A DNA stretch of 64,000 nt from Cycloclasticus sp. (GTDB lineage Bacteria > Pseudomonadota > Gammaproteobacteria > Methylococcales > Cycloclasticaceae): positions 1,240,001 to 1,304,000 of the forward strand of contig JBFLJU010000001.1 of assembly GCA_040743155.1 (NCBI GenBank). Direction: 5' to 3'. Made by a program: the position numbers and the translations under genes. This document shows, in pieces, positions 1 to 64,000 of the stretch (position 1 is its first letter; each line of letters starts with the position of its first letter). The notes below the pieces were generated by a model that was not told the DNA's origin, did not search any database, and saw nothing but the letters and a program-made list of their open reading frames with translations.

Positions 1-2031
1 CATACTCATGGCGAGCAGGCTCTTGATGCGTTTGAAGCAGGCACTTTAATTGGCAATTTAAAATCTCAGGTAAACTTTCAAGGTAAGATTTACTTAGTGG
101 CTGCAGAACCAACCACTTTACTATCTATCCCCGATAAAGTACTTATTTCTGTATTACGTCAATTCCCTGATGCAAAGTTCCATTACGACAAATCGATCAG
201 GCAACTTGTGTACAGGGGTCAATTTGCGCTTTATATGAGCAGTTTGTTTGACTTCCATGATCCACAGGGCTTCAAAAATTTACTTGAGGGGGTGGAGTGG
301 CGTAGCTTAAATAGCGGCCAAATTCTCTATCGGCAAGGTGAACCCAGTAATTCAATTTATTTAATATTGGCCGGTAAAATGCGCCGAATCATAGACGAAG
401 GTAATGGTCGGCATCGGCTCGTTTCAGAGATGCTTGCTGGTGAAACCGTCGGTGAAATGGCGTCCCTCACCCGTTCTGGACGTCATGGCACAGTGGCTGC
501 CGCGCGTGACACCGTGCTTGCCGAGCTTTCAAGTGAAGGGTTCGCACAATTAACCAAGTCGCACCCTCAAATTACATTACAGATAGCTCGTTTAGTGGCA
601 ACAAGACTGAAAAACGAATTGAACAAAAAATCGCCAAAATACCGTAAAGGAGCGATATTTGTTGTCACTCCCGTTCATGATGACTTTAATACCAAAGAAT
701 TCGTTTCTTCTTTATTTTCAGCAATGAAATTCACCGGATCAACTGCATACTTCAGCGCCCAGGATATTGATAAAGAACTTGGGCAAGAAGGAGTCGCTCA
801 AGAACCGAGTATCAGCATTAAAAATGTTGAAATTTCACAATGGTTACACAAACAAGAAATCACCTATGAGAACATTATTCTAATTGCCGATAATAGCTGG
901 TCCAACTGGACTGAACGAGCAATCAGACAAGCCGATCACCTTTTATTGGTAACCGATTCAGAAGCCGATGTTGAACAAAGCCCATTAGAAAAGAAGCTTA
1001 ACGCCTTATGGGACTTTTCCAGTCACCTCAAACAAAGCTTAATTCTCCTTCATCCCGCTAATACCGATGACATCTCCGGTACCAAACGTTGGCTTGAAAG
1101 ACGTCGCATCCAAAGCTTTTACCACGTTCGTAAAGAGCACCTTGAAGATTATGCACGCCTTGCCAGAATCGTCACAGGGCAAGCAAATTCGCTGGTTTTA
1201 GGCGGTGGCGGAGCGCGTGGCTATGCTCATATTGGAGTGCTTCGAGCATTAGAAGAAAACGGAGTCCCCATTGATATTGTTGGAGGAACCAGCATCGGTG
1301 CCATTATTGGTGCTGCCGTCGCCTTGCAGTATGACTCAAATAAAACGTTTGAGTTATGTTCCCAATACTTTCGTAAATTTTTTGACTTTACGTTGCCGAT
1401 TATATCGCTTATCAAAGGAAGAAAAATTGAAGAAAACCTTGAAAAGGCTCTCGGTGACAAACAGATAGAGGATTTGTTAATTCCCTTTTTCTGCGTCTCG
1501 GCAAATTTAACACGCGCCGAGCAAGTTATTCATAATAAGGGTTCCATTCGTGATTCCCTGCGTGCAAGTATGAGCTTACCGGCAATGGTACCTCCTGTTT
1601 TACAATCCGGTGATTTATTGGTTGACGGCGGCGTGCTCAACAATCTGCCGATTGATGTCATGAATGACATGTATGCAGGCGGAAAAATTATTGCTGTAGA
1701 CATATCCCCTAAAGTTGATTTAGCTAACAACGAAAGCCACCTCATCTCCACCTCCGGCCTAAGGCTTTTATTAGCCCGTCTTAACCCTTTCCGTCGCAAG
1801 AATTATATTCCCAGTATTTTTGATATTATTTCACGCTCGATGACACTAGCAGCCGTTAACAAAAGCATGCAAACAGATGAAAAAGGGTTAGCCAGTCTAT
1901 ACCTGATGTTACCCGTCGACAGCGTTGGAACGCTTGAGTATGAGCACTTGGAAAAAATTGTAGCCTTAGGCTACTCTTCTTCCATTAGCGAAGTAACAAG
2001 GTGGTGTCGTGGTAATGAAGTTACTGAGTAA
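1..2031 (+). CDS. patatin-like phospholipase with cyclic-nucleotide-binding domain(s), 5'-truncated by window edge
   Basis: This is a serine lipid hydrolase of the patatin/NTE family. The reading frame stays open from base 1, with no stop before the GTG at 97, and the codons before 97 continue a recognisable domain, so the true start lies outside the window. In-window residues about 1-55 look like the end of one cyclic-nucleotide-binding domain. A second such domain follows at about 95-195 (FGE-type loop as VGEM). The patatin domain begins near residue 400 with the oxyanion loop GGGGARG, has the nucleophile Ser431 in GTSIG and the catalytic Asp542 in VDGG. No signal peptide can be judged. Family knowledge suggests membrane phospholipid turnover; whether the nucleotide domains bind cAMP is not known. 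The next gene is 181 bases downstream and is probably transcribed separately. Confidence 0.9.
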   Translation, partial: HTHGEQALDAFEAGTLIGNLKSQVNFQGKIYLVAAEPTTLLSIPDKVLISVLRQFPDAKFHYDKSIRQLVYRGQFALYMSSLFDFHDPQGFKNLLEGVEWRSLNSGQILYRQGEPSNSIYLILAGKMRRIIDEGNGRHRLVSEMLAGETVGEMASLTRSGRHGTVAAARDTVLAELSSEGFAQLTKSHPQITLQIARLVATRLKNELNKKSPKYRKGAIFVVTPVHDDFNTKEFVSSLFSAMKFTGSTAYFSAQDIDKELGQEGVAQEPSISIKNVEISQWLHKQEITYENIILIADNSWSNWTERAIRQADHLLLVTDSEADVEQSPLEKKLNALWDFSSHLKQSLILLHPANTDDISGTKRWLERRRIQSFYHVRKEHLEDYARLARIVTGQANSLVLGGGGARGYAHIGVLRALEENGVPIDIVGGTSIGAIIGAAVALQYDSNKTFELCSQYFRKFFDFTLPIISLIKGRKIEENLEKALGDKQIEDLLIPFFCVSANLTRAEQVIHNKGSIRDSLRASMSLPAMVPPVLQSGDLLVDGGVLNNLPIDVMNDMYAGGKIIAVDISPKVDLANNESHLISTSGLRLLLARLNPFRRKNYIPSIFDIISRSMTLAAVNKSMQTDEKGLASLYLMLPVDSVGTLEYEHLEKIVALGYSSSISEVTRWCRGNEVTE

Positions 2032-2212
2032 TAAGCAAACTTAATGCTTTTCTCTGGCATTACAAATCACGCATATACGCATAATTAGCATCTCAAAAAC
2101 CTAAACTAAACTCCAAAATGGCTTAAATAGCACCATATTGTCTTATTTAGACCTTGTTGATCTTTATTACTAAGTCCAGAATAAGAATTCAATAATAATT
2201 AGAGGTTGAGAA

Positions 2213-3607
2213 ATGATATCCACACAAACTTTTACACAACTCGGCAAAACGCTTAAAGGCGTTATGCTTGGTTCTGCAGTTGCTCTAAGCATCGGCATGG
2301 CGGCACTACCGCAACAAGTGCAAGCGGATGAAACGTGCATGTCTCCTTACATGGCTAAAATTGTTGGTCAAGAAGACTACGTTTATGTATGGACTTTAGG
2401 CGTTGTGGGTGTTGGCGACGAACAAGACAAATTAGTGACGCTTTCCGTTAATCCGCAAGATAAAGACTACGGAAAAGTTATCAACAGTGTGTCTGTTGGC
2501 GGCCGTAACGAAGCGCATCACTCAGGTTTTACCGATGACCGTAAATACCTTTGGGCTGGTGGTTTAGATACAAGCAAAATTTTCATTTTTGATGTGCATA
2601 CAAACCCTTCAAAACCAACGTTGCATAAAGTTATTGAAAACTTTGTTGCCGACAGTGGCGGCGTTGTAGGCCCACATACAACCTACGCCTTGCCTGGCAC
2701 TATGATGATCACTGGCTTATCTAATAATAAAGATCACGGCGGCCGCACTGCATTAGTTGAATATACCAACGCTGGTGATTTTGTTGCAACACATTGGATG
2801 CCAACAGACGAAAACCTAAACGGTGCTAAAAAATCCGGTCAATTTGCTGATGGTTATGGCTACGACATACGCGCACTTCCTCGCCGGAACATGATGATTA
2901 CTTCTTCTTTCACCGGTTGGAATAACTACATGATGAATTTTGGCAAATTAGTTGCCGACCCTGAAGCGATGAAGCGAATGGGGAACACTGTTGTGATCTG
3001 GGATTTGCACACAAAACAACCTAAACAAGTATTAGATGTACCAGGTGCACCTTTAGAACTTCGTTGCGCATGGGGAGTCAATAAGAACTATTGCTTTACG
3101 ACAACCGCGTTAACTTCAAGACTTTGGTTAATTTATGAAGATAACAAAGGCGTATGGCATGCAAAAGATGTTGCCGCTATTGGCGATGCCTCTAAAATCC
3201 CTCTTCCTGTCGATATCTCTATCACAAGTGATGACAGCAAGTTATGGGTTAACACTTTAATGGACGGCAAGACTCGTTTGTTTGATATTTCAGACCCACA
3301 TGCACCAAAAGTTGTTTTTGAAGAGCAAATTGGTAAGCAAGTAAACATGGTTTCTTCAAGCTGGGACGGCAAGCGTTTGTACTTCACATCATCTGTGTTG
3401 TCTAACTGGGACAAAAAAGGTGAGGATGAAGATCAGTTCTTCCGTGCCTATGATTGGGACGGTAAGAAACTAACAAAAACAATGGACATTGATTTCCTTG
3501 AAGCAGGATATGGTTACCCACATCAAATGCGCTTTGGTTCAAATGCTCTTTATGCAAAAGCACCTGTGAAAAGTGCTGAGAAGATCATTGCATCATTGTC
3601 TAAATAA
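2213..3607 (+). CDS. mtoX: methanethiol oxidase (SBP56 / selenium-binding protein family)
   Basis: This 464-residue protein belongs to the SBP56 family, whose bacterial periplasmic members are copper-containing methanethiol oxidases. They convert methanethiol with oxygen to formaldehyde, hydrogen sulfide and hydrogen peroxide. It has an N-terminal signal peptide ending in VQA at residue 38, followed by the family start DETCMSPYM, and family-like segments such as EAHHSGF, GPHTTYALPG and GGRTALVEY. The ATG at 2213 is preceded by AGAGG at a good distance. The next genes encode a SCO1-type copper chaperone and a MauG-like dihaem protein, the set described around mtoX in Hyphomicrobium, and then formaldehyde dehydrogenase. 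That context favours methanethiol oxidase over an unassigned selenium-binding role. A terminator follows directly, so mtoX may be made in excess of its partners. Substrate is inferred from family and neighbours. Confidence 0.88.
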   Translation: MISTQTFTQLGKTLKGVMLGSAVALSIGMAALPQQVQADETCMSPYMAKIVGQEDYVYVWTLGVVGVGDEQDKLVTLSVNPQDKDYGKVINSVSVGGRNEAHHSGFTDDRKYLWAGGLDTSKIFIFDVHTNPSKPTLHKVIENFVADSGGVVGPHTTYALPGTMMITGLSNNKDHGGRTALVEYTNAGDFVATHWMPTDENLNGAKKSGQFADGYGYDIRALPRRNMMITSSFTGWNNYMMNFGKLVADPEAMKRMGNTVVIWDLHTKQPKQVLDVPGAPLELRCAWGVNKNYCFTTTALTSRLWLIYEDNKGVWHAKDVAAIGDASKIPLPVDISITSDDSKLWVNTLMDGKTRLFDISDPHAPKVVFEEQIGKQVNMVSSSWDGKRLYFTSSVLSNWDKKGEDEDQFFRAYDWDGKKLTKTMDIDFLEAGYGYPHQMRFGSNALYAKAPVKSAEKIIASLSK

Positions 3608-3621
3608 ATATTTAATTATTA

Positions 3622-3650
3622 TAAGGGCTGCCTTCGGGTGGCCCTTTTTT
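3622..3650 (+). terminator. intrinsic terminator or attenuator after mtoX
   Basis: A GC-rich hairpin (AGGGCTGCC, loop TTCG, GGTGGCCCT, with one G-T pair) is followed by a run of six T. It lies 15 bases after the mtoX stop and directly before the SCO1-like gene. Because the next genes have little room for a promoter of their own, it may act as a partial terminator that lowers expression of the downstream maturation genes. Confidence 0.8.
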
Positions 3651-3664
3651 ATTCGGCCACGCTT

Positions 3665-4330
3665 ATGAAAATTATCACTTTCTTACTGTTCCTAATCACG
3701 TCACTCAACTGCTTTGCAAGTGAGGACACAGCAACACCTATTTTATTAGCTCCTGGCTACGGTCCACTAACATTTGAAGCCCCTAAAGCCGGTAGCTATA
3801 CATTACCTATTTATGGCGAAGCAAGTAATGGAAAGGTCATTGACAGCCTTGGCTCACACCAAACACTCGATGAACTGATGGGCGACAAAGTTGTTTTACT
3901 TAGCTTTATTTACGCAACCTGTAACGATGTAAACGGCTGTCCTTTATCCACATCTGTATTTCACAAAATTAAACGACGCTTAACCAAAGCAGGTCTTAAA
4001 AACGATTTACGCCTTATTACCTTAAGCTTTGACCCAAAACACGATACACCCGATATGATGGCTAACTACGCCAAGTCATTAGAAACAAAACAAACCGATT
4101 GGCGTTTTTTAACCACGGCATCTCAAAAAGAATTACGGCCTATTCTTGAAGGTTACAACCAGACCGTTCAACAAAAATATAATGACGCCGGGGAGTCTAC
4201 AGGTGGTTTTTCACATACCCTCCGTGTGTACCTAATTGATAGGCATAAAAAAATTAGAAAAATATACAGCGTTGGCTTTTTACACCCCGATATTTTAATT
4301 AATGATGTGAAAACACTCACGTTAGAATAA
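3665..4330 (+). CDS. SCO1/SenC-family copper chaperone of the mto cluster
   Basis: A thioredoxin-fold SCO1/SenC protein of 221 residues, exported by a signal peptide (residues 1-18, ending NCFA). SCO proteins deliver copper to periplasmic or membrane copper enzymes; here the natural client is the methanethiol oxidase encoded just upstream. The metal-binding cysteines are C86 and C92 in CNDVNGC, a CX5C spacing instead of the usual CX3C, and the conserved histidine appears in GGFSHTLR. An upstream GTG at 3638 is in frame but lies inside the mtoX terminator and would spoil the signal peptide, so ATG 3665 is chosen. The MauG-like gene begins 5 bases after the stop, implying one transcript. Confidence 0.87.
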   Translation: MKIITFLLFLITSLNCFASEDTATPILLAPGYGPLTFEAPKAGSYTLPIYGEASNGKVIDSLGSHQTLDELMGDKVVLLSFIYATCNDVNGCPLSTSVFHKIKRRLTKAGLKNDLRLITLSFDPKHDTPDMMANYAKSLETKQTDWRFLTTASQKELRPILEGYNQTVQQKYNDAGESTGGFSHTLRVYLIDRHKKIRKIYSVGFLHPDILINDVKTLTLE

Positions 4331-4335
4331 GGCTT

Positions 4336-5592
4336 ATGAAAAATGCTGGCCTTTTACTGTTACTTCTTATCGTTTCCTTCGGCTGCTTTGCCGACGATAA
4401 GAGCGCCAAGCCAAGTTTACACGGCGCAGGTGACGATAAAACAGGTTACAGCACCAAAAGTTATACGACCAATAGCAAGGCACTTACCACCCGGGTCGGC
4501 AAAAAAGCTGATTTAATACGCTTCATTGAAAAGCCTCCTCTTGGCTTACCGCCAACCCCTGTTCCAAGTAATAACCCCATCACCAAAGAGAAAATAGTTT
4601 TAGGTCGAAAATTATTTTTCGATCGTCGATTATCACTCAATAACACGTTCTCTTGCGCCATGTGTCATGTGCCAGAACAAGGCTTTAGCCATAACGAATT
4701 GGCAACAGCCGTTGGTATAGAGGGCCGCTCAGGTCGTAGAAATAGCCCAACTATTTTTAATGTTGCTTACGCTAAAATACTATTCCATGATGGGCGTGAA
4801 GACAACTTAGAGCAACAAATTTGGGGCCCACTATTAGCACATAATGAAATGGGCAACCCATCTGTCGCTGTCGTCTTGCGCAAAATTCGCTCACTCAGTG
4901 ATTATCATGGCCTATTTGAAGCTACTTTCAATAAACCACTTAGTATGGAAACACTGGGCATGGCTTTTGCCAGCTATCAGCGCAGCTTAAATTCTGCCAA
5001 TAGCCCGTTTGACCAATGGTACTTTGGGCATAAAGATACAGCTGTTAATGCATCCGTAAAAAATGGCTTCCAACTATTCAAAGGCAAAGCAAAATGCATC
5101 GCTTGCCATAATGTTGGTGAAAATAGTGCTTTGTTTACCGACCACAAGCTGCACAACACGGGGCATGGTTATCAGATCTCCATGCACCAACGGCCGAAGA
5201 AACAAAAAATCCTCGTTGCCCCCGGGCAATATATTGAAATTGATTCAGCTCTCTTTGATTCGGTTTCTGAAAAAAAGCCTAACGATGTTGGTTTATATGA
5301 AGTAACCGAAAACCCCAAAGATCGCTGGAAATATAAAACGCCAACATTAAGAAACATTGCCTTAACCGCGCCCTATATGCACGATGGCGCGTTTAAAACA
5401 CTGGAAGAAGTGATCAATTTTTATAACCAAGGCGGCATTAAGAATGCTGACTTAGATCCACTAATAAAGCCCCTTGATTTAACCGCACATGAGAAAATAG
5501 ACTTACTCGCATTTTTAAACAGCCTGACAGGTTCAAATGTAGACGCACTAATTTCAGACGCATTTGCCGCCCCCGTTGGCGACACTCAATAA
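4336..5592 (+). CDS. MauG / dihaem cytochrome c peroxidase family protein
   Basis: A periplasmic dihaem c-type protein of 418 residues with an N-terminal signal peptide (ends FGCFA). The two haem sites are visible: CAMCH at residues 107-111 and CIACH at 254-258. The C-terminal part has the family segment TPTLRNIALTAPYMHDGAF. Members either reduce hydrogen peroxide or, like MauG, oxidise protein side chains to build a cofactor. In known mtoX clusters a mauG homologue sits in the same place, so a role in methanethiol oxidase maturation, or in removing the peroxide it makes, is likely; the sequence alone does not decide. It follows the SCO1-like gene by 5 bases. The cysteine in the signal region does not make a good lipobox. 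Confidence 0.88.
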   Translation: MKNAGLLLLLLIVSFGCFADDKSAKPSLHGAGDDKTGYSTKSYTTNSKALTTRVGKKADLIRFIEKPPLGLPPTPVPSNNPITKEKIVLGRKLFFDRRLSLNNTFSCAMCHVPEQGFSHNELATAVGIEGRSGRRNSPTIFNVAYAKILFHDGREDNLEQQIWGPLLAHNEMGNPSVAVVLRKIRSLSDYHGLFEATFNKPLSMETLGMAFASYQRSLNSANSPFDQWYFGHKDTAVNASVKNGFQLFKGKAKCIACHNVGENSALFTDHKLHNTGHGYQISMHQRPKKQKILVAPGQYIEIDSALFDSVSEKKPNDVGLYEVTENPKDRWKYKTPTLRNIALTAPYMHDGAFKTLEEVINFYNQGGIKNADLDPLIKPLDLTAHEKIDLLAFLNSLTGSNVDALISDAFAAPVGDTQ

Positions 5593-5612
5593 AACTGATA
5601 CCCATACATTAA

Positions 5613-6731
<1,119 letters not shown>

Positions 6732-7124
6732 AGTGAAATTAACGAGCTAATAACAATATTAGATAAGCACCTTCTGTTTTCTAATGTCCCTTAAATACTT
6801 AAGACGTCAATTTCTTTTTGCGCGGTCAACAATTAAGAACAGCTTAGCCTTTTGATGCCTTTTCGAAAAAGCGGCTCAACAATTCGCTCACCTTGCTAAT
6901 ATAAATCAACTTATGAATATCATCAGCGTAGTCCATAAGAAAAGCACAAATGCCCTCTGAGTAAAACCGGCAGCTACAGACATACATCTGGTATTTACAG
7001 ACCTAGCCGGTCAAGTACCTGTAAAACGCTTCAGTTGCCAATTGATAGATCTTGAGAACCTCCTAGTGTCTGTATAAGCCTTTTCCAAAGCTCTCTAGGT
7101 TTCAAATAGACGGATGCTAATTCG
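6732..7124. other. 393-base intergenic stretch without a recognised gene
   Basis: AT-rich sequence between the stop codons of the convergent frmA and the unknown 270-residue gene. No open frame with a credible start was found. Two interleaved inverted repeats are visible (ACCGGC at 6966 with GCCGGT at 7006; TTTACAG at 6994 with CTGTAAA at 7019), but they match no RNA family I can name. No clear intrinsic terminator was seen for either gene. Confidence 0.5.
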
Positions 7125-7937
7125 CTATGCTTTGCGCCAAAAAAACAAGCTCGCCTTTTTGCTTTTTTCAATAGTTGGCTTTGTATAATCTTTAATGTGA
7201 CGATCAACAAGGTCCCTAATACTTAGGAACTCTGCAACAGAACGTGTTCTCGACAGTTGTTTTCGTAGTTTATCGGAAACATCAACTTTTCTTATTGAGC
7301 CGCTAACCATTTCAACTGACTCTATAAACGCTTTTGGCTGTTCCTTTACTAAACTGTCGAACTCCAATGAATAACTCTCAATCAATTCTGCTGAAATAAC
7401 CACTTCAAAATCTCCCGTGGTACGTGCTGGACTTGCACCCGTTGGAGGCCCTAGGCGCACTTTTCTTATTTGCGCCGAATAGAGCTCCATTTCCTTCCTT
7501 GTGATTAAAGGCGGCAATAACCTCATTAGTTTAAGCAGGTTTTCCTTACCTTTAATACTTGGGTCTTCTGGTTCTTCACTAACAACACCACTTGTTCGAC
7601 TGACACTACTCGGCACCACTTTTTGCCTTAATCCCTCATCAAGGGCTTTTCTTTTTATATCTCTAGTAGTAGTCGTTTCATCTGCCGTACCTTTAGGCGA
7701 GTCAACAATGACGTAGCCGGAGTGCTCAGCAACCTTGGCAATCATTTTATTAGAAATTGACACAACCTCACCCAAGCCTAAACCTTCGTAGCCAGGCTTT
7801 TCGATAATTTGCATTAATTTTCTTTTTGTTTCTATATAACTTTTCTGATCAAACTCAAGTGTTTTAACAGCCGCATCAAGGATGTTCGTTACAACGGCTT
7901 TCTTCTCATCATAAAATTTAATTTCACTAATACCCAT
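7125..7937 (-). CDS. hypothetical protein, 270 residues
   Basis: I do not recognise this protein. It has no signal peptide and no membrane segment, is rich in charged residues and looks mainly helical. A low-complexity hinge at about residues 85-130 (threonine-, serine- and glutamate-rich) separates an N-terminal helical part from a C-terminal part that ends in a basic tail (KKASLFFWRKA). The ATG at 7937 has only a weak ribosome site. The gene stands alone between frmA and the pmo cluster with about 390 non-coding bases on each side, which hints at an insertion or independent acquisition, but no mobile-element traces are visible. It could be a regulator or a phage-type cargo gene; nothing supports either. 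Confidence 0.6.
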   Translation of the reverse strand: MGISEIKFYDEKKAVVTNILDAAVKTLEFDQKSYIETKRKLMQIIEKPGYEGLGLGEVVSISNKMIAKVAEHSGYVIVDSPKGTADETTTTRDIKRKALDEGLRQKVVPSSVSRTSGVVSEEPEDPSIKGKENLLKLMRLLPPLITRKEMELYSAQIRKVRLGPPTGASPARTTGDFEVVISAELIESYSLEFDSLVKEQPKAFIESVEMVSGSIRKVDVSDKLRKQLSRTRSVAEFLSIRDLVDRHIKDYTKPTIEKSKKASLFFWRKA

Positions 7938-8321
7938 ACGCTTGATCTTAATAATTGAATACTTAGTATGGTTGAGATATTTGATTAATCAATCAGTCAA
8001 CTGAATAAAGCTTTAAAAAATTATTATTATAATTTGCTTGGAAGATAGCTAAGTGCGCTAAACCAAAGAATCTTTTCTTTAAACGTCTTAAGTATAAATA
8101 ATGCAGTTTGAAGTCTTTACTAAACGACTGCTGCATAGATGAGGGCGAGAAGTTTGATTTCTATAAGTTTCTGCAATACTCGGCTATTTCGCTTTTGAGA
8201 TGCCTCACATTATTGAATATCCGCCGATACTACAAACGAGCCATTGCTAACGATCAATCAATCGTATGAATACTGTATGGAAAGTAAAAAAAGGGTGAAT
8301 AAACCCACCTTAAAACAACTT
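7938..8321. other. 384-base intergenic stretch: promoter region of the unknown gene and pmo-cluster end
   Basis: AT-rich non-coding sequence. A perfect 12-base palindrome (TTGATTAATCAA) at about 7980 lies upstream of the 270-residue gene with TTGACT beside it, and could be an operator. A nested inverted repeat (ATGCAG at about 8102, CTGCAT at about 8131) is present without known function. At about 8289-8304, minus strand, a short GGGT/ACCC hairpin is followed by seven T directly after the stop of the last pmo-cluster gene; it is a weak candidate terminator. Confidence 0.4.
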
Positions 8322-8915
8322 TTAAGCTTTATCTCTATACTTTCTTGCCAATAAATAGACAAATAACCCAAAGGCAGCAAGGTAAAATACCCAAACATTC
8401 TTATTTAAAAAACCCACGTCGCCACGTTTACTTATATCTTTGACTGAAAAGTTAAAGGAGCCCGTTTTATGCCGCCTTTCTTGATGGTTATGCTTTTCAG
8501 GTTGTAACAATCCAACAGAGACTCGGTATTGTCCTTCAGTAATACCTATAAGCTCTAGATTTGCACTCCCTGATGTATACCTCTCAGCTTTTGTCGAAAT
8601 ATAATCAACAAATTGTTCCCCTTCTTTTCTTTCAACGCGAATTTCAATAGGGATATTACGCAAGCTTTCATCAATAAAGTCTAAAACCATCAATGTTTTA
8701 GATATTGTAGGAATTTGCCTGCAATGCTCTTCTTGTTGTGTCTCTATCGGTTGATAGGCCGTAAAATGGATAGTATGTCCTTCAGTACGAAATACACACT
8801 GGTCACGGTCTATTGTTACACCACCGTGCGCAAAGACATTAGGCGTGAAAATTAATATGACAAGGCTGCATAAAACAGCCCTGCCATACATTTTTATCAA
8901 CTTATTACTTAACAA
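8322..8915 (-). CDS. small exported, C-terminally anchored protein downstream of pmoB; predicted N-terminal-histidine copper-protein candidate
   Basis: A 197-residue protein with a signal peptide expected to be cut after VFA (residue 29), leaving His30 as the first mature residue, exactly as in PmoB. A C-terminal membrane helix (about 174-190) followed by basic residues anchors it, so the body faces the periplasm. Cys40, His50 (in IHFTAYQ) and Cys65 are conserved with the paralogue at 12334-12891 at almost the same spacing. The gene follows pmoB after 2 bases, so it is co-transcribed. Position and topology recall PmoD/AmoD, the membrane-anchored copper proteins of methane and ammonia oxidisers, but the usual PmoD sequence pattern is not evident. 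A copper-loading or assembly role is inferred. Confidence 0.82.
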   Translation of the reverse strand: MLSNKLIKMYGRAVLCSLVILIFTPNVFAHGGVTIDRDQCVFRTEGHTIHFTAYQPIETQQEEHCRQIPTISKTLMVLDFIDESLRNIPIEIRVERKEGEQFVDYISTKAERYTSGSANLELIGITEGQYRVSVGLLQPEKHNHQERRHKTGSFNFSVKDISKRGDVGFLNKNVWVFYLAAFGLFVYLLARKYRDKA

Positions 8916-8917
8916 AA

Positions 8918-10168
8918 TTAATCTATAAATGTAGGTAAGATTTGCCCGTATACCTCACTAATAAGCCTTTTACCGTTACTGTCATAAAAGAATAAAAGCC
9001 CACCATAACTACTATCTGGATCATTAAGCAAACTACTGAGTCGCTCAACTTCCCAGGCAACATCTGTCGCATTAATTAGGATTCTTTTAGTTTCACCCGG
9101 CATGATGGGTGAAAGATCACTAATTACAAGCGAACTATCTGCCACTAATTCATCTGGGTAACCTTCATCTACAGCAGCAACAGCCACCGGTAAATTTTGG
9201 TTAATAAACCTAAGGTTAGCAGTCATAAACTCACCAAGCTCTATTGGTAAATCATGGTTATTTGTAACTTCAACATCCATAGTCACTGTTCTGCCGGGTA
9301 GGTAGTATTCAGCTCTTTTGTTTTTAACAACAACCTTGCCTTTACCTAGGTCCGGCAAAGGATCTGTTTCAGCCACACCACCTTGCAATGGAATTGTATA
9401 TTGATACGCTTCACGTGTAAGACTGTTAGCAAAAATCAACATCCCAATAATAATGACAATTAACGATGCGCCTACTTTCATATCTGTAGCAGTTATCAAT
9501 TTAGACCACTGCTCATCTTTAACAAGCAAATAGCGTTCAATCAATAAAGGACGCCTTATCCACCAAATTAGCCAAAAAATAGCGACCGCAACCCAAATCA
9601 AATGCCATTTGTATACGTTACCCGTAGCATATGTACCTAAGTTTTCGATTGTTTGGCCTGTTCTGGTTTCAATAGAATAGACGAAGTCATCTGCATCACC
9701 TGCAATAGTTACCCATATCCCTGGGCCAATTAAACCACCTGCCGATTGGACATTGAACATAGGGTGAACGTGGTGACGTCCCGGAATACGTCCTTTTAAG
9801 ACAACTTCAAAGTCATAAAAACGTCCGAGTTCAACACCCGTTGATTGAATCTGAGGTACTTCATTTAGATAACTACTCACTCTTACAAAAACCGGACCTG
9901 GTGTAGCGTTTGCTAAAAACACCGTATCTGGTTCATTGATTGACTGAGGCCAGCGCGAGAAAAAGTGCACCCGCCCTTTTAAGGTAATTTCATCATTAAC
10001 ATTGATGGTTGCACCATTGTCTACAGACCATTTAACGTCGTACCACTGTAATGTTTTCATCCTTAAAAAAGGTTCTTGGTTACGCTCACCATGCGCATAC
10101 AGAACAGTTGATACCGCCATCAAGACAAATAATAAAACTGCCTTTCTTACTAGATTTACAGTTTGCAT
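8918..10168 (-). CDS. pmoB: copper membrane monooxygenase subunit B (PmoB/AmoB type)
   Basis: Periplasmic cupredoxin-domain subunit of a particulate methane/ammonia/hydrocarbon monooxygenase. The 416-residue length is normal. The signal peptide ends at LYA (residue 25), making His26 the mature N-terminus. With His133 and His135 in RHHVHPMF this gives the three histidines of the CuB site. Two cupredoxin-like parts are separated by membrane helices at about 185-205 and 232-252. It follows pmoA by 4 bases and precedes the small anchored protein by 2. The order pmoC-pmoA-pmoB is that of methane and short-alkane enzymes rather than pxmABC. The natural substrate cannot be decided from sequence alone. 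Confidence 0.93.
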   Translation of the reverse strand: MQTVNLVRKAVLLFVLMAVSTVLYAHGERNQEPFLRMKTLQWYDVKWSVDNGATINVNDEITLKGRVHFFSRWPQSINEPDTVFLANATPGPVFVRVSSYLNEVPQIQSTGVELGRFYDFEVVLKGRIPGRHHVHPMFNVQSAGGLIGPGIWVTIAGDADDFVYSIETRTGQTIENLGTYATGNVYKWHLIWVAVAIFWLIWWIRRPLLIERYLLVKDEQWSKLITATDMKVGASLIVIIIGMLIFANSLTREAYQYTIPLQGGVAETDPLPDLGKGKVVVKNKRAEYYLPGRTVTMDVEVTNNHDLPIELGEFMTANLRFINQNLPVAVAAVDEGYPDELVADSSLVISDLSPIMPGETKRILINATDVAWEVERLSSLLNDPDSSYGGLLFFYDSNGKRLISEVYGQILPTFID

Positions 10169-10172
10169 CTTA

Positions 10173-10979
10173 TTATTTCTCCTCAGCCACGTCGTCTAGA
10201 CCAACAAAGCCTTTTAAACGGTTTGGCACACTTCCCAGGTTTGTAAGCCATGCGCCAATTTTCCACCAAACGTAATACAGAACCATGCATACAAAGGCAG
10301 AGAAGAAGGTTGAAATCAACGTAGACTCACCACCAAATGTACGCAACGTACCTCGTTCAATCATTCTTAAATACTCTGGTGTTGCTGTACGAGTAAATGA
10401 ATAACCGATCAAATCAGCCACATTAACGACTTGATCCATATGAATAACAGGCACATGGTACGGTGCAAGAATTGGCCAGTTTGCAGGTGCAAACGCAAAC
10501 GCAACTGAACTACCACCAAATATGGCTGTTATAAATAAATTTCTTGAAAGTAAATAGACTAAATCCATTAACATTAAGCCAGGAATCACGATTGAAGGCC
10601 AAATCATGCTCATTGGAAAATATGTCCATAAATGAAAGCTAAAATAACGGCTTGCCCATTCACCCGCCATTAAACACAGTCCGCATAATGTTCCTGAAAT
10701 AGGTAATCCGAACTTCTCCATTAGCGGATAAGATAAGGCCGCCGGAATAACAATCAATAACATAGGTGTTAATGTCACCCAGTTCATCCTATCTTTCCAG
10801 TCCACCCAAAAATCCCAGTCACCCACTGTCAACATAAAATGTATGTGGAACGCTGCAACAATTGCAAAAAACAAAATACCAACGACAATCCTATCTAAAC
10901 CACGCGCGATCCTTGCAGCATCTGAATTCGACGTTCTAACCGCCTTCAACAGTAATGCTTCATTTGCTTCTAAAGCCAT
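10173..10979 (-). CDS. pmoA: copper membrane monooxygenase subunit A (PmoA/AmoA type)
   Basis: Integral membrane subunit A, 268 residues, slightly longer than the roughly 250 usual in methanotrophs. It carries the segment GDWDFWVDWKDR, the site of the common pmoA/amoA primer, as well as ANWPILAPYHVPV and TPEYLRMIERGTLRTFG near the C-terminus, all typical of the family. Six to seven membrane helices are evident. The ATG is preceded by AGAGGTTGAG. The start lies 86 bases after pmoC and a strong hairpin sits in that gap. Close resemblance to methane- and hydrocarbon-oxidising PmoA is clear, but assignment to methane against ethane or propane would need a phylogeny. Confidence 0.94.
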   Translation of the reverse strand: MALEANEALLLKAVRTSNSDAARIARGLDRIVVGILFFAIVAAFHIHFMLTVGDWDFWVDWKDRMNWVTLTPMLLIVIPAALSYPLMEKFGLPISGTLCGLCLMAGEWASRYFSFHLWTYFPMSMIWPSIVIPGLMLMDLVYLLSRNLFITAIFGGSSVAFAFAPANWPILAPYHVPVIHMDQVVNVADLIGYSFTRTATPEYLRMIERGTLRTFGGESTLISTFFSAFVCMVLYYVWWKIGAWLTNLGSVPNRLKGFVGLDDVAEEK

Positions 10980-11011
10980 AACTCAACCTCTGTAATTTTT
11001 ATAAAAAATTA

Positions 11012-11049
11012 CCCTAATTTTATCTATAAGTGACTAAATAAAATTAGGG
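11012..11049 (-). promoter_or_regulatory. 12-bp perfect hairpin between pmoC and pmoA
   Basis: Arms 11012-11023 and 11038-11049 are perfectly complementary (CCCTAATTTTAT on the transcript, 14-base loop) and the 3' arm is followed by a T-rich stretch. In the pmoC-pmoA transcript it would form a stable stem about 30 bases before the pmoA start. It may be a partial terminator or an RNA processing/stability element that sets the ratio of PmoC to PmoA and PmoB; comparable hairpins are known in amoC-amoA spacers. Confidence 0.75.
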
Positions 11050-11065
11050 CTGAACTCAAACCTTC

Positions 11066-11842
11066 TTACGATGTTAACTCACCTTTTTCGTTTACTACTC
11101 TTGGTAGCAAATCAATGATGTATTTGATTACCTGAACTAACACACCACCTAATGCAATAATTGACCAACCGAAAAATACAAAGCCCCAGTGTAAAGGCAC
11201 CGTAAAGTATTCTTCCATTAACCAAAAAGCATGGCCCCATTCGTTGTACCCAACTGTTGGTAACAACATAAATGGGCCACAAACCACTAATACCAACGCA
11301 ATTGAAATCTTTTCAGCAAAATACGGTAAGCGAGTGATTGCATAAAAAAACAAGCTAAAGCCAATAATGATGAAAATAGGCATGCACATATAAAAAAGGA
11401 ATATGTGGCTCGGTGTGAAACTGGTGTCCCTAACTACTGTTTGATGCCAAGAAGCATCTTGCTCGGCATACAAGCTTCCTGCAAAATAAAATGCAAATGC
11501 ATAAACCATTAACATAGTTACCCAAACTAATAGCCTATTAAGCTCTTCCCTTGGTTTTAGGTCACGAAGGTGCTTATCGCGTGTCACCCAAAAATAACCA
11601 ACAAAGCCAAAAAACGCCGTTACTTCAGCAATAAGCTCACCCCAAAAAACGGTCATCCAATACTTATCAAACATCGGATCTGTGGCATCAAGCCCATAAT
11701 CCCATGCAGCCCATTGCTGGTACCAACGCGCTGTTCCCATAATAGCTATGAGTATAAGAAACCCAATAGCCATAGGCTTCAAATTAAACTTAAAAGCTTC
11801 TATTTTTTGATCATCTACAACATCTTCTTGTGTTATTGCCAT
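11066..11842 (-). CDS. pmoC: copper membrane monooxygenase subunit C (PmoC/AmoC type)
   Basis: Integral membrane subunit C, 258 residues with about six membrane helices. The metal ligands that form the CuC/CuD region are intact: Asp129, His133 and His146, with the exact D-X3-H-X12-H spacing of Methylococcus PmoC (Asp156, His160, His173). The ATG at 11842 follows GTGGAG. It is the first gene of the pmoCAB transcript. A terminator 74 bases upstream separates it from the preceding gene, so its promoter should lie in 11843-11915, although no strong consensus was seen there. The intact ligands argue for an active enzyme. Confidence 0.93.
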   Translation of the reverse strand: MAITQEDVVDDQKIEAFKFNLKPMAIGFLILIAIMGTARWYQQWAAWDYGLDATDPMFDKYWMTVFWGELIAEVTAFFGFVGYFWVTRDKHLRDLKPREELNRLLVWVTMLMVYAFAFYFAGSLYAEQDASWHQTVVRDTSFTPSHIFLFYMCMPIFIIIGFSLFFYAITRLPYFAEKISIALVLVVCGPFMLLPTVGYNEWGHAFWLMEEYFTVPLHWGFVFFGWSIIALGGVLVQVIKYIIDLLPRVVNEKGELTS

Positions 11843-11915
11843 TAGAATTCTCCACTTTAATTTATATGCACCCTATTCTGATCCTACACTACTAATCTTT
11901 TCTTATACGGCTGAC

Positions 11916-11941
11916 AAAAAACGCGAGGCCCTAAGCCTCGC
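11916..11941 (-). terminator. intrinsic terminator upstream of pmoC
   Basis: On the minus strand a perfect 7-bp GC-rich stem (GCGAGGC / GCCTCGC, loop of 5) is followed by G and six T. It would stop transcripts coming from the 12334-12891 gene before pmoC, making pmoCAB an independent transcription unit. Confidence 0.85.
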
Positions 11942-12158
11942 TAGTGAGGAGCACAACCAATCTACCTAACAGTTGTTATAATATAATAACCTTTCCCCTT
12001 TCTATAAATCAATAGGAGCACGGATTAATCTTAAAAAAGACTAAATGAGTGACTTTAATTTCAGTGATAGCCCATCATTTGCAATACTAAAAGAAAGAAT
12101 TAAAATACGGGCATTAACTCACCAACTACATTACCCAGCCACCGGAAAGCCAGCCCCT

Positions 12159-12236
12159 TTAAAGACTAATCAAAAGTTCTTTAAATTTATCAGAAGGTAT
12201 AGGCTTACTAAAATAATAACCTTGTAAAATTTCACA
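12159..12236 (-). pseudogene. C-terminal remnant of an EAL-domain gene
   Basis: The minus strand reads CEILQGYYFSKPIPSDKF and a few more residues to a TAA, a near-perfect match to the end of EAL phosphodiesterase domains (QGYxFSxPxP). An in-frame TAG lies directly before the cysteine codon, and no further EAL sequence was found upstream in any frame. Only about 25 codons remain of what was once a cyclic-di-GMP gene. It is a scar of deletion or of insertion of the neighbouring pmo genes. Confidence 0.75.
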
Positions 12237-12333
12237 CTAATATTCTTTAAACATCAGCATTTGCTCCTTAATATTAAAATGATTTAGATCAAAATTTGAA
12301 TCGATCTTAGAAAAAATACCAGCCTAATTACAG

Positions 12334-12891
12334 TCATTGGTCTTGCTCTTTATTCACTTTTTTCACATACCAAATATAGAGCCCACTTAAAATCAATAAC
12401 GCTATCAGCAGCCACTTGATAACTTGTTGAGTGCTTGAAGGTTCCCTACTATTCGGACCAAGCTCACCCACATAAAAATCAAACTCCCTTGTCGTATCAT
12501 GCCCGTCTTTATTCAAAAACATGACCTTGCCATGATACTTTCCCTTTTGCCTTGGCATAAAATTCAATAGCATTGAGCCTTGAGGGTACAATTTAAGTGG
12601 TAACGCAGCTAGTGGTTCAAGACTTTCCCCATCCATGTATCCTATTGAAAAAGAAAATGGAAAGCCCTTCGAATCTTCTTCCATAAAATCTAGAACAATC
12701 GTTGTTTCAACTAAATCTGGTGCGCTTTGGCAAAACACCTCGCCTTTATGCGTTGAAGCTTGATAAGCTGTTAGGTGAATACCTCGGCCTTCAGCTAACT
12801 TCAATGTGCAAGCTCCATGCTTATTATCGATATTACCGTGCGCAAACACATAATTACTTACAAACAAAAGTACTACTAAGCTTGTTCTCAT
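12334..12891 (-). CDS. paralogue of the pmoB-adjacent anchored protein; predicted N-terminal-histidine copper-protein candidate
   Basis: A 185-residue exported protein clearly related to the one at 8322-8915. The signal peptide should be cut after VFA (residue 17), leaving His18 first. Cys28, His39 (in IHLTAYQ) and Cys54 match the paralogue, with one residue inserted between the first cysteine and the histidine; VLDF and a following acidic pair are also shared. A C-terminal helix (about 158-176) and a basic tail anchor it. It lies upstream of pmoC on the same strand but behind its own terminator, so it can be regulated separately. A TATAAT on the minus strand at 12963-12968 and a TGCAC-TTG-GTGCA palindrome at 12935-12947 lie upstream. 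Function unknown; copper handling for Pmo is inferred. Confidence 0.8.
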   Translation of the reverse strand: MRTSLVVLLFVSNYVFAHGNIDNKHGACTLKLAEGRGIHLTAYQASTHKGEVFCQSAPDLVETTIVLDFMEEDSKGFPFSFSIGYMDGESLEPLAALPLKLYPQGSMLLNFMPRQKGKYHGKVMFLNKDGHDTTREFDFYVGELGPNSREPSSTQQVIKWLLIALLILSGLYIWYVKKVNKEQDQ

Positions 12892-13033
12892 CTTCTATTT
12901 CCTCTGGATTTTTTATTTAAATCTTAATATAGTCTGCACCAAGTGCACGTTAGTTCCATAAAATTATAGCTAATAACAATTAGGGCTTGCTCACGATCTA
13001 GATAAGGAAATCACAATGACCCCAACTTTCTGT

Positions 13034-13063
13034 TTGTTGCTCACACGTTAGTCACTATATAAT
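13034..13063 (+). promoter_or_regulatory. candidate promoter of nhaD
   Basis: A perfect TATAAT at 13058-13063 has TTGTTG 18 bases upstream (13034-13039), a weak -35. It lies about 50 bases before the nhaD start, giving a leader of about 45 bases. Confidence 0.45.
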
Positions 13064-13113
13064 ATCGAACCTTCAGTAGCTGTTTATCCACACATAACCT
13101 TACAGGGACGCAA

Positions 13114-14562
13114 ATGAATTCCTTAATTCGCTTCACCAGCCTTTTATTTCTTGTCTTTTTGCCGACATTGGCCTTTTCTGCCACAACTGGCGAACACCCC
13201 CAGCTTGACTTAACCGACCACACCGCTGGTTATTTAGCACTTGCCGTATTCGTTGTCGCTTATACGTTGGTTATTTTTGAAGAACAGCTTCATTTGCGTA
13301 AATCCAAGCCGGTGCTGTTAGCTGCTGGCCTCATCTGGATAATGATTGCGGTCGTCTATCAGCAACATGGCTTTGATCATGCTGCTGAAATTGCGATCCG
13401 GCATAACTTCCTTGAATATGCCGAACTATTCTTCTTCCTATTAGTTGCCATGACCTACATTAACGCGATGATTGAACGCGGTGTGTTTGATGCGTTAAGG
13501 GGCTGGTTAGTTGCAAAAGAGTTTAGTTACAAAGCATTATTCTGGTTACTCGGCATTCTTTCCTTCTTTATCTCCCCAATTGCCGACAACCTTACGACTG
13601 CCTTAATCATGTGTACTGTGGCATTAACCGTTGGTACAAAAGAGCCAAAGTTTGTTGCTATTTCTTGTATCGCTATTGTTGTTGGCGCCAATGCTGGCGG
13701 CGCATTCAGTCCATTTGGCGACATCACAACATTGATGGTATGGCAAAAAGGCATCGTTCAATTCTCTGAATTCTTCGCATTATTCTTACCGTCGGTCGTC
13801 AACTATGTAATACCGGCTGCGATTATGCATTTCTTCATTCCGTCAGGCTCACCTGATCCAGTTGAAGGCGAAGAATTAAAAATGAAACGCGGCGGTATTA
13901 TTATTGTTGTTTTATTCCTATTAACGATTGTTACAGCCGTTAGTTTCCACAACTTCCTACACCTACCTCCCGCCATCGGCATGATGACTGGCTTAGCCTA
14001 TTTGAAATTCTTTGGCTACTACCTAAAAAGAACTGTAGACCAAGAATCAACTCAACCAGAAGACCGCTTTGATGAAGGCATGGATATTGAAACCTCACAA
14101 CGCCATGACCCGGACGCAAAAGGATTTGATGTTTTTGCTAAAGTAGCAGGCGCAGAATGGGACACCTTATTCTTCTTCTACGGCGTCATTATGGCCGTTG
14201 GTGGCCTTGGCTTTATGGGTTACTTAGGCATGGTTTCTGAAGCCATGTACGGTCAACTTGGTCCTACCACCGCTAACGTTATTGTTGGTGTGTTATCTGC
14301 TATCGTTGACAACATTCCGGTGATGTTTGCGGTACTAACGATGCAACCTGACATGAGTCATGGGCAGTGGCTTTTAGTCACATTAACAGCCGGTGTTGGT
14401 GGCAGCTTATTATCTATTGGCTCCGCCGCTGGTGTAGCTTTAATGGGTCAAGCTCGAGGCATATATACGTTTGCTTCTCACCTTAAATGGACGCCTGTTA
14501 TTGCACTTGGTTACATTGCCAGTATCTATGTTCATATGTGGGTTAACGCTGCACATTTCTAA
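13114..14562 (+). CDS. nhaD: NhaD-type sodium/proton antiporter
   Basis: A 482-residue polytopic membrane protein of the NhaD (ion transporter superfamily) type, which exports sodium in exchange for protons and supports growth in salty or alkaline surroundings. The N-terminus has a hydrophobic leader ending near AFSA, about 12 membrane helices follow, and conserved polar membrane segments such as SPIADNLTTALI and SAIVDNIPVMFAVL are present as internal repeats, each with the paired Asp-Asn that marks this family. ATG 13114 follows AGGGA. It is divergent from the Pmo-linked gene and 23 bases before mobB, although no functional link to molybdenum cofactor genes is expected. Confidence 0.93.
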   Translation: MNSLIRFTSLLFLVFLPTLAFSATTGEHPQLDLTDHTAGYLALAVFVVAYTLVIFEEQLHLRKSKPVLLAAGLIWIMIAVVYQQHGFDHAAEIAIRHNFLEYAELFFFLLVAMTYINAMIERGVFDALRGWLVAKEFSYKALFWLLGILSFFISPIADNLTTALIMCTVALTVGTKEPKFVAISCIAIVVGANAGGAFSPFGDITTLMVWQKGIVQFSEFFALFLPSVVNYVIPAAIMHFFIPSGSPDPVEGEELKMKRGGIIIVVLFLLTIVTAVSFHNFLHLPPAIGMMTGLAYLKFFGYYLKRTVDQESTQPEDRFDEGMDIETSQRHDPDAKGFDVFAKVAGAEWDTLFFFYGVIMAVGGLGFMGYLGMVSEAMYGQLGPTTANVIVGVLSAIVDNIPVMFAVLTMQPDMSHGQWLLVTLTAGVGGSLLSIGSAAGVALMGQARGIYTFASHLKWTPVIALGYIASIYVHMWVNAAHF

Positions 14563-14585
14563 CAATATTTGCGTCACTAGAACCT

Positions 14586-15107
14586 GTGCCTGAATTTTCT
14601 TCACCACCTGTTCTTGGCTTTGCCGCGAACAGCGGTACGGGTAAAACGACTTTATTAAGCCGCCTCATTCCTATTTTGAGTGAGCGCGGCCTTAAAGTAG
14701 GCTTGGTCAAACACAGCCATCACGATTTTGATATTGATCAGCCGGGTAAAGATAGTTATCGCCTAAGAAAGGCCGGCGCGTCCCCAGTTGTTTTAGTGTC
14801 CAGCCACCGTCGCGCGGTTATTACTGAACTAACTTCCGGCGAGCCTACCTTAGCTGAACAGTTATATTGCTTTCACAACAGCCCTGTTGATCTGATTATT
14901 GTTGAAGGCTTCAAGCAGGAGGTTTTCCCTAAAATTGAACTACATAGAGCGGCATTAAACGCTCCTTTCCTGCACCCTAATGACCGTTCTATTATCGCTA
15001 TAGCCAGCGATAACAAACCACCAACTCAGCTACCTGTTCTTGATATTAATAACCCAAAACAAGTGGCCGACTTTGTCATCAACGATTTTTTAGCGGTTAA
15101 ACAATAA
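14586..15107 (+). CDS. mobB: molybdopterin-guanine dinucleotide biosynthesis adaptor protein MobB
   Basis: A 173-residue P-loop GTP-binding protein that assists MobA in attaching GMP to molybdopterin. The Walker A motif is ANSGTGKTTL near residue 15, followed by VGLVKHSHHDFDIDQPGKDS, characteristic of MobB. The start is a GTG at 14586; no ATG is available before the P-loop. The last base of its stop codon is the first base of the moeA start, so the two are translationally coupled. mobA itself is not in this window. Confidence 0.93.
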   Translation: MPEFSSPPVLGFAANSGTGKTTLLSRLIPILSERGLKVGLVKHSHHDFDIDQPGKDSYRLRKAGASPVVLVSSHRRAVITELTSGEPTLAEQLYCFHNSPVDLIIVEGFKQEVFPKIELHRAALNAPFLHPNDRSIIAIASDNKPPTQLPVLDINNPKQVADFVINDFLAVKQ

Positions 15108-16336
15108 TGACTGATTCTTGCGCAGCACCTGGTTTATTACCACTTAAACAAGCTCTCGCTCAGATATTAAATGCCTTACCACAACCGCAATATTATGAAC
15201 TCTTACCGCTAAAAAAAGCCCTACGCCGCGTTACATACCAAGATGTCACCTCAAATATTAATGTACCCAGCTTCAGAAATTCGTCAATGGATGGTTATGC
15301 ATTACGCTCCTTAGACCATCAAAAAGACACCTTAAACCTTATTGGCACATCTTGGGCGGGCAAACCCTACACTGGGAAAATTAACCGAGGCGAGTGCGTA
15401 CGCATCTTCACAGGCGCATATGTGCCCGACGACAGTGATTGCGTCGTCATGCAAGAAAACGTAACGCGTCTCAACGAAAGCATTCAGATTAATCAATGGC
15501 CCCAATCAAAAGAAAACATCAGAAACATTGCTGATGACACCAGCAAGGGGCAAACGTTATTAACCAAAGGTAGGGATTTAAACGCGGCCGACATTGGCTT
15601 ACTTGCCTCTTGCGGCATAGCTGACGTGGCTGTTTTTAAGCAACTAACCGTTGGTTTCTTCTCCACCGGAGACGAACTTATACCCATTGGCTCACAAGCT
15701 AACTTGGGACAGATTTATGACAGCAATCGCTACACATTACACGCCCTACTCGAGCAGTCAGGCCTTACCCCGATCGACATGGGTGTTATTCCAGATAATG
15801 CTGACGCAGTTGAAGCAGCCCTTATATCCGCTTCCAAAAAGTGTGACGTTATTATCACTACTGGCGGCGTCTCCGTCGGCGAAGCAGACTTCATCACCGA
15901 TGTGCTCGGAAAGATTGGCCATATTAACCTTTGGAAGATTGCCATAAAGCCAGGTAAACCATTTGTGTTTGGTTCAATTAATAATGCCAGTTTTTTTGGT
16001 CTGCCCGGCAACCCCGTCTCAGTAATGGTGTCCTTTCATAACATCGTTTTACCCGCATTAAAAAAACTGATGGGCTACTCAACAAGCCAGCCCGCCATCA
16101 CACTACAGGCCATTACTACCGAAACCATTATAAAACACCCCGGCAGGATGGAGTTTCAGCGCGGTTTTGCTGAAAACATTAATGGCAAACTGACCGTTAA
16201 ACCCACTGGCAGCCAAGGCTCCCATATATTGAGCTCTATGGCTAAAGCCAATTGTTTTATTGTGCTCGAACAAAACAGCAGTACCGTCGACAAAGGCCAA
16301 CACGTAACCATTCAATTATTGGACACGCATTTATGA
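15107..16336 (+). CDS. moeA: molybdopterin molybdenumtransferase
   Basis: MoeA, 409 residues, inserts molybdate into adenylylated molybdopterin in the cytoplasm. Family segments are plain: FRNSSMDGYA near residue 65, RIFTGAYVP, TGDEL followed by GQIYDSN, TTGGVSVGEADF, KPGKPFVFG and GLPGNPVS. Domain order and length are normal. It overlaps mobB by one base upstream and galE by four bases (ATGA) downstream, so mobB, moeA and galE form one operon even though galE has another role. Confidence 0.95.
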   Translation: MTDSCAAPGLLPLKQALAQILNALPQPQYYELLPLKKALRRVTYQDVTSNINVPSFRNSSMDGYALRSLDHQKDTLNLIGTSWAGKPYTGKINRGECVRIFTGAYVPDDSDCVVMQENVTRLNESIQINQWPQSKENIRNIADDTSKGQTLLTKGRDLNAADIGLLASCGIADVAVFKQLTVGFFSTGDELIPIGSQANLGQIYDSNRYTLHALLEQSGLTPIDMGVIPDNADAVEAALISASKKCDVIITTGGVSVGEADFITDVLGKIGHINLWKIAIKPGKPFVFGSINNASFFGLPGNPVSVMVSFHNIVLPALKKLMGYSTSQPAITLQAITTETIIKHPGRMEFQRGFAENINGKLTVKPTGSQGSHILSSMAKANCFIVLEQNSSTVDKGQHVTIQLLDTHL

Positions 16337-17325
16337 CAAGTACATCTATTTTAGTGACCGGTGGTGCCGGTTACATTGGCAGCCACGTTGTTAAGCTACT
16401 TGGCGAACGCAACGAAAATATCATTATTTTGGATGATTTATCAACTGGATTCGAATCATCAATATTGCACGGTAAATTCATCCAAGGAAATACCGGCGAT
16501 AAGGAGCTCGTTAGCCGTATTTTAAAAGAACACAACGTCGAGTCCGTGCTTCACTTTGCTGCACATACCATCGTGCCCGAATCAGTAGAAAATCCATTGA
16601 AGTATTATCAAAACAATACCTGCGGTACGCGTAACCTCCTTGAATGTTGCTCTGAAGCCGGTGTGAAACATCTTATTTTTAGCTCAACAGCCGCTGTTTA
16701 TGGTGAACTTGAGACTGGCTTCGCCTCTGAAGACACACCTAAAGCCCCCATTAACCCATATGGAAGCTCTAAATTAATGAGCGAGCAGATGATTCGCGAT
16801 GTATCGAAAGCAACAGATTTAAGCCACGTAATTTTGCGCTATTTTAATGTTGCCGGTTCCGATCCCGATGGGCAAATTGGCCAATCGACTAAAAATGCCA
16901 CCTTGCTTATTAAAGTTGCCGCCGAAGTTGCTACAGGAAAGCGCGACAAACTACTTGTTTTTGGCACCGACTACCCCACCCCCGACGGTACGGGTATTCG
17001 TGATTATATTCATGTGTCTGATCTTGCTGCGGCCCATATCAACGCCTTGGATTACTTGAGAGCCAATGGCGAATCAACCACGCTCAACTGCGGTTACGGT
17101 CATGGTTTTAGCGTAAGGGAAGTTATTAACGCCATTAACGAAGAAAATGGCACGCCCATAACGGTTGAAGAAATGCCACGTCGTGCAGGTGACCCGCCTG
17201 AACTTATTTCTGTTGCTGAAAAAATACGCGATAGCATCGGATGGAAACCACAATTTGATGATCTAAACCTGATTGTTAAAACATCGCTCGCTTGGGAAAG
17301 AAAACTGACCGTACGAAAGAGCTAG
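16333..17325 (+). CDS. galE: UDP-glucose 4-epimerase
   Basis: NAD-dependent short-chain epimerase of 330 residues interconverting UDP-glucose and UDP-galactose for envelope sugars. It has the N-terminal GGAGYIGSH nucleotide motif, SSTAAVYG, and the catalytic YXXXK as PYGSSK. ATG 16333 is chosen because it starts directly before the Rossmann motif and overlaps the moeA stop as ATGA; a longer in-frame extension to 16252 would lie inside moeA. The stop codon overlaps the convergent small lipoprotein gene by four bases. Confidence 0.93.
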   Translation: MTSTSILVTGGAGYIGSHVVKLLGERNENIIILDDLSTGFESSILHGKFIQGNTGDKELVSRILKEHNVESVLHFAAHTIVPESVENPLKYYQNNTCGTRNLLECCSEAGVKHLIFSSTAAVYGELETGFASEDTPKAPINPYGSSKLMSEQMIRDVSKATDLSHVILRYFNVAGSDPDGQIGQSTKNATLLIKVAAEVATGKRDKLLVFGTDYPTPDGTGIRDYIHVSDLAAAHINALDYLRANGESTTLNCGYGHGFSVREVINAINEENGTPITVEEMPRRAGDPPELISVAEKIRDSIGWKPQFDDLNLIVKTSLAWERKLTVRKS

Positions 17326-17483
17326 TCATCGCCATCCGGTATAACCGCGCCTGCGATAGCAACACCTGCTTTTACAGGTAAAAGAGCAACATCGACGGCC
17401 GTATCTACCACAGAGATAACCGAACAAGCACTTAAAACAGCGCTTGTTCCTAGTAGCAGCCATCTTTTATAGTATTTTTTCAT
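17322..17483 (-). CDS. small lipoprotein, 53 residues
   Basis: A short open frame on the minus strand encodes a 53-residue protein starting MKKYYKRWLLL, with a clear lipoprotein signal and lipobox LSAC (Cys20). The mature part (SVISVVDTAVDVALLPVKAG...) resembles widespread small bacterial lipoproteins of unknown function that have a Val-Asp-Thr-Ala-Val-Asp core. A classical ribosome site is weak. It is convergent with galE and shares four bases with the galE stop. Composition and lipobox make it a credible gene; role unknown. Confidence 0.72.
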   Translation of the reverse strand: MKKYYKRWLLLGTSAVLSACSVISVVDTAVDVALLPVKAGVAIAGAVIPDGDD

Positions 17484-17534
17484 GCGCAGGATTATATATT
17501 AATGAGAATAAAAACTTGTCGGAACTTTAAATAC

Positions 17535-18710
17535 TTAACGTGCATTAGCCTTTAAAAACTCGGCCATACGAGCGAGCCCCTGCTCAATACGTTCCATTGA
17601 GGTGGTATAGGCAAAACGAAGGTATCGCTCGGGGCAACTAGCTGCGAAATCTTTCCCCGGCGTGGTTGCCACGCCAGCTTTTTCCAATAATTCCAATGCA
17701 AAGTTATAACTGTCGTCGGTGAACGCACGGCAGTCCGCATAGATGTAAAAAGCTCCTTGCGGTTTATCAGCCATACCAAAACCCAGTTTTTTCAAGCCGT
17801 CATAAAGTACATCTCTGCGACACTTAAATTCATCCCGTCGTTCGTGCAGGATTGTTCGAGTAGTTTGATCAAAAGCTGCTAAAGCAGCATATTGCGAATG
17901 CGTTGGCGCAGAAATATACAAATTCTGCATTAAGCGATTAGCCGCAGACACCGCATATTCAGGAACGATCAACCAGCCTAACCGCCATCCGGTCATGCCA
18001 AAGAATTTAGAAAAACTGTTCAACACAAAAACATCATCAGATACTTCTAACGCTGAGGTTGCTCGTTGCTCGTAGACAAGGCCGTGATAAATTTCATCAG
18101 AAATCAAGAAGCCTTGGCGCTCCTCTATCGTTTTAACAATGCCTTCTAACTGCGAACGACTGATCATGGTCCCCGTTGGGTTGGACGGTGATGCAATCAT
18201 CACCCCTTTAGTTGATGTCGTCCATGATTGCGCAATAGCCTGACCGGTCACCTGAAAGCCATGACTTTCACCAATTTCTACCGGTACCGGCTGCCCACCA
18301 AATAAGGTGATTATATTATTATTACATGGGTAACCCGGGTCGCACGTCAGCACCTCATCACCTTCATCTAATAATGCGGCTAACGCGACAGTTAATGCGC
18401 CGGACGCACCCGGGGTTATGAAAATACGTTCTGGCGACACTTTAACTTGATATTCCTGCCAATAGTAGTCAGCAATCTTTTCACGCAAGACAAGCAACCC
18501 TGGCGCCTCTGTGTAGCGCACATTACCAAGCTCTAAGAAACGTTGTGCAGCCTCTATAATGGGCCTTGGCGTCGGGAAATCAGGCTCTCCGACCTCCATA
18601 TGCACAATGTCCCGCCCTGATTCTTCAAGCGCCTTAGCTTTAGCCATCAGGTCCATCACATAAAACGGTAAAACATTTTCAACGCGCTTTGAAACTTTTC
18701 CAATATTCAT
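17535..18710 (-). CDS. class I/II pyridoxal-phosphate aminotransferase
   Basis: A 391-residue fold-type I aminotransferase of the aspartate aminotransferase family. The cofactor lysine lies in NSFSKFFGMTGWRLGW, with SPSNPTG and the YTEAPG segment near the N-terminus. Such enzymes move the amino group between aspartate, alanine or aromatic amino acids and 2-oxo acids; the exact substrate cannot be read. ATG 18710 is used rather than the TTG codon before it, because AAAGG stands seven bases upstream of the ATG. It is divergent from dksA. Confidence 0.9.
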   Translation of the reverse strand: MNIGKVSKRVENVLPFYVMDLMAKAKALEESGRDIVHMEVGEPDFPTPRPIIEAAQRFLELGNVRYTEAPGLLVLREKIADYYWQEYQVKVSPERIFITPGASGALTVALAALLDEGDEVLTCDPGYPCNNNIITLFGGQPVPVEIGESHGFQVTGQAIAQSWTTSTKGVMIASPSNPTGTMISRSQLEGIVKTIEERQGFLISDEIYHGLVYEQRATSALEVSDDVFVLNSFSKFFGMTGWRLGWLIVPEYAVSAANRLMQNLYISAPTHSQYAALAAFDQTTRTILHERRDEFKCRRDVLYDGLKKLGFGMADKPQGAFYIYADCRAFTDDSYNFALELLEKAGVATTPGKDFAASCPERYLRFAYTTSMERIEQGLARMAEFLKANAR

Positions 18711-18866
18711 CAAAAAACCTTTGTAGAAACCATTAATAAGGTCTATATTTTAATGTAAGACAATGTAGCGCACGAGCAATCTAATTAACAAAAAATATTG
18801 CAAAATCATTCAATATCTGATATTTATTCGCGCTCAAATTTTTAACCATTGGTAACAAATAAAATA

Positions 18867-19307
18867 ATGGCTACAGCAAACAACAAAAACTTAGACGCAA
18901 GTCACCTTGAATTCAAACCTTACAAAGCAAAAAAAGGTGAGGAGCACATGGGTCCAGCTCAAATTGAGCATTTTAAATCTATTCTTCTGCAGTGGAAAAA
19001 TGGTTTGATGGGCGACGTGGATCGTACGGTTCACCACATGCAAGATGAAGCGTCTAACTTTCCAGATCCAACCGATAGAGCGAGTCAAGAAGCTGATTTC
19101 AGCCTTGAGTTACGCACACGCGATCGTGAACGAAAGTTAATCAAGAAAATTGATGAGTCCATCAGTATGCTGAGCTCTGGCGACTATGGCTTTTGTGAAA
19201 CTTGCGGTATAGAAATTGCGATTAAACGTCTAGAAGCGCGTCCAACGGCTACACAATGCATCGATTGTAAATCTCTTGACGAAATAAGAGAAAAACAAAA
19301 AGTTTAA
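18867..19307 (+). CDS. dksA: RNA polymerase-binding transcription factor DksA
   Basis: A 146-residue DksA, which binds in the RNA polymerase secondary channel and works with ppGpp to adjust rRNA and amino-acid gene transcription. The coiled-coil tip carries the acidic DXXDXA motif (DPTDRA), and the C-terminal zinc finger has four cysteines (CETC then CIDC). ATG 18867 is preferred over a TTG at 18849. gluQ follows 25 bases downstream, the standard dksA-gluQ pairing of gammaproteobacteria. Confidence 0.95.
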
Positions 19308-19332
19308 CCCCTTTTAAGTACACTTACGCCTT

Positions 19333-20232
19333 TTGGCTGTTACGGATTTAGGTTACCGGGGGCGTTTTGCCCCCTCACCTACCGGCCCTTTGCATTTTGG
19401 TTCTTTATACACCGCCGTCGCCAGTTTTTTACAGGCCCGATCTAACGCCGGAAAATGGCTCGTTCGAATTGATGACTTAGACCCTTTTCGCTGCAAACAA
19501 CAGTACTCCACGACTATCCTTAACACGCTCGAGCAATACGGGCTCACCTGGGATGAGCAGGTTTTCTACCAAAGTTCACGGCACGATGCATATAAAAGTG
19601 CATTAGATGAGCTAACACAACGACAGTTACTTTATCCATGCCAATGTTCTCGCAAGGACTTAGCAAACAGACAGAGCCATAATATTTATGACGGTTACTG
19701 CTTAACTCATGCACTAGAAGCAAACCAGCCCACTTCATTAAGAATCAAGTTACCGAACGAGCCAGTTTGTCTCACGGATGTTGTCCAAGGAACGTCTAAG
19801 CAAGACTTAAAAAAGCAGGTAGGTGATTTTGTCATGTTCCGTAAAGATTTCGTCTATGCATATCATCTCGCTGTTGTATTAGATGACCACACACAAGGTA
19901 TTACCGAAGTTCTTAGAGGTCATGACTTACTTAACAGCACCTACCGACAAATCTATCTTCAACAACTCTTTCAACTCAACACGCCCTACTACGCTCATAT
20001 TCCCGTCATTAGCGACGCTAATGGCGAAAAGCTTAGTAAACAAACCTTTGCCAGCGATGTATCTTTATCGCCCGTTAGAGAAACGCTGATCAACGTTTTA
20101 GAACATTTAAACTTAAGCCCGCCAACAGCACTTTTAGAATCAAAGCCTGCTGATATTTTAAACTGGGGAGTTGAGAACTGGTCGCTCGATAAAATGACAC
20201 CAACAAATTCCATTTTCTTTCAAATGCATTAA
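19333..20232 (+). CDS. gluQ: glutamyl-Q tRNA(Asp) synthetase
   Basis: A truncated glutamyl-tRNA synthetase homologue of 299 residues that attaches glutamate to queuosine 34 of tRNA(Asp). It has the ATP-site motif HFGSL (HIGH-like) after FAPSPTGP, KLSKQ (KMSKS-like), and the zinc site CQC...Y...C typical of GluQ. It lacks the anticodon-binding half, as expected. The start is uncertain: TTG 19333 gives only a few residues before the conserved core and no ATG is available there. Confidence 0.93.
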   Translation: MAVTDLGYRGRFAPSPTGPLHFGSLYTAVASFLQARSNAGKWLVRIDDLDPFRCKQQYSTTILNTLEQYGLTWDEQVFYQSSRHDAYKSALDELTQRQLLYPCQCSRKDLANRQSHNIYDGYCLTHALEANQPTSLRIKLPNEPVCLTDVVQGTSKQDLKKQVGDFVMFRKDFVYAYHLAVVLDDHTQGITEVLRGHDLLNSTYRQIYLQQLFQLNTPYYAHIPVISDANGEKLSKQTFASDVSLSPVRETLINVLEHLNLSPPTALLESKPADILNWGVENWSLDKMTPTNSIFFQMH

Positions 20233-20303
20233 ATAAATAATTCACCTGTACGTTTTTCCTCTATTTCAATAAAATTACTAGTCACTTATTAGGCGTGATC
20301 CAG

Positions 20304-21041
20304 ATGACCATTAAAACCGACGATGCTTTTGCTCAATTCAACGCCTTAATTAATGGCAATATGCCTGAGCAATACAAAGAGCTTTTAAAGAACGTTTGGG
20401 AACAGGGACTTTTTTATCAGCAATTAGTCCAAAGTGTTAACGACAACGAACCAGATTTATCTAAATTTTGGGATTTACCCAACACCCTTGGCTTTGATGC
20501 TTTATCTAGCGAACAACCTGAATGGCTTCAGTCAATTTTTGACATTAATAACATTAAAGCAAACGCTGACATTCCACTGAGCGATCAATTCGCCCATGCG
20601 CTCAGCGATATTCCGTTAAAAATACAAGGAAGTTTCGAGACCGTTCAATCAAGCCTCGTCAAAATGACTAGCTTGCATAACGAGTTAAGTGTGTTGGCGA
20701 TGGAACGCTTCCAAACCCTAAAAGGTGAAGCCACTGAATTATCAACAGAGCAGCTTTGTGACAACTGGTTAAAGGCCGGCGAAGGGGCTTTCAAGGAAAT
20801 CAGCCAAACTGACGACTATATCGACACTCAAAGAACATTATTTGAATCATTAGCTGAATTAAAAAACACACAAACTGTCATAGCAGAACAAGTTTCCGGT
20901 GTGCTCGGCTTACCCTCTCAACAAACAGTTGAAGATTTACAAACAGGCTTACATAAACTTCGGCTTGAATTTGCAGAATATAAGGAAGATACCGATGCCG
21001 CTATCAGCAAATTAACTCAGACTATTCAGCGTCTAAAATAA
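20304..21041 (+). CDS. phaE: class III poly(3-hydroxyalkanoate) synthase subunit PhaE
   Basis: A 245-residue, acidic, mostly helical protein that forms the active class III PHA synthase together with PhaC. N-terminal segment with YKELLKNVWEQG, a middle part with typical PhaE spacing, and a C-terminal coiled coil (EFAEYKEDTDAAISKLTQ). ATG 20304 is preferred to GTG 20295 because AGG lies ten bases upstream of the ATG and would touch the GTG. It is 14 bases ahead of phaC, the usual adjacent arrangement. Primary sequence of this family diverges widely, so the call rests on size, coiled coil and position. Confidence 0.85.
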   Translation: MTIKTDDAFAQFNALINGNMPEQYKELLKNVWEQGLFYQQLVQSVNDNEPDLSKFWDLPNTLGFDALSSEQPEWLQSIFDINNIKANADIPLSDQFAHALSDIPLKIQGSFETVQSSLVKMTSLHNELSVLAMERFQTLKGEATELSTEQLCDNWLKAGEGAFKEISQTDDYIDTQRTLFESLAELKNTQTVIAEQVSGVLGLPSQQTVEDLQTGLHKLRLEFAEYKEDTDAAISKLTQTIQRLK

Positions 21042-21055
21042 TCATTTCCCAAAAC

Positions 21056-22102
21056 ATGCCGAGCACAAGTCAACAACACGAAGACATCTGGCTGGATGAT
21101 TTCATACGCCTCATGAAGCAACTAAGTCATGATGGTAGACAGCCTACCCCTAGGGTCGGCACAACTGCTAAAGAACTTATTTACAGTGAAAACAAACTGC
21201 GCCTTTTTCGTTATGAGCCCCTAAATGTTAAACAAAGAAAAGCGCCCATATTAATAGCTTACGCGCTGGTCAACCGTCCATATATCGCTGACCTTGAACC
21301 GAAGAGATCGTTAGTGTTACGCCTTTTAGAACAAGGCTACCCAGTTTATCTTATTGACTGGGGCTACCCCGACAGTAGTGATTGTTTCACAAGCCTTAAC
21401 GACTACATTAATGGTTATATGCACCGCTGTGTTCAACACGTAAAACGAAACGCCAACAGAAAAAAAATTGACTTAATGGGAATCTGCCAAGGTGGCGTGC
21501 TGTCCTTATGCTACGCAGCCCTACACCCCTCTGAGATTCGCAAACTCATTACCCTTGTAACACCCGTAGATTTTCATACGGATAACAACCTATTGAGCCT
21601 TCTAACAAACGGTATGAACACAAAAATTTTGACCAACAGTGCAGGTAATGTACCCGGTCAGCTTATCGGTCAATTATTCAAAACATTGAAGCCCTTCCAA
21701 TTAAACCGAGAAAAATATCGACGAATTAAGCACTTAATCTCTAAAAAAGAGCACCTAGATACATTCTTACGCATAGAAAAGTGGCTTAATGATAACCCTG
21801 ATTTAACAGGGCTTGCAGCTCAAGAATTCATGGACGCTTTTTATCAACAAAACCGCTTACATAAAAACAATTTAACGATTCATGACAAAGCCGTTAGACT
21901 AGAAACAATTAAGTGCCCCGTTCTTAACTTATACGCGACAAAGGATCATATCGTAACGCCAGCTTCGACACGTGCGCTAGCCCAACACATTAAACCATCG
22001 CTGTACCAAGAACATCCAATAAATGGCGGCCATATTGGAGCATTTACCAGCTTAAACAGCCAACCTGAGCTTATAGACTCACTGGTCAAGTGGCTAGGTT
22101 AG
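21056..22102 (+). CDS. phaC: class III poly(3-hydroxyalkanoate) synthase subunit PhaC
   Basis: The catalytic subunit that polymerises hydroxyacyl-CoA on the granule surface. At 348 residues it has the short class III length. The lipase-like box is GICQGG with nucleophile Cys144; the catalytic Asp is in ATKDHIVTP and the His in GGHIGAF near the C-terminus; IDWGYPD is also conserved. The ATG at 21056 has a poor ribosome site, which suggests coupling to phaE. DUF-type and phasin genes follow convergently on the other strand. Confidence 0.95.
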   Translation: MPSTSQQHEDIWLDDFIRLMKQLSHDGRQPTPRVGTTAKELIYSENKLRLFRYEPLNVKQRKAPILIAYALVNRPYIADLEPKRSLVLRLLEQGYPVYLIDWGYPDSSDCFTSLNDYINGYMHRCVQHVKRNANRKKIDLMGICQGGVLSLCYAALHPSEIRKLITLVTPVDFHTDNNLLSLLTNGMNTKILTNSAGNVPGQLIGQLFKTLKPFQLNREKYRRIKHLISKKEHLDTFLRIEKWLNDNPDLTGLAAQEFMDAFYQQNRLHKNNLTIHDKAVRLETIKCPVLNLYATKDHIVTPASTRALAQHIKPSLYQEHPINGGHIGAFTSLNSQPELIDSLVKWLG

Positions 22103-22107
22103 CGACG

Positions 22108-22374
22108 TTATTCTTTATCCTTGCCTGTCGATAGAACTCCACCTTTCATCATGGCCTCCCACATCGTTTTTTGAAACCCTTCCATCGCCGACATCTGTTC
22201 GGGCATCGGCATATACAGTTTCATCAATTCTGTCATGTCATTGGATTCAATGCCTGATAGCATTTTTTCCCGTATTTTTTCCATCGCCTCTTTTTGCAAG
22301 CCTTGGACCTCAGGCAAGCCCAGCAACTCCCTCATTTCTTGAGGTGTTGCGTCAATTTCAATCGTAGCTTTCAT
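22108..22374 (-). CDS. small conserved protein of the PHA cluster (DUF6489-like)
   Basis: An 88-residue protein starting MKATIEIDATPQEMRELLGLP, followed by a helical middle (EAMEKIREKML) and a short MP-rich segment. The pattern matches a small family of unknown function that I know as DUF6489, though I cannot confirm the number. ATG 22374 is chosen over a GTG six bases earlier because AGGGG is well placed before it. The gene sits between phaC (convergent) and the phasin (same strand), which suggests granule association by inference only. Confidence 0.72.
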   Translation of the reverse strand: MKATIEIDATPQEMRELLGLPEVQGLQKEAMEKIREKMLSGIESNDMTELMKLYMPMPEQMSAMEGFQKTMWEAMMKGGVLSTGKDKE

Positions 22375-22445
22375 ATTCACCCCTAGCTAAATGAATTGCT
22401 ATGAACAACAAAAAGTGAACATAGCAGTTCTGTTCATTAAATAGC

Positions 22446-23105
22446 TTATTTTTTAGCATCACCTTCGGTCATTGGTCGACCATTTGGTTTTGGCATTTGT
22501 AGTTTTTGAGCCGCAGGTTTAGGTGCTGATTGCTTAGCCGAAGGTTTTGGCGCTGCTTGCTTAGCCACTGGTTTTGGCGCTGCTTTCTTAGCCACAGGTT
22601 TAGGCGCTGCTTGCTTAGCCACTGGTTTAGGCGCTGCTTTCTTAGCCGCAGGTTTAGGCGCTGCTTTCTTAGCCGCAGGTTTAGGCGCTGCTTTCTTAGC
22701 CGCAGGTTTAGGCACTGCTTGCTTAGCCACTGGTTTAGGCGCTGCTTGCTTGGTTTCTGACGTAACAACCATTGTTGGCGCCTCGGCCATACCCTCTTTA
22801 ATAAGGTCAGCCATCGCTTGCTTAGTTTCCATCGCAATTTTGACAGAATTCTGAGCGCTTTCTAATACCTTTTCTGACAGTTCTTTGTATAAGCTAGACT
22901 GCAAATTCATTAAGTCGCTCAATGATGTTACTTTGTCCACTGTTTTGGCCTTTTTAATACTCCCCTCTATACAGCTAGAAACCATTTCCATTTGTAACTT
23001 CGTTAATTGTTTAATGGATTTAGTGTTCAAGGTATTAATCTTCTTCAACGACTCATTGGCTTTTTTACTTAATTGAGCCCACTGCTTAATTATGTCATTT
23101 TGCAT
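22446..23105 (-). CDS. phasin with histone-like Ala-Pro-Lys repeat tail
   Basis: A 219-residue two-part protein. Residues 1-110 are an amphipathic helical phasin domain (KQWAQLSKKANESL, SSLYKELSEKVLESAQNSVKIAMETKQAM) that coats polyhydroxyalkanoate granules. Residues about 118-200 consist of nine 9-residue repeats of the type AAPKPVAKK, strongly basic, like the histone-H1-type tail of PhaF proteins that binds DNA and helps distribute granules. ATG 23105 follows AAAGGAG; a longer in-frame extension to 23390 would run through a terminator into phaB and is rejected. It has its own promoter (23148-23176). Confidence 0.88.
   Translation of the reverse strand: MQNDIIKQWAQLSKKANESLKKINTLNTKSIKQLTKLQMEMVSSCIEGSIKKAKTVDKVTSLSDLMNLQSSLYKELSEKVLESAQNSVKIAMETKQAMADLIKEGMAEAPTMVVTSETKQAAPKPVAKQAVPKPAAKKAAPKPAAKKAAPKPAAKKAAPKPVAKQAAPKPVAKKAAPKPVAKQAAPKPSAKQSAPKPAAQKLQMPKPNGRPMTEGDAKK
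22503..22745 (-). repeat. nine tandem 27-base repeats in the phasin tail
   Basis: Nine in-frame 27-base units encode variants of AAPKPVAKK. Units differ by a few substitutions (Val/Ala, Lys/Gln), and three central units are nearly identical. Copy-number change would keep the reading frame. Confidence 0.9.
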
Positions 23106-23147
23106 TTTCACCACTCCTTTGTTATTTAACGATAAAAGTCTTGTGCA

Positions 23148-23176
23148 GTAATATCTGTTACTTATCTTCCTGTCAA
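23148..23176 (-). promoter_or_regulatory. sigma-70 promoter of the phasin gene
   Basis: On the minus strand a perfect TTGACA (23171-23176) and TATTAC (23148-23153) are 17 bases apart, 43 bases before the phasin ATG. The -35 box overlaps the tail of the phaB terminator by two bases, so the phasin is uncoupled from phaB. Confidence 0.75.
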
Positions 23177-23208
23177 TAAAAAGGCGATCAAATGATCGCC
23201 TTTTTATT
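23175..23208 (-). terminator. strong terminator after phaB
   Basis: A perfect 15-bp palindrome (AATAAAAAGGCGATC, loop AAAT, complement) with T runs on both strands, placed 18 bases after the phaB stop. It ends phaB transcription before the phasin promoter. Confidence 0.92.
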
Positions 23209-23226
23209 GGTATATTTGATGTTTCT

Positions 23227-23973
23227 TTAGAAACTGGTAAACAAACCGCCATTAACGGGAATATTTGCACCCGTAATATAGTCCGCTTGGTTTGAAGCCA
23301 AGAAGCCAACGGTGTTAGCAATCTCAACAGGCTCACCCATACGTTGCATAGGAATTTGAGCGATAAGGTCATTACGAATACCTTCATCAATCTTCATAAC
23401 CATTTGTGTAGCAATATAGCCAGGGCTAACAGAATTAACTGTAATTCCTTTACGTGCTACTTCCTGCGCTAACGCCATTGTGAAACCATGCATACCTGCT
23501 TTAGCGGCAGAGTAGTTTGTTTGACCAAATTGGCCACGTTGACCATTAACAGATGAAATATTAATGATACGACCAAATTCTCTAGACAGCATAAAAGAAA
23601 GTACATTCTTAGTCATGTTAAACACGCCATCAAGGTTTGTAGATAACACGGCGTCCCAGTTAGACTCATCCATGTTTTTCAAGAAACCATCACGTGTAAT
23701 ACCAGCACAGTTAACAAGAACATTAACTGGACCAATGTTATCTTCAACGCGTTGAACCATAGCAGCGCAGTCATCAAAGCTTGTTACGTCTGCTTCTTCA
23801 ACTAGGAAATCAAAACCAGCTTCTTTTTGCGCGGCAATCCACTCATCCGCTTTTTCAATTTCTTTGTTAAACGTTGTCGCAACAACTGTGTAACCATTTT
23901 CAGATAATTTTCTTGAAATTTCTGAACCAATACCACCTAAACCGCCCGTTACTAAGGCTATTGACTTACTCAT
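23227..23973 (-). CDS. phaB: acetoacetyl-CoA reductase
   Basis: A 248-residue short-chain dehydrogenase that reduces acetoacetyl-CoA to (R)-3-hydroxybutyryl-CoA with NADPH, supplying monomer to PhaEC. Family marks: GGLGGIGSEI at the N-terminus, NCAGITRDGFLKNM, catalytic Ser in INISSVNG, YSAAKAG, and the SPGYIATQMV segment typical of PhaB. Its strong promoter is at 24019-24047 and its terminator directly follows. The thiolase phaA is not in the window. Confusion with FabG is possible, but NMDESNWDAVL and context support PhaB. Confidence 0.92.
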   Translation of the reverse strand: MSKSIALVTGGLGGIGSEISRKLSENGYTVVATTFNKEIEKADEWIAAQKEAGFDFLVEEADVTSFDDCAAMVQRVEDNIGPVNVLVNCAGITRDGFLKNMDESNWDAVLSTNLDGVFNMTKNVLSFMLSREFGRIINISSVNGQRGQFGQTNYSAAKAGMHGFTMALAQEVARKGITVNSVSPGYIATQMVMKIDEGIRNDLIAQIPMQRMGEPVEIANTVGFLASNQADYITGANIPVNGGLFTSF

Positions 23974-24292
23974 ACTCGTGAATCTCCGATAATGAAAAAC
24001 TACAACTTATTGCGATGCAGTATAAAGATACTCACCACTTCCGTCAATGTAACCACCGCCTATAGCGCACCATCAACGGGACAATACGTGTTCTTTACGC
24101 ACTATAATTGGGCGCTTTTTACAGGCCTTTATCAGCTTTTTTCACTATATATCACTGACTTGTTGCTCATCAAATTTAGTCACTGACAGCCCCTACGCCC
24201 CATTTAATAGACACGTTATTATGATGAGATATACAAAACTCCTATCAACACCGTACAATGCTTTTCAGATATAACGACAATGAGTTAAGACC
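23974..24292. other. 319-base divergent promoter region of phaB and yaaA
   Basis: Non-coding stretch containing the phaB promoter (24019-24047). The phaB leader is about 40 bases. For yaaA only a TACAAT at about 24256 without a good -35 was seen. A 64-codon frame on the plus strand at 23992 covers the phaB promoter and is not credible. Confidence 0.5.
24019..24047 (-). promoter_or_regulatory. sigma-70 promoter of phaB
   Basis: Minus-strand TTGACG (24042-24047) and TATACT (24019-24024) with a 17-base spacer, each one base from consensus, about 45 bases before the phaB start. Confidence 0.78.
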
Positions 24293-25069
24293 ATGCTATT
24301 GCTTATTTCCCCTGCTAAAACTTTAGATTACGAAACACCTGCAAGCACCTCTGTTTATTCTCAGCCCGATTTTTTAGCTGACTCAGCCGAGCTGATCGAC
24401 CAACTTAAAACGCTCTCACCTTCTGATGTTTCTTCATTAATGAGTATTAGCGATAAGTTGGGCGTACTCAACAGCAATCGCTTTATCGAATGGCAACTGC
24501 CTTTTACACCACAAAACAGCAAACAAGCCGTACTGGCCTTTAAGGGTGACGTATACGAAGGCATGGCTGCTAATGATTTGTCAGAAGACGACTTAAATTG
24601 GGCAAACAAACACCTGCGGATTTTATCTGGCTTATACGGTTTACTTAAACCTTTGGACTTAATTCAGCCTTATCGCCTAGAAATGGGAACACGCTTTAGC
24701 AACCAACGCGGTAAGAACTTGTACGAGTTCTGGGGAAACAAAATCACCGATAAAATCAATCAGGAAATGGCTGAGCAAAAAAGCCCTGTACTGATTAATT
24801 TGGCGTCAAATGAATATTTCAAGTCGGTTAAACCCAAACTCTTAAATACTCAAGTTATCACACCTGTGTTTAAAGATTGGAAAAACGATAAATACAAAAT
24901 TATTAGTTTTTATGCCAAAAAAGCACGCGGCATGATGAGCGCTTACATCATTAAAAACCAACTAGAAAGCCCGGGCGATATCAAATTATTTGACGTGGCT
25001 GGCTATGCATTTTCAGCTGAACAATCGACTGAAAATGAGTGGGTTTTTCTTAGAAAGGATGCCGCTTAG
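24293..25069 (+). CDS. yaaA: peroxide stress protein YaaA (UPF0246)
   Basis: A 258-residue cytoplasmic protein with the signature start LLISPAKTLDYE, the inner segments FKGDVYEGM, LRILSGLYG and LRPYRLEMGT-like PYRLEMGTR, and a C-terminal FYAKKARGMM. YaaA proteins lower intracellular free iron during hydrogen peroxide stress and bind DNA. Length matches the family. A role beside a peroxide-generating oxidase metabolism would be reasonable but is not shown by the locus. Confidence 0.95.
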   Translation: MLLLISPAKTLDYETPASTSVYSQPDFLADSAELIDQLKTLSPSDVSSLMSISDKLGVLNSNRFIEWQLPFTPQNSKQAVLAFKGDVYEGMAANDLSEDDLNWANKHLRILSGLYGLLKPLDLIQPYRLEMGTRFSNQRGKNLYEFWGNKITDKINQEMAEQKSPVLINLASNEYFKSVKPKLLNTQVITPVFKDWKNDKYKIISFYAKKARGMMSAYIIKNQLESPGDIKLFDVAGYAFSAEQSTENEWVFLRKDAA

Positions 25070-25088
25070 TCGTCTAACGCTTCTGCTT

Positions 25089-25283
25089 CTAGGGATAAAT
25101 AAACCCTTCGTTATCTGTCGCAACGCCCAGCATACCCTTAACATAGAAAACTCGCTCGGATAGCTGAATAGGTATCATTCCAACCCTACTTGGCGCATAG
25201 TCCGACGAAGCGATAACACCCCCCCCGTTAACAGCATCAATATCGATAAAAGGCTGTTTATATTGAGCTTCAGTCGGACGCAC
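25089..25283 (-). CDS. small ORF of unknown function after rapA
   Basis: A 64-codon frame starting at GTG 25283, 12 bases after the rapA stop and on the same strand. Its product (MRPTEAQYKQPF..., with a glycine run GGG and an end GFIYP) has normal composition but no signal, helix or motif I recognise, and no ribosome site is visible. It may be a real small gene or the tail of a lost one. Coding status is uncertain. Confidence 0.3.
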   Translation of the reverse strand: MRPTEAQYKQPFIDIDAVNGGGVIASSDYAPSRVGMIPIQLSERVFYVKGMLGVATDNEGFIYP

Positions 25284-25295
25284 TAGCTTTGGATG

Positions 25296-28145
25296 TTATG
25301 AATCAGTAATCAATATCACTCTAATGGCGTCTAATTTAAAAGACGCACGTTCTATATAAGAACTTAAGTCCTGGATTTTAGCTTTTTGTTGCGTGATCTC
25401 AGCATCGCGAATATTTGGATTAACCTGAGCCAATGCAACCAAGCGTTCTAAATTCGCCGACTCATGTTGTCGCATCTGCTCAACACTTTCAGTCACTAGC
25501 GCCTCTTGGTGCTCAACAACTAGCAGTTCTGCTTTAGTAATCAGCGTTTTAATCGCTTCTTGGCCGTGTTCAATAATATTCAACGCAATCGGTTTTTTAA
25601 CAAACGTCAATCTCGACGCTATATGCTCTGGTTTTAAAATATTCGTCATATCTAAACCATTTGAACCAACTACAATTCGTTTCATCGTTTTTGGCAAATA
25701 ACGGTGCAATTGCAGGCGTTTAGGAGCTGGGCAATGTGTCGTAAAAATAGCTTCAAGTATGACTGTCCCGGCAGGAATGGGCGGTAAGGCCATTGTACAA
25801 AAAGTTGAATTACCAAACTCAGTATTGATAATTTGCTCCATCGCCGCGGTCACCATTGGGTGTTCCCAGGTCAAAAATTGGAAGTCCTCACGAGATAGCG
25901 CAATTTTCCTGTTAAACGTAGCCGTTAGCCCATCCTCACTTAGGTTGGGGAAGTTCTCTGCCTGCATATGCCCCGTTGGCTTTATAACAATACTGTCTTC
26001 ACTATGGTATTGCTGTTCAACGCCAAAGTTCTCAAACACTTCTTCCATGTAATTCGACAATTCCAAGTGGCTTGATGACAAACTAATTTCGTCAATAATC
26101 ACCTGCGCTTCATCTTTTCTGCATGAATTAAGCTCAAGCATTAAATCACGCCCTGCGTGCATATCCTCAATGCTCTGTTTCATTAGAGCGTCAGTTTTTT
26201 CGATGATCGCGTCAAAGTCTTCGTCCTCCGTATCACCTAGCAATGCTTCTTTTAGATCGGCCTTAACCGCAGCGTACACATGATGCCCCGTTGAGCAAAC
26301 GTGGCTGAAGGCATTAAGGCCTTTGTCGTACCACTGCATCAACCGTTGTTGACCAGAGCCTTTTATACAAGGCACATGAATATGCACCGTATCTGTTTGA
26401 CCAATTCGATCCAAACGTCCAATACGTTGTTCTAACAAATCAGGGTTGAGCGGCAAATCAAATAACACCAAATGATGAGCAAACTGAAAGTTTCGGCCTT
26501 CACTACCAATTTCAGAACATATCAAGATTTGCGCACCCTCTTCAGCATCAGAAAAATAAGCAGCAGCCCTATCTCTGGCGATCAAGCTCATGCCTTCATG
26601 AAAAACAGCCGACGCAAAAATAGTCCGCATTTTTAGATAATCATGAAGCTCTTCTGCCGTTTGCTGCTGGGCACAAATCAATAATACTTTTTCAGACTTG
26701 TGCGCATCCAGCCAATCCATTAACCACAACACACGCGGATCAAGCTCAAGCCACTCTTCACCCAGCAACATCTCCGGTAATAACGCACACGCCATGGCAA
26801 TATCGTTATCTAACTCAAACTCGGGTTCAACGTCTAACGCCGGTAACTCGTACGCATGTAATTGCCGTGATGAAAACGCATCAATATTGTCGCGCGTATT
26901 CCTAAACAATACACGGCCCGTACCGTGTCGATCGAGCAAAGCATCAATAATAGACTCTAGCGTTACAGCATCTGCCAGCACCGTTTCTTCACCCAACAGC
27001 TGAACTAACTGCTTATTCAAATCTGAATCAGCTAGCACGCTTTCTATGGACTCTGACCCCATTAACTCCTTAATCAGCTGGTTAATCTCTTGATAACCAA
27101 TCTGCTCTTCTTTAAACGCCGCTAAGTCGTAATAGCGATCTGGATCCAATAAGCGCAAACGCGCAAAGTGACTGGTGACACCCAATTGCTCTGGCGTCGC
27201 CGTTAATAACAACAAACCCGGGACACGATTCGCTAACTCTTCAATACAGCGGTATTCATTACTGACGTTATTCTCGTTCCAAAACAAATGATGCGCTTCA
27301 TCGACAATCATCAAATCCCAATTTGCAGCGACTGCGGCTTCATGATAATTCGCATTTTCAGACAGAAACGACAACTGACACAGTACCAACTGCGCCGTTT
27401 CAAACGGGTTAATATCCCCTTCTTCCCTTATCGCATCGCATCGTTCGCGGTCTAAAATCGTAAACGATAGATTAAAACGTCGTAACAATTCAACCAACCA
27501 CTGATGAATAAGCGCATCGGGTACGACAATGAGTGCTCGCTCAATAGAGCCTGTTAATAATTGTTGATGCAGAATCAAGCCCGCCTCAATGGTTTTACCT
27601 AAACCCACCTCGTCGGCCAATAAAACACGCGCGGCATTGCGCTCGCTAACCTTTTTAGCAATATAAAATTGATGCGGTAATAACTGTACTCGGGGGCCCG
27701 ACAAACCAAAACCAGAAAACTGATCGAGTTTGCGTTGAAAATCCAGCGTTTTTAGACGTAAGTCAAACAACTTATTCTTATCAATCTGGCCCGTGAACAA
27801 ACGACTTTGAGGTTTATTAAATGCACCAACACTATCAAGATCTACTTCATGCAGCACGACTTGTTCACCTTGCTGGTCAACACATAGATAAATCATGCAG
27901 TTATTGTGTTCTTGAGTTTTCTCAATGGTTAACACATGCCCATCATTGTGACTAACCGCATCATCAACACTGTAGACCACCCGACTTAATGGTGCATTGG
28001 CTACGGCATAAACTCGAGTCTCTTCAACCGCCGGGAAAAATAACGTAACGTGACGTCCTTCAATAAGTTCAACCGTTCCAAGGCCCAACTCAGTTTCAGA
28101 ATGGCTAACCCAACGTTGCCCTGGATGAAAAATGTGCTGACCCAT
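25296..28145 (-). CDS. rapA: RNA polymerase-associated ATPase RapA
   Basis: A SWI2/SNF2-type ATPase of 949 residues that binds RNA polymerase and recycles it from stalled complexes. N-terminal Tudor-like part (HPGQRWVSHSETELGLG), then helicase motifs: ADEVGLGKTIEAG (I), DEAHHLFW (II), LTATPEQLG (III), and C-terminal SEIGSEGRNFQFAHHLVLFDLP and EQRIGRLDRIGQ (V and VI). The RapA-specific C-terminal part follows. It is transcribed toward yaaA, downstream of ppsR. Confidence 0.96.
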   Translation of the reverse strand: MGQHIFHPGQRWVSHSETELGLGTVELIEGRHVTLFFPAVEETRVYAVANAPLSRVVYSVDDAVSHNDGHVLTIEKTQEHNNCMIYLCVDQQGEQVVLHEVDLDSVGAFNKPQSRLFTGQIDKNKLFDLRLKTLDFQRKLDQFSGFGLSGPRVQLLPHQFYIAKKVSERNAARVLLADEVGLGKTIEAGLILHQQLLTGSIERALIVVPDALIHQWLVELLRRFNLSFTILDRERCDAIREEGDINPFETAQLVLCQLSFLSENANYHEAAVAANWDLMIVDEAHHLFWNENNVSNEYRCIEELANRVPGLLLLTATPEQLGVTSHFARLRLLDPDRYYDLAAFKEEQIGYQEINQLIKELMGSESIESVLADSDLNKQLVQLLGEETVLADAVTLESIIDALLDRHGTGRVLFRNTRDNIDAFSSRQLHAYELPALDVEPEFELDNDIAMACALLPEMLLGEEWLELDPRVLWLMDWLDAHKSEKVLLICAQQQTAEELHDYLKMRTIFASAVFHEGMSLIARDRAAAYFSDAEEGAQILICSEIGSEGRNFQFAHHLVLFDLPLNPDLLEQRIGRLDRIGQTDTVHIHVPCIKGSGQQRLMQWYDKGLNAFSHVCSTGHHVYAAVKADLKEALLGDTEDEDFDAIIEKTDALMKQSIEDMHAGRDLMLELNSCRKDEAQVIIDEISLSSSHLELSNYMEEVFENFGVEQQYHSEDSIVIKPTGHMQAENFPNLSEDGLTATFNRKIALSREDFQFLTWEHPMVTAAMEQIINTEFGNSTFCTMALPPIPAGTVILEAIFTTHCPAPKRLQLHRYLPKTMKRIVVGSNGLDMTNILKPEHIASRLTFVKKPIALNIIEHGQEAIKTLITKAELLVVEHQEALVTESVEQMRQHESANLERLVALAQVNPNIRDAEITQQKAKIQDLSSYIERASFKLDAIRVILITDS

Positions 28146-28177
28146 CTACTTATTACCTCACCGCTCGATTAAAAGGC

Positions 28178-28201
28178 GGGGATGATAAGAGTTATCACCC
28201 C
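28178..28201 (-). terminator. candidate hairpin terminator between ppsR and rapA
   Basis: A hairpin with GGGG/CCCC and TGATAA/TTATCA arms, one bulged A and a 3-base loop is followed on the minus strand by GCCTTTT. It could end the ppsR transcript, though the T run is short. Confidence 0.4.
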
Positions 28202-28278
28202 TACTCGCAACCTAAAGCTGAACTAAACAGCATTCTTTAACCAGTGTTTTAATGAAACCCACGCCCGTCGGGTATTCG

Positions 28279-29100
28279 CTAAAACTGTTTTACATCTAAC
28301 TCACGTGTTAAACGGATTTGTGCCGCAATTTCCTCAATAGAAATAGACGTTACATTAAGAAACGGAACATTTTCTAGCTGAAACAATTCTTCAACTTGCG
28401 ATACTTCTCGTTGACAGGTACGCAATGAAGCATAAGGGCTTCCCGGTCGACGTTCTTCACGAATACGACTGAGTTGTTCAGCGCCTATTGTTAGACCAAA
28501 TAATTTCTTCTTATACGGCTTCAGTGCTCGAGGAAGGCTGCAATTATCCAAATCGCTGTCTGTAATTGGAAAATTGGCAGTAAAAATACCGTATTGAAGT
28601 GCTAAGTATAATGACGTGGGTGTCTTACCGGTACGCGACACACCGACCAAAATGACATCCGCCTGTTGGTAGTGATCTAGGCGCGCACCATCATCATTCA
28701 CCAAAGCATAGTTAACCGCGCGTATACGAGACTCGTACGAATTTTTATCTATCAAACCATGACTTCTACCTACTTCATGTGAAGACTCCTGCCGCAAGTC
28801 GCTTTCCATTCTTGAGATGTAATCATTGAATAAATCATAGAAAATACAATTACTTTTAGAAACTATCTCACGTAAATCATCATTAGTGAATGTACTAAAA
28901 ACAATCGGACGCCCTTCATTAACCGTATAAGAATTATTGATTCTGTCTCTCACCGCATTGGCTCTCGTTTCGGTATCAATAAACGGAATGACGTGTCGAT
29001 CACGTTCAACACCCTCGAATTGAGTCAGCAAGCTATTACCCAATGTTTCAGCAGTAATGGCGGTTCTATCGGATATAAAAAAGATTGTTCTATTTTTCAT
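28279..29100 (-). CDS. ppsR: PEP synthase regulatory kinase/phosphorylase (PSRP)
   Basis: A 273-residue DUF299 protein that inactivates phosphoenolpyruvate synthase by ADP-dependent phosphorylation and reactivates it by Pi-dependent removal. It opens with the family start FFISDRTAITAE and has a P-loop GVSRTGKTPTS. The gene is divergent from ppsA, its target, with a 120-base shared promoter region; this arrangement is common in proteobacteria. Confidence 0.95.
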   Translation of the reverse strand: MKNRTIFFISDRTAITAETLGNSLLTQFEGVERDRHVIPFIDTETRANAVRDRINNSYTVNEGRPIVFSTFTNDDLREIVSKSNCIFYDLFNDYISRMESDLRQESSHEVGRSHGLIDKNSYESRIRAVNYALVNDDGARLDHYQQADVILVGVSRTGKTPTSLYLALQYGIFTANFPITDSDLDNCSLPRALKPYKKKLFGLTIGAEQLSRIREERRPGSPYASLRTCQREVSQVEELFQLENVPFLNVTSISIEEIAAQIRLTRELDVKQF

Positions 29101-29169
29101 TGAATGTGAAGGTCTTTTTTTTGTTAAAATATTGGATTAACTCAAATTTTAAACTAAAAGATGGCTTCT

Positions 29170-29190
29170 CATGAATAAAGCTTATTCATG
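29170..29190. promoter_or_regulatory. 21-base inverted repeat upstream of the ppsA start
   Basis: CATGAATAA and TTATTCATG flank AGC (arms 29170-29178 and 29182-29190). The element contains a six-codon mini-ORF (ATG 29171 to TGA 29191) and lies about 15 bases before the best ppsA ribosome site. It could be an operator or a 5'-UTR hairpin affecting ppsA. Confidence 0.4.
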
Positions 29191-29220
29191 AATAAGATAT
29201 CGCAATCAGAGGATAGCACG

Positions 29221-31596
29221 TTGGAAGAATATATTGTTTGGCTCGACTCAACAGGCATGGATGACGTAGAACATGTAGGCGGCAAGAACGCTTCATTAGG
29301 TGAAATGATCAGTAATTTAGCATCTGTTGGGGTTGATGTACCGGGTGGTTTTGCAACCACCGCAAAAGCCTTCCGTGAGTTTCTTGCACAAAGCGGTATT
29401 GACGACCGTATCAACGAAAAGCTTAATGCCTTAGATGTAAATGACGTTAACGCGCTAGCAGCGGCGGGTAAAGAAATTAGACAGTGGGTTATAGACACCC
29501 CTTTCCAACCCGAACTTACCGAAGCGATTGAGTCTGCTTATGCAAAAATGCAAGCGGATGCAAAAAGTGAATTTTCTGTTGCCGTACGTTCATCTGCCAC
29601 GGCTGAAGACTTACCGGACGCCTCATTTGCTGGCCAACAAGAAACTTTCTTAAACGTTGATGGCATCGACAACGTGATGCATTCAATTAAAGAAGTGTTT
29701 GCCTCATTGTTTAATGACCGCGCTATCTCCTACCGTGTGCACCAAGGTTTTGAACACAGCGGCGTTGCGTTATCTGCGGGTATTCAACGCATGGTACGAA
29801 GCGACATTAGCGCGTCGGGCGTTATGTTTACCCTCGATACAGAATCAGGTTTCCGCGATGCTGTCTTTATTACATCCAGCTATGGCTTGGGTGAAATGGT
29901 GGTACAAGGCGCGGTCAACCCAGATGAGTTTTATGTACACAAACCAACGCTTGAAGCTGGCAGACCGGCCGTTCTACGCCGCAACCTAGGCAGCAAGCTG
30001 ATCAAGATGGTCTACAACGACGATGCGACTTCAAAAGACCCCGTTAAAGTGATTGATACCGAGCCTGCAACTCGCGTCGTTTATTCACTGACCGATGCAG
30101 AAGTTGAAAAACTGTCTGAAATTGCTATCACGATTGAAAAACACTACGAACGTCCAATGGATATCGAGTGGGCAAAAGATGGCTTAGACGGCCAGCTTTA
30201 TATCGTTCAAGCACGTCCAGAAACGGTACAAAGCCGCGCCGGCAAAGAAATTGAACGTTATTCACTGAATGAAACAGCTAGTGTATTAGTTGAAGGCCGC
30301 AGTATCGGCCAAAAAATTGGCTCTGGCCCTGCTCGCGTTATCGACAGCATCGCACAGATGGACCAAGTTCAAGAAGGCGACGTACTCGTCACTGATATGA
30401 CCGACCCAGATTGGGAACCGATTATGAAACGTGCTTCAGCTATCGTTACTAATCGTGGTGGCAGAACATGCCATGCGGCGATTATTGCGCGTGAGCTGGG
30501 TATCCCTGCTGTTGTGGGTTGTGGCGATGCAACTGACCATATTACGCAAGACCAAGAAGTCACTGTCTCATGCGCGGAAGGCGACACGGGCTTTATTTAC
30601 CAGGGCTTATTAGACTTCCATATTGATAAAATCAATCTTGACTCAATGCCAGAAATTCCTGTCAAAGTCATGATGAATGTCGGCAACCCCGATCGTGCGT
30701 TTGACTTTGCCTCACTTCCTCATGAAGGTGTTGGCTTGGCGCGTTTAGAATTCATCATCAATCGCATGATTGGCATTCACCCTAAAGCCTTATTGGAATT
30801 TGACAAATTACCTTCTAATTTGCAGGACACCATTAACAAACGAATTTCTTGCTACGACAGCCCTAAAGATTACTATATTAAGCGTTTAGTAGAAGGCGTT
30901 TCGACTATTGCTGCGGCATTTTCACCTAAGTCGGTTATTGTTCGTATGTCCGATTTTAAATCGAACGAATACGCTAACTTAATTGGCGGCGACCGTTACG
31001 AGCCTGAAGAAGAAAACCCAATGATCGGCTTTAGAGGTGCATCACGTTATATTTCTGATTCATTCCGCGAGTGTTTCGACATGGAGTGTGAAGCGCTTAA
31101 ATATGTTCGCGATAAAATGGGCTTAACCAATGTTTGGATAATGATCCCTTTCGTTCGCACATTGGATGAAGCCAGACAAGTGACCGAACTACTTAAAGCC
31201 AATGGTATTGAAAGCGGAAAAAACGGCCTGAAACTCATCATGATGTGTGAATTGCCGTCTAACGCTTTAATGGCTGAAGAGTTCTTAGAATACTTCGATG
31301 GCTTCTCTATCGGCTCGAACGATTTAACACAGTTAACACTGGGGCTTGATCGTGACTCCGCGCTAATTGCTCACTTATTCGACGAACGTGACCCTGCCAT
31401 TAAGAAGCTTCTTTCTATGGCTATTCAAGCATGCCGTAAGAAAAACAAATACATTGGCATTTGTGGCCAAGGCCCATCCGACCACCCCGATTTAGCAAAG
31501 TGGTTAATGGAAGAAGGTATAGAAAGCGTATCGCTAAACCCAGACACGGTGATTGAAACGTGGATGTTTATGGCTGGCCAAAAAATCGAAGGATAA
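29221..31596 (+). CDS. ppsA: phosphoenolpyruvate synthase
   Basis: Converts pyruvate, ATP and water to phosphoenolpyruvate, AMP and Pi, the first step of gluconeogenesis from C3 compounds. The order is an N-terminal ATP-grasp part ([28 protein letters not shown]), the phosphohistidine domain ([11 protein letters not shown]) and the C-terminal PEP/pyruvate barrel (CGQGPSDHP). I choose TTG 29221: AGAGGA lies seven bases upstream and the protein then begins [21 protein letters not shown], aligning with Pseudomonas PpsA starts, for 791 residues. An ATG at 29188 would add eleven residues and lies in an inverted repeat. Confidence 0.95.
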
Positions 31597-31616
31597 AAGT
31601 AAAGGGTAATAAAAAC

Positions 31617-32795
31617 ATGACAATAACAACCTTTAACCCACCTGTTCGCACTCTAATGGGCCCAGGCCCATCAGACGTGCACCCACGTATTTTATCTGCC
31701 TTAGCGCGCCCAACGATTGGTCATTTAGACCCAAGCTTTGGCTTGATGATGGACGAAGTTAAAACATTACTTCAATACGCGTTCCAAACGGATAATCAGT
31801 TGACCTTCCCTGTTTCCGCTCCTGGTTCTGCTGGCATGGAAACCTGCTTCTCGAATCTATTAGAAGCCGGTGATACCGTGATTGTTTGCCAAAACGGCGT
31901 GTTCGGCGGCCGCATGAAAGAAAACGTTGAACGCTGTGGTGCCATCGCCATTATGGTTGAAGACGAATGGGGCAAGGCCGTTGACCCGCAAAAAGTTGAA
32001 GATGCGCTGAAAGCTCATCCAGAAGCAAGTGTACTGGCCTTTGTTCACGCTGAAACATCGACCGGTGCCGTTTCAGACGCAAAAACTCTCTGCGCTTTGG
32101 CTCACCAATACGGTTGTTTATCTCTTGTGGATGCAGTGACCTCTTTAGGCGGTTCTGAATTACGTGTTGACGATTGGGGTATTGATGCCATCTATTCTGG
32201 CACACAAAAATGCCTATCATGCGTACCCGGCTTATCACCCGTTAGCTTCAGCCAACGCGCACAAGAGCGCATTAAGCAACGCAAACAACGCGTACAAAGC
32301 TGGTTCTTAGATTTAAATCTTGTGATGGGTTATTGGGGTAGTGATGGCGGGCGTTCATATCACCACACCGCGCCTGTTAATAGTTTATACGCGCTGCATG
32401 AGTCATTACTTATGTTGCAAGAAGAAGGTCTGGAGAACTCGTGGGCACGTCACGCACGCTTACACGGCGCGTTAAAAGCAGGCTTAGAAGCAATGGGCAT
32501 TGGCTTTATCGTCCCTGAAGACTCTCGCCTTCCGCAGTTAAACGCCGTCATCATCCCTCAAGGTGTAGATGAAGCCGTCGTTAGAAAACGCTTATTACAC
32601 GAATACGATTTAGAAATTGGTGCGGGGCTAGGTTCTCTCGCCGGTAAAGTCTGGCGTATTGGTTTAATGGGCCATTCCGCCTCGGCCAGTAATGTGATGT
32701 TTTGCCTCGCCTCTCTTGAATCTGTTTTGAGTGATATGGGTGCCGACATTAAAACAGGTGTTGCTCTACCCGCTGCACAAAAAGCAAGCTTCTAA
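31617..32795 (+). CDS. class V aminotransferase: serine/alanine-glyoxylate aminotransferase family
   Basis: A 392-residue pyridoxal-phosphate enzyme of the serine-glyoxylate / alanine-glyoxylate aminotransferase family. It starts with the typical RTLMGPGPSDVHPRIL and GHLDPSF; the cofactor lysine lies in YSGTQKCLSCVPGLSPVS. The reaction is glyoxylate plus serine (or alanine) to glycine plus hydroxypyruvate (or pyruvate). ATG 31617 begins 20 bases after ppsA, and an upstream in-frame ATG lies inside ppsA. Sitting next to ppsA in a one-carbon-using organism it could belong to a serine-cycle-like or glyoxylate-detoxifying route; no other serine cycle gene is in this window. Confidence 0.88.
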   Translation: MTITTFNPPVRTLMGPGPSDVHPRILSALARPTIGHLDPSFGLMMDEVKTLLQYAFQTDNQLTFPVSAPGSAGMETCFSNLLEAGDTVIVCQNGVFGGRMKENVERCGAIAIMVEDEWGKAVDPQKVEDALKAHPEASVLAFVHAETSTGAVSDAKTLCALAHQYGCLSLVDAVTSLGGSELRVDDWGIDAIYSGTQKCLSCVPGLSPVSFSQRAQERIKQRKQRVQSWFLDLNLVMGYWGSDGGRSYHHTAPVNSLYALHESLLMLQEEGLENSWARHARLHGALKAGLEAMGIGFIVPEDSRLPQLNAVIIPQGVDEAVVRKRLLHEYDLEIGAGLGSLAGKVWRIGLMGHSASASNVMFCLASLESVLSDMGADIKTGVALPAAQKASF

Positions 32796-32809
32796 AACAG
32801 GTTAAAAAA

Positions 32810-33667
32810 ATGGCTAAACTCTTTATTCTTTTACAACATATCCTACCGCAACATGGCTTATCCGCCTTGATGCACAAATTGGCACGCTGTAAAACACCGT
32901 GGGTAAAAAATGCCATTATCAAAACCATTATTAAGCAATTTGGTGTTGATATGTCGGAAGCGGTTGAGCCAAACCCAGAAGTTTACGAAACATTTAATGC
33001 TTTTTTTACCCGTGAATTACGTGACGATGTTCGCCCACTAGAACGTGGGCGCACCACTATTTCTTGCCCTGTTGATGGCGCTATTAGCCAAATTGGTACC
33101 ATTGAAGATGGTGAAATTTTCCAAGCCAAAGGCAAGTCCTTCAATCTTTCAGCATTGCTGGGCAATGATGCGCTAAGCAGTGAGTTTGAAGACGGGCAAT
33201 TCACCACCATTTACTTATCACCAAAAGATTACCACCGTATCCACTTCCCTATTGGTGGCACGTTGAAGAAAATGGTACATGTACCCGGTGAATTGTTCAG
33301 CGTAAACCAAACAACCGTTGAATCGATTGATGAATTATTCGCGCGTAACGAACGTGTGATTGCCTTTTTTGATACGCCAGCAGGCCCTATGGCGATGGTG
33401 ATGGTCGGCGCTATTTTTGTTTCTAGTATTGAAACGGTTTGGTACGGCGAAGTAACGCCCCCACGTCATAACCAAGTTCGCAGCTGGAACTATGACGGCA
33501 AGGAACTTAAGTACAAAAAGAACGACGAAATGGCACGTTTTAATATGGGATCAACCGTTGTCTTGCTTTACGGGAAAGATAACGTGACTTGGGCTGAAGA
33601 GTTAGCGGCTGGTGATAGCGTTCAATTGGGTCAAGTCATCGGAAATATCACCAAAAATAAAGAGTAA
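32810..33667 (+). CDS. psd: phosphatidylserine decarboxylase
   Basis: A 285-residue pyruvoyl-dependent membrane-associated enzyme making phosphatidylethanolamine from phosphatidylserine. Family segments are FNAFFTREL, PVDGAISQIG, LSPKDYHRIHFP (catalytic His), and FNMGSTVVLL, where self-cleavage at Gly-Ser produces the pyruvoyl group (MGST variant of LGST). It starts 14 bases after the aminotransferase and its last base overlaps the start of the next gene, so all belong to the ppsA transcript. Confidence 0.95.
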   Translation: MAKLFILLQHILPQHGLSALMHKLARCKTPWVKNAIIKTIIKQFGVDMSEAVEPNPEVYETFNAFFTRELRDDVRPLERGRTTISCPVDGAISQIGTIEDGEIFQAKGKSFNLSALLGNDALSSEFEDGQFTTIYLSPKDYHRIHFPIGGTLKKMVHVPGELFSVNQTTVESIDELFARNERVIAFFDTPAGPMAMVMVGAIFVSSIETVWYGEVTPPRHNQVRSWNYDGKELKYKKNDEMARFNMGSTVVLLYGKDNVTWAEELAAGDSVQLGQVIGNITKNKE

Positions 33668-34296
33668 TGCTCTCGGCGCTTAAATTATCGGGCTTATCAG
33701 CTGCATGGTTAGGCCTGTTTCTAAGTGTATTGATCTGGTCAGCCATTGACCCAAAAGACACCTTTACTTGGTTCTTGGAGGTGTTACCTGCCCTTATTGG
33801 CCTTGGCTCCATCCTCTATACACGCGCCTCTTTTCCTCTAACTACTCTGACCTACTCGTTAATTTTAACTCACTGCATCATTTTGATGATTGGCGGTCAT
33901 TACACTTATGCGGAAGTTCCTTTTTTCGACCAACTCGCCGAACTTTTTGATTCCACACGTAATAACTACGACAAGCTAGGGCATTTCGCACAAGGCTTTG
34001 TACCCGCCATTGTTGCTCGAGAAATACTAATCCGTCAGTCTGTTATCAATAGCCGTCGCTGGATGAATTTTTTTATTGTGTGTTTTTGCTTAGGATTCAG
34101 TGCTTTTTACGAATTGATTGAATGGTGGGTTGCTCTTGGCACAGGCGAAGATGCCGAGGCATTCTTAGGGACTCAAGGATATATCTGGGATACCCAATCT
34201 GATATGGGCATTGCACTGCTGGGATCCCTTATCGCCTTATTCAGCCTGTCGCATTATCACGACAAACAATTAAGCGCGATGGATAGGAAAGCTTAA
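33667..34296 (+). CDS. DUF2238 (YjdF-type) inner-membrane protein
   Basis: A 209-residue membrane protein with about five to six helices. The conserved family block NYDKLGHFAQGFVPAIVARE and the glutamate-rich FYELIEWWVALGTG plus YIWDTQSDMGIALLG mark it as DUF2238, like Escherichia coli YjdF, whose function is unknown. ATG shares its first base with the last base of the psd stop, implying coupled translation. The 3' end overlaps epmA on the opposite strand by 27 bases. Confidence 0.9.
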   Translation: MLSALKLSGLSAAWLGLFLSVLIWSAIDPKDTFTWFLEVLPALIGLGSILYTRASFPLTTLTYSLILTHCIILMIGGHYTYAEVPFFDQLAELFDSTRNNYDKLGHFAQGFVPAIVAREILIRQSVINSRRWMNFFIVCFCLGFSAFYELIEWWVALGTGEDAEAFLGTQGYIWDTQSDMGIALLGSLIALFSLSHYHDKQLSAMDRKA

Positions 34297-35256
34297 GACT
34301 TCATCAATCGAGCTCGCATCAGTCATTAGCATCAATAACCTATCCAAACCCAAAGCCACCCCTGAGCAACTCGGTAAACCCGCCTCTAGTGCGGCCAATA
34401 AATTATCATCCATTGGCACGGACTCTAAGCCTTCTTTTTCACGCTCAAGCAACTCCGCAGTAAAGCGTTCTGTTTGCTGTTTAGCGTCGGTTAATTCCTC
34501 GTAGCCATTGGCCAATTCAACACGCTTAAAGTACACCTCAAACCGCTTTGCCGTTTGTGTGTTTTCGTCGCTTAACTTTGCCAGCATTGCCATACAGACA
34601 GGGTAATCGGTTACAAAATAAACCAAGTCGTTTTTTAATTTTGTTTGAATATATTGACTAAAAACGTAGTCTAGCCCGTTCGAAAGGCTGTCACCACAAA
34701 TGCCTTTGGCTTCTGGGTTGCCATTCTCACTGGCGTATTGCATCAACACATCCAACGTTGTTTTATGCGGGTTAATACCTGTTTGTTGTTCAAATAGGTC
34801 AGCATATGTCACTGTTCTAAAGGCCAAGTTTTCACTGAAGCATTGCATCAGTAACTCGATCATTTCCTCAATCAAATCAGCCAGACTGAAATCAACTCTA
34901 TACCATTCAAGCAAAGTAAACTCGGGGTTATGGAACCGCCCTCTTTCACCTTGTCGAAAGGACTTAGCTATTTGATAAATTGAACCTGAACCCGCCGCTA
35001 AAAGACGCTTCATGGCGAATTCTGGTGAGGTTTGCAAGTAGAGCAGCTTGCTCGCTTGTTCCCCCTTGTTAAGCTTTGTAGAAAAGCTATCCAAGTTCAT
35101 ATCACAACTTGCGGCGGATGATAGTACAGGCGTATCCACCTCAAGTACTGAACGCTCAACAAAAAACGTCCGTATTGTTTGATAAAGCTCTGCTCGCTGA
35201 TACAACAAAGCCGCCGAACAAGTCGGCGGCCATTGCTTATTATTCGATGAGTTCAA
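34270..35256 (-). CDS. epmA: elongation factor P--(R)-beta-lysine ligase
   Basis: A 328-residue class II lysyl-tRNA synthetase paralogue (PoxA/GenX) without the anticodon domain. It attaches (R)-beta-lysine to EF-P. Motifs: VDTPVLS, LYLQTSPEFAMKRLLAAG, FRQGERGRFHNPEFTLLEWYR, and motif 3 SGVALGLDRLLML. The gene follows efp by 9 bases on the same strand and is opposite epmB, so the whole EF-P modification set is present. It overlaps DUF2238 tail to tail. Confidence 0.95.
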   Translation of the reverse strand: MNSSNNKQWPPTCSAALLYQRAELYQTIRTFFVERSVLEVDTPVLSSAASCDMNLDSFSTKLNKGEQASKLLYLQTSPEFAMKRLLAAGSGSIYQIAKSFRQGERGRFHNPEFTLLEWYRVDFSLADLIEEMIELLMQCFSENLAFRTVTYADLFEQQTGINPHKTTLDVLMQYASENGNPEAKGICGDSLSNGLDYVFSQYIQTKLKNDLVYFVTDYPVCMAMLAKLSDENTQTAKRFEVYFKRVELANGYEELTDAKQQTERFTAELLEREKEGLESVPMDDNLLAALEAGLPSCSGVALGLDRLLMLMTDASSIDEVLSFPIHRA

Positions 35257-35265
35257 TGGGATATA

Positions 35266-35835
35266 CTAACTTTTAACCCTCGCGGAGTATTCACCGGTTC
35301 GCGTATCTACTTTGATGGTTTCGCCAATTTGTACAAATAATGGCACACGAACAACTGCGCCCGTTTCCAGTGTCGCAGGTTTACCACCACCGCCAGACGT
35401 ATCGCCTTTTAAACCCGGGTCTGTATCTGCTATCGCTAACTCAACAAAATTAGGCGCAGCAACAAGTAAAGGTGCACCATTCCATAAAGTAACCGTGCAT
35501 TTATCTTGCTCTTTGATCCATTTGGCAGCCTCACCAACGGCTGTCTTGTCACCAGAAACCTGCTCAAAGGTTTCGTCATCCATAAAATGCCAAAACTCTC
35601 CGTCGTTATACAAATAGGACATTTCCGTTTCCATCACATCCGCCGCATCTACTGTTTCACCCGATTTAAAGGTTTTATCAATAACGCGACCTGTTTTTAA
35701 GTTACGGATCTTAACGCGGCTAAATGCGGGACCTTTGCCAGGCCTAACAAATTCATTCTCGACGATTGTACAAGGTGAGTTATCGAACATGATTTTCAGT
35801 CCGCTTTTGAAGTCATTCGTACTATAAGTTGCCAT
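35266..35835 (-). CDS. efp: elongation factor P
   Basis: EF-P, 189 residues, rescues ribosomes stalled at polyproline. The modified lysine is in the loop [11 protein letters not shown] (near residue 34), matching substrates of EpmA/EpmB. The C-terminal GEYSARV block is complete. ATG 35835 follows GTGGGAAC. It is divergent from epmB across a 56-base promoter region and upstream of epmA. Confidence 0.97.
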
Positions 35836-35874
35836 ATTAAGTTCCCACTTATTTATTAAGTTTATATTCCAAGC

Positions 35875-35888
35875 GCCATTATAATGGC
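35875..35888. promoter_or_regulatory. symmetric divergent promoter element between efp and epmB
   Basis: The 14-base perfect palindrome GCCATTATAATGGC contains ATTATAAT, which gives a consensus -10 (TATAAT) on both strands: 35880-35885 for epmB and 35878-35883 for efp. -35 boxes are weak both ways. For epmB the -10 ends only six bases before the ATG, so a transcript starting there would be essentially leaderless. Confidence 0.5.
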
Positions 35889-35891
35889 TAC

Positions 35892-36905
35892 ATGGCAGAC
35901 ATAGAAAAAAAATCTTTAATTCCGAGCTGGCAGCAAGAACTCCAATCTGCTTTTACAAACATCAGCGATTTATTACGTTTCTTAGACCTTAGTGTTGACG
36001 ACCTGAGCCCTTACCACGATGCAGCTAAAGACTTCCCTTTACTCGTCACCGAGAACTATGCAAAACGCATTAAAAAAGCTGACTGGAACGATCCATTACT
36101 TCAACAGGTTCTGCCACACCCCAATGAATTAGAGAAACACCCAGGTTTTCTAAGCGACCCTGTCGGTGACGAGCAAGCCAGCGTCTCTCCCGGTCTCCTG
36201 CACAAGTATCACGGTCGCGTACTGATGATTACAACAGCTGCATGCGCCATTCATTGCCGCTATTGTTTCCGGCGTGAATTCCCCTATTCTGACAATAGCG
36301 CTCATCGCTCACAACTTGATTCAATCAAGCAATATTTATCAAGCAACCCCTCCGTAACAGAAGTGATTCTTAGTGGTGGGGATCCGCTAACCCTTAGCGA
36401 TTCAAAGTTTACGCATCTATTTGAATTTATCTCCAAACTGCCACAAGTTGAGCGCATACGAATCCACACCCGTTTACCGATCGTTTTACCGAGCCGTATT
36501 ACACAAGCATTATTGGATACTCTTTCAGCAAGCAATAAAAAAGTGATTATCGTGATTCATGCTAATCACCCAAATGAATTAAGTACGGATGTATCTAACG
36601 CACTCCTCGCTATAAAAAATATAGGCGTCACGCTGCTCAATCAAACGGTATTGTTACGTGGCATAAATGATGATGCCGACACACTAACTGAATTGAGCCA
36701 CCGCCTATTCAATTGTCACACCCTACCTTACTACTTGCACGTACTGGACAAAGTAGCTGGTGCAATGCATTTCGATTCCACTATGCAGCACACTTATGAA
36801 CTGTATGACCAAATGAAACGAAACTTATCTGGCTACTTAGTCCCTAAACTGGTTTGCGAAGAGGCCGGCAAACCTTATAAAACCATATTGGCAAGGAATA
36901 ATTAG
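35892..36905 (+). CDS. epmB: EF-P beta-lysylation protein (lysine 2,3-aminomutase family)
   Basis: A radical SAM enzyme of 337 residues that isomerises lysine to (R)-beta-lysine for EpmA. The iron-sulfur motif is CAIHCRYC (Cys118, Cys122, Cys125), followed by GGDPL and [11 protein letters not shown]. It lacks the extra C-terminal zinc domain of metabolic lysine aminomutases, as expected for EpmB. Divergent from efp. Confidence 0.95.
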
Positions 36906-36910
36906 AAATA

Positions 36911-36939
36911 TTAACTTTTGGCATAATAAGGCGCATAAT
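36911..36939 (+). promoter_or_regulatory. sigma-70 promoter upstream of the FimX-partner gene
   Basis: TTAACT (36911-36916) and CATAAT (36934-36939) with a 17-base spacer, 64 bases before the start codon at 37004 and just after the epmB stop. Confidence 0.6.
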
Positions 36940-37003
36940 GCACGGATACTTATAAAGTCATAAATTTGGTACGCACACTACGTAAAACTTAAACGAGAGC
37001 AAC

Positions 37004-38758
37004 ATGGACATGCACAAACAATTCACGGATAGAATTAGGCCAACGATTAATAAATCTCACGTAGATTTACCTTTCGAGCCTAATGTCACCTCATTCCAAC
37101 AGTGGGCAGATTCACTGCCTATATTAAACCCGCGGTTATCAGCCAGTATGATGGCGACTGCTTCACAAGCCCTATTATCTGCGGACATTAACCCAACTGA
37201 CAAATTTCGTATTGCCGAAGCCGCTCAACCGTGTCTTCTTAAACTGCTATCAGCGTGCAATGATAAAATAGAAGGCGCAAAACTTCCCTTCATAAAAAGT
37301 CTCACCGAAATTTTCCAAGGAACCATAGAAGTATTAACAAACCTCCGTTTGATTTACATAGATATCGCCTACTCTCCTGACTTTATGAGTACTGACGTTT
37401 CGAAAGAAGACATTGATAACGCCTTTTTCTCTGACGAACAGAAAAGCCTTGTTATTTGTAGGGCAATAGAGATGCTTCGTATTATTCAGTTCGTAAAGTC
37501 ACTTATTTATAAGCAAGTAGGCAATGATTTTTGGGCCAACACAAATGCATTACTTAGCTTTGCCGAGAGCTTAGACATTCATCAACTTAGTCATTTAACA
37601 AATGACGGGGGTAGCAATACCAGCGTTGAAGATGAGTTCAAGAAAATACAGTATTTTTACCTAGCAAATACTAACAGGCTGGGACAACGTGACATTAAAG
37701 CCGTACAACGGATTTTAGCTCTACAGGCAAGCGATATATTGATGTCATCAACATTTGATGACTCTTCAAGCTTTTATATTGACTTGTCATCCTCTTCACC
37801 TATTAATCATATTGCTGAGATCAACGAAACAAACAACCAATGCCGGTTTATGAATAATGAACAACTAGAGAAATTCATGCTCAGTGAACAAGTTGTTGCA
37901 GCAGAAAAACACGGAGCTATTTCTTTAGTATCGAACAACCCCATCCTACCTAAAAAGACCATAAGTAAGGTATTGTCCAGTTGGAGCGCTCAACAAAATA
38001 GACAAGTAGCTAGACAAAATCAAACAGAGGAAATAACCATCTACCCGGGCTTTGAGAGCATTATCAGAGCTCTTATTCTTAAAAAAAACCCCGACTATTT
38101 TGGAAAAAAAGTAGTACACGCTAAAAAGAACCCCTTGGATTTCGGCGTTGAAAACTTGCGTTTAATACCGATGGAAGATCACCAAAAGAATCACCATTCT
38201 CTTAGTGATACCGATATGAATAGGGCACTCAAAGCAACCGCTGAGAACGCCTTATCTGACAATAGCATCTGGGGAAAAAAAAGCCGCACTAAACCGGGTG
38301 AAAAAGGCGAAGAAATGGAAGCAAAAACAAATGACTCCAGCTTACAAGGGTTGCGATTTAAAGTATCAGCGACTAATAAACCGCTTTTAAAGGCATCTGA
38401 TCTTATTGGTGTTCAGGCTAAAATCGGTTCACTTCAACTTGCTATTATCAGGCGCATTAATAACCTAGATGATGGTGACGTATCAGTGGGCATTGAAATG
38501 ATGTCACCTCATCTCAAAATTGCTAATATAAAATTTCATGATGAAGAACAATCGCCTAAGCCCGTAATATTTCTCCAAGGTGTTCCAGCCATAAACCAGC
38601 CAGACTCTATTATCAGTCCTCTTTTCCTAGAAAACACGCATGAAGATATCGTATTAAAAACAAAGGATAAGATGAGTTATTATTCCATCGATAAAACAAT
38701 CGAAACTAATCAAGTTTTCAGCCATTACACTGTTTCAAAAGGAGCGGAACTAGATTAA
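37004..38758 (+). CDS. uncharacterised protein with PilZ-like C-terminus, upstream of fimX-type gene
   Basis: A 584-residue cytoplasmic protein without signal or membrane segment. The first 380 residues are mostly helical and not recognised. The C-terminal part (about residues 450-530) has a beta-rich pattern, GSLQLAIIRRINNLDDGDVSVGIEMMS, that resembles PilZ-type cyclic-di-GMP domains, but the upstream RXXXR of a binding PilZ is not evident. The gene is 27 bases before the FimX-like gene and likely co-transcribed from 36911. In Pseudomonas a protein of unknown function also precedes fimX near psd, so this may be the counterpart. Role in surface motility signalling is inferred. Confidence 0.72.
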   Translation: MDMHKQFTDRIRPTINKSHVDLPFEPNVTSFQQWADSLPILNPRLSASMMATASQALLSADINPTDKFRIAEAAQPCLLKLLSACNDKIEGAKLPFIKSLTEIFQGTIEVLTNLRLIYIDIAYSPDFMSTDVSKEDIDNAFFSDEQKSLVICRAIEMLRIIQFVKSLIYKQVGNDFWANTNALLSFAESLDIHQLSHLTNDGGSNTSVEDEFKKIQYFYLANTNRLGQRDIKAVQRILALQASDILMSSTFDDSSSFYIDLSSSSPINHIAEINETNNQCRFMNNEQLEKFMLSEQVVAAEKHGAISLVSNNPILPKKTISKVLSSWSAQQNRQVARQNQTEEITIYPGFESIIRALILKKNPDYFGKKVVHAKKNPLDFGVENLRLIPMEDHQKNHHSLSDTDMNRALKATAENALSDNSIWGKKSRTKPGEKGEEMEAKTNDSSLQGLRFKVSATNKPLLKASDLIGVQAKIGSLQLAIIRRINNLDDGDVSVGIEMMSPHLKIANIKFHDEEQSPKPVIFLQGVPAINQPDSIISPLFLENTHEDIVLKTKDKMSYYSIDKTIETNQVFSHYTVSKGAELD

Positions 38759-38785
38759 GGTAATAGTAAAATAATTATTGGCTGA

Positions 38786-40870
38786 TTGATGACTAAGCGG
38801 ACCGTACTAACACTCAATTTTTCAACAGAAGAACTTAAGATTTTAACAGCGGCCTTGGGCAAAACTGACGCTAATGTAATTTTAAAAACCGCTTCTTTAA
38901 ATCAGCTAGACTCACAAAAAGAAGCATTCGCAGACATAAATTTAGTACTAGTAAAACTCTACGACTCAGAGCCATCTAATGCTGGACTCCTACAAAAGGT
39001 CAAACAACACTTCTTTCACTTTCCCGTTATTTTAGTGTCGGATAATGCATTACCTGTGGAAGAAAGCATTCAATACGATTCCAAAAACATCATTGATATT
39101 CGCGTGTTTAAGCCTATTTCTTTAGTCGCTAAGTCCATTTCAAGAGAAGTAAAGTCCCAACGTACTAAATACTTGTTACACCAAGTCAATTCGCAATTTA
39201 AGAACGAGTCATATCGCTTTGATTCTTTCTTAAAACATACCGAGGACGGCGTTGCGCTCATCCACGATGGCCAATATTGGGCCACCAATTCTGCATACAA
39301 GCGTATCTTCAATATTCCAGCCGATGAAAATATAGTCTGCTCCCCAGTACTTGAATTCAGCACCCCAACGGCTTGTCCAGTAGGCGGTAATTTATCTAAA
39401 AGAAACTTAAATACATCCTTAGAGTCTTTACCAGATGAAACGATTTTATCCGTTCTCATTCAAACTCGCGAAGGCGACTCATTTGTTACCACCATTTACA
39501 AAACACATTGCTTTGTTAAAGATCAGCTTTGCACACAAATTCTCATCCATAACCCTGATGCTTGGAGTAATGTAGAAAAGGGTTTTACTGATTTACGTAC
39601 TTATGACCACGACACAGGTTTCTACAATAAAAGATTTGCAATTGAATACATCAACAAAGAATTAGAAAACGAAAAACCTCATGGCTCACTTGCCATCATT
39701 CTTATCGATGACTTTCGTGATATTCGTAAGCAACACAGTATTAATTACAGCGATGAAGTTATCCGTACCCTTGGAACCATAATTAATGAAACATGCCCTC
39801 AAAATACTGTCCTTGCCCGTTACGGTGATGCAGTGTTCACTCTTTTCTCATGTGAGCTAAGTCGTTCAGATTTTTTACTAAACTGCCAACAAATACTAAC
39901 CGAAGTAAATAACACGTTATTTGGTGACGACAGCCAATATATAAAGTTAACACTCAGCATTGGCGTTAGTTTTATCGACCCTAGAGTCACCACCTCAAAA
40001 CAACTTACTTCTCAGGCCGATAAAGCATGTGACAAAGCAGGCTCTAATGGTGGCAATCAAATCCATGTGTTCGACTCTGTCACAACGCCATTAACCGTTA
40101 TCATCGACGAGAGGGAAAACACGCGTTTAATACAGTCTGCTTTGGAACAAAATAGGCTTCACCCTTTGTATCAACCAATCGTTGACCTTTCCCAAAAATC
40201 AACCGAAAACTATGCTGTTCTATTACGTATTCTTGACGATAACAATGCACATATTCCACCTGACCACTTTATTCTCACCGCTGAAAAAACGGGGCTTATT
40301 AGCCACCTTGACGAATGGGTATTGAGAAATACGATTAAACAAATTAGAGAAGCTTCTCGTCAAGGCCTCCAAAGAAAGTTTTTTATTTCGATCTCTAATA
40401 TTACCTACCGCAACACCTCGTTTATGGAAACGCTGGTAAATGAGCTAAAACTCTACAATATCGATGCCAGCTTATTGGTCTTTCAAATTAGTTTTTCTGA
40501 TGTAAAAATTGAACCGACTGTTTTAAAAAACTTTATTTCTGTCATTAAAAAAGAATGTGGCTGCCAAATTGCATTCGACCAAATTGGCTTCAGCCAAATA
40601 ACCGACAAAATGCTGCAAGAGTACTCTGTTGATTACTTAAAGATTGACGGCACTTTTAGCCAAAATCTTTTAAACAACAAGGAATCGCAAGAAGTCATTA
40701 AAGATATTATTGAGGTCACTCGCAGGAATAATGTAAAGACTATCGCTAAGTCTGTAGAAAATGCAAACACGCTCGCACTTTTATGGAACATTGGCATCGA
40801 TGCAGTGCAAGGTTATTTTTTACAAGAACCATCCGACACCATGCGCTTTGATTTTGACCTTAAGAACTAA
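38786..40870 (+). CDS. FimX-type protein: receiver-like, PAS, degenerate GGDEF and degenerate EAL domains
   Basis: A 694-residue protein with the FimX domain order and length: receiver-like residues about 1-125, PAS about 145-260, GGDEF about 275-430, EAL about 445-690. Both catalytic motifs are broken: GDAVF stands where GGDEF should be (near 346-350) and AVLLR replaces EALLR (near 477), so the catalytic glutamate is lost and the DDFG segment reads FDQIGF. It should therefore act as a cyclic-di-GMP receptor. FimX controls type IV pilus assembly and twitching. Whether the EAL still binds the ligand needs testing. Its 3' end overlaps the convergent nucleotidase gene by four bases. Confidence 0.85.
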   Translation: MMTKRTVLTLNFSTEELKILTAALGKTDANVILKTASLNQLDSQKEAFADINLVLVKLYDSEPSNAGLLQKVKQHFFHFPVILVSDNALPVEESIQYDSKNIIDIRVFKPISLVAKSISREVKSQRTKYLLHQVNSQFKNESYRFDSFLKHTEDGVALIHDGQYWATNSAYKRIFNIPADENIVCSPVLEFSTPTACPVGGNLSKRNLNTSLESLPDETILSVLIQTREGDSFVTTIYKTHCFVKDQLCTQILIHNPDAWSNVEKGFTDLRTYDHDTGFYNKRFAIEYINKELENEKPHGSLAIILIDDFRDIRKQHSINYSDEVIRTLGTIINETCPQNTVLARYGDAVFTLFSCELSRSDFLLNCQQILTEVNNTLFGDDSQYIKLTLSIGVSFIDPRVTTSKQLTSQADKACDKAGSNGGNQIHVFDSVTTPLTVIIDERENTRLIQSALEQNRLHPLYQPIVDLSQKSTENYAVLLRILDDNNAHIPPDHFILTAEKTGLISHLDEWVLRNTIKQIREASRQGLQRKFFISISNITYRNTSFMETLVNELKLYNIDASLLVFQISFSDVKIEPTVLKNFISVIKKECGCQIAFDQIGFSQITDKMLQEYSVDYLKIDGTFSQNLLNNKESQEVIKDIIEVTRRNNVKTIAKSVENANTLALLWNIGIDAVQGYFLQEPSDTMRFDFDLKN

Positions 40871-41775
40871 ACTTCATTGGCTACTCCATGTGGCACATGC
40901 CCTGTTGCAACATGCTCCTGAGCGGATTCACAGTGTGCCGCTTGGTCATCAAAAAAAATGTCCGCACCAAACGATTTTAAAAACGCCCCTTTTGGCAACC
41001 CGCCTAAAAAAAGCGCTTCATCAATTCGAATATCCCAAGAACGGAGTGTGCGTACAACCCGCTCATGCGCTGGTGCTGACCGAGCTGTAACTAAGGCTGT
41101 TCGAACGGGTGATGTTTCCTCGATGAAATGACTTTGTAAATTATGGAGCGCCGACAAAAATGACTTAAAAGGTCCACCTGTCATCGGTTCTTTTGCTGAC
41201 AGCTGCTCATTCTCAGTAAATGCATCCAGGCCTTTCTCTTTATAAATACGCTCAGACTCATCGGAGAAAATGACCGCATCACCATCAAAGGCTATTCTTA
41301 ACTGGCCATTCTCCGCATCGGTTCCCTTGCCTGATAAAATAGTCGCTGCGGCGTGCCCCGCTTCCAATGCTTTACGAACATCTCCAGGCGCGGTTGAGAG
41401 AAACAAGTCTATTTCAAACGCCGATATATAACCAAAAGGCGTTTCGCCGCTAGTAAAAGCAGCACGTTTTATATCTAAATCATGTTCACGTATCGAATTA
41501 AAGACTCTAAGCCCTGTATCTGCACTGTTTCGAGATAATAGGATGACCTCTACCAATGCCTCGGGTAATCGTTTATTCAGCCCCAAGAGTTTCTTAACCA
41601 ATGGGTAAGCAACGCCGGGGTTAAGACTTTCATCTTCTCTTGCTATTTGATAGGCGCAGTATGCTTCCTTGCCATCTGTTTCAAAAACTTTATTCGACTC
41701 AACAAGATCAAACAAGGCCATTGAAGATATACCTACCGTTAATTTTTTAGCTGCTAAAGACTGCATATCAACCAT
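40867..41775 (-). CDS. cytosolic 5'-nucleotidase (NT5C1-like)
   Basis: A 302-residue protein of the cytosolic 5'-nucleotidase I family, which removes phosphate from nucleoside monophosphates. Recognisable parts are KLTVGISSMALFDL, LLSRNSADTGLRVFNS, FGYISAFEIDLFLST, IAFDGDAVIFSDE (aspartate nucleophile region) and VRTALVTARSAPAHERVVRTL. ATG 41775 is preferred; the longer frame to 41841 begins inside a terminator. It has no signal peptide. Confidence 0.87.
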   Translation of the reverse strand: MVDMQSLAAKKLTVGISSMALFDLVESNKVFETDGKEAYCAYQIAREDESLNPGVAYPLVKKLLGLNKRLPEALVEVILLSRNSADTGLRVFNSIREHDLDIKRAAFTSGETPFGYISAFEIDLFLSTAPGDVRKALEAGHAAATILSGKGTDAENGQLRIAFDGDAVIFSDESERIYKEKGLDAFTENEQLSAKEPMTGGPFKSFLSALHNLQSHFIEETSPVRTALVTARSAPAHERVVRTLRSWDIRIDEALFLGGLPKGAFLKSFGADIFFDDQAAHCESAQEHVATGHVPHGVANEV

Positions 41776-41818
41776 TACCCTGTTTTCAATATTGTTTATT
41801 TTACAATTATTTAAGTGA

Positions 41819-41846
41819 AAAAAATGCCCCAAAAGGGGCATTTTTT
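41819..41846. terminator. bidirectional-looking terminator upstream of the nucleotidase gene
   Basis: A perfect stem of TGCCCC/GGGGCA extended by six A-T pairs, loop AAAA, with T run on the minus strand. It lies 22 bases after the stop of the 41868-43079 gene and ends that operon before the nucleotidase gene. Confidence 0.92.
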
Positions 41847-41867
41847 ACGCCTCCCACTTAAAACCGT

Positions 41868-43079
41868 TTATTGGCACGCAACCTCAAAACCTGCGCGGTT
41901 AAAACACGTGCCTGCTGGCTTGTTTTTAAGAGCTACTTTAGCCTCAGTTGACATAGGCATATGTTCTAAAGCAGCCTCGACCAATGGCCCTTTTACTGCC
42001 GTTGTATCCTTTGTTATAGAAGGAGTTGCCTGGTAATCAGATCCCGTTGAAGATGGAATCGTCGCAATAATGTCACCATTTTTAGCCATTTTCAATGTGC
42101 CAGCAGCTACTTGTTTTCTATAATCATATAGGTTGAAACGAAGTGGTTTACTAGTATCTTCAGATATCACCTGAACACCTCCGTTAACCACCACTATTCC
42201 AAATAACCTAGGGTCTCCCGACTGCATCCATAAGTAGCTATCTGACGTAACATGGGGCTTGTTAAACGTCGCAGCTTCATTATCTGCAAAAACTAGGCGT
42301 AAGCCTTCAGAATCAAGACTTGCTGACGCAAGACGACCAGCAAGTGCTGGCGGTGGAAAAACAGCTGTATGGTCTAGTTCAAGCACACTATCAACAAGCT
42401 GAGCACCTTCCCTATCGATCGATAACAACAGATCTAGATCAATAAAAATTGCACTTAGCAAACCATATAAAGGAATACCCAGTACCCGAACATCATCAAT
42501 CTCATACACTAATTTATTATCGCCATTAAGCACGATATTACCGCCTAAATTTGTTGGCAGCCAGATTCCAGGGAACCAACTCCACAACTTTAAATCACCA
42601 TCAACTTCTAGGTAATCATCTTTCGTGGTAATCGTCAACTCATCCAAAGGGCGTGGCCAGTAATCAAGAATGTGTTTATTAAACAGGTCTGTAATTACCT
42701 GTGGGCTTAATATCACCGTTCCATTGTGGACATTAATCGTAAAACTCTCCACATCATCAAAGACCACCGGTTGACCGGCTACTTTTGGTTCCAAGGATGC
42801 ACTGAGTTTTTCGATATAAAAACCAATGTTATCAACCACATCAAAATTTACATTTTCTATGTAAATGGAAACGTTCGCAGCACCGGAGTCACGCTCCGTA
42901 TTCGCTCTTAGCTCAGTCGATTGCATACCTGAAGGTATGCTTTTTTGCTGCCATACCGCTCTTGCACTTTCAAGTTCTTGCTGCTGTTTTTCAATAAATG
43001 AACCTGCCATCAAACTACTAGAGGCTCCAACAGTTAGTAATAAGCACATCGCAATATTTTTTATTTTTTTATAATGCAT
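41868..43079 (-). CDS. exported protein of unknown function, second of a tandem paralogue pair
   Basis: A 403-residue protein with a signal peptide (MHYKKIKNIAMCLLLTVGA..., cut near SLMA). It shares with the neighbouring 43112-44080 protein the blocks VDNIGFYI, V[IV]FDD, FPPP, SDSY and LYDYRKQ/LYGYRDQ, spaced alike, so the two are paralogues. The pattern of alternating strands recalls lipid-binding tubular or LmeA/DUF2993-like proteins, but I cannot assign it. It has extra residues in the middle (WSWFPGIWLPTNLGG) and a C-terminal tail with paired cysteines (CFNRAGFEVAC). ATG 43079 has AGGAG upstream; the longer frame to 43112 is less likely. Confidence 0.75.
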   Translation of the reverse strand: MHYKKIKNIAMCLLLTVGASSSLMAGSFIEKQQQELESARAVWQQKSIPSGMQSTELRANTERDSGAANVSIYIENVNFDVVDNIGFYIEKLSASLEPKVAGQPVVFDDVESFTINVHNGTVILSPQVITDLFNKHILDYWPRPLDELTITTKDDYLEVDGDLKLWSWFPGIWLPTNLGGNIVLNGDNKLVYEIDDVRVLGIPLYGLLSAIFIDLDLLLSIDREGAQLVDSVLELDHTAVFPPPALAGRLASASLDSEGLRLVFADNEAATFNKPHVTSDSYLWMQSGDPRLFGIVVVNGGVQVISEDTSKPLRFNLYDYRKQVAAGTLKMAKNGDIIATIPSSTGSDYQATPSITKDTTAVKGPLVEAALEHMPMSTEAKVALKNKPAGTCFNRAGFEVACQ

Positions 43080-43111
43080 TTTTTTGCTCCTAATTGGCTC
43101 AGATACCGTCA

Positions 43112-44080
43112 TTAATTTTTCAGGTAGGCTAATACTCCGCCATCTTCTTTTAATTTCAAATGCCCGGCAGATAGCTGATCTCTATAGCCATACAGATGAA
43201 AATCTAAATCCGCATCTGCTGAGTCACTCATCACTTGGACTGACGCGTCTGTTGGCATAGCTTTCATAAATTTAACGTCCCCACCTTTAATAAGTATGTA
43301 GCTATCGCTCTCTTTCAACAAAGCTGTTTCCCCTGTACTACCATTATCAAAAGACAGTACTAAACCACGATCCTCCATTGCAGCTGACTCTATATTTAGA
43401 TGTAACATTGGTGGTGGAAATAGTTTTAGCGTATCAAGCACTACTGTACTGCCAATCAGCTTTGCACCTGGGGCATCAACTGTTAGCAATTCATCAATAT
43501 CCACATTGGCAGCTTTAAGAACCTTTGTTGCATCCTCTCCGTCTGTGATCACTTGCCAAGGCGTATAGTTAAGAATATGTCCGTCTTGTAGTTTGATATC
43601 ACCTTTAAGAACAAAAGGAACCCATAACCCCTTACGAATCATCTGGCCTGATAAAGTTAAAACATTTTTAGCCGTTTTAACTTTAATATTTCTAAGCGTT
43701 GCGCCTTTAAAAGCAAAAACCTTCTTATTAAGCAACGCTTCAAGTTTGCCACTGTCTAAAACAACACTTCCTTTAAGTGGTGTTAGTGAAAATGAAGCCG
43801 GGTCATCGAATATGACGGGAGCTCCGCTATCATTTGGCGTTGCTTTCACAACAAGCTCGGGTATATAAAACCCTATATTATCAACCACTCTAAAGTTCGT
43901 ATTCTTTACGTACAGTACACTTCCTGAGACTTCAGAGCTACGATAGTTAGAAACCTTTAAGGCTTTTGACGACTCAAGTTTTGTTTCTACAATGTCAGTG
44001 CCTGTTTCATACGCATAGGTAAAAGCTGTGTAACTGAGAAACAGAGCACCTGTCACTAATTTAAGGCTTGTGTGAGACAT
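43112..44080 (-). CDS. exported protein of unknown function, first of a tandem paralogue pair
   Basis: A 322-residue protein with a signal peptide ending near FTYA (residue 23). It shows the same block order as its downstream paralogue: VDNIGFYI, VIFDD, LFPPP, SDSY and LYGYRDQLSAGHLKL. The remainder is beta-rich with repeated 'V-L-S-G' strands. The ATG follows GGGAGGAAGG, a strong ribosome site. It is first in a two-gene operon whose terminator is at 41819-41846. Location outside the cytoplasm is predicted; no enzymatic motif is visible. Confidence 0.75.
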   Translation of the reverse strand: MSHTSLKLVTGALFLSYTAFTYAYETGTDIVETKLESSKALKVSNYRSSEVSGSVLYVKNTNFRVVDNIGFYIPELVVKATPNDSGAPVIFDDPASFSLTPLKGSVVLDSGKLEALLNKKVFAFKGATLRNIKVKTAKNVLTLSGQMIRKGLWVPFVLKGDIKLQDGHILNYTPWQVITDGEDATKVLKAANVDIDELLTVDAPGAKLIGSTVVLDTLKLFPPPMLHLNIESAAMEDRGLVLSFDNGSTGETALLKESDSYILIKGGDVKFMKAMPTDASVQVMSDSADADLDFHLYGYRDQLSAGHLKLKEDGGVLAYLKN

Positions 44081-44184
44081 GCCTTCCTCCCATTAATTAT
44101 TATGATTATTTAATTAGCAGTTCTTAGACTGCTTACTCAAATAGATCATCTTTACATCATAAAATCAAGAGATTAATGGGGAAA

Positions 44185-45375
44185 TCAAACAGAACTCACG
44201 CCTTCACCCGTTGTCTGTAAATCATCTGGGTTGTTTTTTTCAACCCAATTCCATGCAACTAAAAGGGCTACCGAGGCTAATAAAGATGCCATCGTAAATA
44301 CCCATGCAGCACCGAATTCATCCCACAGAAAACCAGCAATTAACCCGCCAAACATACCGCCCGCACCATAGCCTATACTAGCGTATAGCGCTTGACCTTT
44401 ATCTTGAGTAGCGCCTTTAAAATAATGATGGGTAAGTTGAATGCAAACAACATGAAATGCGCCGAATGATGCTGCGTGTAGTACTTGTGCGATGATCAAA
44501 GCTGTCAAGCTCTCAGCAAGCCACGCAATGATAAGCCACCTAATAACGGTTAACAGAATGCTGAACAACAAAACACTACGAAGAGAAATATGCTGGAATA
44601 CTCGTTGAATCGCTATAAATAGTACAATTTCAGCCAGCACACCTAATGACCAAAACTGACCAATTTCCGTTTCGCTATAATTTAATTTGCTCAGTAAAAT
44701 AGAGAAAAAAGCATAGTAGGCGCCATGTGACGCCTGAATCAAGAACACAACGAGAAAAAAGGCGATAACTTTCTTTTTCATCAGAATTGAATAAATAGCA
44801 GGGCCACCTTTCTGATGTTTTTTCCTTCCTTTCTCACTGAGCAACAAGCTCGATAAAAAAATCATCGCCAAGCACAAACTGACTAATAGAGGCCATTCAT
44901 CCAAACCCATCGTATTTAACAAATAGCCAGCGCCCGCAACAGTCACAATAAAGCCCACTGAGCCCCACAGCCTTATACCGCTATATAAATTGGTTTGATG
45001 TCCAAGCTTTGTCAGAGTAATCGATTCGAATTGTGGCAACATCGCATTCCAAAAAAAGCTGAACACAAAAGTAACCATTAATATCCCAGCAAAGTCTTGC
45101 TCAAATAATAAACAAGCATAGGCGATTACCGCCACTAAAGAAGCTATCTGAACCAAACGCATTCGGTCATTAAAACCAGCGGACAACCACGCCAAAATAC
45201 TTGGCGCAACAAGCTTAGTGCCCTGCATTACCGCAAAGACTACCCCTACTTGAGCCGCCACATAGCCAATGGATTTTAGGTACAAGCCTAAATAAGGCAT
45301 CAGTGCGCCTAACGATGCAAAGTAAAAGAAATAAAAACCTGAAAGCTGCCAATACGGCAGTTTTTGCTGACTCAA
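44185..45375 (-). CDS. MFS transporter (PPP/HcaT-like, MFS_1-like)
   Basis: A 396-residue transporter with 12 membrane helices. The N-terminus YWQLSGFYFFYFASLGALMPYLGLYLKSIGY matches the phenylpropionate-permease-like branch of the major facilitator superfamily. Substrate unknown. The predicted start is TTG 45375; the start site is not well supported by a ribosome site. It follows aroC by 40 bases on the same strand and may be in its operon. Confidence 0.85.
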   Translation of the reverse strand: MSQQKLPYWQLSGFYFFYFASLGALMPYLGLYLKSIGYVAAQVGVVFAVMQGTKLVAPSILAWLSAGFNDRMRLVQIASLVAVIAYACLLFEQDFAGILMVTFVFSFFWNAMLPQFESITLTKLGHQTNLYSGIRLWGSVGFIVTVAGAGYLLNTMGLDEWPLLVSLCLAMIFLSSLLLSEKGRKKHQKGGPAIYSILMKKKVIAFFLVVFLIQASHGAYYAFFSILLSKLNYSETEIGQFWSLGVLAEIVLFIAIQRVFQHISLRSVLLFSILLTVIRWLIIAWLAESLTALIIAQVLHAASFGAFHVVCIQLTHHYFKGATQDKGQALYASIGYGAGGMFGGLIAGFLWDEFGAAWVFTMASLLASVALLVAWNWVEKNNPDDLQTTGEGVSSV

Positions 45376-45415
45376 CAGTTTAAGCTCGACCTAATTATGA
45401 TAGAAAAACTTATGA

Positions 45416-46516
45416 CTACTCTTTGCCCGCAGGAATAATGGGGACTGTAGACCTGACATCTATATTTTGCGCTCTATGTCTGAGCACATGATCCATAAGC
45501 GTAATAGCCATCATTGCCTCAGCGATAGGTGTTGCTCTAATACCAACACAAGGGTCATGTCGCCCCTTAGTTACAACATCTATAGGCTTACCGCTAGTAT
45601 TCACAGACTTGCCGGGAAGGCGCAAGCTTGAGGTTGGTTTTAATGCGATACTCGCTGAAATAATTTGCCCAGTAGAAATCCCACCTAAAATGCCACCCGC
45701 CTGGTTACTGAGAAAACCTTCTGGCGTGATTTCATCACGAAATTCCGTACCAAGTGCTTCGATGCAATCAAACCCACCGCCAATCTCAACGCCTTTTACT
45801 GCATTAATACTCATCAAAGCATGCGCTAACTCAGCATCAAGCCGATCAAAAATGGGCTCACCTAAACCAACTGGAACACCTGTCGCCGCCACGTTTACGC
45901 GCGCGCCAACTGAATCACCCGATTTTCTTAATGCGTCCATGTAGGCTTCTAATTCACCTACTTTGTTTGGGTCAGGGCAAAAGAAAGGATTGTCATGCAC
46001 AGTAGACATATCCACCGCATCGATTTTAATCGGCCCCAACTGAGCTAAATAGCCTTTAATCTCGATGCCTAAGCTTTCACGTAAATATTTTTTGGCGATG
46101 CCACCTGCGGCCACGCGCATAGCTGTTTCACGAGCAGAAGAACGCCCACCCCCACGGTAATCACGAAAGCCATACTTTTGCTGATAGCTATAGTCTGCGT
46201 GCCCAGGTCGAAATGTCTCTTTTATATTCGAATAGTCTTTAGACCGTTGATCCGTATTTTCAATAATCAAGCCTATCGGTGTACCCGTTGTTTTACCTTC
46301 AAACACACCTGACAAAATCTTTACTTCATCCGCTTCACGTCGTTGAGTTGTATGCCTTGAGGTACCTGGTTTCCTTAAATCGAGGTCACCTTGCAAATCC
46401 GCTTCACATAGCTCCAACCCAGGAGGACACCCATCCACAATACAGCCTATAGCAGGACCGTGACTTTCGCCAAACCCAGTAATTGTAAAAATTTTCCCTA
46501 TCGAATTTCCTGACAT
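45416..46516 (-). CDS. aroC: chorismate synthase
   Basis: A 366-residue FMN-dependent enzyme converting 5-enolpyruvylshikimate 3-phosphate to chorismate, the last shared step to aromatic amino acids. Both signatures are present: [18 protein letters not shown] near the start and [22 protein letters not shown], plus [17 protein letters not shown] near the C-terminus. prmB lies 23 bases upstream on the same strand, the usual pair. Confidence 0.97.
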
Positions 46517-46539
46517 GTTCGTATTTTATCGTTAATTAA

Positions 46540-47460
46540 TTACGCTAGTTTAGCCTGAAATAGGCTGTTATATTCCAATAACTGTTCTTTTGTTAGCATG
46601 AAGATTCCATGCCCACCATACTCAAAATCTTGCCATAAAAACGGCACCTCTGGGTAACAACGTTGCAATGCTTCATCTGTATTCCCAACCTCAACATACA
46701 ACACACCACCATCATTAAGGTGCTCGGCCCCATACGCTAAAATGTTATGTACCAAATCTAGACCGGAAACCCCACCATCCAGACCCAGCGTCGGTTCTTT
46801 ATAAAACTCCTCAGGCAGTTTAGATAACTCTTCATGCCCAACATAAGGCGGGTTACAAACAATCAAATCATATGTCTCACCCTCTAGCCCATCAAATAAA
46901 TCTGATTCAATGGTCCTCACTCTGTTTGCTAGCTTGTGTTCCTCAATATTCCTTTGTGCAACACGAAGTGCAGATGTTGAAATATCAGCCAAATCAACAC
47001 TCGCTTTTGGAAAATACACGGCACAAGCAATACCAATACAGCCACTGCCCGTACACAAATCTAAAATTTTATGGGTTCGCTCAACATCAACCCAAGGTGC
47101 AAATAGATCATCAATTAATTCCGCAAAAGGCGAACGTGGAACCAAAACATTCTCATTAACAAAAAAGGCCAAACCTGCAAACCACGCTTCGCCTATTAAA
47201 TATGCAGCAGGAACTTTTTCATTGACCCTACGATCAAAAATTCCCAAAATTTCTCGTTCATTTTCAGCGCCAACCTCTTCATCAAACACCTCTTCATTAA
47301 CCAGCGGTAGGTTCTTTGTGATGGTTAATACTATGTACGCCGATTCATCTATCGCATTGCCTGTTCCATGTCCAAAATGAAGCTGAGCGGCTTCAAACAA
47401 GCTAGCACCGTAATGAATCAATTGATTAATTGTGTTTATTTTCTGTAATTTGATTGTCAT
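46540..47460 (-). CDS. prmB: ribosomal protein L3 glutamine methyltransferase
   Basis: A SAM-dependent methyltransferase of 306 residues that methylates a glutamine of ribosomal protein uL3. SAM-binding LDLCTGSGCIGIA and the catalytic NPPYV identify the HemK/PrmB family; the N-terminal extension and the adjacency to aroC indicate PrmB rather than PrmC. Divergent from the HDOD gene. Confidence 0.93.
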   Translation of the reverse strand: MTIKLQKINTINQLIHYGASLFEAAQLHFGHGTGNAIDESAYIVLTITKNLPLVNEEVFDEEVGAENEREILGIFDRRVNEKVPAAYLIGEAWFAGLAFFVNENVLVPRSPFAELIDDLFAPWVDVERTHKILDLCTGSGCIGIACAVYFPKASVDLADISTSALRVAQRNIEEHKLANRVRTIESDLFDGLEGETYDLIVCNPPYVGHEELSKLPEEFYKEPTLGLDGGVSGLDLVHNILAYGAEHLNDGGVLYVEVGNTDEALQRCYPEVPFLWQDFEYGGHGIFMLTKEQLLEYNSLFQAKLA

Positions 47461-47557
47461 AACGGTGTAGATAGGGCTATATTTAGCAAAAAGAATTAGT
47501 TAATTGTTATCAACAATAATTTTAACTCAATTAATAACTTACAAAGCACTTTAAAAG

Positions 47558-48802
47558 ATGTCTATTAGAAATCTAACAAACGAAGAAGTTAACTCTTTAT
47601 TCCCCATCAGGAACTTTTCTGATAACAGCAAGACACAACTTCAAGAAACGATAAAAACAGAAATTATCGACGCTAATAGCACTTTATTTTCCGCCGGTAG
47701 CAGTGATGACCGCCAAATTTATCTTTTAGAGGGCAAAGTACGACTAACGCTTGGAGAAAACAAAGAACGAACAGTCGAGGGCGGTCAAATGGAGGCTCGC
47801 TTTCCTATCGATAACAACACTCCTCACCAAGCAACGGCTCTTGCACTCGAGCCTGTCACACTGTTATCTATTAAGCGCACCGTGCTTGATGACTTGATGA
47901 ATGAGACGCTACCAAGCGGCCATGATGATATTGATATTCTAGAAGAAAGTGAAGACTCTCTACTGTATAACCAGCTTTATTTTGAAGTCACTCAAGAAAT
48001 GCAAGCTGACAAACTAGAATTGCCCTCTATCCCTGAAGCAGCCATTAAAGTTCGCACAGCAATAGCTGACCCCCATGCAACATCAGCTAAAATCTCTCAA
48101 ATAACTCAGCAGGACCCCGCTATTACCGCCCAGTTAATCAAAGTTGCTAACAGCCCATTATTTAGGGGCCGTGAACGCATTGAAGCGCTGCCCCATGCGA
48201 TCACTCGGTTAGGCCTCAAAGCAATAAATAACCTAATCACCAGTTTCACCATGAGAATGGTTTTTAATGCCAAAACAAAAGACGTAAAAGAACTCATTTC
48301 AGCACTGTGGTTACATAGCCGTGATGTTGCTGGCATTAGTGCTGTTATGGCTAAAAAACTTAAAGGTTTCAATGCAGACAAAGCGATGCTTGCCGGCTTA
48401 ATACACGACATTGGCTCTATACCCATTTTAACTCATGCCGATAAGCACCCTAGTTTGATAAGCAACCAAAACGATGTGCGACATACCATTAAGAAACTAA
48501 CCCCTGTCATCGGAAAGATGGTGTTAGAAAAATGGAACTTTACTGATGACTTTATTGAGCTAGCTATTAATGCTGAAAACTGGGAGCGAAAAACAGATCA
48601 ACCCGCTAACTACACCGACTTGGTGATAGTTGCTCAACTGCTTAGCTTCAGAAACACGCCTTTACAAGAACATTACCCAGAACCTAAAACAGTGCCTGCG
48701 TATGATCGTCTCACAAAGTTATTGAGAGACCCCAGCGATTCAATTGATGTATTAGAGGTCGCCCAAGAAGAATTAGCCGACATAAAGCAGTTATTTAACT
48801 AA
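47558..48802 (+). CDS. cyclic-nucleotide-binding-like plus HDOD domain protein
   Basis: A 414-residue cytoplasmic signalling protein. Residues about 15-115 form a cyclic-nucleotide-binding-like fold (YLLEGKVRLTLGE), but the phosphate-binding FGE...R-A cassette is not seen, so nucleotide binding is doubtful. Residues about 150-345 are an HDOD domain (LPSIPEAAIKVR, QDPAITAQLIKVANSP, GLIHDIGSIPIL), found in regulatory proteins linked to motility and c-di-GMP. It opens the flagellar-related stretch and is followed 18 bases later by the FliK-like gene. Confidence 0.88.
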   Translation: MSIRNLTNEEVNSLFPIRNFSDNSKTQLQETIKTEIIDANSTLFSAGSSDDRQIYLLEGKVRLTLGENKERTVEGGQMEARFPIDNNTPHQATALALEPVTLLSIKRTVLDDLMNETLPSGHDDIDILEESEDSLLYNQLYFEVTQEMQADKLELPSIPEAAIKVRTAIADPHATSAKISQITQQDPAITAQLIKVANSPLFRGRERIEALPHAITRLGLKAINNLITSFTMRMVFNAKTKDVKELISALWLHSRDVAGISAVMAKKLKGFNADKAMLAGLIHDIGSIPILTHADKHPSLISNQNDVRHTIKKLTPVIGKMVLEKWNFTDDFIELAINAENWERKTDQPANYTDLVIVAQLLSFRNTPLQEHYPEPKTVPAYDRLTKLLRDPSDSIDVLEVAQEELADIKQLFN

Positions 48803-48820
48803 GAGTTCATGGTTTAGTTT

Positions 48821-50206
48821 TTGGAAATACCAACTAACCCAACCAGCCCAGTACTGGATGCCGTTAAAGTATCCATACCTCTGCATAAACTCCAAACCGG
48901 CCAATCCCTGCAAGCCAAAGTTATTGAGCAATTACCCAATAAAACAGATGTTATTCTTCGCCTAGGCAACCAACTAGTACAGGTAAAAAGCGACATTCCT
49001 GTCACTGTTGGACAAATCATCAAAGTCTTAGTAGAGAGAACAGCGTCTGAACTTATTCTTAAAGCCCCACCTCCTAATCAACAAACGTCCATTACTAACA
49101 CCAGTCTGCGTCAACTACTTCCCAAGCAATCCCCCGTTAATGAATTTCAACAACCACTTATTCAGGTATTTACACGCATTACCAAACAAACCATAACAAC
49201 AGCCTCATCTGTATCGCCTGAGTTACCATCACAATTACTCCAGATAAAGCGTTTAACTAGAAACATCCTACAATCGTTACCGAGTCAAAAAAATATAATT
49301 ACAACTGAAGGTTTCAAAAAGGCATTACAAAACTCCGGTGTTTTCTTTGAAGCAAAACTTCAACAAGCACTTGCCGATAGAAAAACCACTTCTAACAACC
49401 CTATCAACAACCCAAAAAACCTCTTTAAAGCGTCGCTGAGTCAAGCTCAAACCACACAAAATACCAGCACTACAACGCTATCGCCAAAAAGCCAGCAACC
49501 ACTCGTCATGATTAGTACTGACTTAAAGGCTAATCTTATTAAGCTCGTTCATTTACTAAAAGCTTGGCCCAAAGCAAGCCAATTCACCTCACAACCAACA
49601 AGCACTCAGCAAACTCCGCCGCAACTACCGCTTCCAAAACCTGCTGCGCCGTCACAAACCTTCTCCTCAGCTGCAAGCCAAACGACTGCGCACCCACAGA
49701 GCTCAGCACAGCTGGCAGCTCAAGCCTTAGACAGCCAAATAAGAGAATTAATGAGCAAAGCTGATGGAGCAATATCTAAACTTAGTTTAAACCAACTAGC
49801 TAGCTCAAATGCTGAAGGCAATACAACCCGGCAAACGTGGCAAGTAGAAATCCCATTTTTAAATCAACATGCATCTCAGTCTGTTTTTTTAAAGATTGAG
49901 CAGGAAGAGCCTTCCGATAAGCCTTCAAAAAAACCAGACAAACAATGGACTATTTCTCTTGAGATGCGCCCCCCAAAGCTAGGCCTAATTAAAAACAAGT
50001 TAACACTCAACAAGCAACAAATAAGCTCCAGTTTTTGGGCCGAATCACCTAAAACTAGAGAGCTTATTCATCAACATTTAAGTGTTTTTAAAGATCAATT
50101 GTTTCGCGCCAATTTAAATCCTGAGAGGATCCAAGTACGTAGCGGCCCTGGGCCAACAATTCAAGAAATCAAACCTAACACATCCATTTTGAGTGAAAAG
50201 GCATAA
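48821..50206 (+). CDS. flagellar hook-length control protein (FliK C-terminal type)
   Basis: A 461-residue protein rich in Gln, Pro, Ser and Thr in its middle (about 190-310), with a C-terminal Flg_hook domain (WQVEIPFLNQHASQSVFLKIEQ, LEMRPPKLGLIKNKL, ending near RSGPGP). Such proteins act as molecular rulers at the export gate. The start is a TTG at 48821; no ATG is available before the conserved part. Its final base is shared with the next start codon, a typical coupling to the FhlB-like gene. A second, canonical fliK may exist elsewhere. Confidence 0.85.
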   Translation: MEIPTNPTSPVLDAVKVSIPLHKLQTGQSLQAKVIEQLPNKTDVILRLGNQLVQVKSDIPVTVGQIIKVLVERTASELILKAPPPNQQTSITNTSLRQLLPKQSPVNEFQQPLIQVFTRITKQTITTASSVSPELPSQLLQIKRLTRNILQSLPSQKNIITTEGFKKALQNSGVFFEAKLQQALADRKTTSNNPINNPKNLFKASLSQAQTTQNTSTTTLSPKSQQPLVMISTDLKANLIKLVHLLKAWPKASQFTSQPTSTQQTPPQLPLPKPAAPSQTFSSAASQTTAHPQSSAQLAAQALDSQIRELMSKADGAISKLSLNQLASSNAEGNTTRQTWQVEIPFLNQHASQSVFLKIEQEEPSDKPSKKPDKQWTISLEMRPPKLGLIKNKLTLNKQQISSSFWAESPKTRELIHQHLSVFKDQLFRANLNPERIQVRSGPGPTIQEIKPNTSILSEKA

Positions 50207-50499
50207 TGACTGACATCATCAACCCCGCCGACATAGCCGTTGCCTTAAAGTATGATGGACACAGTGCGCCTACCATAACCGCAAAAGGTAGGGGTGATCT
50301 TGCGCAAGAAATCATTGACCTTGCCATCGCCAATGAAATTCCTTTAGATAACAACCCTGAATTGGTAAAGCTTCTTAGCAGCATTCCTCTCGGGGATGAA
50401 ATACCTGAAGCTCTATATGTTGCCGTTGCAGAAGTAATTGCTTTTGCTTATTTACTATCCGACAAAATGCCTGACAATGTTACTGAAAATAAAAACTAA
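50206..50499 (+). CDS. FlhB C-terminal-domain-like protein
   Basis: A 97-residue protein resembling the cytoplasmic domain of FlhB (AVALKYDGHSAPTITAKGRGDLAQEI..., and EALYVAVAEVIAFAYLL). The self-cleaving NPTH of FlhB is changed to NPAD, so it should not autocleave; this is typical of FhlB proteins that can replace the FlhB tail in export switching. It overlaps the FliK-like gene by one base, and overlaps the convergent DUF2802 gene by four. Confidence 0.9.
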   Translation: MTDIINPADIAVALKYDGHSAPTITAKGRGDLAQEIIDLAIANEIPLDNNPELVKLLSSIPLGDEIPEALYVAVAEVIAFAYLLSDKMPDNVTENKN

Positions 50500-50888
50500 G
50501 CTCTGTGTAGACGAATAAGTAGTCCAGCTTCATCGACCGTTAAATGGCACTTTTCAACAATCTCATCGACACCCGCACCTTTTTGAGCCAACTCAATCGC
50601 TCCTTGAAATTCCTGCAAGTGCTCAAATGTATCGCTTTCTTCCAGTTCTTCCAAACGCCCGATTAAGCTACGAACTCGGCGTTCAGTACCGCCAACACGC
50701 TCGTCTACGCCTAAACCGCTCGCACACAACGCTGAAATATCGTGTTGAATAACTTCAAACTTTTTGCATACATTAAGTACCTTTTCTTCCAAGCTTTTAT
50801 TAAGTCGCTGCTGTTTGGATAACATAACAAACAGTATCACTACCGCAACCGCTAATATAGCAATCAACCAGGGTATGTATTGTTCCAT
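50496..50888 (-). CDS. DUF2802 membrane-anchored protein
   Basis: A 130-residue protein with an N-terminal membrane helix (about 5-24), then a coiled stretch, and a C-terminal DUF2802 part (YSFE-like DTFEHLQEFQGAIELAQKGAGVDEIVEKCHLTVDEAGLLIRLH). It is a common companion of cheW in gammaproteobacterial flagellar clusters, function unknown. ATG 50888 overlaps the stop of the small ORF upstream as TGATG, so it is translationally coupled to it. Confidence 0.88.
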   Translation of the reverse strand: MEQYIPWLIAILAVAVVILFVMLSKQQRLNKSLEEKVLNVCKKFEVIQHDISALCASGLGVDERVGGTERRVRSLIGRLEELEESDTFEHLQEFQGAIELAQKGAGVDEIVEKCHLTVDEAGLLIRLHRA

Positions 50889-51052
50889 CAGGCACTTTCA
50901 TCTATATGTTTAATGGGGGTCTTCAACTCAACGGTGCCTTTAGTGCTAGAGACACCATTCCATTTACTCGGTTTCTTTCTAGTTTGACTTTTATTTCTCG
51001 GTTTAACTGGGCGTATGTTGTTGCAAGGCATTACCTTATTTATACCAACCAT
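50888..51052 (-). CDS. small basic protein, 54 residues, between cheW and the DUF2802 gene
   Basis: A previously unmarked frame starts at ATG 51052 with an excellent AGGAGG eight bases upstream and ends in TGA that overlaps the next ATG (TGATG). Its product, beginning MVGINKVMPCNN, has 12 Lys/Arg against 3 acidic residues, one cysteine, no membrane segment and is probably disordered or nucleic-acid- or protein-binding. It follows cheW by 35 bases on the same strand. Strong translation signals make it a likely gene; I recognise no family. Confidence 0.75.
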   Translation of the reverse strand: MVGINKVMPCNNIRPVKPRNKSQTRKKPSKWNGVSSTKGTVELKTPIKHIDESA

Positions 51053-51087
51053 AACCATCACCTCCTAAAAAGATTCGTCTCGAAACA

Positions 51088-51570
51088 CTATTGAGCAAGC
51101 AGCTCCAAATCATTTTCACTTATCAACTTATCTAAATTAACCAGTATATGCAGTTGATTATGTATATGAGCAATACCTTGAATAAACACTGATTGTCCCG
51201 AACTACTTACATCTGGTGCCGACTCCACATCACAATCTTTCAGGTCAACAACTTCCGTTACTGTATCAACTAACACACCAATAATATGACCTTGTACATC
51301 CATCATCATAATTCGCGTTAAATCATCCGCTTCTTTAAGATGCATATTGAACTTTTTGCGTAAATCGATCACCGTCACCACATTACCCCTAAGGTTTATA
51401 ATCCCCAGCACTTCATGCGTAGCACCTGGCACCTGAGCTATAGGCGTATAACGTAATACTTCTTGAACTTGAACAACTTTCACCGCATAAACTTCTTCTC
51501 CTAACAAGAAAGTCAGCCACTGCGTAACTGGTTCAGCCACATCATCATAATTATCTTGAATTGCATCCAT
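51088..51570 (-). CDS. cheW: chemotaxis coupling protein CheW
   Basis: A 160-residue CheW adaptor linking receptors to CheA. Conserved segments are QWLTFLLGEEVYAVKVVQVQEVLRY, PGATHEVLGIINLRGNVVTVIDLRKKF and VDTVTEVVDL. It is downstream of the larger CheW-like gene in the minus-strand chemotaxis run. Confidence 0.95.
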   Translation of the reverse strand: MDAIQDNYDDVAEPVTQWLTFLLGEEVYAVKVVQVQEVLRYTPIAQVPGATHEVLGIINLRGNVVTVIDLRKKFNMHLKEADDLTRIMMMDVQGHIIGVLVDTVTEVVDLKDCDVESAPDVSSSGQSVFIQGIAHIHNQLHILVNLDKLISENDLELLAQ

Positions 51571-51607
51571 TTTATGTATCTCTGTTTTTTTATATGGGGA
51601 CGAGCTT

Positions 51608-52396
51608 TTACTTATCTTCTACAAACATTTTAGTCGGGTCGACAATCACTAGCTGATTTTTAGATTCAATGCCGCATAACCATTGACGGATTTTTGATTT
51701 ATCTCGCCATTTAACACTGGACGTATCGAGTTCAATTTCTGGTGACACCGAGTCTAATGCAATGCCCCAGCGACTATTCGCTAATATAATAATTTTTTTA
51801 TAAGGCTTAACTTCTAAATCACGAAGCGGCTGATCTAACAATAAATACCCGACATCAATCACAGCAATAAAATCATTACCCGTCATTTTCAAGCCTAAAA
51901 CCCAAGGAGGTTGCCCATCAACCTTCTTAAGGTCTTCACTAAACTCTAGCTCTCCACTAATTGCACTCGCTGGAAAAGTAACATTGACTTTATTGACATC
52001 ACCAACCAGTACATTAAATTTACTTTTCGCCCATGACGGTGCATTTAAATCTATTAACTCATCCGTCTCGCGTCTTTCTGCTTCGACTCTTTCTGCCTCG
52101 ACTCTTTCTGCCTCGACTCTTTCTGCCTCGACTCTTTCTGCCTCGACTCTTTCTGCCTCGACTCTTTCTGCCTCGACTCTTTCTGCCTCGACTCTTTCTG
52201 CCTCGAGTGAGCGCTTTTGCCTTGCATTACTTTCTTCTTCTGCTGTGCCTTTAAACTTTAAAAGCTTTACGTTACTCGCAGAAACTTTTCTTTCAGGTTG
52301 CTCATCCGTCTCTAATATTGACAATAAGCCATCAAAATAACTTTCCATTGCTTCATCTTGATCTAAAAGCGGGCTAGTCTTATTATCAACCATCAT
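51608..52396 (-). CDS. CheW-domain protein with extended N-terminus and VEAER helical repeat
   Basis: A 262-residue protein. Residues about 1-60 are acidic, about 65-110 consist of repeats of VEAER (eight units after LEAER) that should form a long, rigid charged helix, and the C-terminal part (about 120-258) is a CheW-like domain ([32 protein letters not shown]). It corresponds to the CheW-like gene found between parA and cheW in Pseudomonas flagellar clusters, which localises the chemosensory array at the pole. It overlaps parA by 11 bases. Confidence 0.87.
52081..52200 (-). repeat. eight tandem 15-base repeats encoding VEAER
   Basis: Eight in-frame 15-base copies, seven identical and one differing by a single synonymous change (cttc for cctc). 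Slipped-strand mispairing would change helix length by five residues without breaking the frame. Confidence 0.95.
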
Positions 52397-53186
52397 TCGA
52401 AACCAATGTTAGTTTTGCTTTTTCGTCCCAAATACTTTGAAGCAACTTATCATACGCAAGAACCGCCCTAGATTTAGGTGCCAATATTGGGGCGGGAACT
52501 CCAACGCGGCTTGCTTCTCTTAATTGCGTATCAATTGATATATAACCACGCCACAACCGCCCTTTATATCTATTTCTTAAAGAGTTCAAGCTGCTAATAG
52601 AGGCACGCGTTCTCTTATCAAACATAGTAGGAATGATTGTGTACTCTAATGGTTTCTGCCTTGTATGCTGAATCATCTTCAAGGTTTTCATCATCCTCTC
52701 CAGCCCTTTCAACGCTAAAAATTCTGTTTGCACGGGTATAATCAAATGGTCACAGGCTGCCAACGCATTAATCATTAACACACCTAACATCGGCGGACTA
52801 TCAATCAATACAATATCGTATGAGGACTCCAGCTTTTTCAATGCATTACTCATCACCAAGCCTAGGCCTTTAAATTTACTCGCCTGACGATCTAATGTAG
52901 CCAATGCAACTGATGCAGGCAGTACATCAAGCCCTACAAAGGATGTGTTATGAATATATTTCCGGGGCTCAACTGCAATTTTTTCTGAGCTGTCTTTGAA
53001 TAAATTGTAAACACTTTTTTGAATGGTATCTGGATCAAAACGAAAATAACTTGTCAATGAGCCTTGAGGGTCAAGGTCAATACAGAGCACCCGTTTACCC
53101 TGAGCTGATAGTAAACCAGCCAGCGTTACCACCGTTGTCGTTTTACCAACACCACCTTTTTGATTTGATATTGCCCAAGTTTTCAT
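52386..53186 (-). CDS. parC: ParA-family ATPase of the chemotaxis cluster
   Basis: A 266-residue deviant Walker ATPase (KGGVGKTTT near residue 10, [20 protein letters not shown]). The position between motD and a CheW-like gene is that of the ParC/ParP-type positioning ATPase that places chemosensory arrays at the cell pole. The symbol is given by position in related clusters. Its start overlaps the motD stop by one base. Confidence 0.85.
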
Positions 53187-54220
53187 TAGTTTAAGAATTT
53201 ATTAAATCGACTGCTGTTTACTTTCTCAAGTTTTTCTATTTTTTCAGCCGTTGTTTCTTTTGAACCAGCCATATTGCTAGTTAATGATTCAACCGCATCT
53301 TGTAACTCAACAGCTGTTTCATCAACTGCCAATTGATGACTAACATGCTGACTTTCACTTACATTATGGTTATCGGCCGTTTTCTTTTTTTCTGTAAAAC
53401 GTGATATTGCATTTGACTGAATAACAATAACAACGCGCCTATTTCTCTCGCGGCCTTCAGGCGTGTCATTATCCTCAACAGGGTGATATTCTCCGTACCC
53501 AACAGCAGCCAACCTATTTGGGTTAATACCATACTTACTAAATAGGTGTACTACACTCGCAGCACGTGCCGCTGACAGTTCCCAATTTGACGGATACTCG
53601 AACGAACTTATGGGGATATTATCGGTAAAACCTTCAACTTGCACAGCGTTATTTAACTTTCTAATTGGTTTTGCGACCTTCCATAACACACGCAATGCTT
53701 CACTAGATAAGGTTGCATTGCCACTGCCAAACAGCATATTACTATTGAGCTCTACTTCAACCCACAAATCATTTCTTTCAACCGACACTAGATCTCTATC
53801 AATAAGCGGTGACAATGCCGATTCCAACTTATCACCTAATTGATCAAGTACTTTTGCTTCGCTTATTTTTTGATCCCCTTCAATAGCGCCATCAACAATT
53901 GATGCTGTTTGTTGCGGTGCATTCTCAGAAAACAGATCGGGAATCATCTTATCACCACCACTTTCCAACTTCATGAGTCTCTCAATGAGCTCTTTATTTT
54001 GAAGTATGTCACCAATTTCTATCGGATTCATAGTCTTCGGCTGACCCTTAAAGGCGCCATCTAAGGTGCTAGAGAGCACTCGATACTTGCCTTCATTTAC
54101 CGATGAAACAGAATACATCACAACGAAGAAGGCAAACAAAAGCGTAATAAAGTCGGCATAAGAGACAAGCCACCTTTCGTGGTTCTCATGCTCTTCTATT
54201 CTTTTTTTACGCCTAGCCAT
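53186..54220 (-). CDS. motD: flagellar motor protein MotD (MotB family)
   Basis: A 344-residue stator protein. Short basic N-terminus, one membrane helix with the proton-path aspartate in SYADFITLLFAFFVVMYS (Asp near residue 22), linker, and a C-terminal OmpA-like peptidoglycan-binding domain (VEGFTDNIPI..., NWELSAARA, ERNRRVVIVI). Paired with motC 4 bases upstream. Confidence 0.93.
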   Translation of the reverse strand: MARRKKRIEEHENHERWLVSYADFITLLFAFFVVMYSVSSVNEGKYRVLSSTLDGAFKGQPKTMNPIEIGDILQNKELIERLMKLESGGDKMIPDLFSENAPQQTASIVDGAIEGDQKISEAKVLDQLGDKLESALSPLIDRDLVSVERNDLWVEVELNSNMLFGSGNATLSSEALRVLWKVAKPIRKLNNAVQVEGFTDNIPISSFEYPSNWELSAARAASVVHLFSKYGINPNRLAAVGYGEYHPVEDNDTPEGRERNRRVVIVIQSNAISRFTEKKKTADNHNVSESQHVSHQLAVDETAVELQDAVESLTSNMAGSKETTAEKIEKLEKVNSSRFNKFLN

Positions 54221-54224
54221 TTAA

Positions 54225-54962
54225 TTACAGGTAACCTTGCAACTTAATTTCAACATTACGTGGATTCTCACCTTCTGCAATAGCTGCAATCCCTTCAATC
54301 ATCATTTCTCTTGATTGTGAATATGCTTGAATCTGTGACTTTAATTTAGCCGCTATGGGTATAAACAATAAATTGGCTAAACCAACACCGTAAATTGTTG
54401 CAACAAATGCCGTCGCAATTCCTGCGCCAAGCTTACTGGGGTCTGATAAGTTTTGCATGACATGAATCAAACCCATAACAGCACCGATAATACCGATGGT
54501 AGGAGAGTACCCTCCCATTGATTCATAGACTTTTGCACTTTGTAACTGCTTTGCTTCTAACGCCTCTAATTCAAGCATTAAAATATCTCGTATAACCTCT
54601 GGCTCTCCACCATCAACCAATAACTGCAAGCCTTTTTTGGCAAAGGGGTCTGACTCATCATCAACAACCGCTTCAAGGCCAAGTAGTCCTTCTCGTCTCG
54701 CTATTTCACTCCACTCGATAATTTTTTCAATGTTATGTTTTAACTTGAGGCTTGGTGGAAATAAAACCCAACCCAATAATTTTAGAGATCCTAAATAGAT
54801 TTTTGCTGGGGATTGCAATAAAGCAGCACCCAACGTTCCACCAATAACAATTAACGCGGCAGGGCCATTAACAAGGGCACTTAGATGTCCGCCTTCCATA
54901 ATGTTGCCACCCAAAATGGCACCAAAACCAATGATCACACCCAATATTGTTAAAATATCCAA
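54225..54962 (-). CDS. motC: flagellar motor protein MotC (MotA family)
   Basis: A 245-residue stator protein with four membrane helices, starting with GVIIGFGAILGGNIMEGGH and carrying the conserved cytoplasmic and C-terminal GYSPTIGIIGAVMGLIHVM. The start is TTG 54962, with AGAGG seven bases upstream. Proton flow through MotC/MotD drives the flagellum. The gene is separated from cheA by 237 bases, where cheB would be expected in related genomes. Confidence 0.92.
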   Translation of the reverse strand: MDILTILGVIIGFGAILGGNIMEGGHLSALVNGPAALIVIGGTLGAALLQSPAKIYLGSLKLLGWVLFPPSLKLKHNIEKIIEWSEIARREGLLGLEAVVDDESDPFAKKGLQLLVDGGEPEVIRDILMLELEALEAKQLQSAKVYESMGGYSPTIGIIGAVMGLIHVMQNLSDPSKLGAGIATAFVATIYGVGLANLLFIPIAAKLKSQIQAYSQSREMMIEGIAAIAEGENPRNVEIKLQGYL

Positions 54963-55199
54963 ACGACAACCTCTCCAAATTCATAGTGCGAACCATCAAA
55001 TAACTCTATACACCGACTTCAACACATTAGCAGGTTTTGAAATATATCATTAATACTTTTCGTGGTACATCTTCATTAAAAATCGTGTTTATCTTAAAGA
55101 GAGCCACACTTGTGCTTACTTATTGCTTGTTACTATGATGTCTAATAATTAACTCACAGCAAACCTTTCTAATAGTCTCTATAAAAACAACCTAAAAGG
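54963..55199. other. 237-base gap between cheA and motC, no cheB
   Basis: Low-GC stretch with stops in all frames and no recognisable CheB remnant. It probably contains a promoter for motC, but no strong consensus was seen. Confidence 0.5.
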
Positions 55200-57332
55200 C
55201 TATGCGTAACGACTTAGCATACCGGGCACATCAAGGATGATAGCGATTCCTCCATCACCAGTAATCGTTGCACCAGCCAACCCCTCTACTTGGCTAACTA
55301 ATGCACCAAATGGCTTAATCACCACTTCTTCCTGACCTAGTAACTGATCCACTACAAAACCAATATTCTGATGCCCTGCACTAACCAATACAACATGTTG
55401 ATTATGTTTCGAATCATCATCTTGCATATGGTTTGGTACTAACCATTTATTTAAATAATACAACGGCATCGCTTTTCCTCGTACAAGTACCACCAGTTGC
55501 CCATTAATCATATTTGTATTGGATAAATCCAAATCTATGATCTCAATGACACTGGATAGTGGAAGCGCGAAGGATTGATCAGCTAGTTTCACCATCAGCG
55601 TGGACATAATTGCCAGTGTTAGTGGTAGTTTTATAACGACCTTGCTACCTTTCCCCAACTCTGATTCAACATGTACAGAACCGTTCATGCCAGTGATACG
55701 TGTCTTAACAACATCCATGCCGACACCGCGACCTGACACATCTGATATTTCAGTTTTAGTTGAAAAACCTGCTGAGAAAATCAAGTTATAACACTCAATA
55801 TCCGTTAGCCTAGAGGCAGCCTCTTCATCCATCATGCCTTTAATGACAGCACTTTTTCGTAAAATGTCGGGGTCCATTCCTTTACCATCATCTTCAATGG
55901 TCAGCAATATATGGTCCCCTTCTTGGAAAGCACTTAACACTACTTGCCCTTCTTCAGGTTTACCGGCAGCAATTCTATCTTCAGGAGATTCAATTCCATG
56001 ATCGACTGAGTTTCGAACTAAATGAACCAGCGGATCAGCCAGCGCCTCAACTAAGTTTTTATCTAAATCCGTTTCTTCGCCAACCAGTTCAAGTCTAATT
56101 TTTTTATTTAGGCTACGTGCCAAGTCTCTAACGACACGGGGAAAACGCCCAAATACTTTTTTTATGGGTTGCATACGTGTTTTCATAACCGCCAACTGTA
56201 AGTCCGCCGTCACAATATCTAAATTGCCAATGGCTTTAGCCATCTCATCATCTTCACGCCCTGAGCGCAGCTTAGACAGACGGTTTCTTACCAAGACTAG
56301 CTCACCAACCATATTCATAATATCGTCAAGACGCTTAGTGTCCACACGCACTGTAGTCTCAGGTGGCGCTTTCGCTTTCTCAATGTTAGGTTTTTTAGTT
56401 TTTATAACTGCTGGCGGAGGAGATACCGGCTCAAGTGTTGGTGAAATTTGACCCGCTTCTTGGGAACCCGCTACTGTTGGACCCTTTCCTTTCCCATGCA
56501 TGTCATCCATTAGTTGATCAAACTCATCTTCTAATATATTTTCAGACTCAACTGGTTTGGTAGACGGTGCTACGGATGGCCCTTTCCCTTCACCATGTAT
56601 TTCATCTAATAACTGATCAAATTCTTCCTCTGTAATATCACTCGAATCAACGGGTTTATCATTAGCTTTAGGCGTAAGGTCAATGGCCGATGGCCCCTGA
56701 TTTTTCCCATGGAGCTCATCTAATAATTTTTCAAACTCTTCTTCGGTAATATCATCCGATGGGGCTACGACAGGTGGTACAGATTCAGGCGAAGCAGCCG
56801 ATTTCAGCATCGCCTCAAATTCTTGCTGAACTTCATCAGAAACCTCACTTGTCGCTGACGCCTCAGAAACCGATGTAGCCAGTTTTGCCGCAACAACAGG
56901 CTCTTCAACAACCGGCTCTGCTACTGCTTTTTGCCCAGCCTCAGCTGCATTCTTAAATGCAGCTATTTCAGAGATTAAAGCTGGATCTGCAGGCTCAGGT
57001 TCTTCTCCAGAGCGTACAGAGTCAAACATCTCATTAATGACATCTAACGCTCTCAAGATAGCATCCATTAATGCCGTATCAACAACACGCTCGCCATTTC
57101 TCAACACGTCAAACACATCTTCAGAGATATGACAAATACCAACCATCGCATCTAATGCTAAAAAGCCTGCACCGCCTTTTACCGTGTGGAAGCCTCTAAA
57201 TATAGAATTAAGTAGATCCGCATCCTCAGGAGATTGTTCCAACTCTACTAATTGCTCGCTCAACTTTTCTAAGATTTCCCCTGCTTCAACTAAAAAATCT
57301 TGAAGTATCTCGTCATCTAAATCAATGGCCAT
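55200..57332 (-). CDS. cheA: chemotaxis histidine kinase CheA
   Basis: A 710-residue kinase. Phosphotransfer domain residues 1-110 with His49 in FHTVKGG; a linker with three copies of an EEEFDQLLDEIHGKGKGP-type motif (about 200-290); dimerisation at about 330; HATPase with LVHLVRNSVDHGIE, FQEGDHILLTIEDDGKGMD and SGRGVGMDVVK; and a C-terminal CheW-like domain. It follows cheZ by 12 bases. Signals pass from receptors to CheY. Confidence 0.96.
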   Translation of the reverse strand: MAIDLDDEILQDFLVEAGEILEKLSEQLVELEQSPEDADLLNSIFRGFHTVKGGAGFLALDAMVGICHISEDVFDVLRNGERVVDTALMDAILRALDVINEMFDSVRSGEEPEPADPALISEIAAFKNAAEAGQKAVAEPVVEEPVVAAKLATSVSEASATSEVSDEVQQEFEAMLKSAASPESVPPVVAPSDDITEEEFEKLLDELHGKNQGPSAIDLTPKANDKPVDSSDITEEEFDQLLDEIHGEGKGPSVAPSTKPVESENILEDEFDQLMDDMHGKGKGPTVAGSQEAGQISPTLEPVSPPPAVIKTKKPNIEKAKAPPETTVRVDTKRLDDIMNMVGELVLVRNRLSKLRSGREDDEMAKAIGNLDIVTADLQLAVMKTRMQPIKKVFGRFPRVVRDLARSLNKKIRLELVGEETDLDKNLVEALADPLVHLVRNSVDHGIESPEDRIAAGKPEEGQVVLSAFQEGDHILLTIEDDGKGMDPDILRKSAVIKGMMDEEAASRLTDIECYNLIFSAGFSTKTEISDVSGRGVGMDVVKTRITGMNGSVHVESELGKGSKVVIKLPLTLAIMSTLMVKLADQSFALPLSSVIEIIDLDLSNTNMINGQLVVLVRGKAMPLYYLNKWLVPNHMQDDDSKHNQHVVLVSAGHQNIGFVVDQLLGQEEVVIKPFGALVSQVEGLAGATITGDGGIAIILDVPGMLSRYA

Positions 57333-57344
57333 AATTGCTATTCT

Positions 57345-58079
57345 CTAAAATCCTAAACTGGACAAAAGGTCGTCCACTTCATCTTGACTGTTTACAGCAC
57401 CTTCAACCACAACACCCGGAACGAGAGGGCCATCTAACTTACCTTTTTCATCCTCGGTGTTTGCCGGCACCGACTCTTGCGCGCCAGAAAGCCTAACTAA
57501 ATCTACCAAACTGTCTTCAACATTTTGTACTAAACCAATCACTTTCTTAATAATCTGACCGGTTAAGTCTTGAAAGCTCTGCGCTAAAACAATTTCATTC
57601 GCTTTATCGTGAACAAACTTCGTGTTCTTACATGAATCTTCAAGAAAAACGGTGATATCTCCAGACATCTTTTTAAACTCAGTCAGTGATAACTCGCGAC
57701 TCATGAATTTTTGCCAGTTTTTTGATAACTCTTCTGACTTCTTTTGCATCTCATATGTTACTGGCAATACTTCATCAATCGCATTCAGTGTTATATTCGC
57801 CGCCTCATCCGTCATTTGAATAACGTAATTCAACCGCTCTTTCGCATCTGGAATTTCTTTGTCCGTCAGTTTATTTAATTGATCATCTTGTGCAAAAGAC
57901 GCTAAGTCATTATGCAATTGACGCGTTAACTGACCCACTTCTTTAAATAAACTTTTTTCACGGTCATGTGACATTGCTCTAAGTAATTCGCCCGTGCCCG
58001 CATCATCATTATTTTCAATGTTTTCAATTAAGAGGTGTGCTTTTTCAAGCAACTCTAGTCTATCCGTATTATCCTGCAT
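57345..58079 (-). CDS. cheZ: chemotaxis CheY-P phosphatase CheZ
   Basis: A 244-residue helical phosphatase with the catalytic segment SFQDLTGQIIKKV (Gln acts on CheY-P) and the C-terminal CheY-binding peptide VDDLLSSLGF. ATG 58079 is preferred since GGAG is five bases upstream; a second ATG is five codons earlier. It sits between cheY and cheA. Confidence 0.95.
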   Translation of the reverse strand: MQDNTDRLELLEKAHLLIENIENNDDAGTGELLRAMSHDREKSLFKEVGQLTRQLHNDLASFAQDDQLNKLTDKEIPDAKERLNYVIQMTDEAANITLNAIDEVLPVTYEMQKKSEELSKNWQKFMSRELSLTEFKKMSGDITVFLEDSCKNTKFVHDKANEIVLAQSFQDLTGQIIKKVIGLVQNVEDSLVDLVRLSGAQESVPANTEDEKGKLDGPLVPGVVVEGAVNSQDEVDDLLSSLGF

Positions 58080-58117
58080 ATATGCTCCATTCATGCCCTA
58101 TTAACCGGTCGTTTGTA

Positions 58118-58492
58118 TTAACCGGTAGTGCGTGCGAAAATTTTATCGATTTTTTCTTTTAGCGTAGCTGCTGTAAAGGGCTTAATAATGTAACCATTTA
58201 CACCCGCTTGCGCTGCTTCAATAATCTGTTCCCTTTTCGACTCTGCGGTCACTAGCAACACAGGCATATTCGCTGTTTCAGGCGTCGAGCGTACTGTCTT
58301 TAATAAATCAATGCCCGTCATACCAGGCATATTCCAATCGGTGACTAAGAAGTCATACCCGCCTGCCTTTAATTTTGGCCACGCAGTTTGGCCATCATCT
58401 GCTTCGTCTAAATTTGTAAACTCTAACTCTCTTAGCAGGTTTTTTATTATTCGTCGCATCGTAGAAAAGTCATCTACGACTAGAATTTTCAT
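58118..58492 (-). CDS. cheY: chemotaxis response regulator CheY
   Basis: A single receiver domain of 124 residues. Acid pocket VVDDF, phosphoacceptor Asp in VTDWNMPGM, Thr in VTAES and Lys in IIKPF. ATG 58492 gives the family length and MKILVVDDF; a TTG at 58504 with AAGGAG is the alternative. It binds the flagellar switch and is dephosphorylated by CheZ. Confidence 0.96.
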
Positions 58493-58606
58493 GTTCTTAT
58501 CCAATTTGGATTACTCCTTATTTTTACATCTATAATTAAGTTATCGACCACTATTGCAACAAGTTTAGTCAAGAATTTAGAAATTGCTTTATTAAAAGCA
58601 AATTTA

Positions 58607-59317
58607 TTATGAAGAAGCGTAATTGAGCAGGCGTGATTTCAAACGAAGCATCGCTTGGTTATTAATTTGACAGGCGCGTGACTCACTCACGCCCAAAACA
58701 ACACCAATCTCTTTTAGATTAAGCTCGTTATCGTAATACAGCGAGACCACCATTTGCTCTCTTTCCGGCAATCCAGAAATGGCGCTGGCTAACGCCACTC
58801 TAAAATAATCTTCGTTAATGTTTTCAAGGAGATTTTCAGCCGATGCTTGATGATCATTAGCATCCATGTCATCAGTGCTGAATAGCCGGCAACATGTACT
58901 GTCTTGCAAAATTTTGTGGTATTCCTCAAGCGTTATTTCCAACAAAGCGGCTATTTCTGTATCACGCGCATCTCGTCCAGTTTCCTGCTCAATCTGCCGC
59001 ATCACTTTAGTGATTTGTCGTGCCTTTCTATGAACCGACCTCGGCGTCCAATCTGTACGCCTAACGTCATCTAACATCGCGCCTCGAATACGAATACCTG
59101 CATACGTTGCAAAGCTTGCACCGTGTTTATCATTAAAGTTATTGGAGGCTTCTAATAAGCCCAGCATGCCCGATTGAATCAGGTCTTCAACCAAGACGGT
59201 ATCCGGTAACTTTGCCAATAAGTGATAAGCAATCCGTTTAACCAATGGCGCATGCGTTGCAACCAGTTCCCCAGCGGTTTTCGCTTGAAGGTTGGTGTAC
59301 ATCGCAATGCCGTTCAC
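58607..59317 (-). CDS. fliA: flagellar sigma factor FliA (sigma-28)
   Basis: A 236-residue sigma factor for late flagellar and chemotaxis genes. Conserved parts are APLVKRIAYHLLAKLP, VEDLIQSGMLGLLEA, GIRIRGAMLDDVR and the helix-turn-helix LKEIGVVLGVSESRACQINN. The GTG at 59317 overlaps the fleN stop; ATG 59302 is an alternative start. Confidence 0.95.
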   Translation of the reverse strand: MNGIAMYTNLQAKTAGELVATHAPLVKRIAYHLLAKLPDTVLVEDLIQSGMLGLLEASNNFNDKHGASFATYAGIRIRGAMLDDVRRTDWTPRSVHRKARQITKVMRQIEQETGRDARDTEIAALLEITLEEYHKILQDSTCCRLFSTDDMDANDHQASAENLLENINEDYFRVALASAISGLPEREQMVVSLYYDNELNLKEIGVVLGVSESRACQINNQAMLRLKSRLLNYASS

Positions 59318-60198
59318 TCCGTCAATTCCCCTACTTGACTCGATTGAATAAGTCGTTCGACAAAAAATTCTAAATACCCCGCCGCGCCACGTTGCACAGG
59401 CCAGTTATCTATCTTCTTCGCCAAATGCTTTATGGCTACGGAGGCATCGCTATTGGGTGCCATTTCAACGACTGCTTGTTGCTTTTGAACCGATTTACGT
59501 AAACTCTTATCGAAGGGCACGGCCCCCGTAAAGTATAAGGCCACATCAAGATACCGATCTGTCACCTTACACAGCTTTTGATACAGCATTTTTCCATTTT
59601 GAAGCGACTCTACCATGTTTGTAACGATATGGAATCGGCTCAAACCATGGTCGCGGTTTAACAATTTAATCAGCGCATAAGCATCTGTTAATGACGTGGG
59701 TTCATCACAGACCACAATCAGCACTTCTTGGCATGCTCTGGCAAAGTTGATGACGCCACCATGAATACCCGCAGCCGTGTCAACCAACAACACGTCTATA
59801 TCTTCTTGAAACTCGCTGAACGCATTGATAATACCCGCTTGCTCCATTGTGCCCATTTCGGCCATGTGCTGCATGCCGGATGAGGCTGGAAGAACTTTCA
59901 ATCCATGCGGACCTTCTACGACAATTTCATCCAGTGTTTTTTCGCCACTTAGCACATGCGTTAAATTATACGTTGGGTGCAAGCCCAGCAAAATATCCAC
60001 ATTAGCTAGCCCCATATCGGCATCAAGCAATGCTACCTTACGGCCTAATTTACAAAATGAGATACCTAGGTTAACAGACAGGTTTGTCTTACCAACCCCT
60101 CCTTTACCACTCGCTATCGCAATAACCCTGACGGGTTTTTTGTTTGTCATATCTCTCATTCCTGATGCCTGATTCAAGCCTTCTTTAAACATTCGCAT
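59314..60198 (-). CDS. fleN: flagellar number regulator FleN/FlhG
   Basis: A MinD-like ATPase that limits flagellar number, likely 294 residues. Deviant Walker A SGKGGVGKTNLSVN, DADMGLANVDILLGL, and VDTAAGIHGGVINFARA. ATG 60198 is favoured (overlapping the flhF 3' end); ATG 60192 is equally possible, and a longer frame to 60270 would lie deep in flhF. FlhF/FleN are a co-regulated pair. Confidence 0.92.
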   Translation of the reverse strand: MRMFKEGLNQASGMRDMTNKKPVRVIAIASGKGGVGKTNLSVNLGISFCKLGRKVALLDADMGLANVDILLGLHPTYNLTHVLSGEKTLDEIVVEGPHGLKVLPASSGMQHMAEMGTMEQAGIINAFSEFQEDIDVLLVDTAAGIHGGVINFARACQEVLIVVCDEPTSLTDAYALIKLLNRDHGLSRFHIVTNMVESLQNGKMLYQKLCKVTDRYLDVALYFTGAVPFDKSLRKSVQKQQAVVEMAPNSDASVAIKHLAKKIDNWPVQRGAAGYLEFFVERLIQSSQVGELTE

Positions 60199-61489
60199 GT
60201 CGCGACGTCCCACCCAGTAATACGGACAACGCGACGTCATCTTCATCTGATGTAGACGATGCTGGATCAATAAATTTAGCCATTAACTCATCTGCTGATG
60301 GGTAATGGAGATCTTCTGGAACTCGTTGACCATCCGTAACAAAACTCATCGGAATTTGTTGCTCAATAATCGCAGACAGCGCACTACCGGGGCAATCCGT
60401 TTCGTCTAACTTACTAAGAATGCAGCCTTTCGGCTGAGCATCTGCAAACGTATTCATCACTTCACGCATCGCGCGAGGTTCTGTCGTTGCAGAAATGACC
60501 AGATAGTTATCAATTTCAAACTTCTCATCACGCAACAATTTGAACTGTTCTGTCATGCGAATATCACGTTGGCTCATCCCCGCCGTATCAATCAGCACTA
60601 AACGCTTATCAACGAAATCGCTTAACGCATCTTGAAAATCATCTTGAGTTGATGCAACCCGCATCGGAACACCTAAAATCCGAGCAAAATTACTTAACTG
60701 CTCATGCGCTCCAATACGGAAATTGTCTGTTGTAATCAGCGCCAATGATTCTGGCCCATGACGCATTCTGAATCGCGCAGCAATTTTCGCAATCGTCGTT
60801 GTCTTGCCAACACCGGTTGGACCGACCAAGGCAATCAGCCCGCCCTCATCCAATATTTTATTGTCCATAATAGGCAATGAGTCGGACGCCAGTTTAAGGC
60901 AATTAACCCATGCCGTTTCAAGCTCCGTTTCTGCGACGACTGTTTCGGCCAATTTAACACTCAACCTCTTTGAGAAACCGGTATCTAACAGACGCCTAAT
61001 CACGTCTATTCTCACTGGGTTTTGCTGTGTTCGATCAGCCCACGACAACTCATTGAGTGTTGTCCTAAACTCATGGCGCATCATATCAATCTCGTGTTTA
61101 ACCGCTTTTATAGCGGGGTCTTCAAACCATTCAGCTTTCTTCGTGGCTGGTGCCTTTTTATCTAACTGCGGTTTAACTTGCTCTCTACGTTGTGCGGGCT
61201 TTCTTTTTACTGGCGTATAGTCTTCTCGGTACGCTTGCTTTGGCGCTTCGTTCCAATCAATCGACACTCTGTCTTTTTTTAATTCCTCATCAAGCCGTGC
61301 ATCAAACAACGCTTCTTTCTTATCCGCTGCCACTTGAATCGCTTGCTCATCGTAATCTTTTGCCGCCACCACTTCGACGCCGTCCCCCACTCGATTATTC
61401 GACAGGATTACCGCATCTGCGCCAAGTTCCTCCTTAACCAACCTGAGCGCTTCACGCATGTCTGGAGCAAAAAATCGTTTAATTTTCAT
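60185..61489 (-). CDS. flhF: flagellar biosynthesis GTPase FlhF
   Basis: A signal-recognition-type GTPase of 434 residues that places the flagellum at the pole. N-terminal MKIKRFFAPDMREALRLVKEELGADAVILSNN, a charged linker (about 70-150), and the GTPase core GPTGVGKTTTIAKIAARF, DTAGMSQRD and ILSKLDETD. It overlaps fleN by 14 bases. Confidence 0.96.
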   Translation of the reverse strand: MKIKRFFAPDMREALRLVKEELGADAVILSNNRVGDGVEVVAAKDYDEQAIQVAADKKEALFDARLDEELKKDRVSIDWNEAPKQAYREDYTPVKRKPAQRREQVKPQLDKKAPATKKAEWFEDPAIKAVKHEIDMMRHEFRTTLNELSWADRTQQNPVRIDVIRRLLDTGFSKRLSVKLAETVVAETELETAWVNCLKLASDSLPIMDNKILDEGGLIALVGPTGVGKTTTIAKIAARFRMRHGPESLALITTDNFRIGAHEQLSNFARILGVPMRVASTQDDFQDALSDFVDKRLVLIDTAGMSQRDIRMTEQFKLLRDEKFEIDNYLVISATTEPRAMREVMNTFADAQPKGCILSKLDETDCPGSALSAIIEQQIPMSFVTDGQRVPEDLHYPSADELMAKFIDPASSTSDEDDVALSVLLGGTSRHANV

Positions 61490-61514
61490 TTAATATTACC
61501 TCTTAAAACACCCT

Positions 61515-63605
61515 TTAACCGTTTTGCCCAACACTTCCAACAACACGTACTTGCCGGTCCTCAGGAATCTCGTTGTATGACAAAACATTTAAATTTGAAA
61601 TTGAATGGCGAACAAAGTGCGCTAACCAAGGACGCAAGAAGCCTGACACTAGAAGCACGGCGCTCTTACCTTCCATTTCTAGTTTCTGACTGCTTTCTTG
61701 TAATGCACTTATCATTCTTTCTGCCAATCCTGGTTCAAGTCCCGCGCTACCATCTTCTGACGCTTGCAAGCTTTGTTGCAATAAGCGTTCCAAGTCTGGA
61801 TCTAGCGTAATGACTGACAGTTCACTGTCTAAGCCACTGATTTTCTGAACAATTGATCGGCCCAATGATATTCTAACGGCTGCGGTTAAAGTGCCAGGAT
61901 CTTGACTCACCCGCCCATGTTCAATGAGTGTTTCAGCAACTGTTCGCATATCTCTTACTGGGATATTTTCCTGCAACAAGTTTTGCAATACTTTAACAAT
62001 CGCGCCCAATGAAATGGTGTCCGGCACTAAGTCCTCAACCAATTTTGGTGCTGATTTTTTCAATGTATCCAACATTTGTTGCACTTCTTCATGGCCTAAT
62101 AACTCATGTGCATGTGTCTGGATAATTTGACTCAAATGGGTCGCAACCACGGTGCCTGGATCGACCACGGTATAGCCCATTGTTTGGGCTTGGTCTTTCT
62201 GCGCAGCATCAATCCAAATTGCGTCCAAACCAAACGCCGGGTCTTTCGTCGCAATCCCCTGAATATCACCAAATACTTGACCGGGATTAATCGCTAACTC
62301 TCTATCTGGGTGAATTTCTACTTCACCAATGCTGACACCCATTAACGTTAAACGGTATACATTTGGTGCCAAGTCCAAATTGTCGCGAATATGTACCGCA
62401 GGAATTAAGAAACCAAGTTCCTGCGATAACTTCTTACGCACCCCTTTAATGCGCGACATCAATTCGCCACCTTGGGTTTTATCAACCAATGGAATCAAAC
62501 GGTAGCCAACCTCCAAGCCAATCATATCCACCGGTGCCACATCATCCCAAGACAATTCTTTAGGCTCATCAGGCAGCGCTTGAACGATTGCCTCTTGCTC
62601 GACTGGGGCCAATTCAGCCAGCCGTTGTTTATTGTATATTCTATAAGCGGCGTAGCCCAAACCTGAAGACAGCGAAATAAACACAAAATTTGGCATCCCT
62701 GGGATCACCCCTAATAGCCCAATAATGCCTGCGGAAATCGCCAATGCTTTTGGATTATTTAGCACTTGCAATGACACTTGCTCGCCCATATCTTGATTAC
62801 TATTGACACGTGTAACAATAATCGCTGTAGCGGTTGATAGCAGTAAGCCGGGTATTTGCGCCACTAGGCCGTCACCAATGGTTAGCAATGTGTAATATTC
62901 CATCGCTTGAGAAAATGCCAAATCATGCTGCAGGATGCCAACACCCAAGCCACCCACAATATTAATCAATAGAATTAAAATACCCGCTATAGCATCGCCT
63001 CGAACAAACTTACTTGCGCCGTCCATTGAGCCGTAAAAATCCGCCTCTTGGCTGATTTCTTTACGACGATCACGCGCTTCATCTTGCGTCAATAAACCTG
63101 CATTTAAGTCGGCATCAATCGCCATTTGTTTACCTGGCATTGCGTCCAAGGTAAAACGTGCACTTACTTCAGATACGCGTCCAGCACCTTTTGTCACAAC
63201 CACAAAGTTAATGATGATTAAAATGCTAAACACCACTAAGCCAACGGCATAGTTACCACCAATAACAAAGGCACCAAACGCCTCAATCACCTTACCTGCT
63301 GCGTCACCCCCGTTATGCCCTTCTAGCAACACAATACGTGTTGAAGCAACATTCAAACTCAGTCGTAATAAGGTAGCGACCAACAAGAAACTTGGGAAAA
63401 CAGCAAAGTCTAATGGGCGCAACGCATAAACCACCACTAACAAAACAATCAATGACAAGGCAATGTTGAAGGTAAAAAACAAGTCCAGTAAGAAGGGCGG
63501 CAACGGCAACACCAACATAGCCAGTATCACCATAATGAGAATAGGCGCGCCTAAGCCATTTTTAGCAAAGTCTAATAAGAGTTTTGAAATTTCGTTAAAA
63601 TTCAT
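61515..63605 (-). CDS. flhA: flagellar export gate protein FlhA
   Basis: A 696-residue integral membrane export-gate component. Eight N-terminal membrane helices (PLPPFLLDLFFTFNIALS, SVRFTLDAMPGKQMAIDADL-like segment, GSMDGASKFVRGDAIAGI) and a large cytoplasmic domain (from about 330) that docks chaperone-substrate pairs. Placed between flhB and flhF as in other polar flagellates. Confidence 0.97.
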   Translation of the reverse strand: MNFNEISKLLLDFAKNGLGAPILIMVILAMLVLPLPPFLLDLFFTFNIALSLIVLLVVVYALRPLDFAVFPSFLLVATLLRLSLNVASTRIVLLEGHNGGDAAGKVIEAFGAFVIGGNYAVGLVVFSILIIINFVVVTKGAGRVSEVSARFTLDAMPGKQMAIDADLNAGLLTQDEARDRRKEISQEADFYGSMDGASKFVRGDAIAGILILLINIVGGLGVGILQHDLAFSQAMEYYTLLTIGDGLVAQIPGLLLSTATAIIVTRVNSNQDMGEQVSLQVLNNPKALAISAGIIGLLGVIPGMPNFVFISLSSGLGYAAYRIYNKQRLAELAPVEQEAIVQALPDEPKELSWDDVAPVDMIGLEVGYRLIPLVDKTQGGELMSRIKGVRKKLSQELGFLIPAVHIRDNLDLAPNVYRLTLMGVSIGEVEIHPDRELAINPGQVFGDIQGIATKDPAFGLDAIWIDAAQKDQAQTMGYTVVDPGTVVATHLSQIIQTHAHELLGHEEVQQMLDTLKKSAPKLVEDLVPDTISLGAIVKVLQNLLQENIPVRDMRTVAETLIEHGRVSQDPGTLTAAVRISLGRSIVQKISGLDSELSVITLDPDLERLLQQSLQASEDGSAGLEPGLAERMISALQESSQKLEMEGKSAVLLVSGFLRPWLAHFVRHSISNLNVLSYNEIPEDRQVRVVGSVGQNG

Positions 63606-63631
63606 TTTGTAACATCTTTATCATTGATCGG

Positions 63632-64000
63632 TTAATGTGTTCTATCAGCATATTTTTTATACTCATCTGGAATAGAAATATCTTTTGGTGCTGCAGGTTT
63701 TTTCCAGCGTTTTTCTGTCGCAATGCGTAGCTGATAAACGTATGCCAATACTTGAGCAACTGCCAAATACAAGCCTTTTGGTACTTCTTGATCTATCTCT
63801 GTTGAGAAGAACAAAGCACGAGCAAGCGGCGGCGCGGAAACTAAAGTAATACCATTTCCAACGGCAATATTTCTAATTTGTGCGGCCATTAAATCTGCTC
63901 CTTTAGCGACAACAGTCGGCGCACCGTTACCACCATCTTCATATTTAAGCGCTACCGCGAAGTGTGTTGGGTTAGTCACAATGACATCGGCCTTAGGCAC
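63632..64000 (-). CDS. flhB: flagellar export gate protein FlhB, C-terminal part, truncated by window edge
   Basis: The frame runs out of the window. The visible 122 residues are the cytoplasmic domain with the autocleavage site NPTH followed by FAVALKYEDGGNGAPTVVAKGAD, and LARALFFSTEIDQEVPKGLYLAVAQVLAYVYQL. The cleavage changes export specificity from hook to filament proteins. It lies 26 bases before flhA. Confidence 0.96.
   Translation of the reverse strand: MPKADVIVTNPTHFAVALKYEDGGNGAPTVVAKGADLMAAQIRNIAVGNGITLVSAPPLARALFFSTEIDQEVPKGLYLAVAQVLAYVYQLRIATEKRWKKPAAPKDISIPDEYKKYADRTH

Follow-up and report, generated by a model that had tools for sequence, protein, structure and literature searches.

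Two exported proteins encoded next to a pmoCAB operon in the window (the whole stretch of Cycloclasticus sp. DNA that was analysed, 64,000 nucleotides) are members of PmoD/AmoD, a copper-protein family linked to copper membrane monooxygenases (CuMMOs) and published in 2018 (PMC6189053). Both are predicted to start, once the signal peptide is removed, with a histidine (His1), and it is this N-terminal histidine of the PmoD family that, judging from the sequences, looks to be the novel part. As a candidate copper ligand it appears to be a better lead than the preliminary description could know, because most homologues have it and its presence correlates statistically with that of a histidine in the protein core.

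Family membership and genomic setting

The genes concerned and their neighbours are the following:

8322-8915, minus strand: PmoD-a, in-operon PmoD of the Cx9HxnC class (ORF; 6cpd by phmmer 6.1e-7, by Foldseek 8.6e-10; VIA Z 13.7)
8918-10168, minus strand: pmoB, predicted mature N-terminus HGE (PF04744, 3.1e-136)
10173-10979, minus strand: pmoA (PF02461, 5.2e-89)
11066-11842, minus strand: pmoC (PF04896, 8.1e-85)
11923-11941, minus strand: terminator-like hairpin in the PmoD-b/pmoC interval (-14.6 kcal/mol, z -3.8)
12334-12891, minus strand: PmoD-b, separate PmoD, Cx10HxnC (ORF; 6cpd by Foldseek 7.7e-10; paralogue of PmoD-a)

A sequence profile against the PmoD structure 6cpd (4.8e-29) and Foldseek searches with AlphaFold2 models, in which 6cpd is the top match for both proteins, agree in their assignment to PmoD/AmoD; the cupredoxin-like periplasmic domain of 6cpd is present in both models, as judged by Foldseek and, for PmoD-a, by the VIA comparison. 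A new protein family is ruled out, 6cpd PmoD being a clear relative by phmmer, profile and Foldseek. Neither protein has an above-cut-off match in Pfam or NCBIfam, nor a match to the CopC or Monooxygenase_B Pfam profiles at E up to 1; no relatives were found in viral contigs, and none in the single-protein scan of genome contigs. The two proteins are paralogues (31% identity over 147 aa, E 2e-21). With the PmoD/AmoD/AmoE proteins of Fisher et al. 2018 (PMC6189053; 6cpd) they share a signal peptide, two invariant cysteines, the cupredoxin domain, a C-terminal membrane helix, co-occurrence with CuMMOs and a position behind pmoB, whereas they differ in lacking the CuA methionine and in their predicted mature N-terminal histidine. 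A similarly folded, copper-related domain is found in the structural neighbour H. pylori CrdA (9ll4, 9ll2; VIA Z 8.8 to PmoD-a, Foldseek 3.6e-4 to PmoD-b), but at about 9-14% identity such a Z may reflect the common fold alone.

Both genes are present in the ORF list, on the minus strand, as the preliminary description had it. Its spacing of 2 bases between pmoB and PmoD-a holds for the TTG start at 8915 and becomes 26 bases with the in-frame ATG at 8891; the PmoD-a orthologue L029 has an ATG at the apparently equivalent residue to the TTG start. PmoD-b had been placed upstream of pmoC behind its own terminator: the hairpin (11941-11923) was recovered, but it lies ~80 bases 5' of pmoC and ~390 bases past the PmoD-b stop, i.e. 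nearer to pmoC. A hairpin at the operon end, 3' of PmoD-a (8309-8294), is weak (z -0.5). The genome from which the window derives has three pmoB genes. Multi-CuMMO genomes, as far as the accessible part of their description goes, likewise hold several divergent CuMMO copies each, with a D component listed; what is discussed there are substrates (pentane, butane) and not the D protein.

Among 398 phylum-wide genomes, the window's own included, PmoD occurs in all 3 with pmoB and in 0/395 without it; in the window's genus it is found in 13/13 pmoB-positive and 1/5 pmoB-negative genomes (Fisher p 0.0016). The family had been proposed to be specific to CuMMOs, which these counts bear out, though it was already published as PmoD/AmoD. 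The converse possibility, homologues in genomes lacking a CuMMO, has no example phylum-wide, whereas some draft genomes contain PmoD/AmoD while pmoB/amoB was not detected; at order level, PmoD is present in 17/22 pmoB-negative draft genomes. The proposal that one copy goes with the enzyme and the other stands apart finds support in synteny: PmoD-a lies directly 3' of pmoB in 7 genus loci, and in two related genomes whose examined stretch has no local pmoCAB it survives as frameshifted remnants, while PmoD-b is intact. An obligate PmoD-a and PmoD-b pair is ruled out; both are intact within one locus only in L047 and the window (L001, L002).

The distribution also bears on two other functions. 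PmoD might be a general periplasmic protein of copper storage or resistance that is not dedicated to a monooxygenase, and the retention of PmoD-b without a local pmoCAB, the 17 order-level drafts and the frequent proximity of Cx9H PmoDs to copC (PMC6189053) would fit; with PmoD missing from every pmoB-negative genome in the phylum-wide set and from 4/5 in the genus, we regard such a role as very improbable. Alternatively, PmoD may be an assembly or stabilising factor that binds PmoABC through its helix and domain, the cysteine pair forming a disulfide and copper being secondary. The decay of PmoD-a at loci missing pmoCAB, the membrane helix in both models and the Cys41-Cys65 disulfide in 6cpd (PMC6189053) are in keeping with this proposal; it would leave the conservation of the N-terminal and core histidines unexplained and appears unlikely.

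Conservation of the predicted N-terminal histidine

The residues under discussion map to the following positions:

8829-8915, minus strand: PmoD-a signal peptide, predicted to end VFA/H (sequence; [AV]-x-A/H pattern common to homologues)
8826-8828, minus strand: PmoD-a mature His1 codon (conserved in 73/95 clusters)
8796-8798, minus strand: PmoD-a Cys11 codon, first invariant Cys (aligns with 6cpd Cys41 via L003)
8766-8768, minus strand: PmoD-a core His21 codon (aligns with the CuA ligand His51)
8721-8723, minus strand: PmoD-a Cys36 codon, second invariant Cys (aligns with Cys65)
8328-8411, minus strand: PmoD-a C-terminal membrane helix, mature residues 140-167 (DSSP on AlphaFold2 model)
12838-12840, minus strand: PmoD-b mature His1 codon (predicted mature sequence)
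12808-12810, minus strand: PmoD-b Cys11 codon (predicted mature sequence)
12775-12777, minus strand: PmoD-b core His22 codon (predicted mature sequence)
12730-12732, minus strand: PmoD-b Cys37 codon (predicted mature sequence)
12340-12435, minus strand: PmoD-b C-terminal membrane helix, mature residues 136-167 (DSSP on AlphaFold2 model)

Both proteins have a hydrophobic stretch ending in VFA/H, the cleavage site being called from the [AV]-x-A/H rule and from conservation. The predicted mature sequences read HGGVTIDRDQC...IHFTAYQ(x9)C in PmoD-a and HGNIDNKHGAC...IHLTAYQ(x9)C in PmoD-b; the shared motifs that had marked them as exported paralogues (VFA/HG, Cys at mature position 11, IHFTAYQ or IHLTAYQ, a second Cys as the tenth residue beyond the Gln, VLDF, the C-terminal helix) were recovered in these sequences and in the AlphaFold2 models. 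Cys11 and Cys36 of PmoD-a and Cys11 and Cys37 of PmoD-b are invariant columns of homologue alignments A4 and A5.

In the curated count, His1 stands at the signal-peptidase site in 307 of 367 unique homologues and in 73/95 clusters, so that the conservation of the His and Cys residues implied by the preliminary description is largely borne out; the exception is the most completely sampled group, the alpha-proteobacterial homologues, with His1 in only 22/43. Both cysteines occur in all 367, since 12 profile-hit rows missing one of these cysteines had been excluded. Before curation the profile-column count was 311/367 and 76/95; three rows with an HMM-assigned His1 (L193, L221, L269:6747) were removed by hand, and comammox QHGH rows were scored as lacking it. 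In the 72 His1 clusters used for spacing, the first Cys is at position 11 in 65 and at 12 in 7.

His1 is present in all 37 clusters that have the core His and no Met. Across 147 variable columns, the strongest associations of its presence are with the core His and with the Tyr four positions further along (z 12.3 each), followed by Asp9 (z 9.3); after tree correction the association with the core His was not demonstrable, a comparison underpowered at 4-6 independent pairs. His1 is retained in 9/27 clusters without the core His, so it does not require this partner. The conserved HG might instead be a feature of processing or of the signal peptide and no ligand at all, in line with its position adjoining the cleavage site, those nine clusters and the low AlphaFold2 confidence at the N-terminus: pLDDT is below 50 for residues 1-8 of PmoD-b and averages 74 for residues 1-10 of PmoD-a, and the position of His1 is not confidently placed by the models. 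A small and crude control points the same way: among 64 other proteins encoded near these loci and predicted to be exported, 16 have His at +1; +1 His is thus not rare there. By eye, however, 2 of the 16 are PmoB/AmoB-like and 9 CopC-like, i.e. copper proteins are over-represented in the control. Moreover, H1, G2, D9 and C11 are fixed among homologues while the signal peptide varies ahead of position -3, and associations link His1 to residues 20 and 24 positions further on. We give a processing or signal-peptide role little credence.

In pMMO site B, CopC and LPMOs, copper is known to be ligated by the N-terminal His of the mature protein (PMC10952591). In sequence, the window proteins resemble such histidine-brace sites (PmoB site B, CopC, LPMO, PmoF1) in a predicted free N-terminal His after cleavage and a second conserved His; unlike them, they have no CopC or Monooxygenase_B Pfam match and have two conserved Cys nearby. 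A literature search over papers available without subscription returned no paper pairing 'histidine brace' with PmoD. Among the matches listed, the sole PmoD paper with the phrase 'N-terminal histidine' is PMC6189053, in a passage on the canonical CuA motif; N-terminal residues may be shown in its Supplementary Figure 7.

The proposed copper site and its possible role

Of three PmoD roles left open in the 2018 paper, two are copper loading and redox partner (PMC6189053). A PmoD homologue builds a CuA site from Cys41, Met49 and His51; CuA was seen only for Cx7MxHxnC and was abolished by Met-to-Ala, and a published Cx9H PmoD bound copper and formed no CuA (PMC6189053). PmoD could pass electrons to the monooxygenase via a dinuclear, CuA-like site formed where two identical subunits meet, with no part played by His1; in alignments, CuA ligand His51 corresponds to the core His, and Cys41 to Cys11. 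Against this stands the core spacing of the window proteins, Cx9H in PmoD-a and Cx10H in PmoD-b: the Cx7MxHxnC motif, including the Met, is absent from both, which makes a CuA site in them unlikely and the redox-partner role improbable.

The crystallised CuA-type PmoD differs from the window proteins in its predicted cleavage site (A/EGG, L109), i.e. it has no His1. The best-proven PmoD copper site, of the CuA type, is one without His1, an observation that counts against a His1 site, as does copper binding by the published Cx9H PmoD. The 6cpd chain has two residues ahead of G38, and every construct in the 2018 study had a vector-derived Ser-Met N-terminus (PMC6189053).

A copper site based on His1 and serving the copper loading of CuMMOs could operate in the following manner. 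By sequence and predicted fold, both are exported PmoD-family copper proteins with one cupredoxin-like periplasmic domain; their C-terminal helix would anchor them in the same membrane as the monooxygenase. Cleavage at A/H very probably frees the histidine as residue 1. A mononuclear copper site may then be formed by His1, through its amine and imidazole, and the core His21/22, with Asp9, Cys11 or Cys36 as potential further ligands. Periplasmic copper would be taken up by PmoD and handed to the CuMMO, whose PmoB is likewise predicted to start with His. PmoD-a would serve the PmoCAB encoded adjoining it, and PmoD-b would be a separate copy retained for general CuMMO copper supply; the CuA form of alpha-proteobacterial methanotrophs, without His1, would be a derived variant. 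As a whole, we judge this explanation about evenly balanced between right and wrong. A wider reading is more doubtful, if still worth entertaining: the free N-terminal His and the core His, brace-like or as a mixed His/Cys site in a cupredoxin, would be the main copper site of PmoD/AmoD and load methane, ammonia and hydrocarbon monooxygenases, with CuA as a derived alpha-proteobacterial exception; the general site would have escaped notice since the N-terminus was cut off or capped in the constructs studied.

On isolation, most pMMO activity is lost, and no pure, active AMO has ever been obtained; a standing explanation is that copper-loading or electron-delivery components are absent (PMC6189053). 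If most PmoD/AmoD/AmoE proteins have a native N-terminal His as copper ligand, the Ser-Met-fronted proteins were assayed without it, and these may include classes reported not to form CuA. The question of the native N-terminus bears on methane oxidation as well as on nitrification.

Two PmoD proteins flanking the pmo operon

The window holds two PmoD genes, one directly after pmoB (PmoD-a) and one separate, on the pmoC side (PmoD-b), both on the same strand as pmoC, pmoA and pmoB:

8915-8322, minus strand: PmoD-a
12891-12334, minus strand: PmoD-b

Sequence comparison and structure prediction place both in the PmoD family. A phmmer search relates them to 6cpd, the crystal structure of a CuA-type PmoD (6.1e-7 for PmoD-a, 0.057 for PmoD-b), the family profile matches 6cpd at 4.8e-29, and the AlphaFold2 models (mean pLDDT 87.3 and 88.8, respectively) have 6cpd as their top structural match (8.6e-10 and 7.7e-10). 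According to the structural study (PMC6189053), PmoD proteins are exported, comprise two invariant Cys, a cupredoxin domain and a C-terminal helix, and occur with copper membrane monooxygenases (CuMMOs); a CuA site forms at the homodimer interface only with Cx7MxHxnC. In contrast to the CuA type described there, the window proteins read Cx9H (PmoD-a) and Cx10H (PmoD-b) and lack the CuA-motif Met.

In Pfam and NCBIfam scans, neither protein had a match above cut-off. Despite the publication of the family in 2018, matches for 42 aligned PmoD/AmoD/AmoE members were likewise scattered and weak, with no PmoD/AmoD model among them; the best (0.0022 in Pfam, 7.3e-5 in NCBIfam) were both to cell-wall-anchor models.

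Several further elements lie nearby. A hairpin between pmoC and pmoA (11005-11055, minus strand; 16 pairs, -19 kcal/mol, z -7.1) is possibly an RNA-processing or attenuation element, and a terminator-like hairpin ~80 bases upstream of pmoC (11915-11945, minus strand; z -3.8) could be a leader attenuator instead of the PmoD-b transcript end. The genes at 2213-6731 (plus strand), encoding in a row methanethiol oxidase MtoX (NF052453, 1.3e-222), SCO1/SenC, a MauG/MbnH-like di-haem protein and S-(hydroxymethyl)glutathione dehydrogenase, are probably a methanethiol-to-formaldehyde oxidation cluster adjoining the pmo operon. A 270-aa protein at 7125-7937 (minus strand) has no Pfam match above cut-off; several genomes of the genus carry a whole or partial relative next to PmoD-a or PmoD-b.

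PmoD occurs with copper membrane monooxygenases

The preliminary description had proposed a CuMMO-specific family. This holds phylum-wide, where pmoB was found in three of 398 genomes (own genome included) and PmoD in those same three, but not strictly within the order: PmoD (146/151 genomes; pmoB 129/151) is present in all 129 pmoB-positive genomes and also in 17 of the 22 pmoB-negative ones. All 17 are drafts of ~60 contigs or more each; a PmoA match occurs in one of the 22. The genus has pmoB in 13/18 and PmoD in 14/18 genomes, the exception (G068) being a 73% complete draft; the single-contig genome G019 has neither. The alpha-proteobacterial family carries pmoB in 5/99 and PmoD in 6/99 genomes, the five among the six. 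AmoD occurs in 61/61 genomes of the Nitrosomonas-like family and amoB in 39/61; because amoB is present in 14/14 genomes of at most eight contigs, we infer that the gaps reflect assembly loss of repeated operons. Draft genomes with PmoD or AmoD and no detected pmoB or amoB nevertheless count against a perfect link.

Across the genus, a PmoD-a-like gene lies directly 3' of pmoB in seven loci (L001, which is the window's own, L029, L047 and L057-L060). Of the eight loci with a PmoD-b-like gene, seven have nhaD next to it; no nhaD was seen in the other, L054, whose stretch begins at a contig end. pmoC adjoins the PmoD-b-like gene in only two (L002, again the window's own, and L047). The remaining six show no pmoCAB within the fetched stretch, and PmoD-a is missing there or a remnant, with two frame changes (G047, L053:3072-3626) or decayed and frameshifted (G059, L051:1832-2366), PmoD-b being intact in both; in G056, one of these genomes, a different contig retains pmoCAB together with an intact PmoD-a (L050, L059). 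PmoD-a thus appears dedicated to the adjoining enzyme and PmoD-b not, in line with the earlier suggestion of one copy with the enzyme and one separate.

A predicted N-terminal histidine is widely conserved in the family

Among 367 unique PmoD/AmoD/AmoE sequences (95 clusters at 70% identity), the predicted first residue of the mature protein is His (His1) in 307 sequences and 73 clusters by curated count, so that the histidine emphasized in the preliminary description is not poorly conserved overall. Frequencies are 34/36 in the genus, 63/65 in other Methylococcales, 79/80 in the Nitrosomonas-like family, 109/143 in named loci (Nitrosomonas, Nitrosospira, comammox Nitrospira, others) and, lowest of all sets, 22/43 in the alpha family, whose set is nearest to exhaustive, the remaining sets being chiefly best-scoring matches. 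By class, His1 is found in 37/37 clusters that have the core His (His21 in PmoD-a, His22 in PmoD-b) without Met, 15/18 with Cx7MxH, 12/13 with Cx8MH and 9/27 without core His.

In 72 His1 clusters examined for spacing, Cys is exactly at position 11 in 65 and Ala at -1 in 67. Predicted mature starts are HGGVTIDRDQC (PmoD-a), HGNIDNKHGAC (PmoD-b), HGGLSLAEDMC (N. europaea AmoD) and HGRVSLEEDNC (N. europaea AmoE). The own genome (one contig, 2,563,313 bases), probably of Cycloclasticus to judge by its gene content and the literature on phmo (PMC12510462), has three pmoB and six PmoD genes; five PmoD paralogues have predicted starts of HGG or HGN, and the sixth, adjoining pmoB copy 3, of QKAG. As a crude control, His at +1 was counted in 64 further proteins that are predicted to be exported and encoded near PmoD loci; 16 have it, of which, by eye, two are PmoB/AmoB-like and nine CopC-like. 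AmoD-like proteins of comammox Nitrospira (L236, L271, L283, L300 and others) have predicted mature ends of QHGH or QHFH, several with Tyr in place of the core His.

A putative copper site at the N-terminus

His1 and the core His are associated in uncurated clusters uncorrected for kinship (64/12 versus 4/15, Fisher p 3e-7). Among 147 variable columns, likewise uncorrected, the core His and the Tyr four residues on rank first for His1 (z 12.3 each), followed by the Asp two before Cys (z 9.3); pairs independent of relatedness are too few for a kinship-corrected test.

By its predicted mature sequence, the CRYSTALLISED protein is an exception to the His1 pattern. The G337 protein (L109), which by eye shows no difference from the 6cpd stretch, has a predicted mature end of EGGAGPEAMSMGNMC after Ala, without His, and His1 is absent in 6/6 alpha CuA-motif sequences examined. 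Two residues precede G38 in the 6cpd chain; PMC6189053 gives Ser-Met at the N-terminus of all its constructs, and therefore none of them had a free native N-terminus, regardless of class. Among the freely available papers searched, none mentions both 'PmoD' and 'histidine brace'.

Residues 1-8 of the PmoD-b model, at pLDDT <50, and the retention of His1 in some classes without core His count against a site built on His1. Such a copper site, serving CuMMO copper loading, is nevertheless the reading we prefer: the signal peptide would be cut directly before His1, which would then ligate copper, and PmoD may deliver this copper to PmoB or PmoC.
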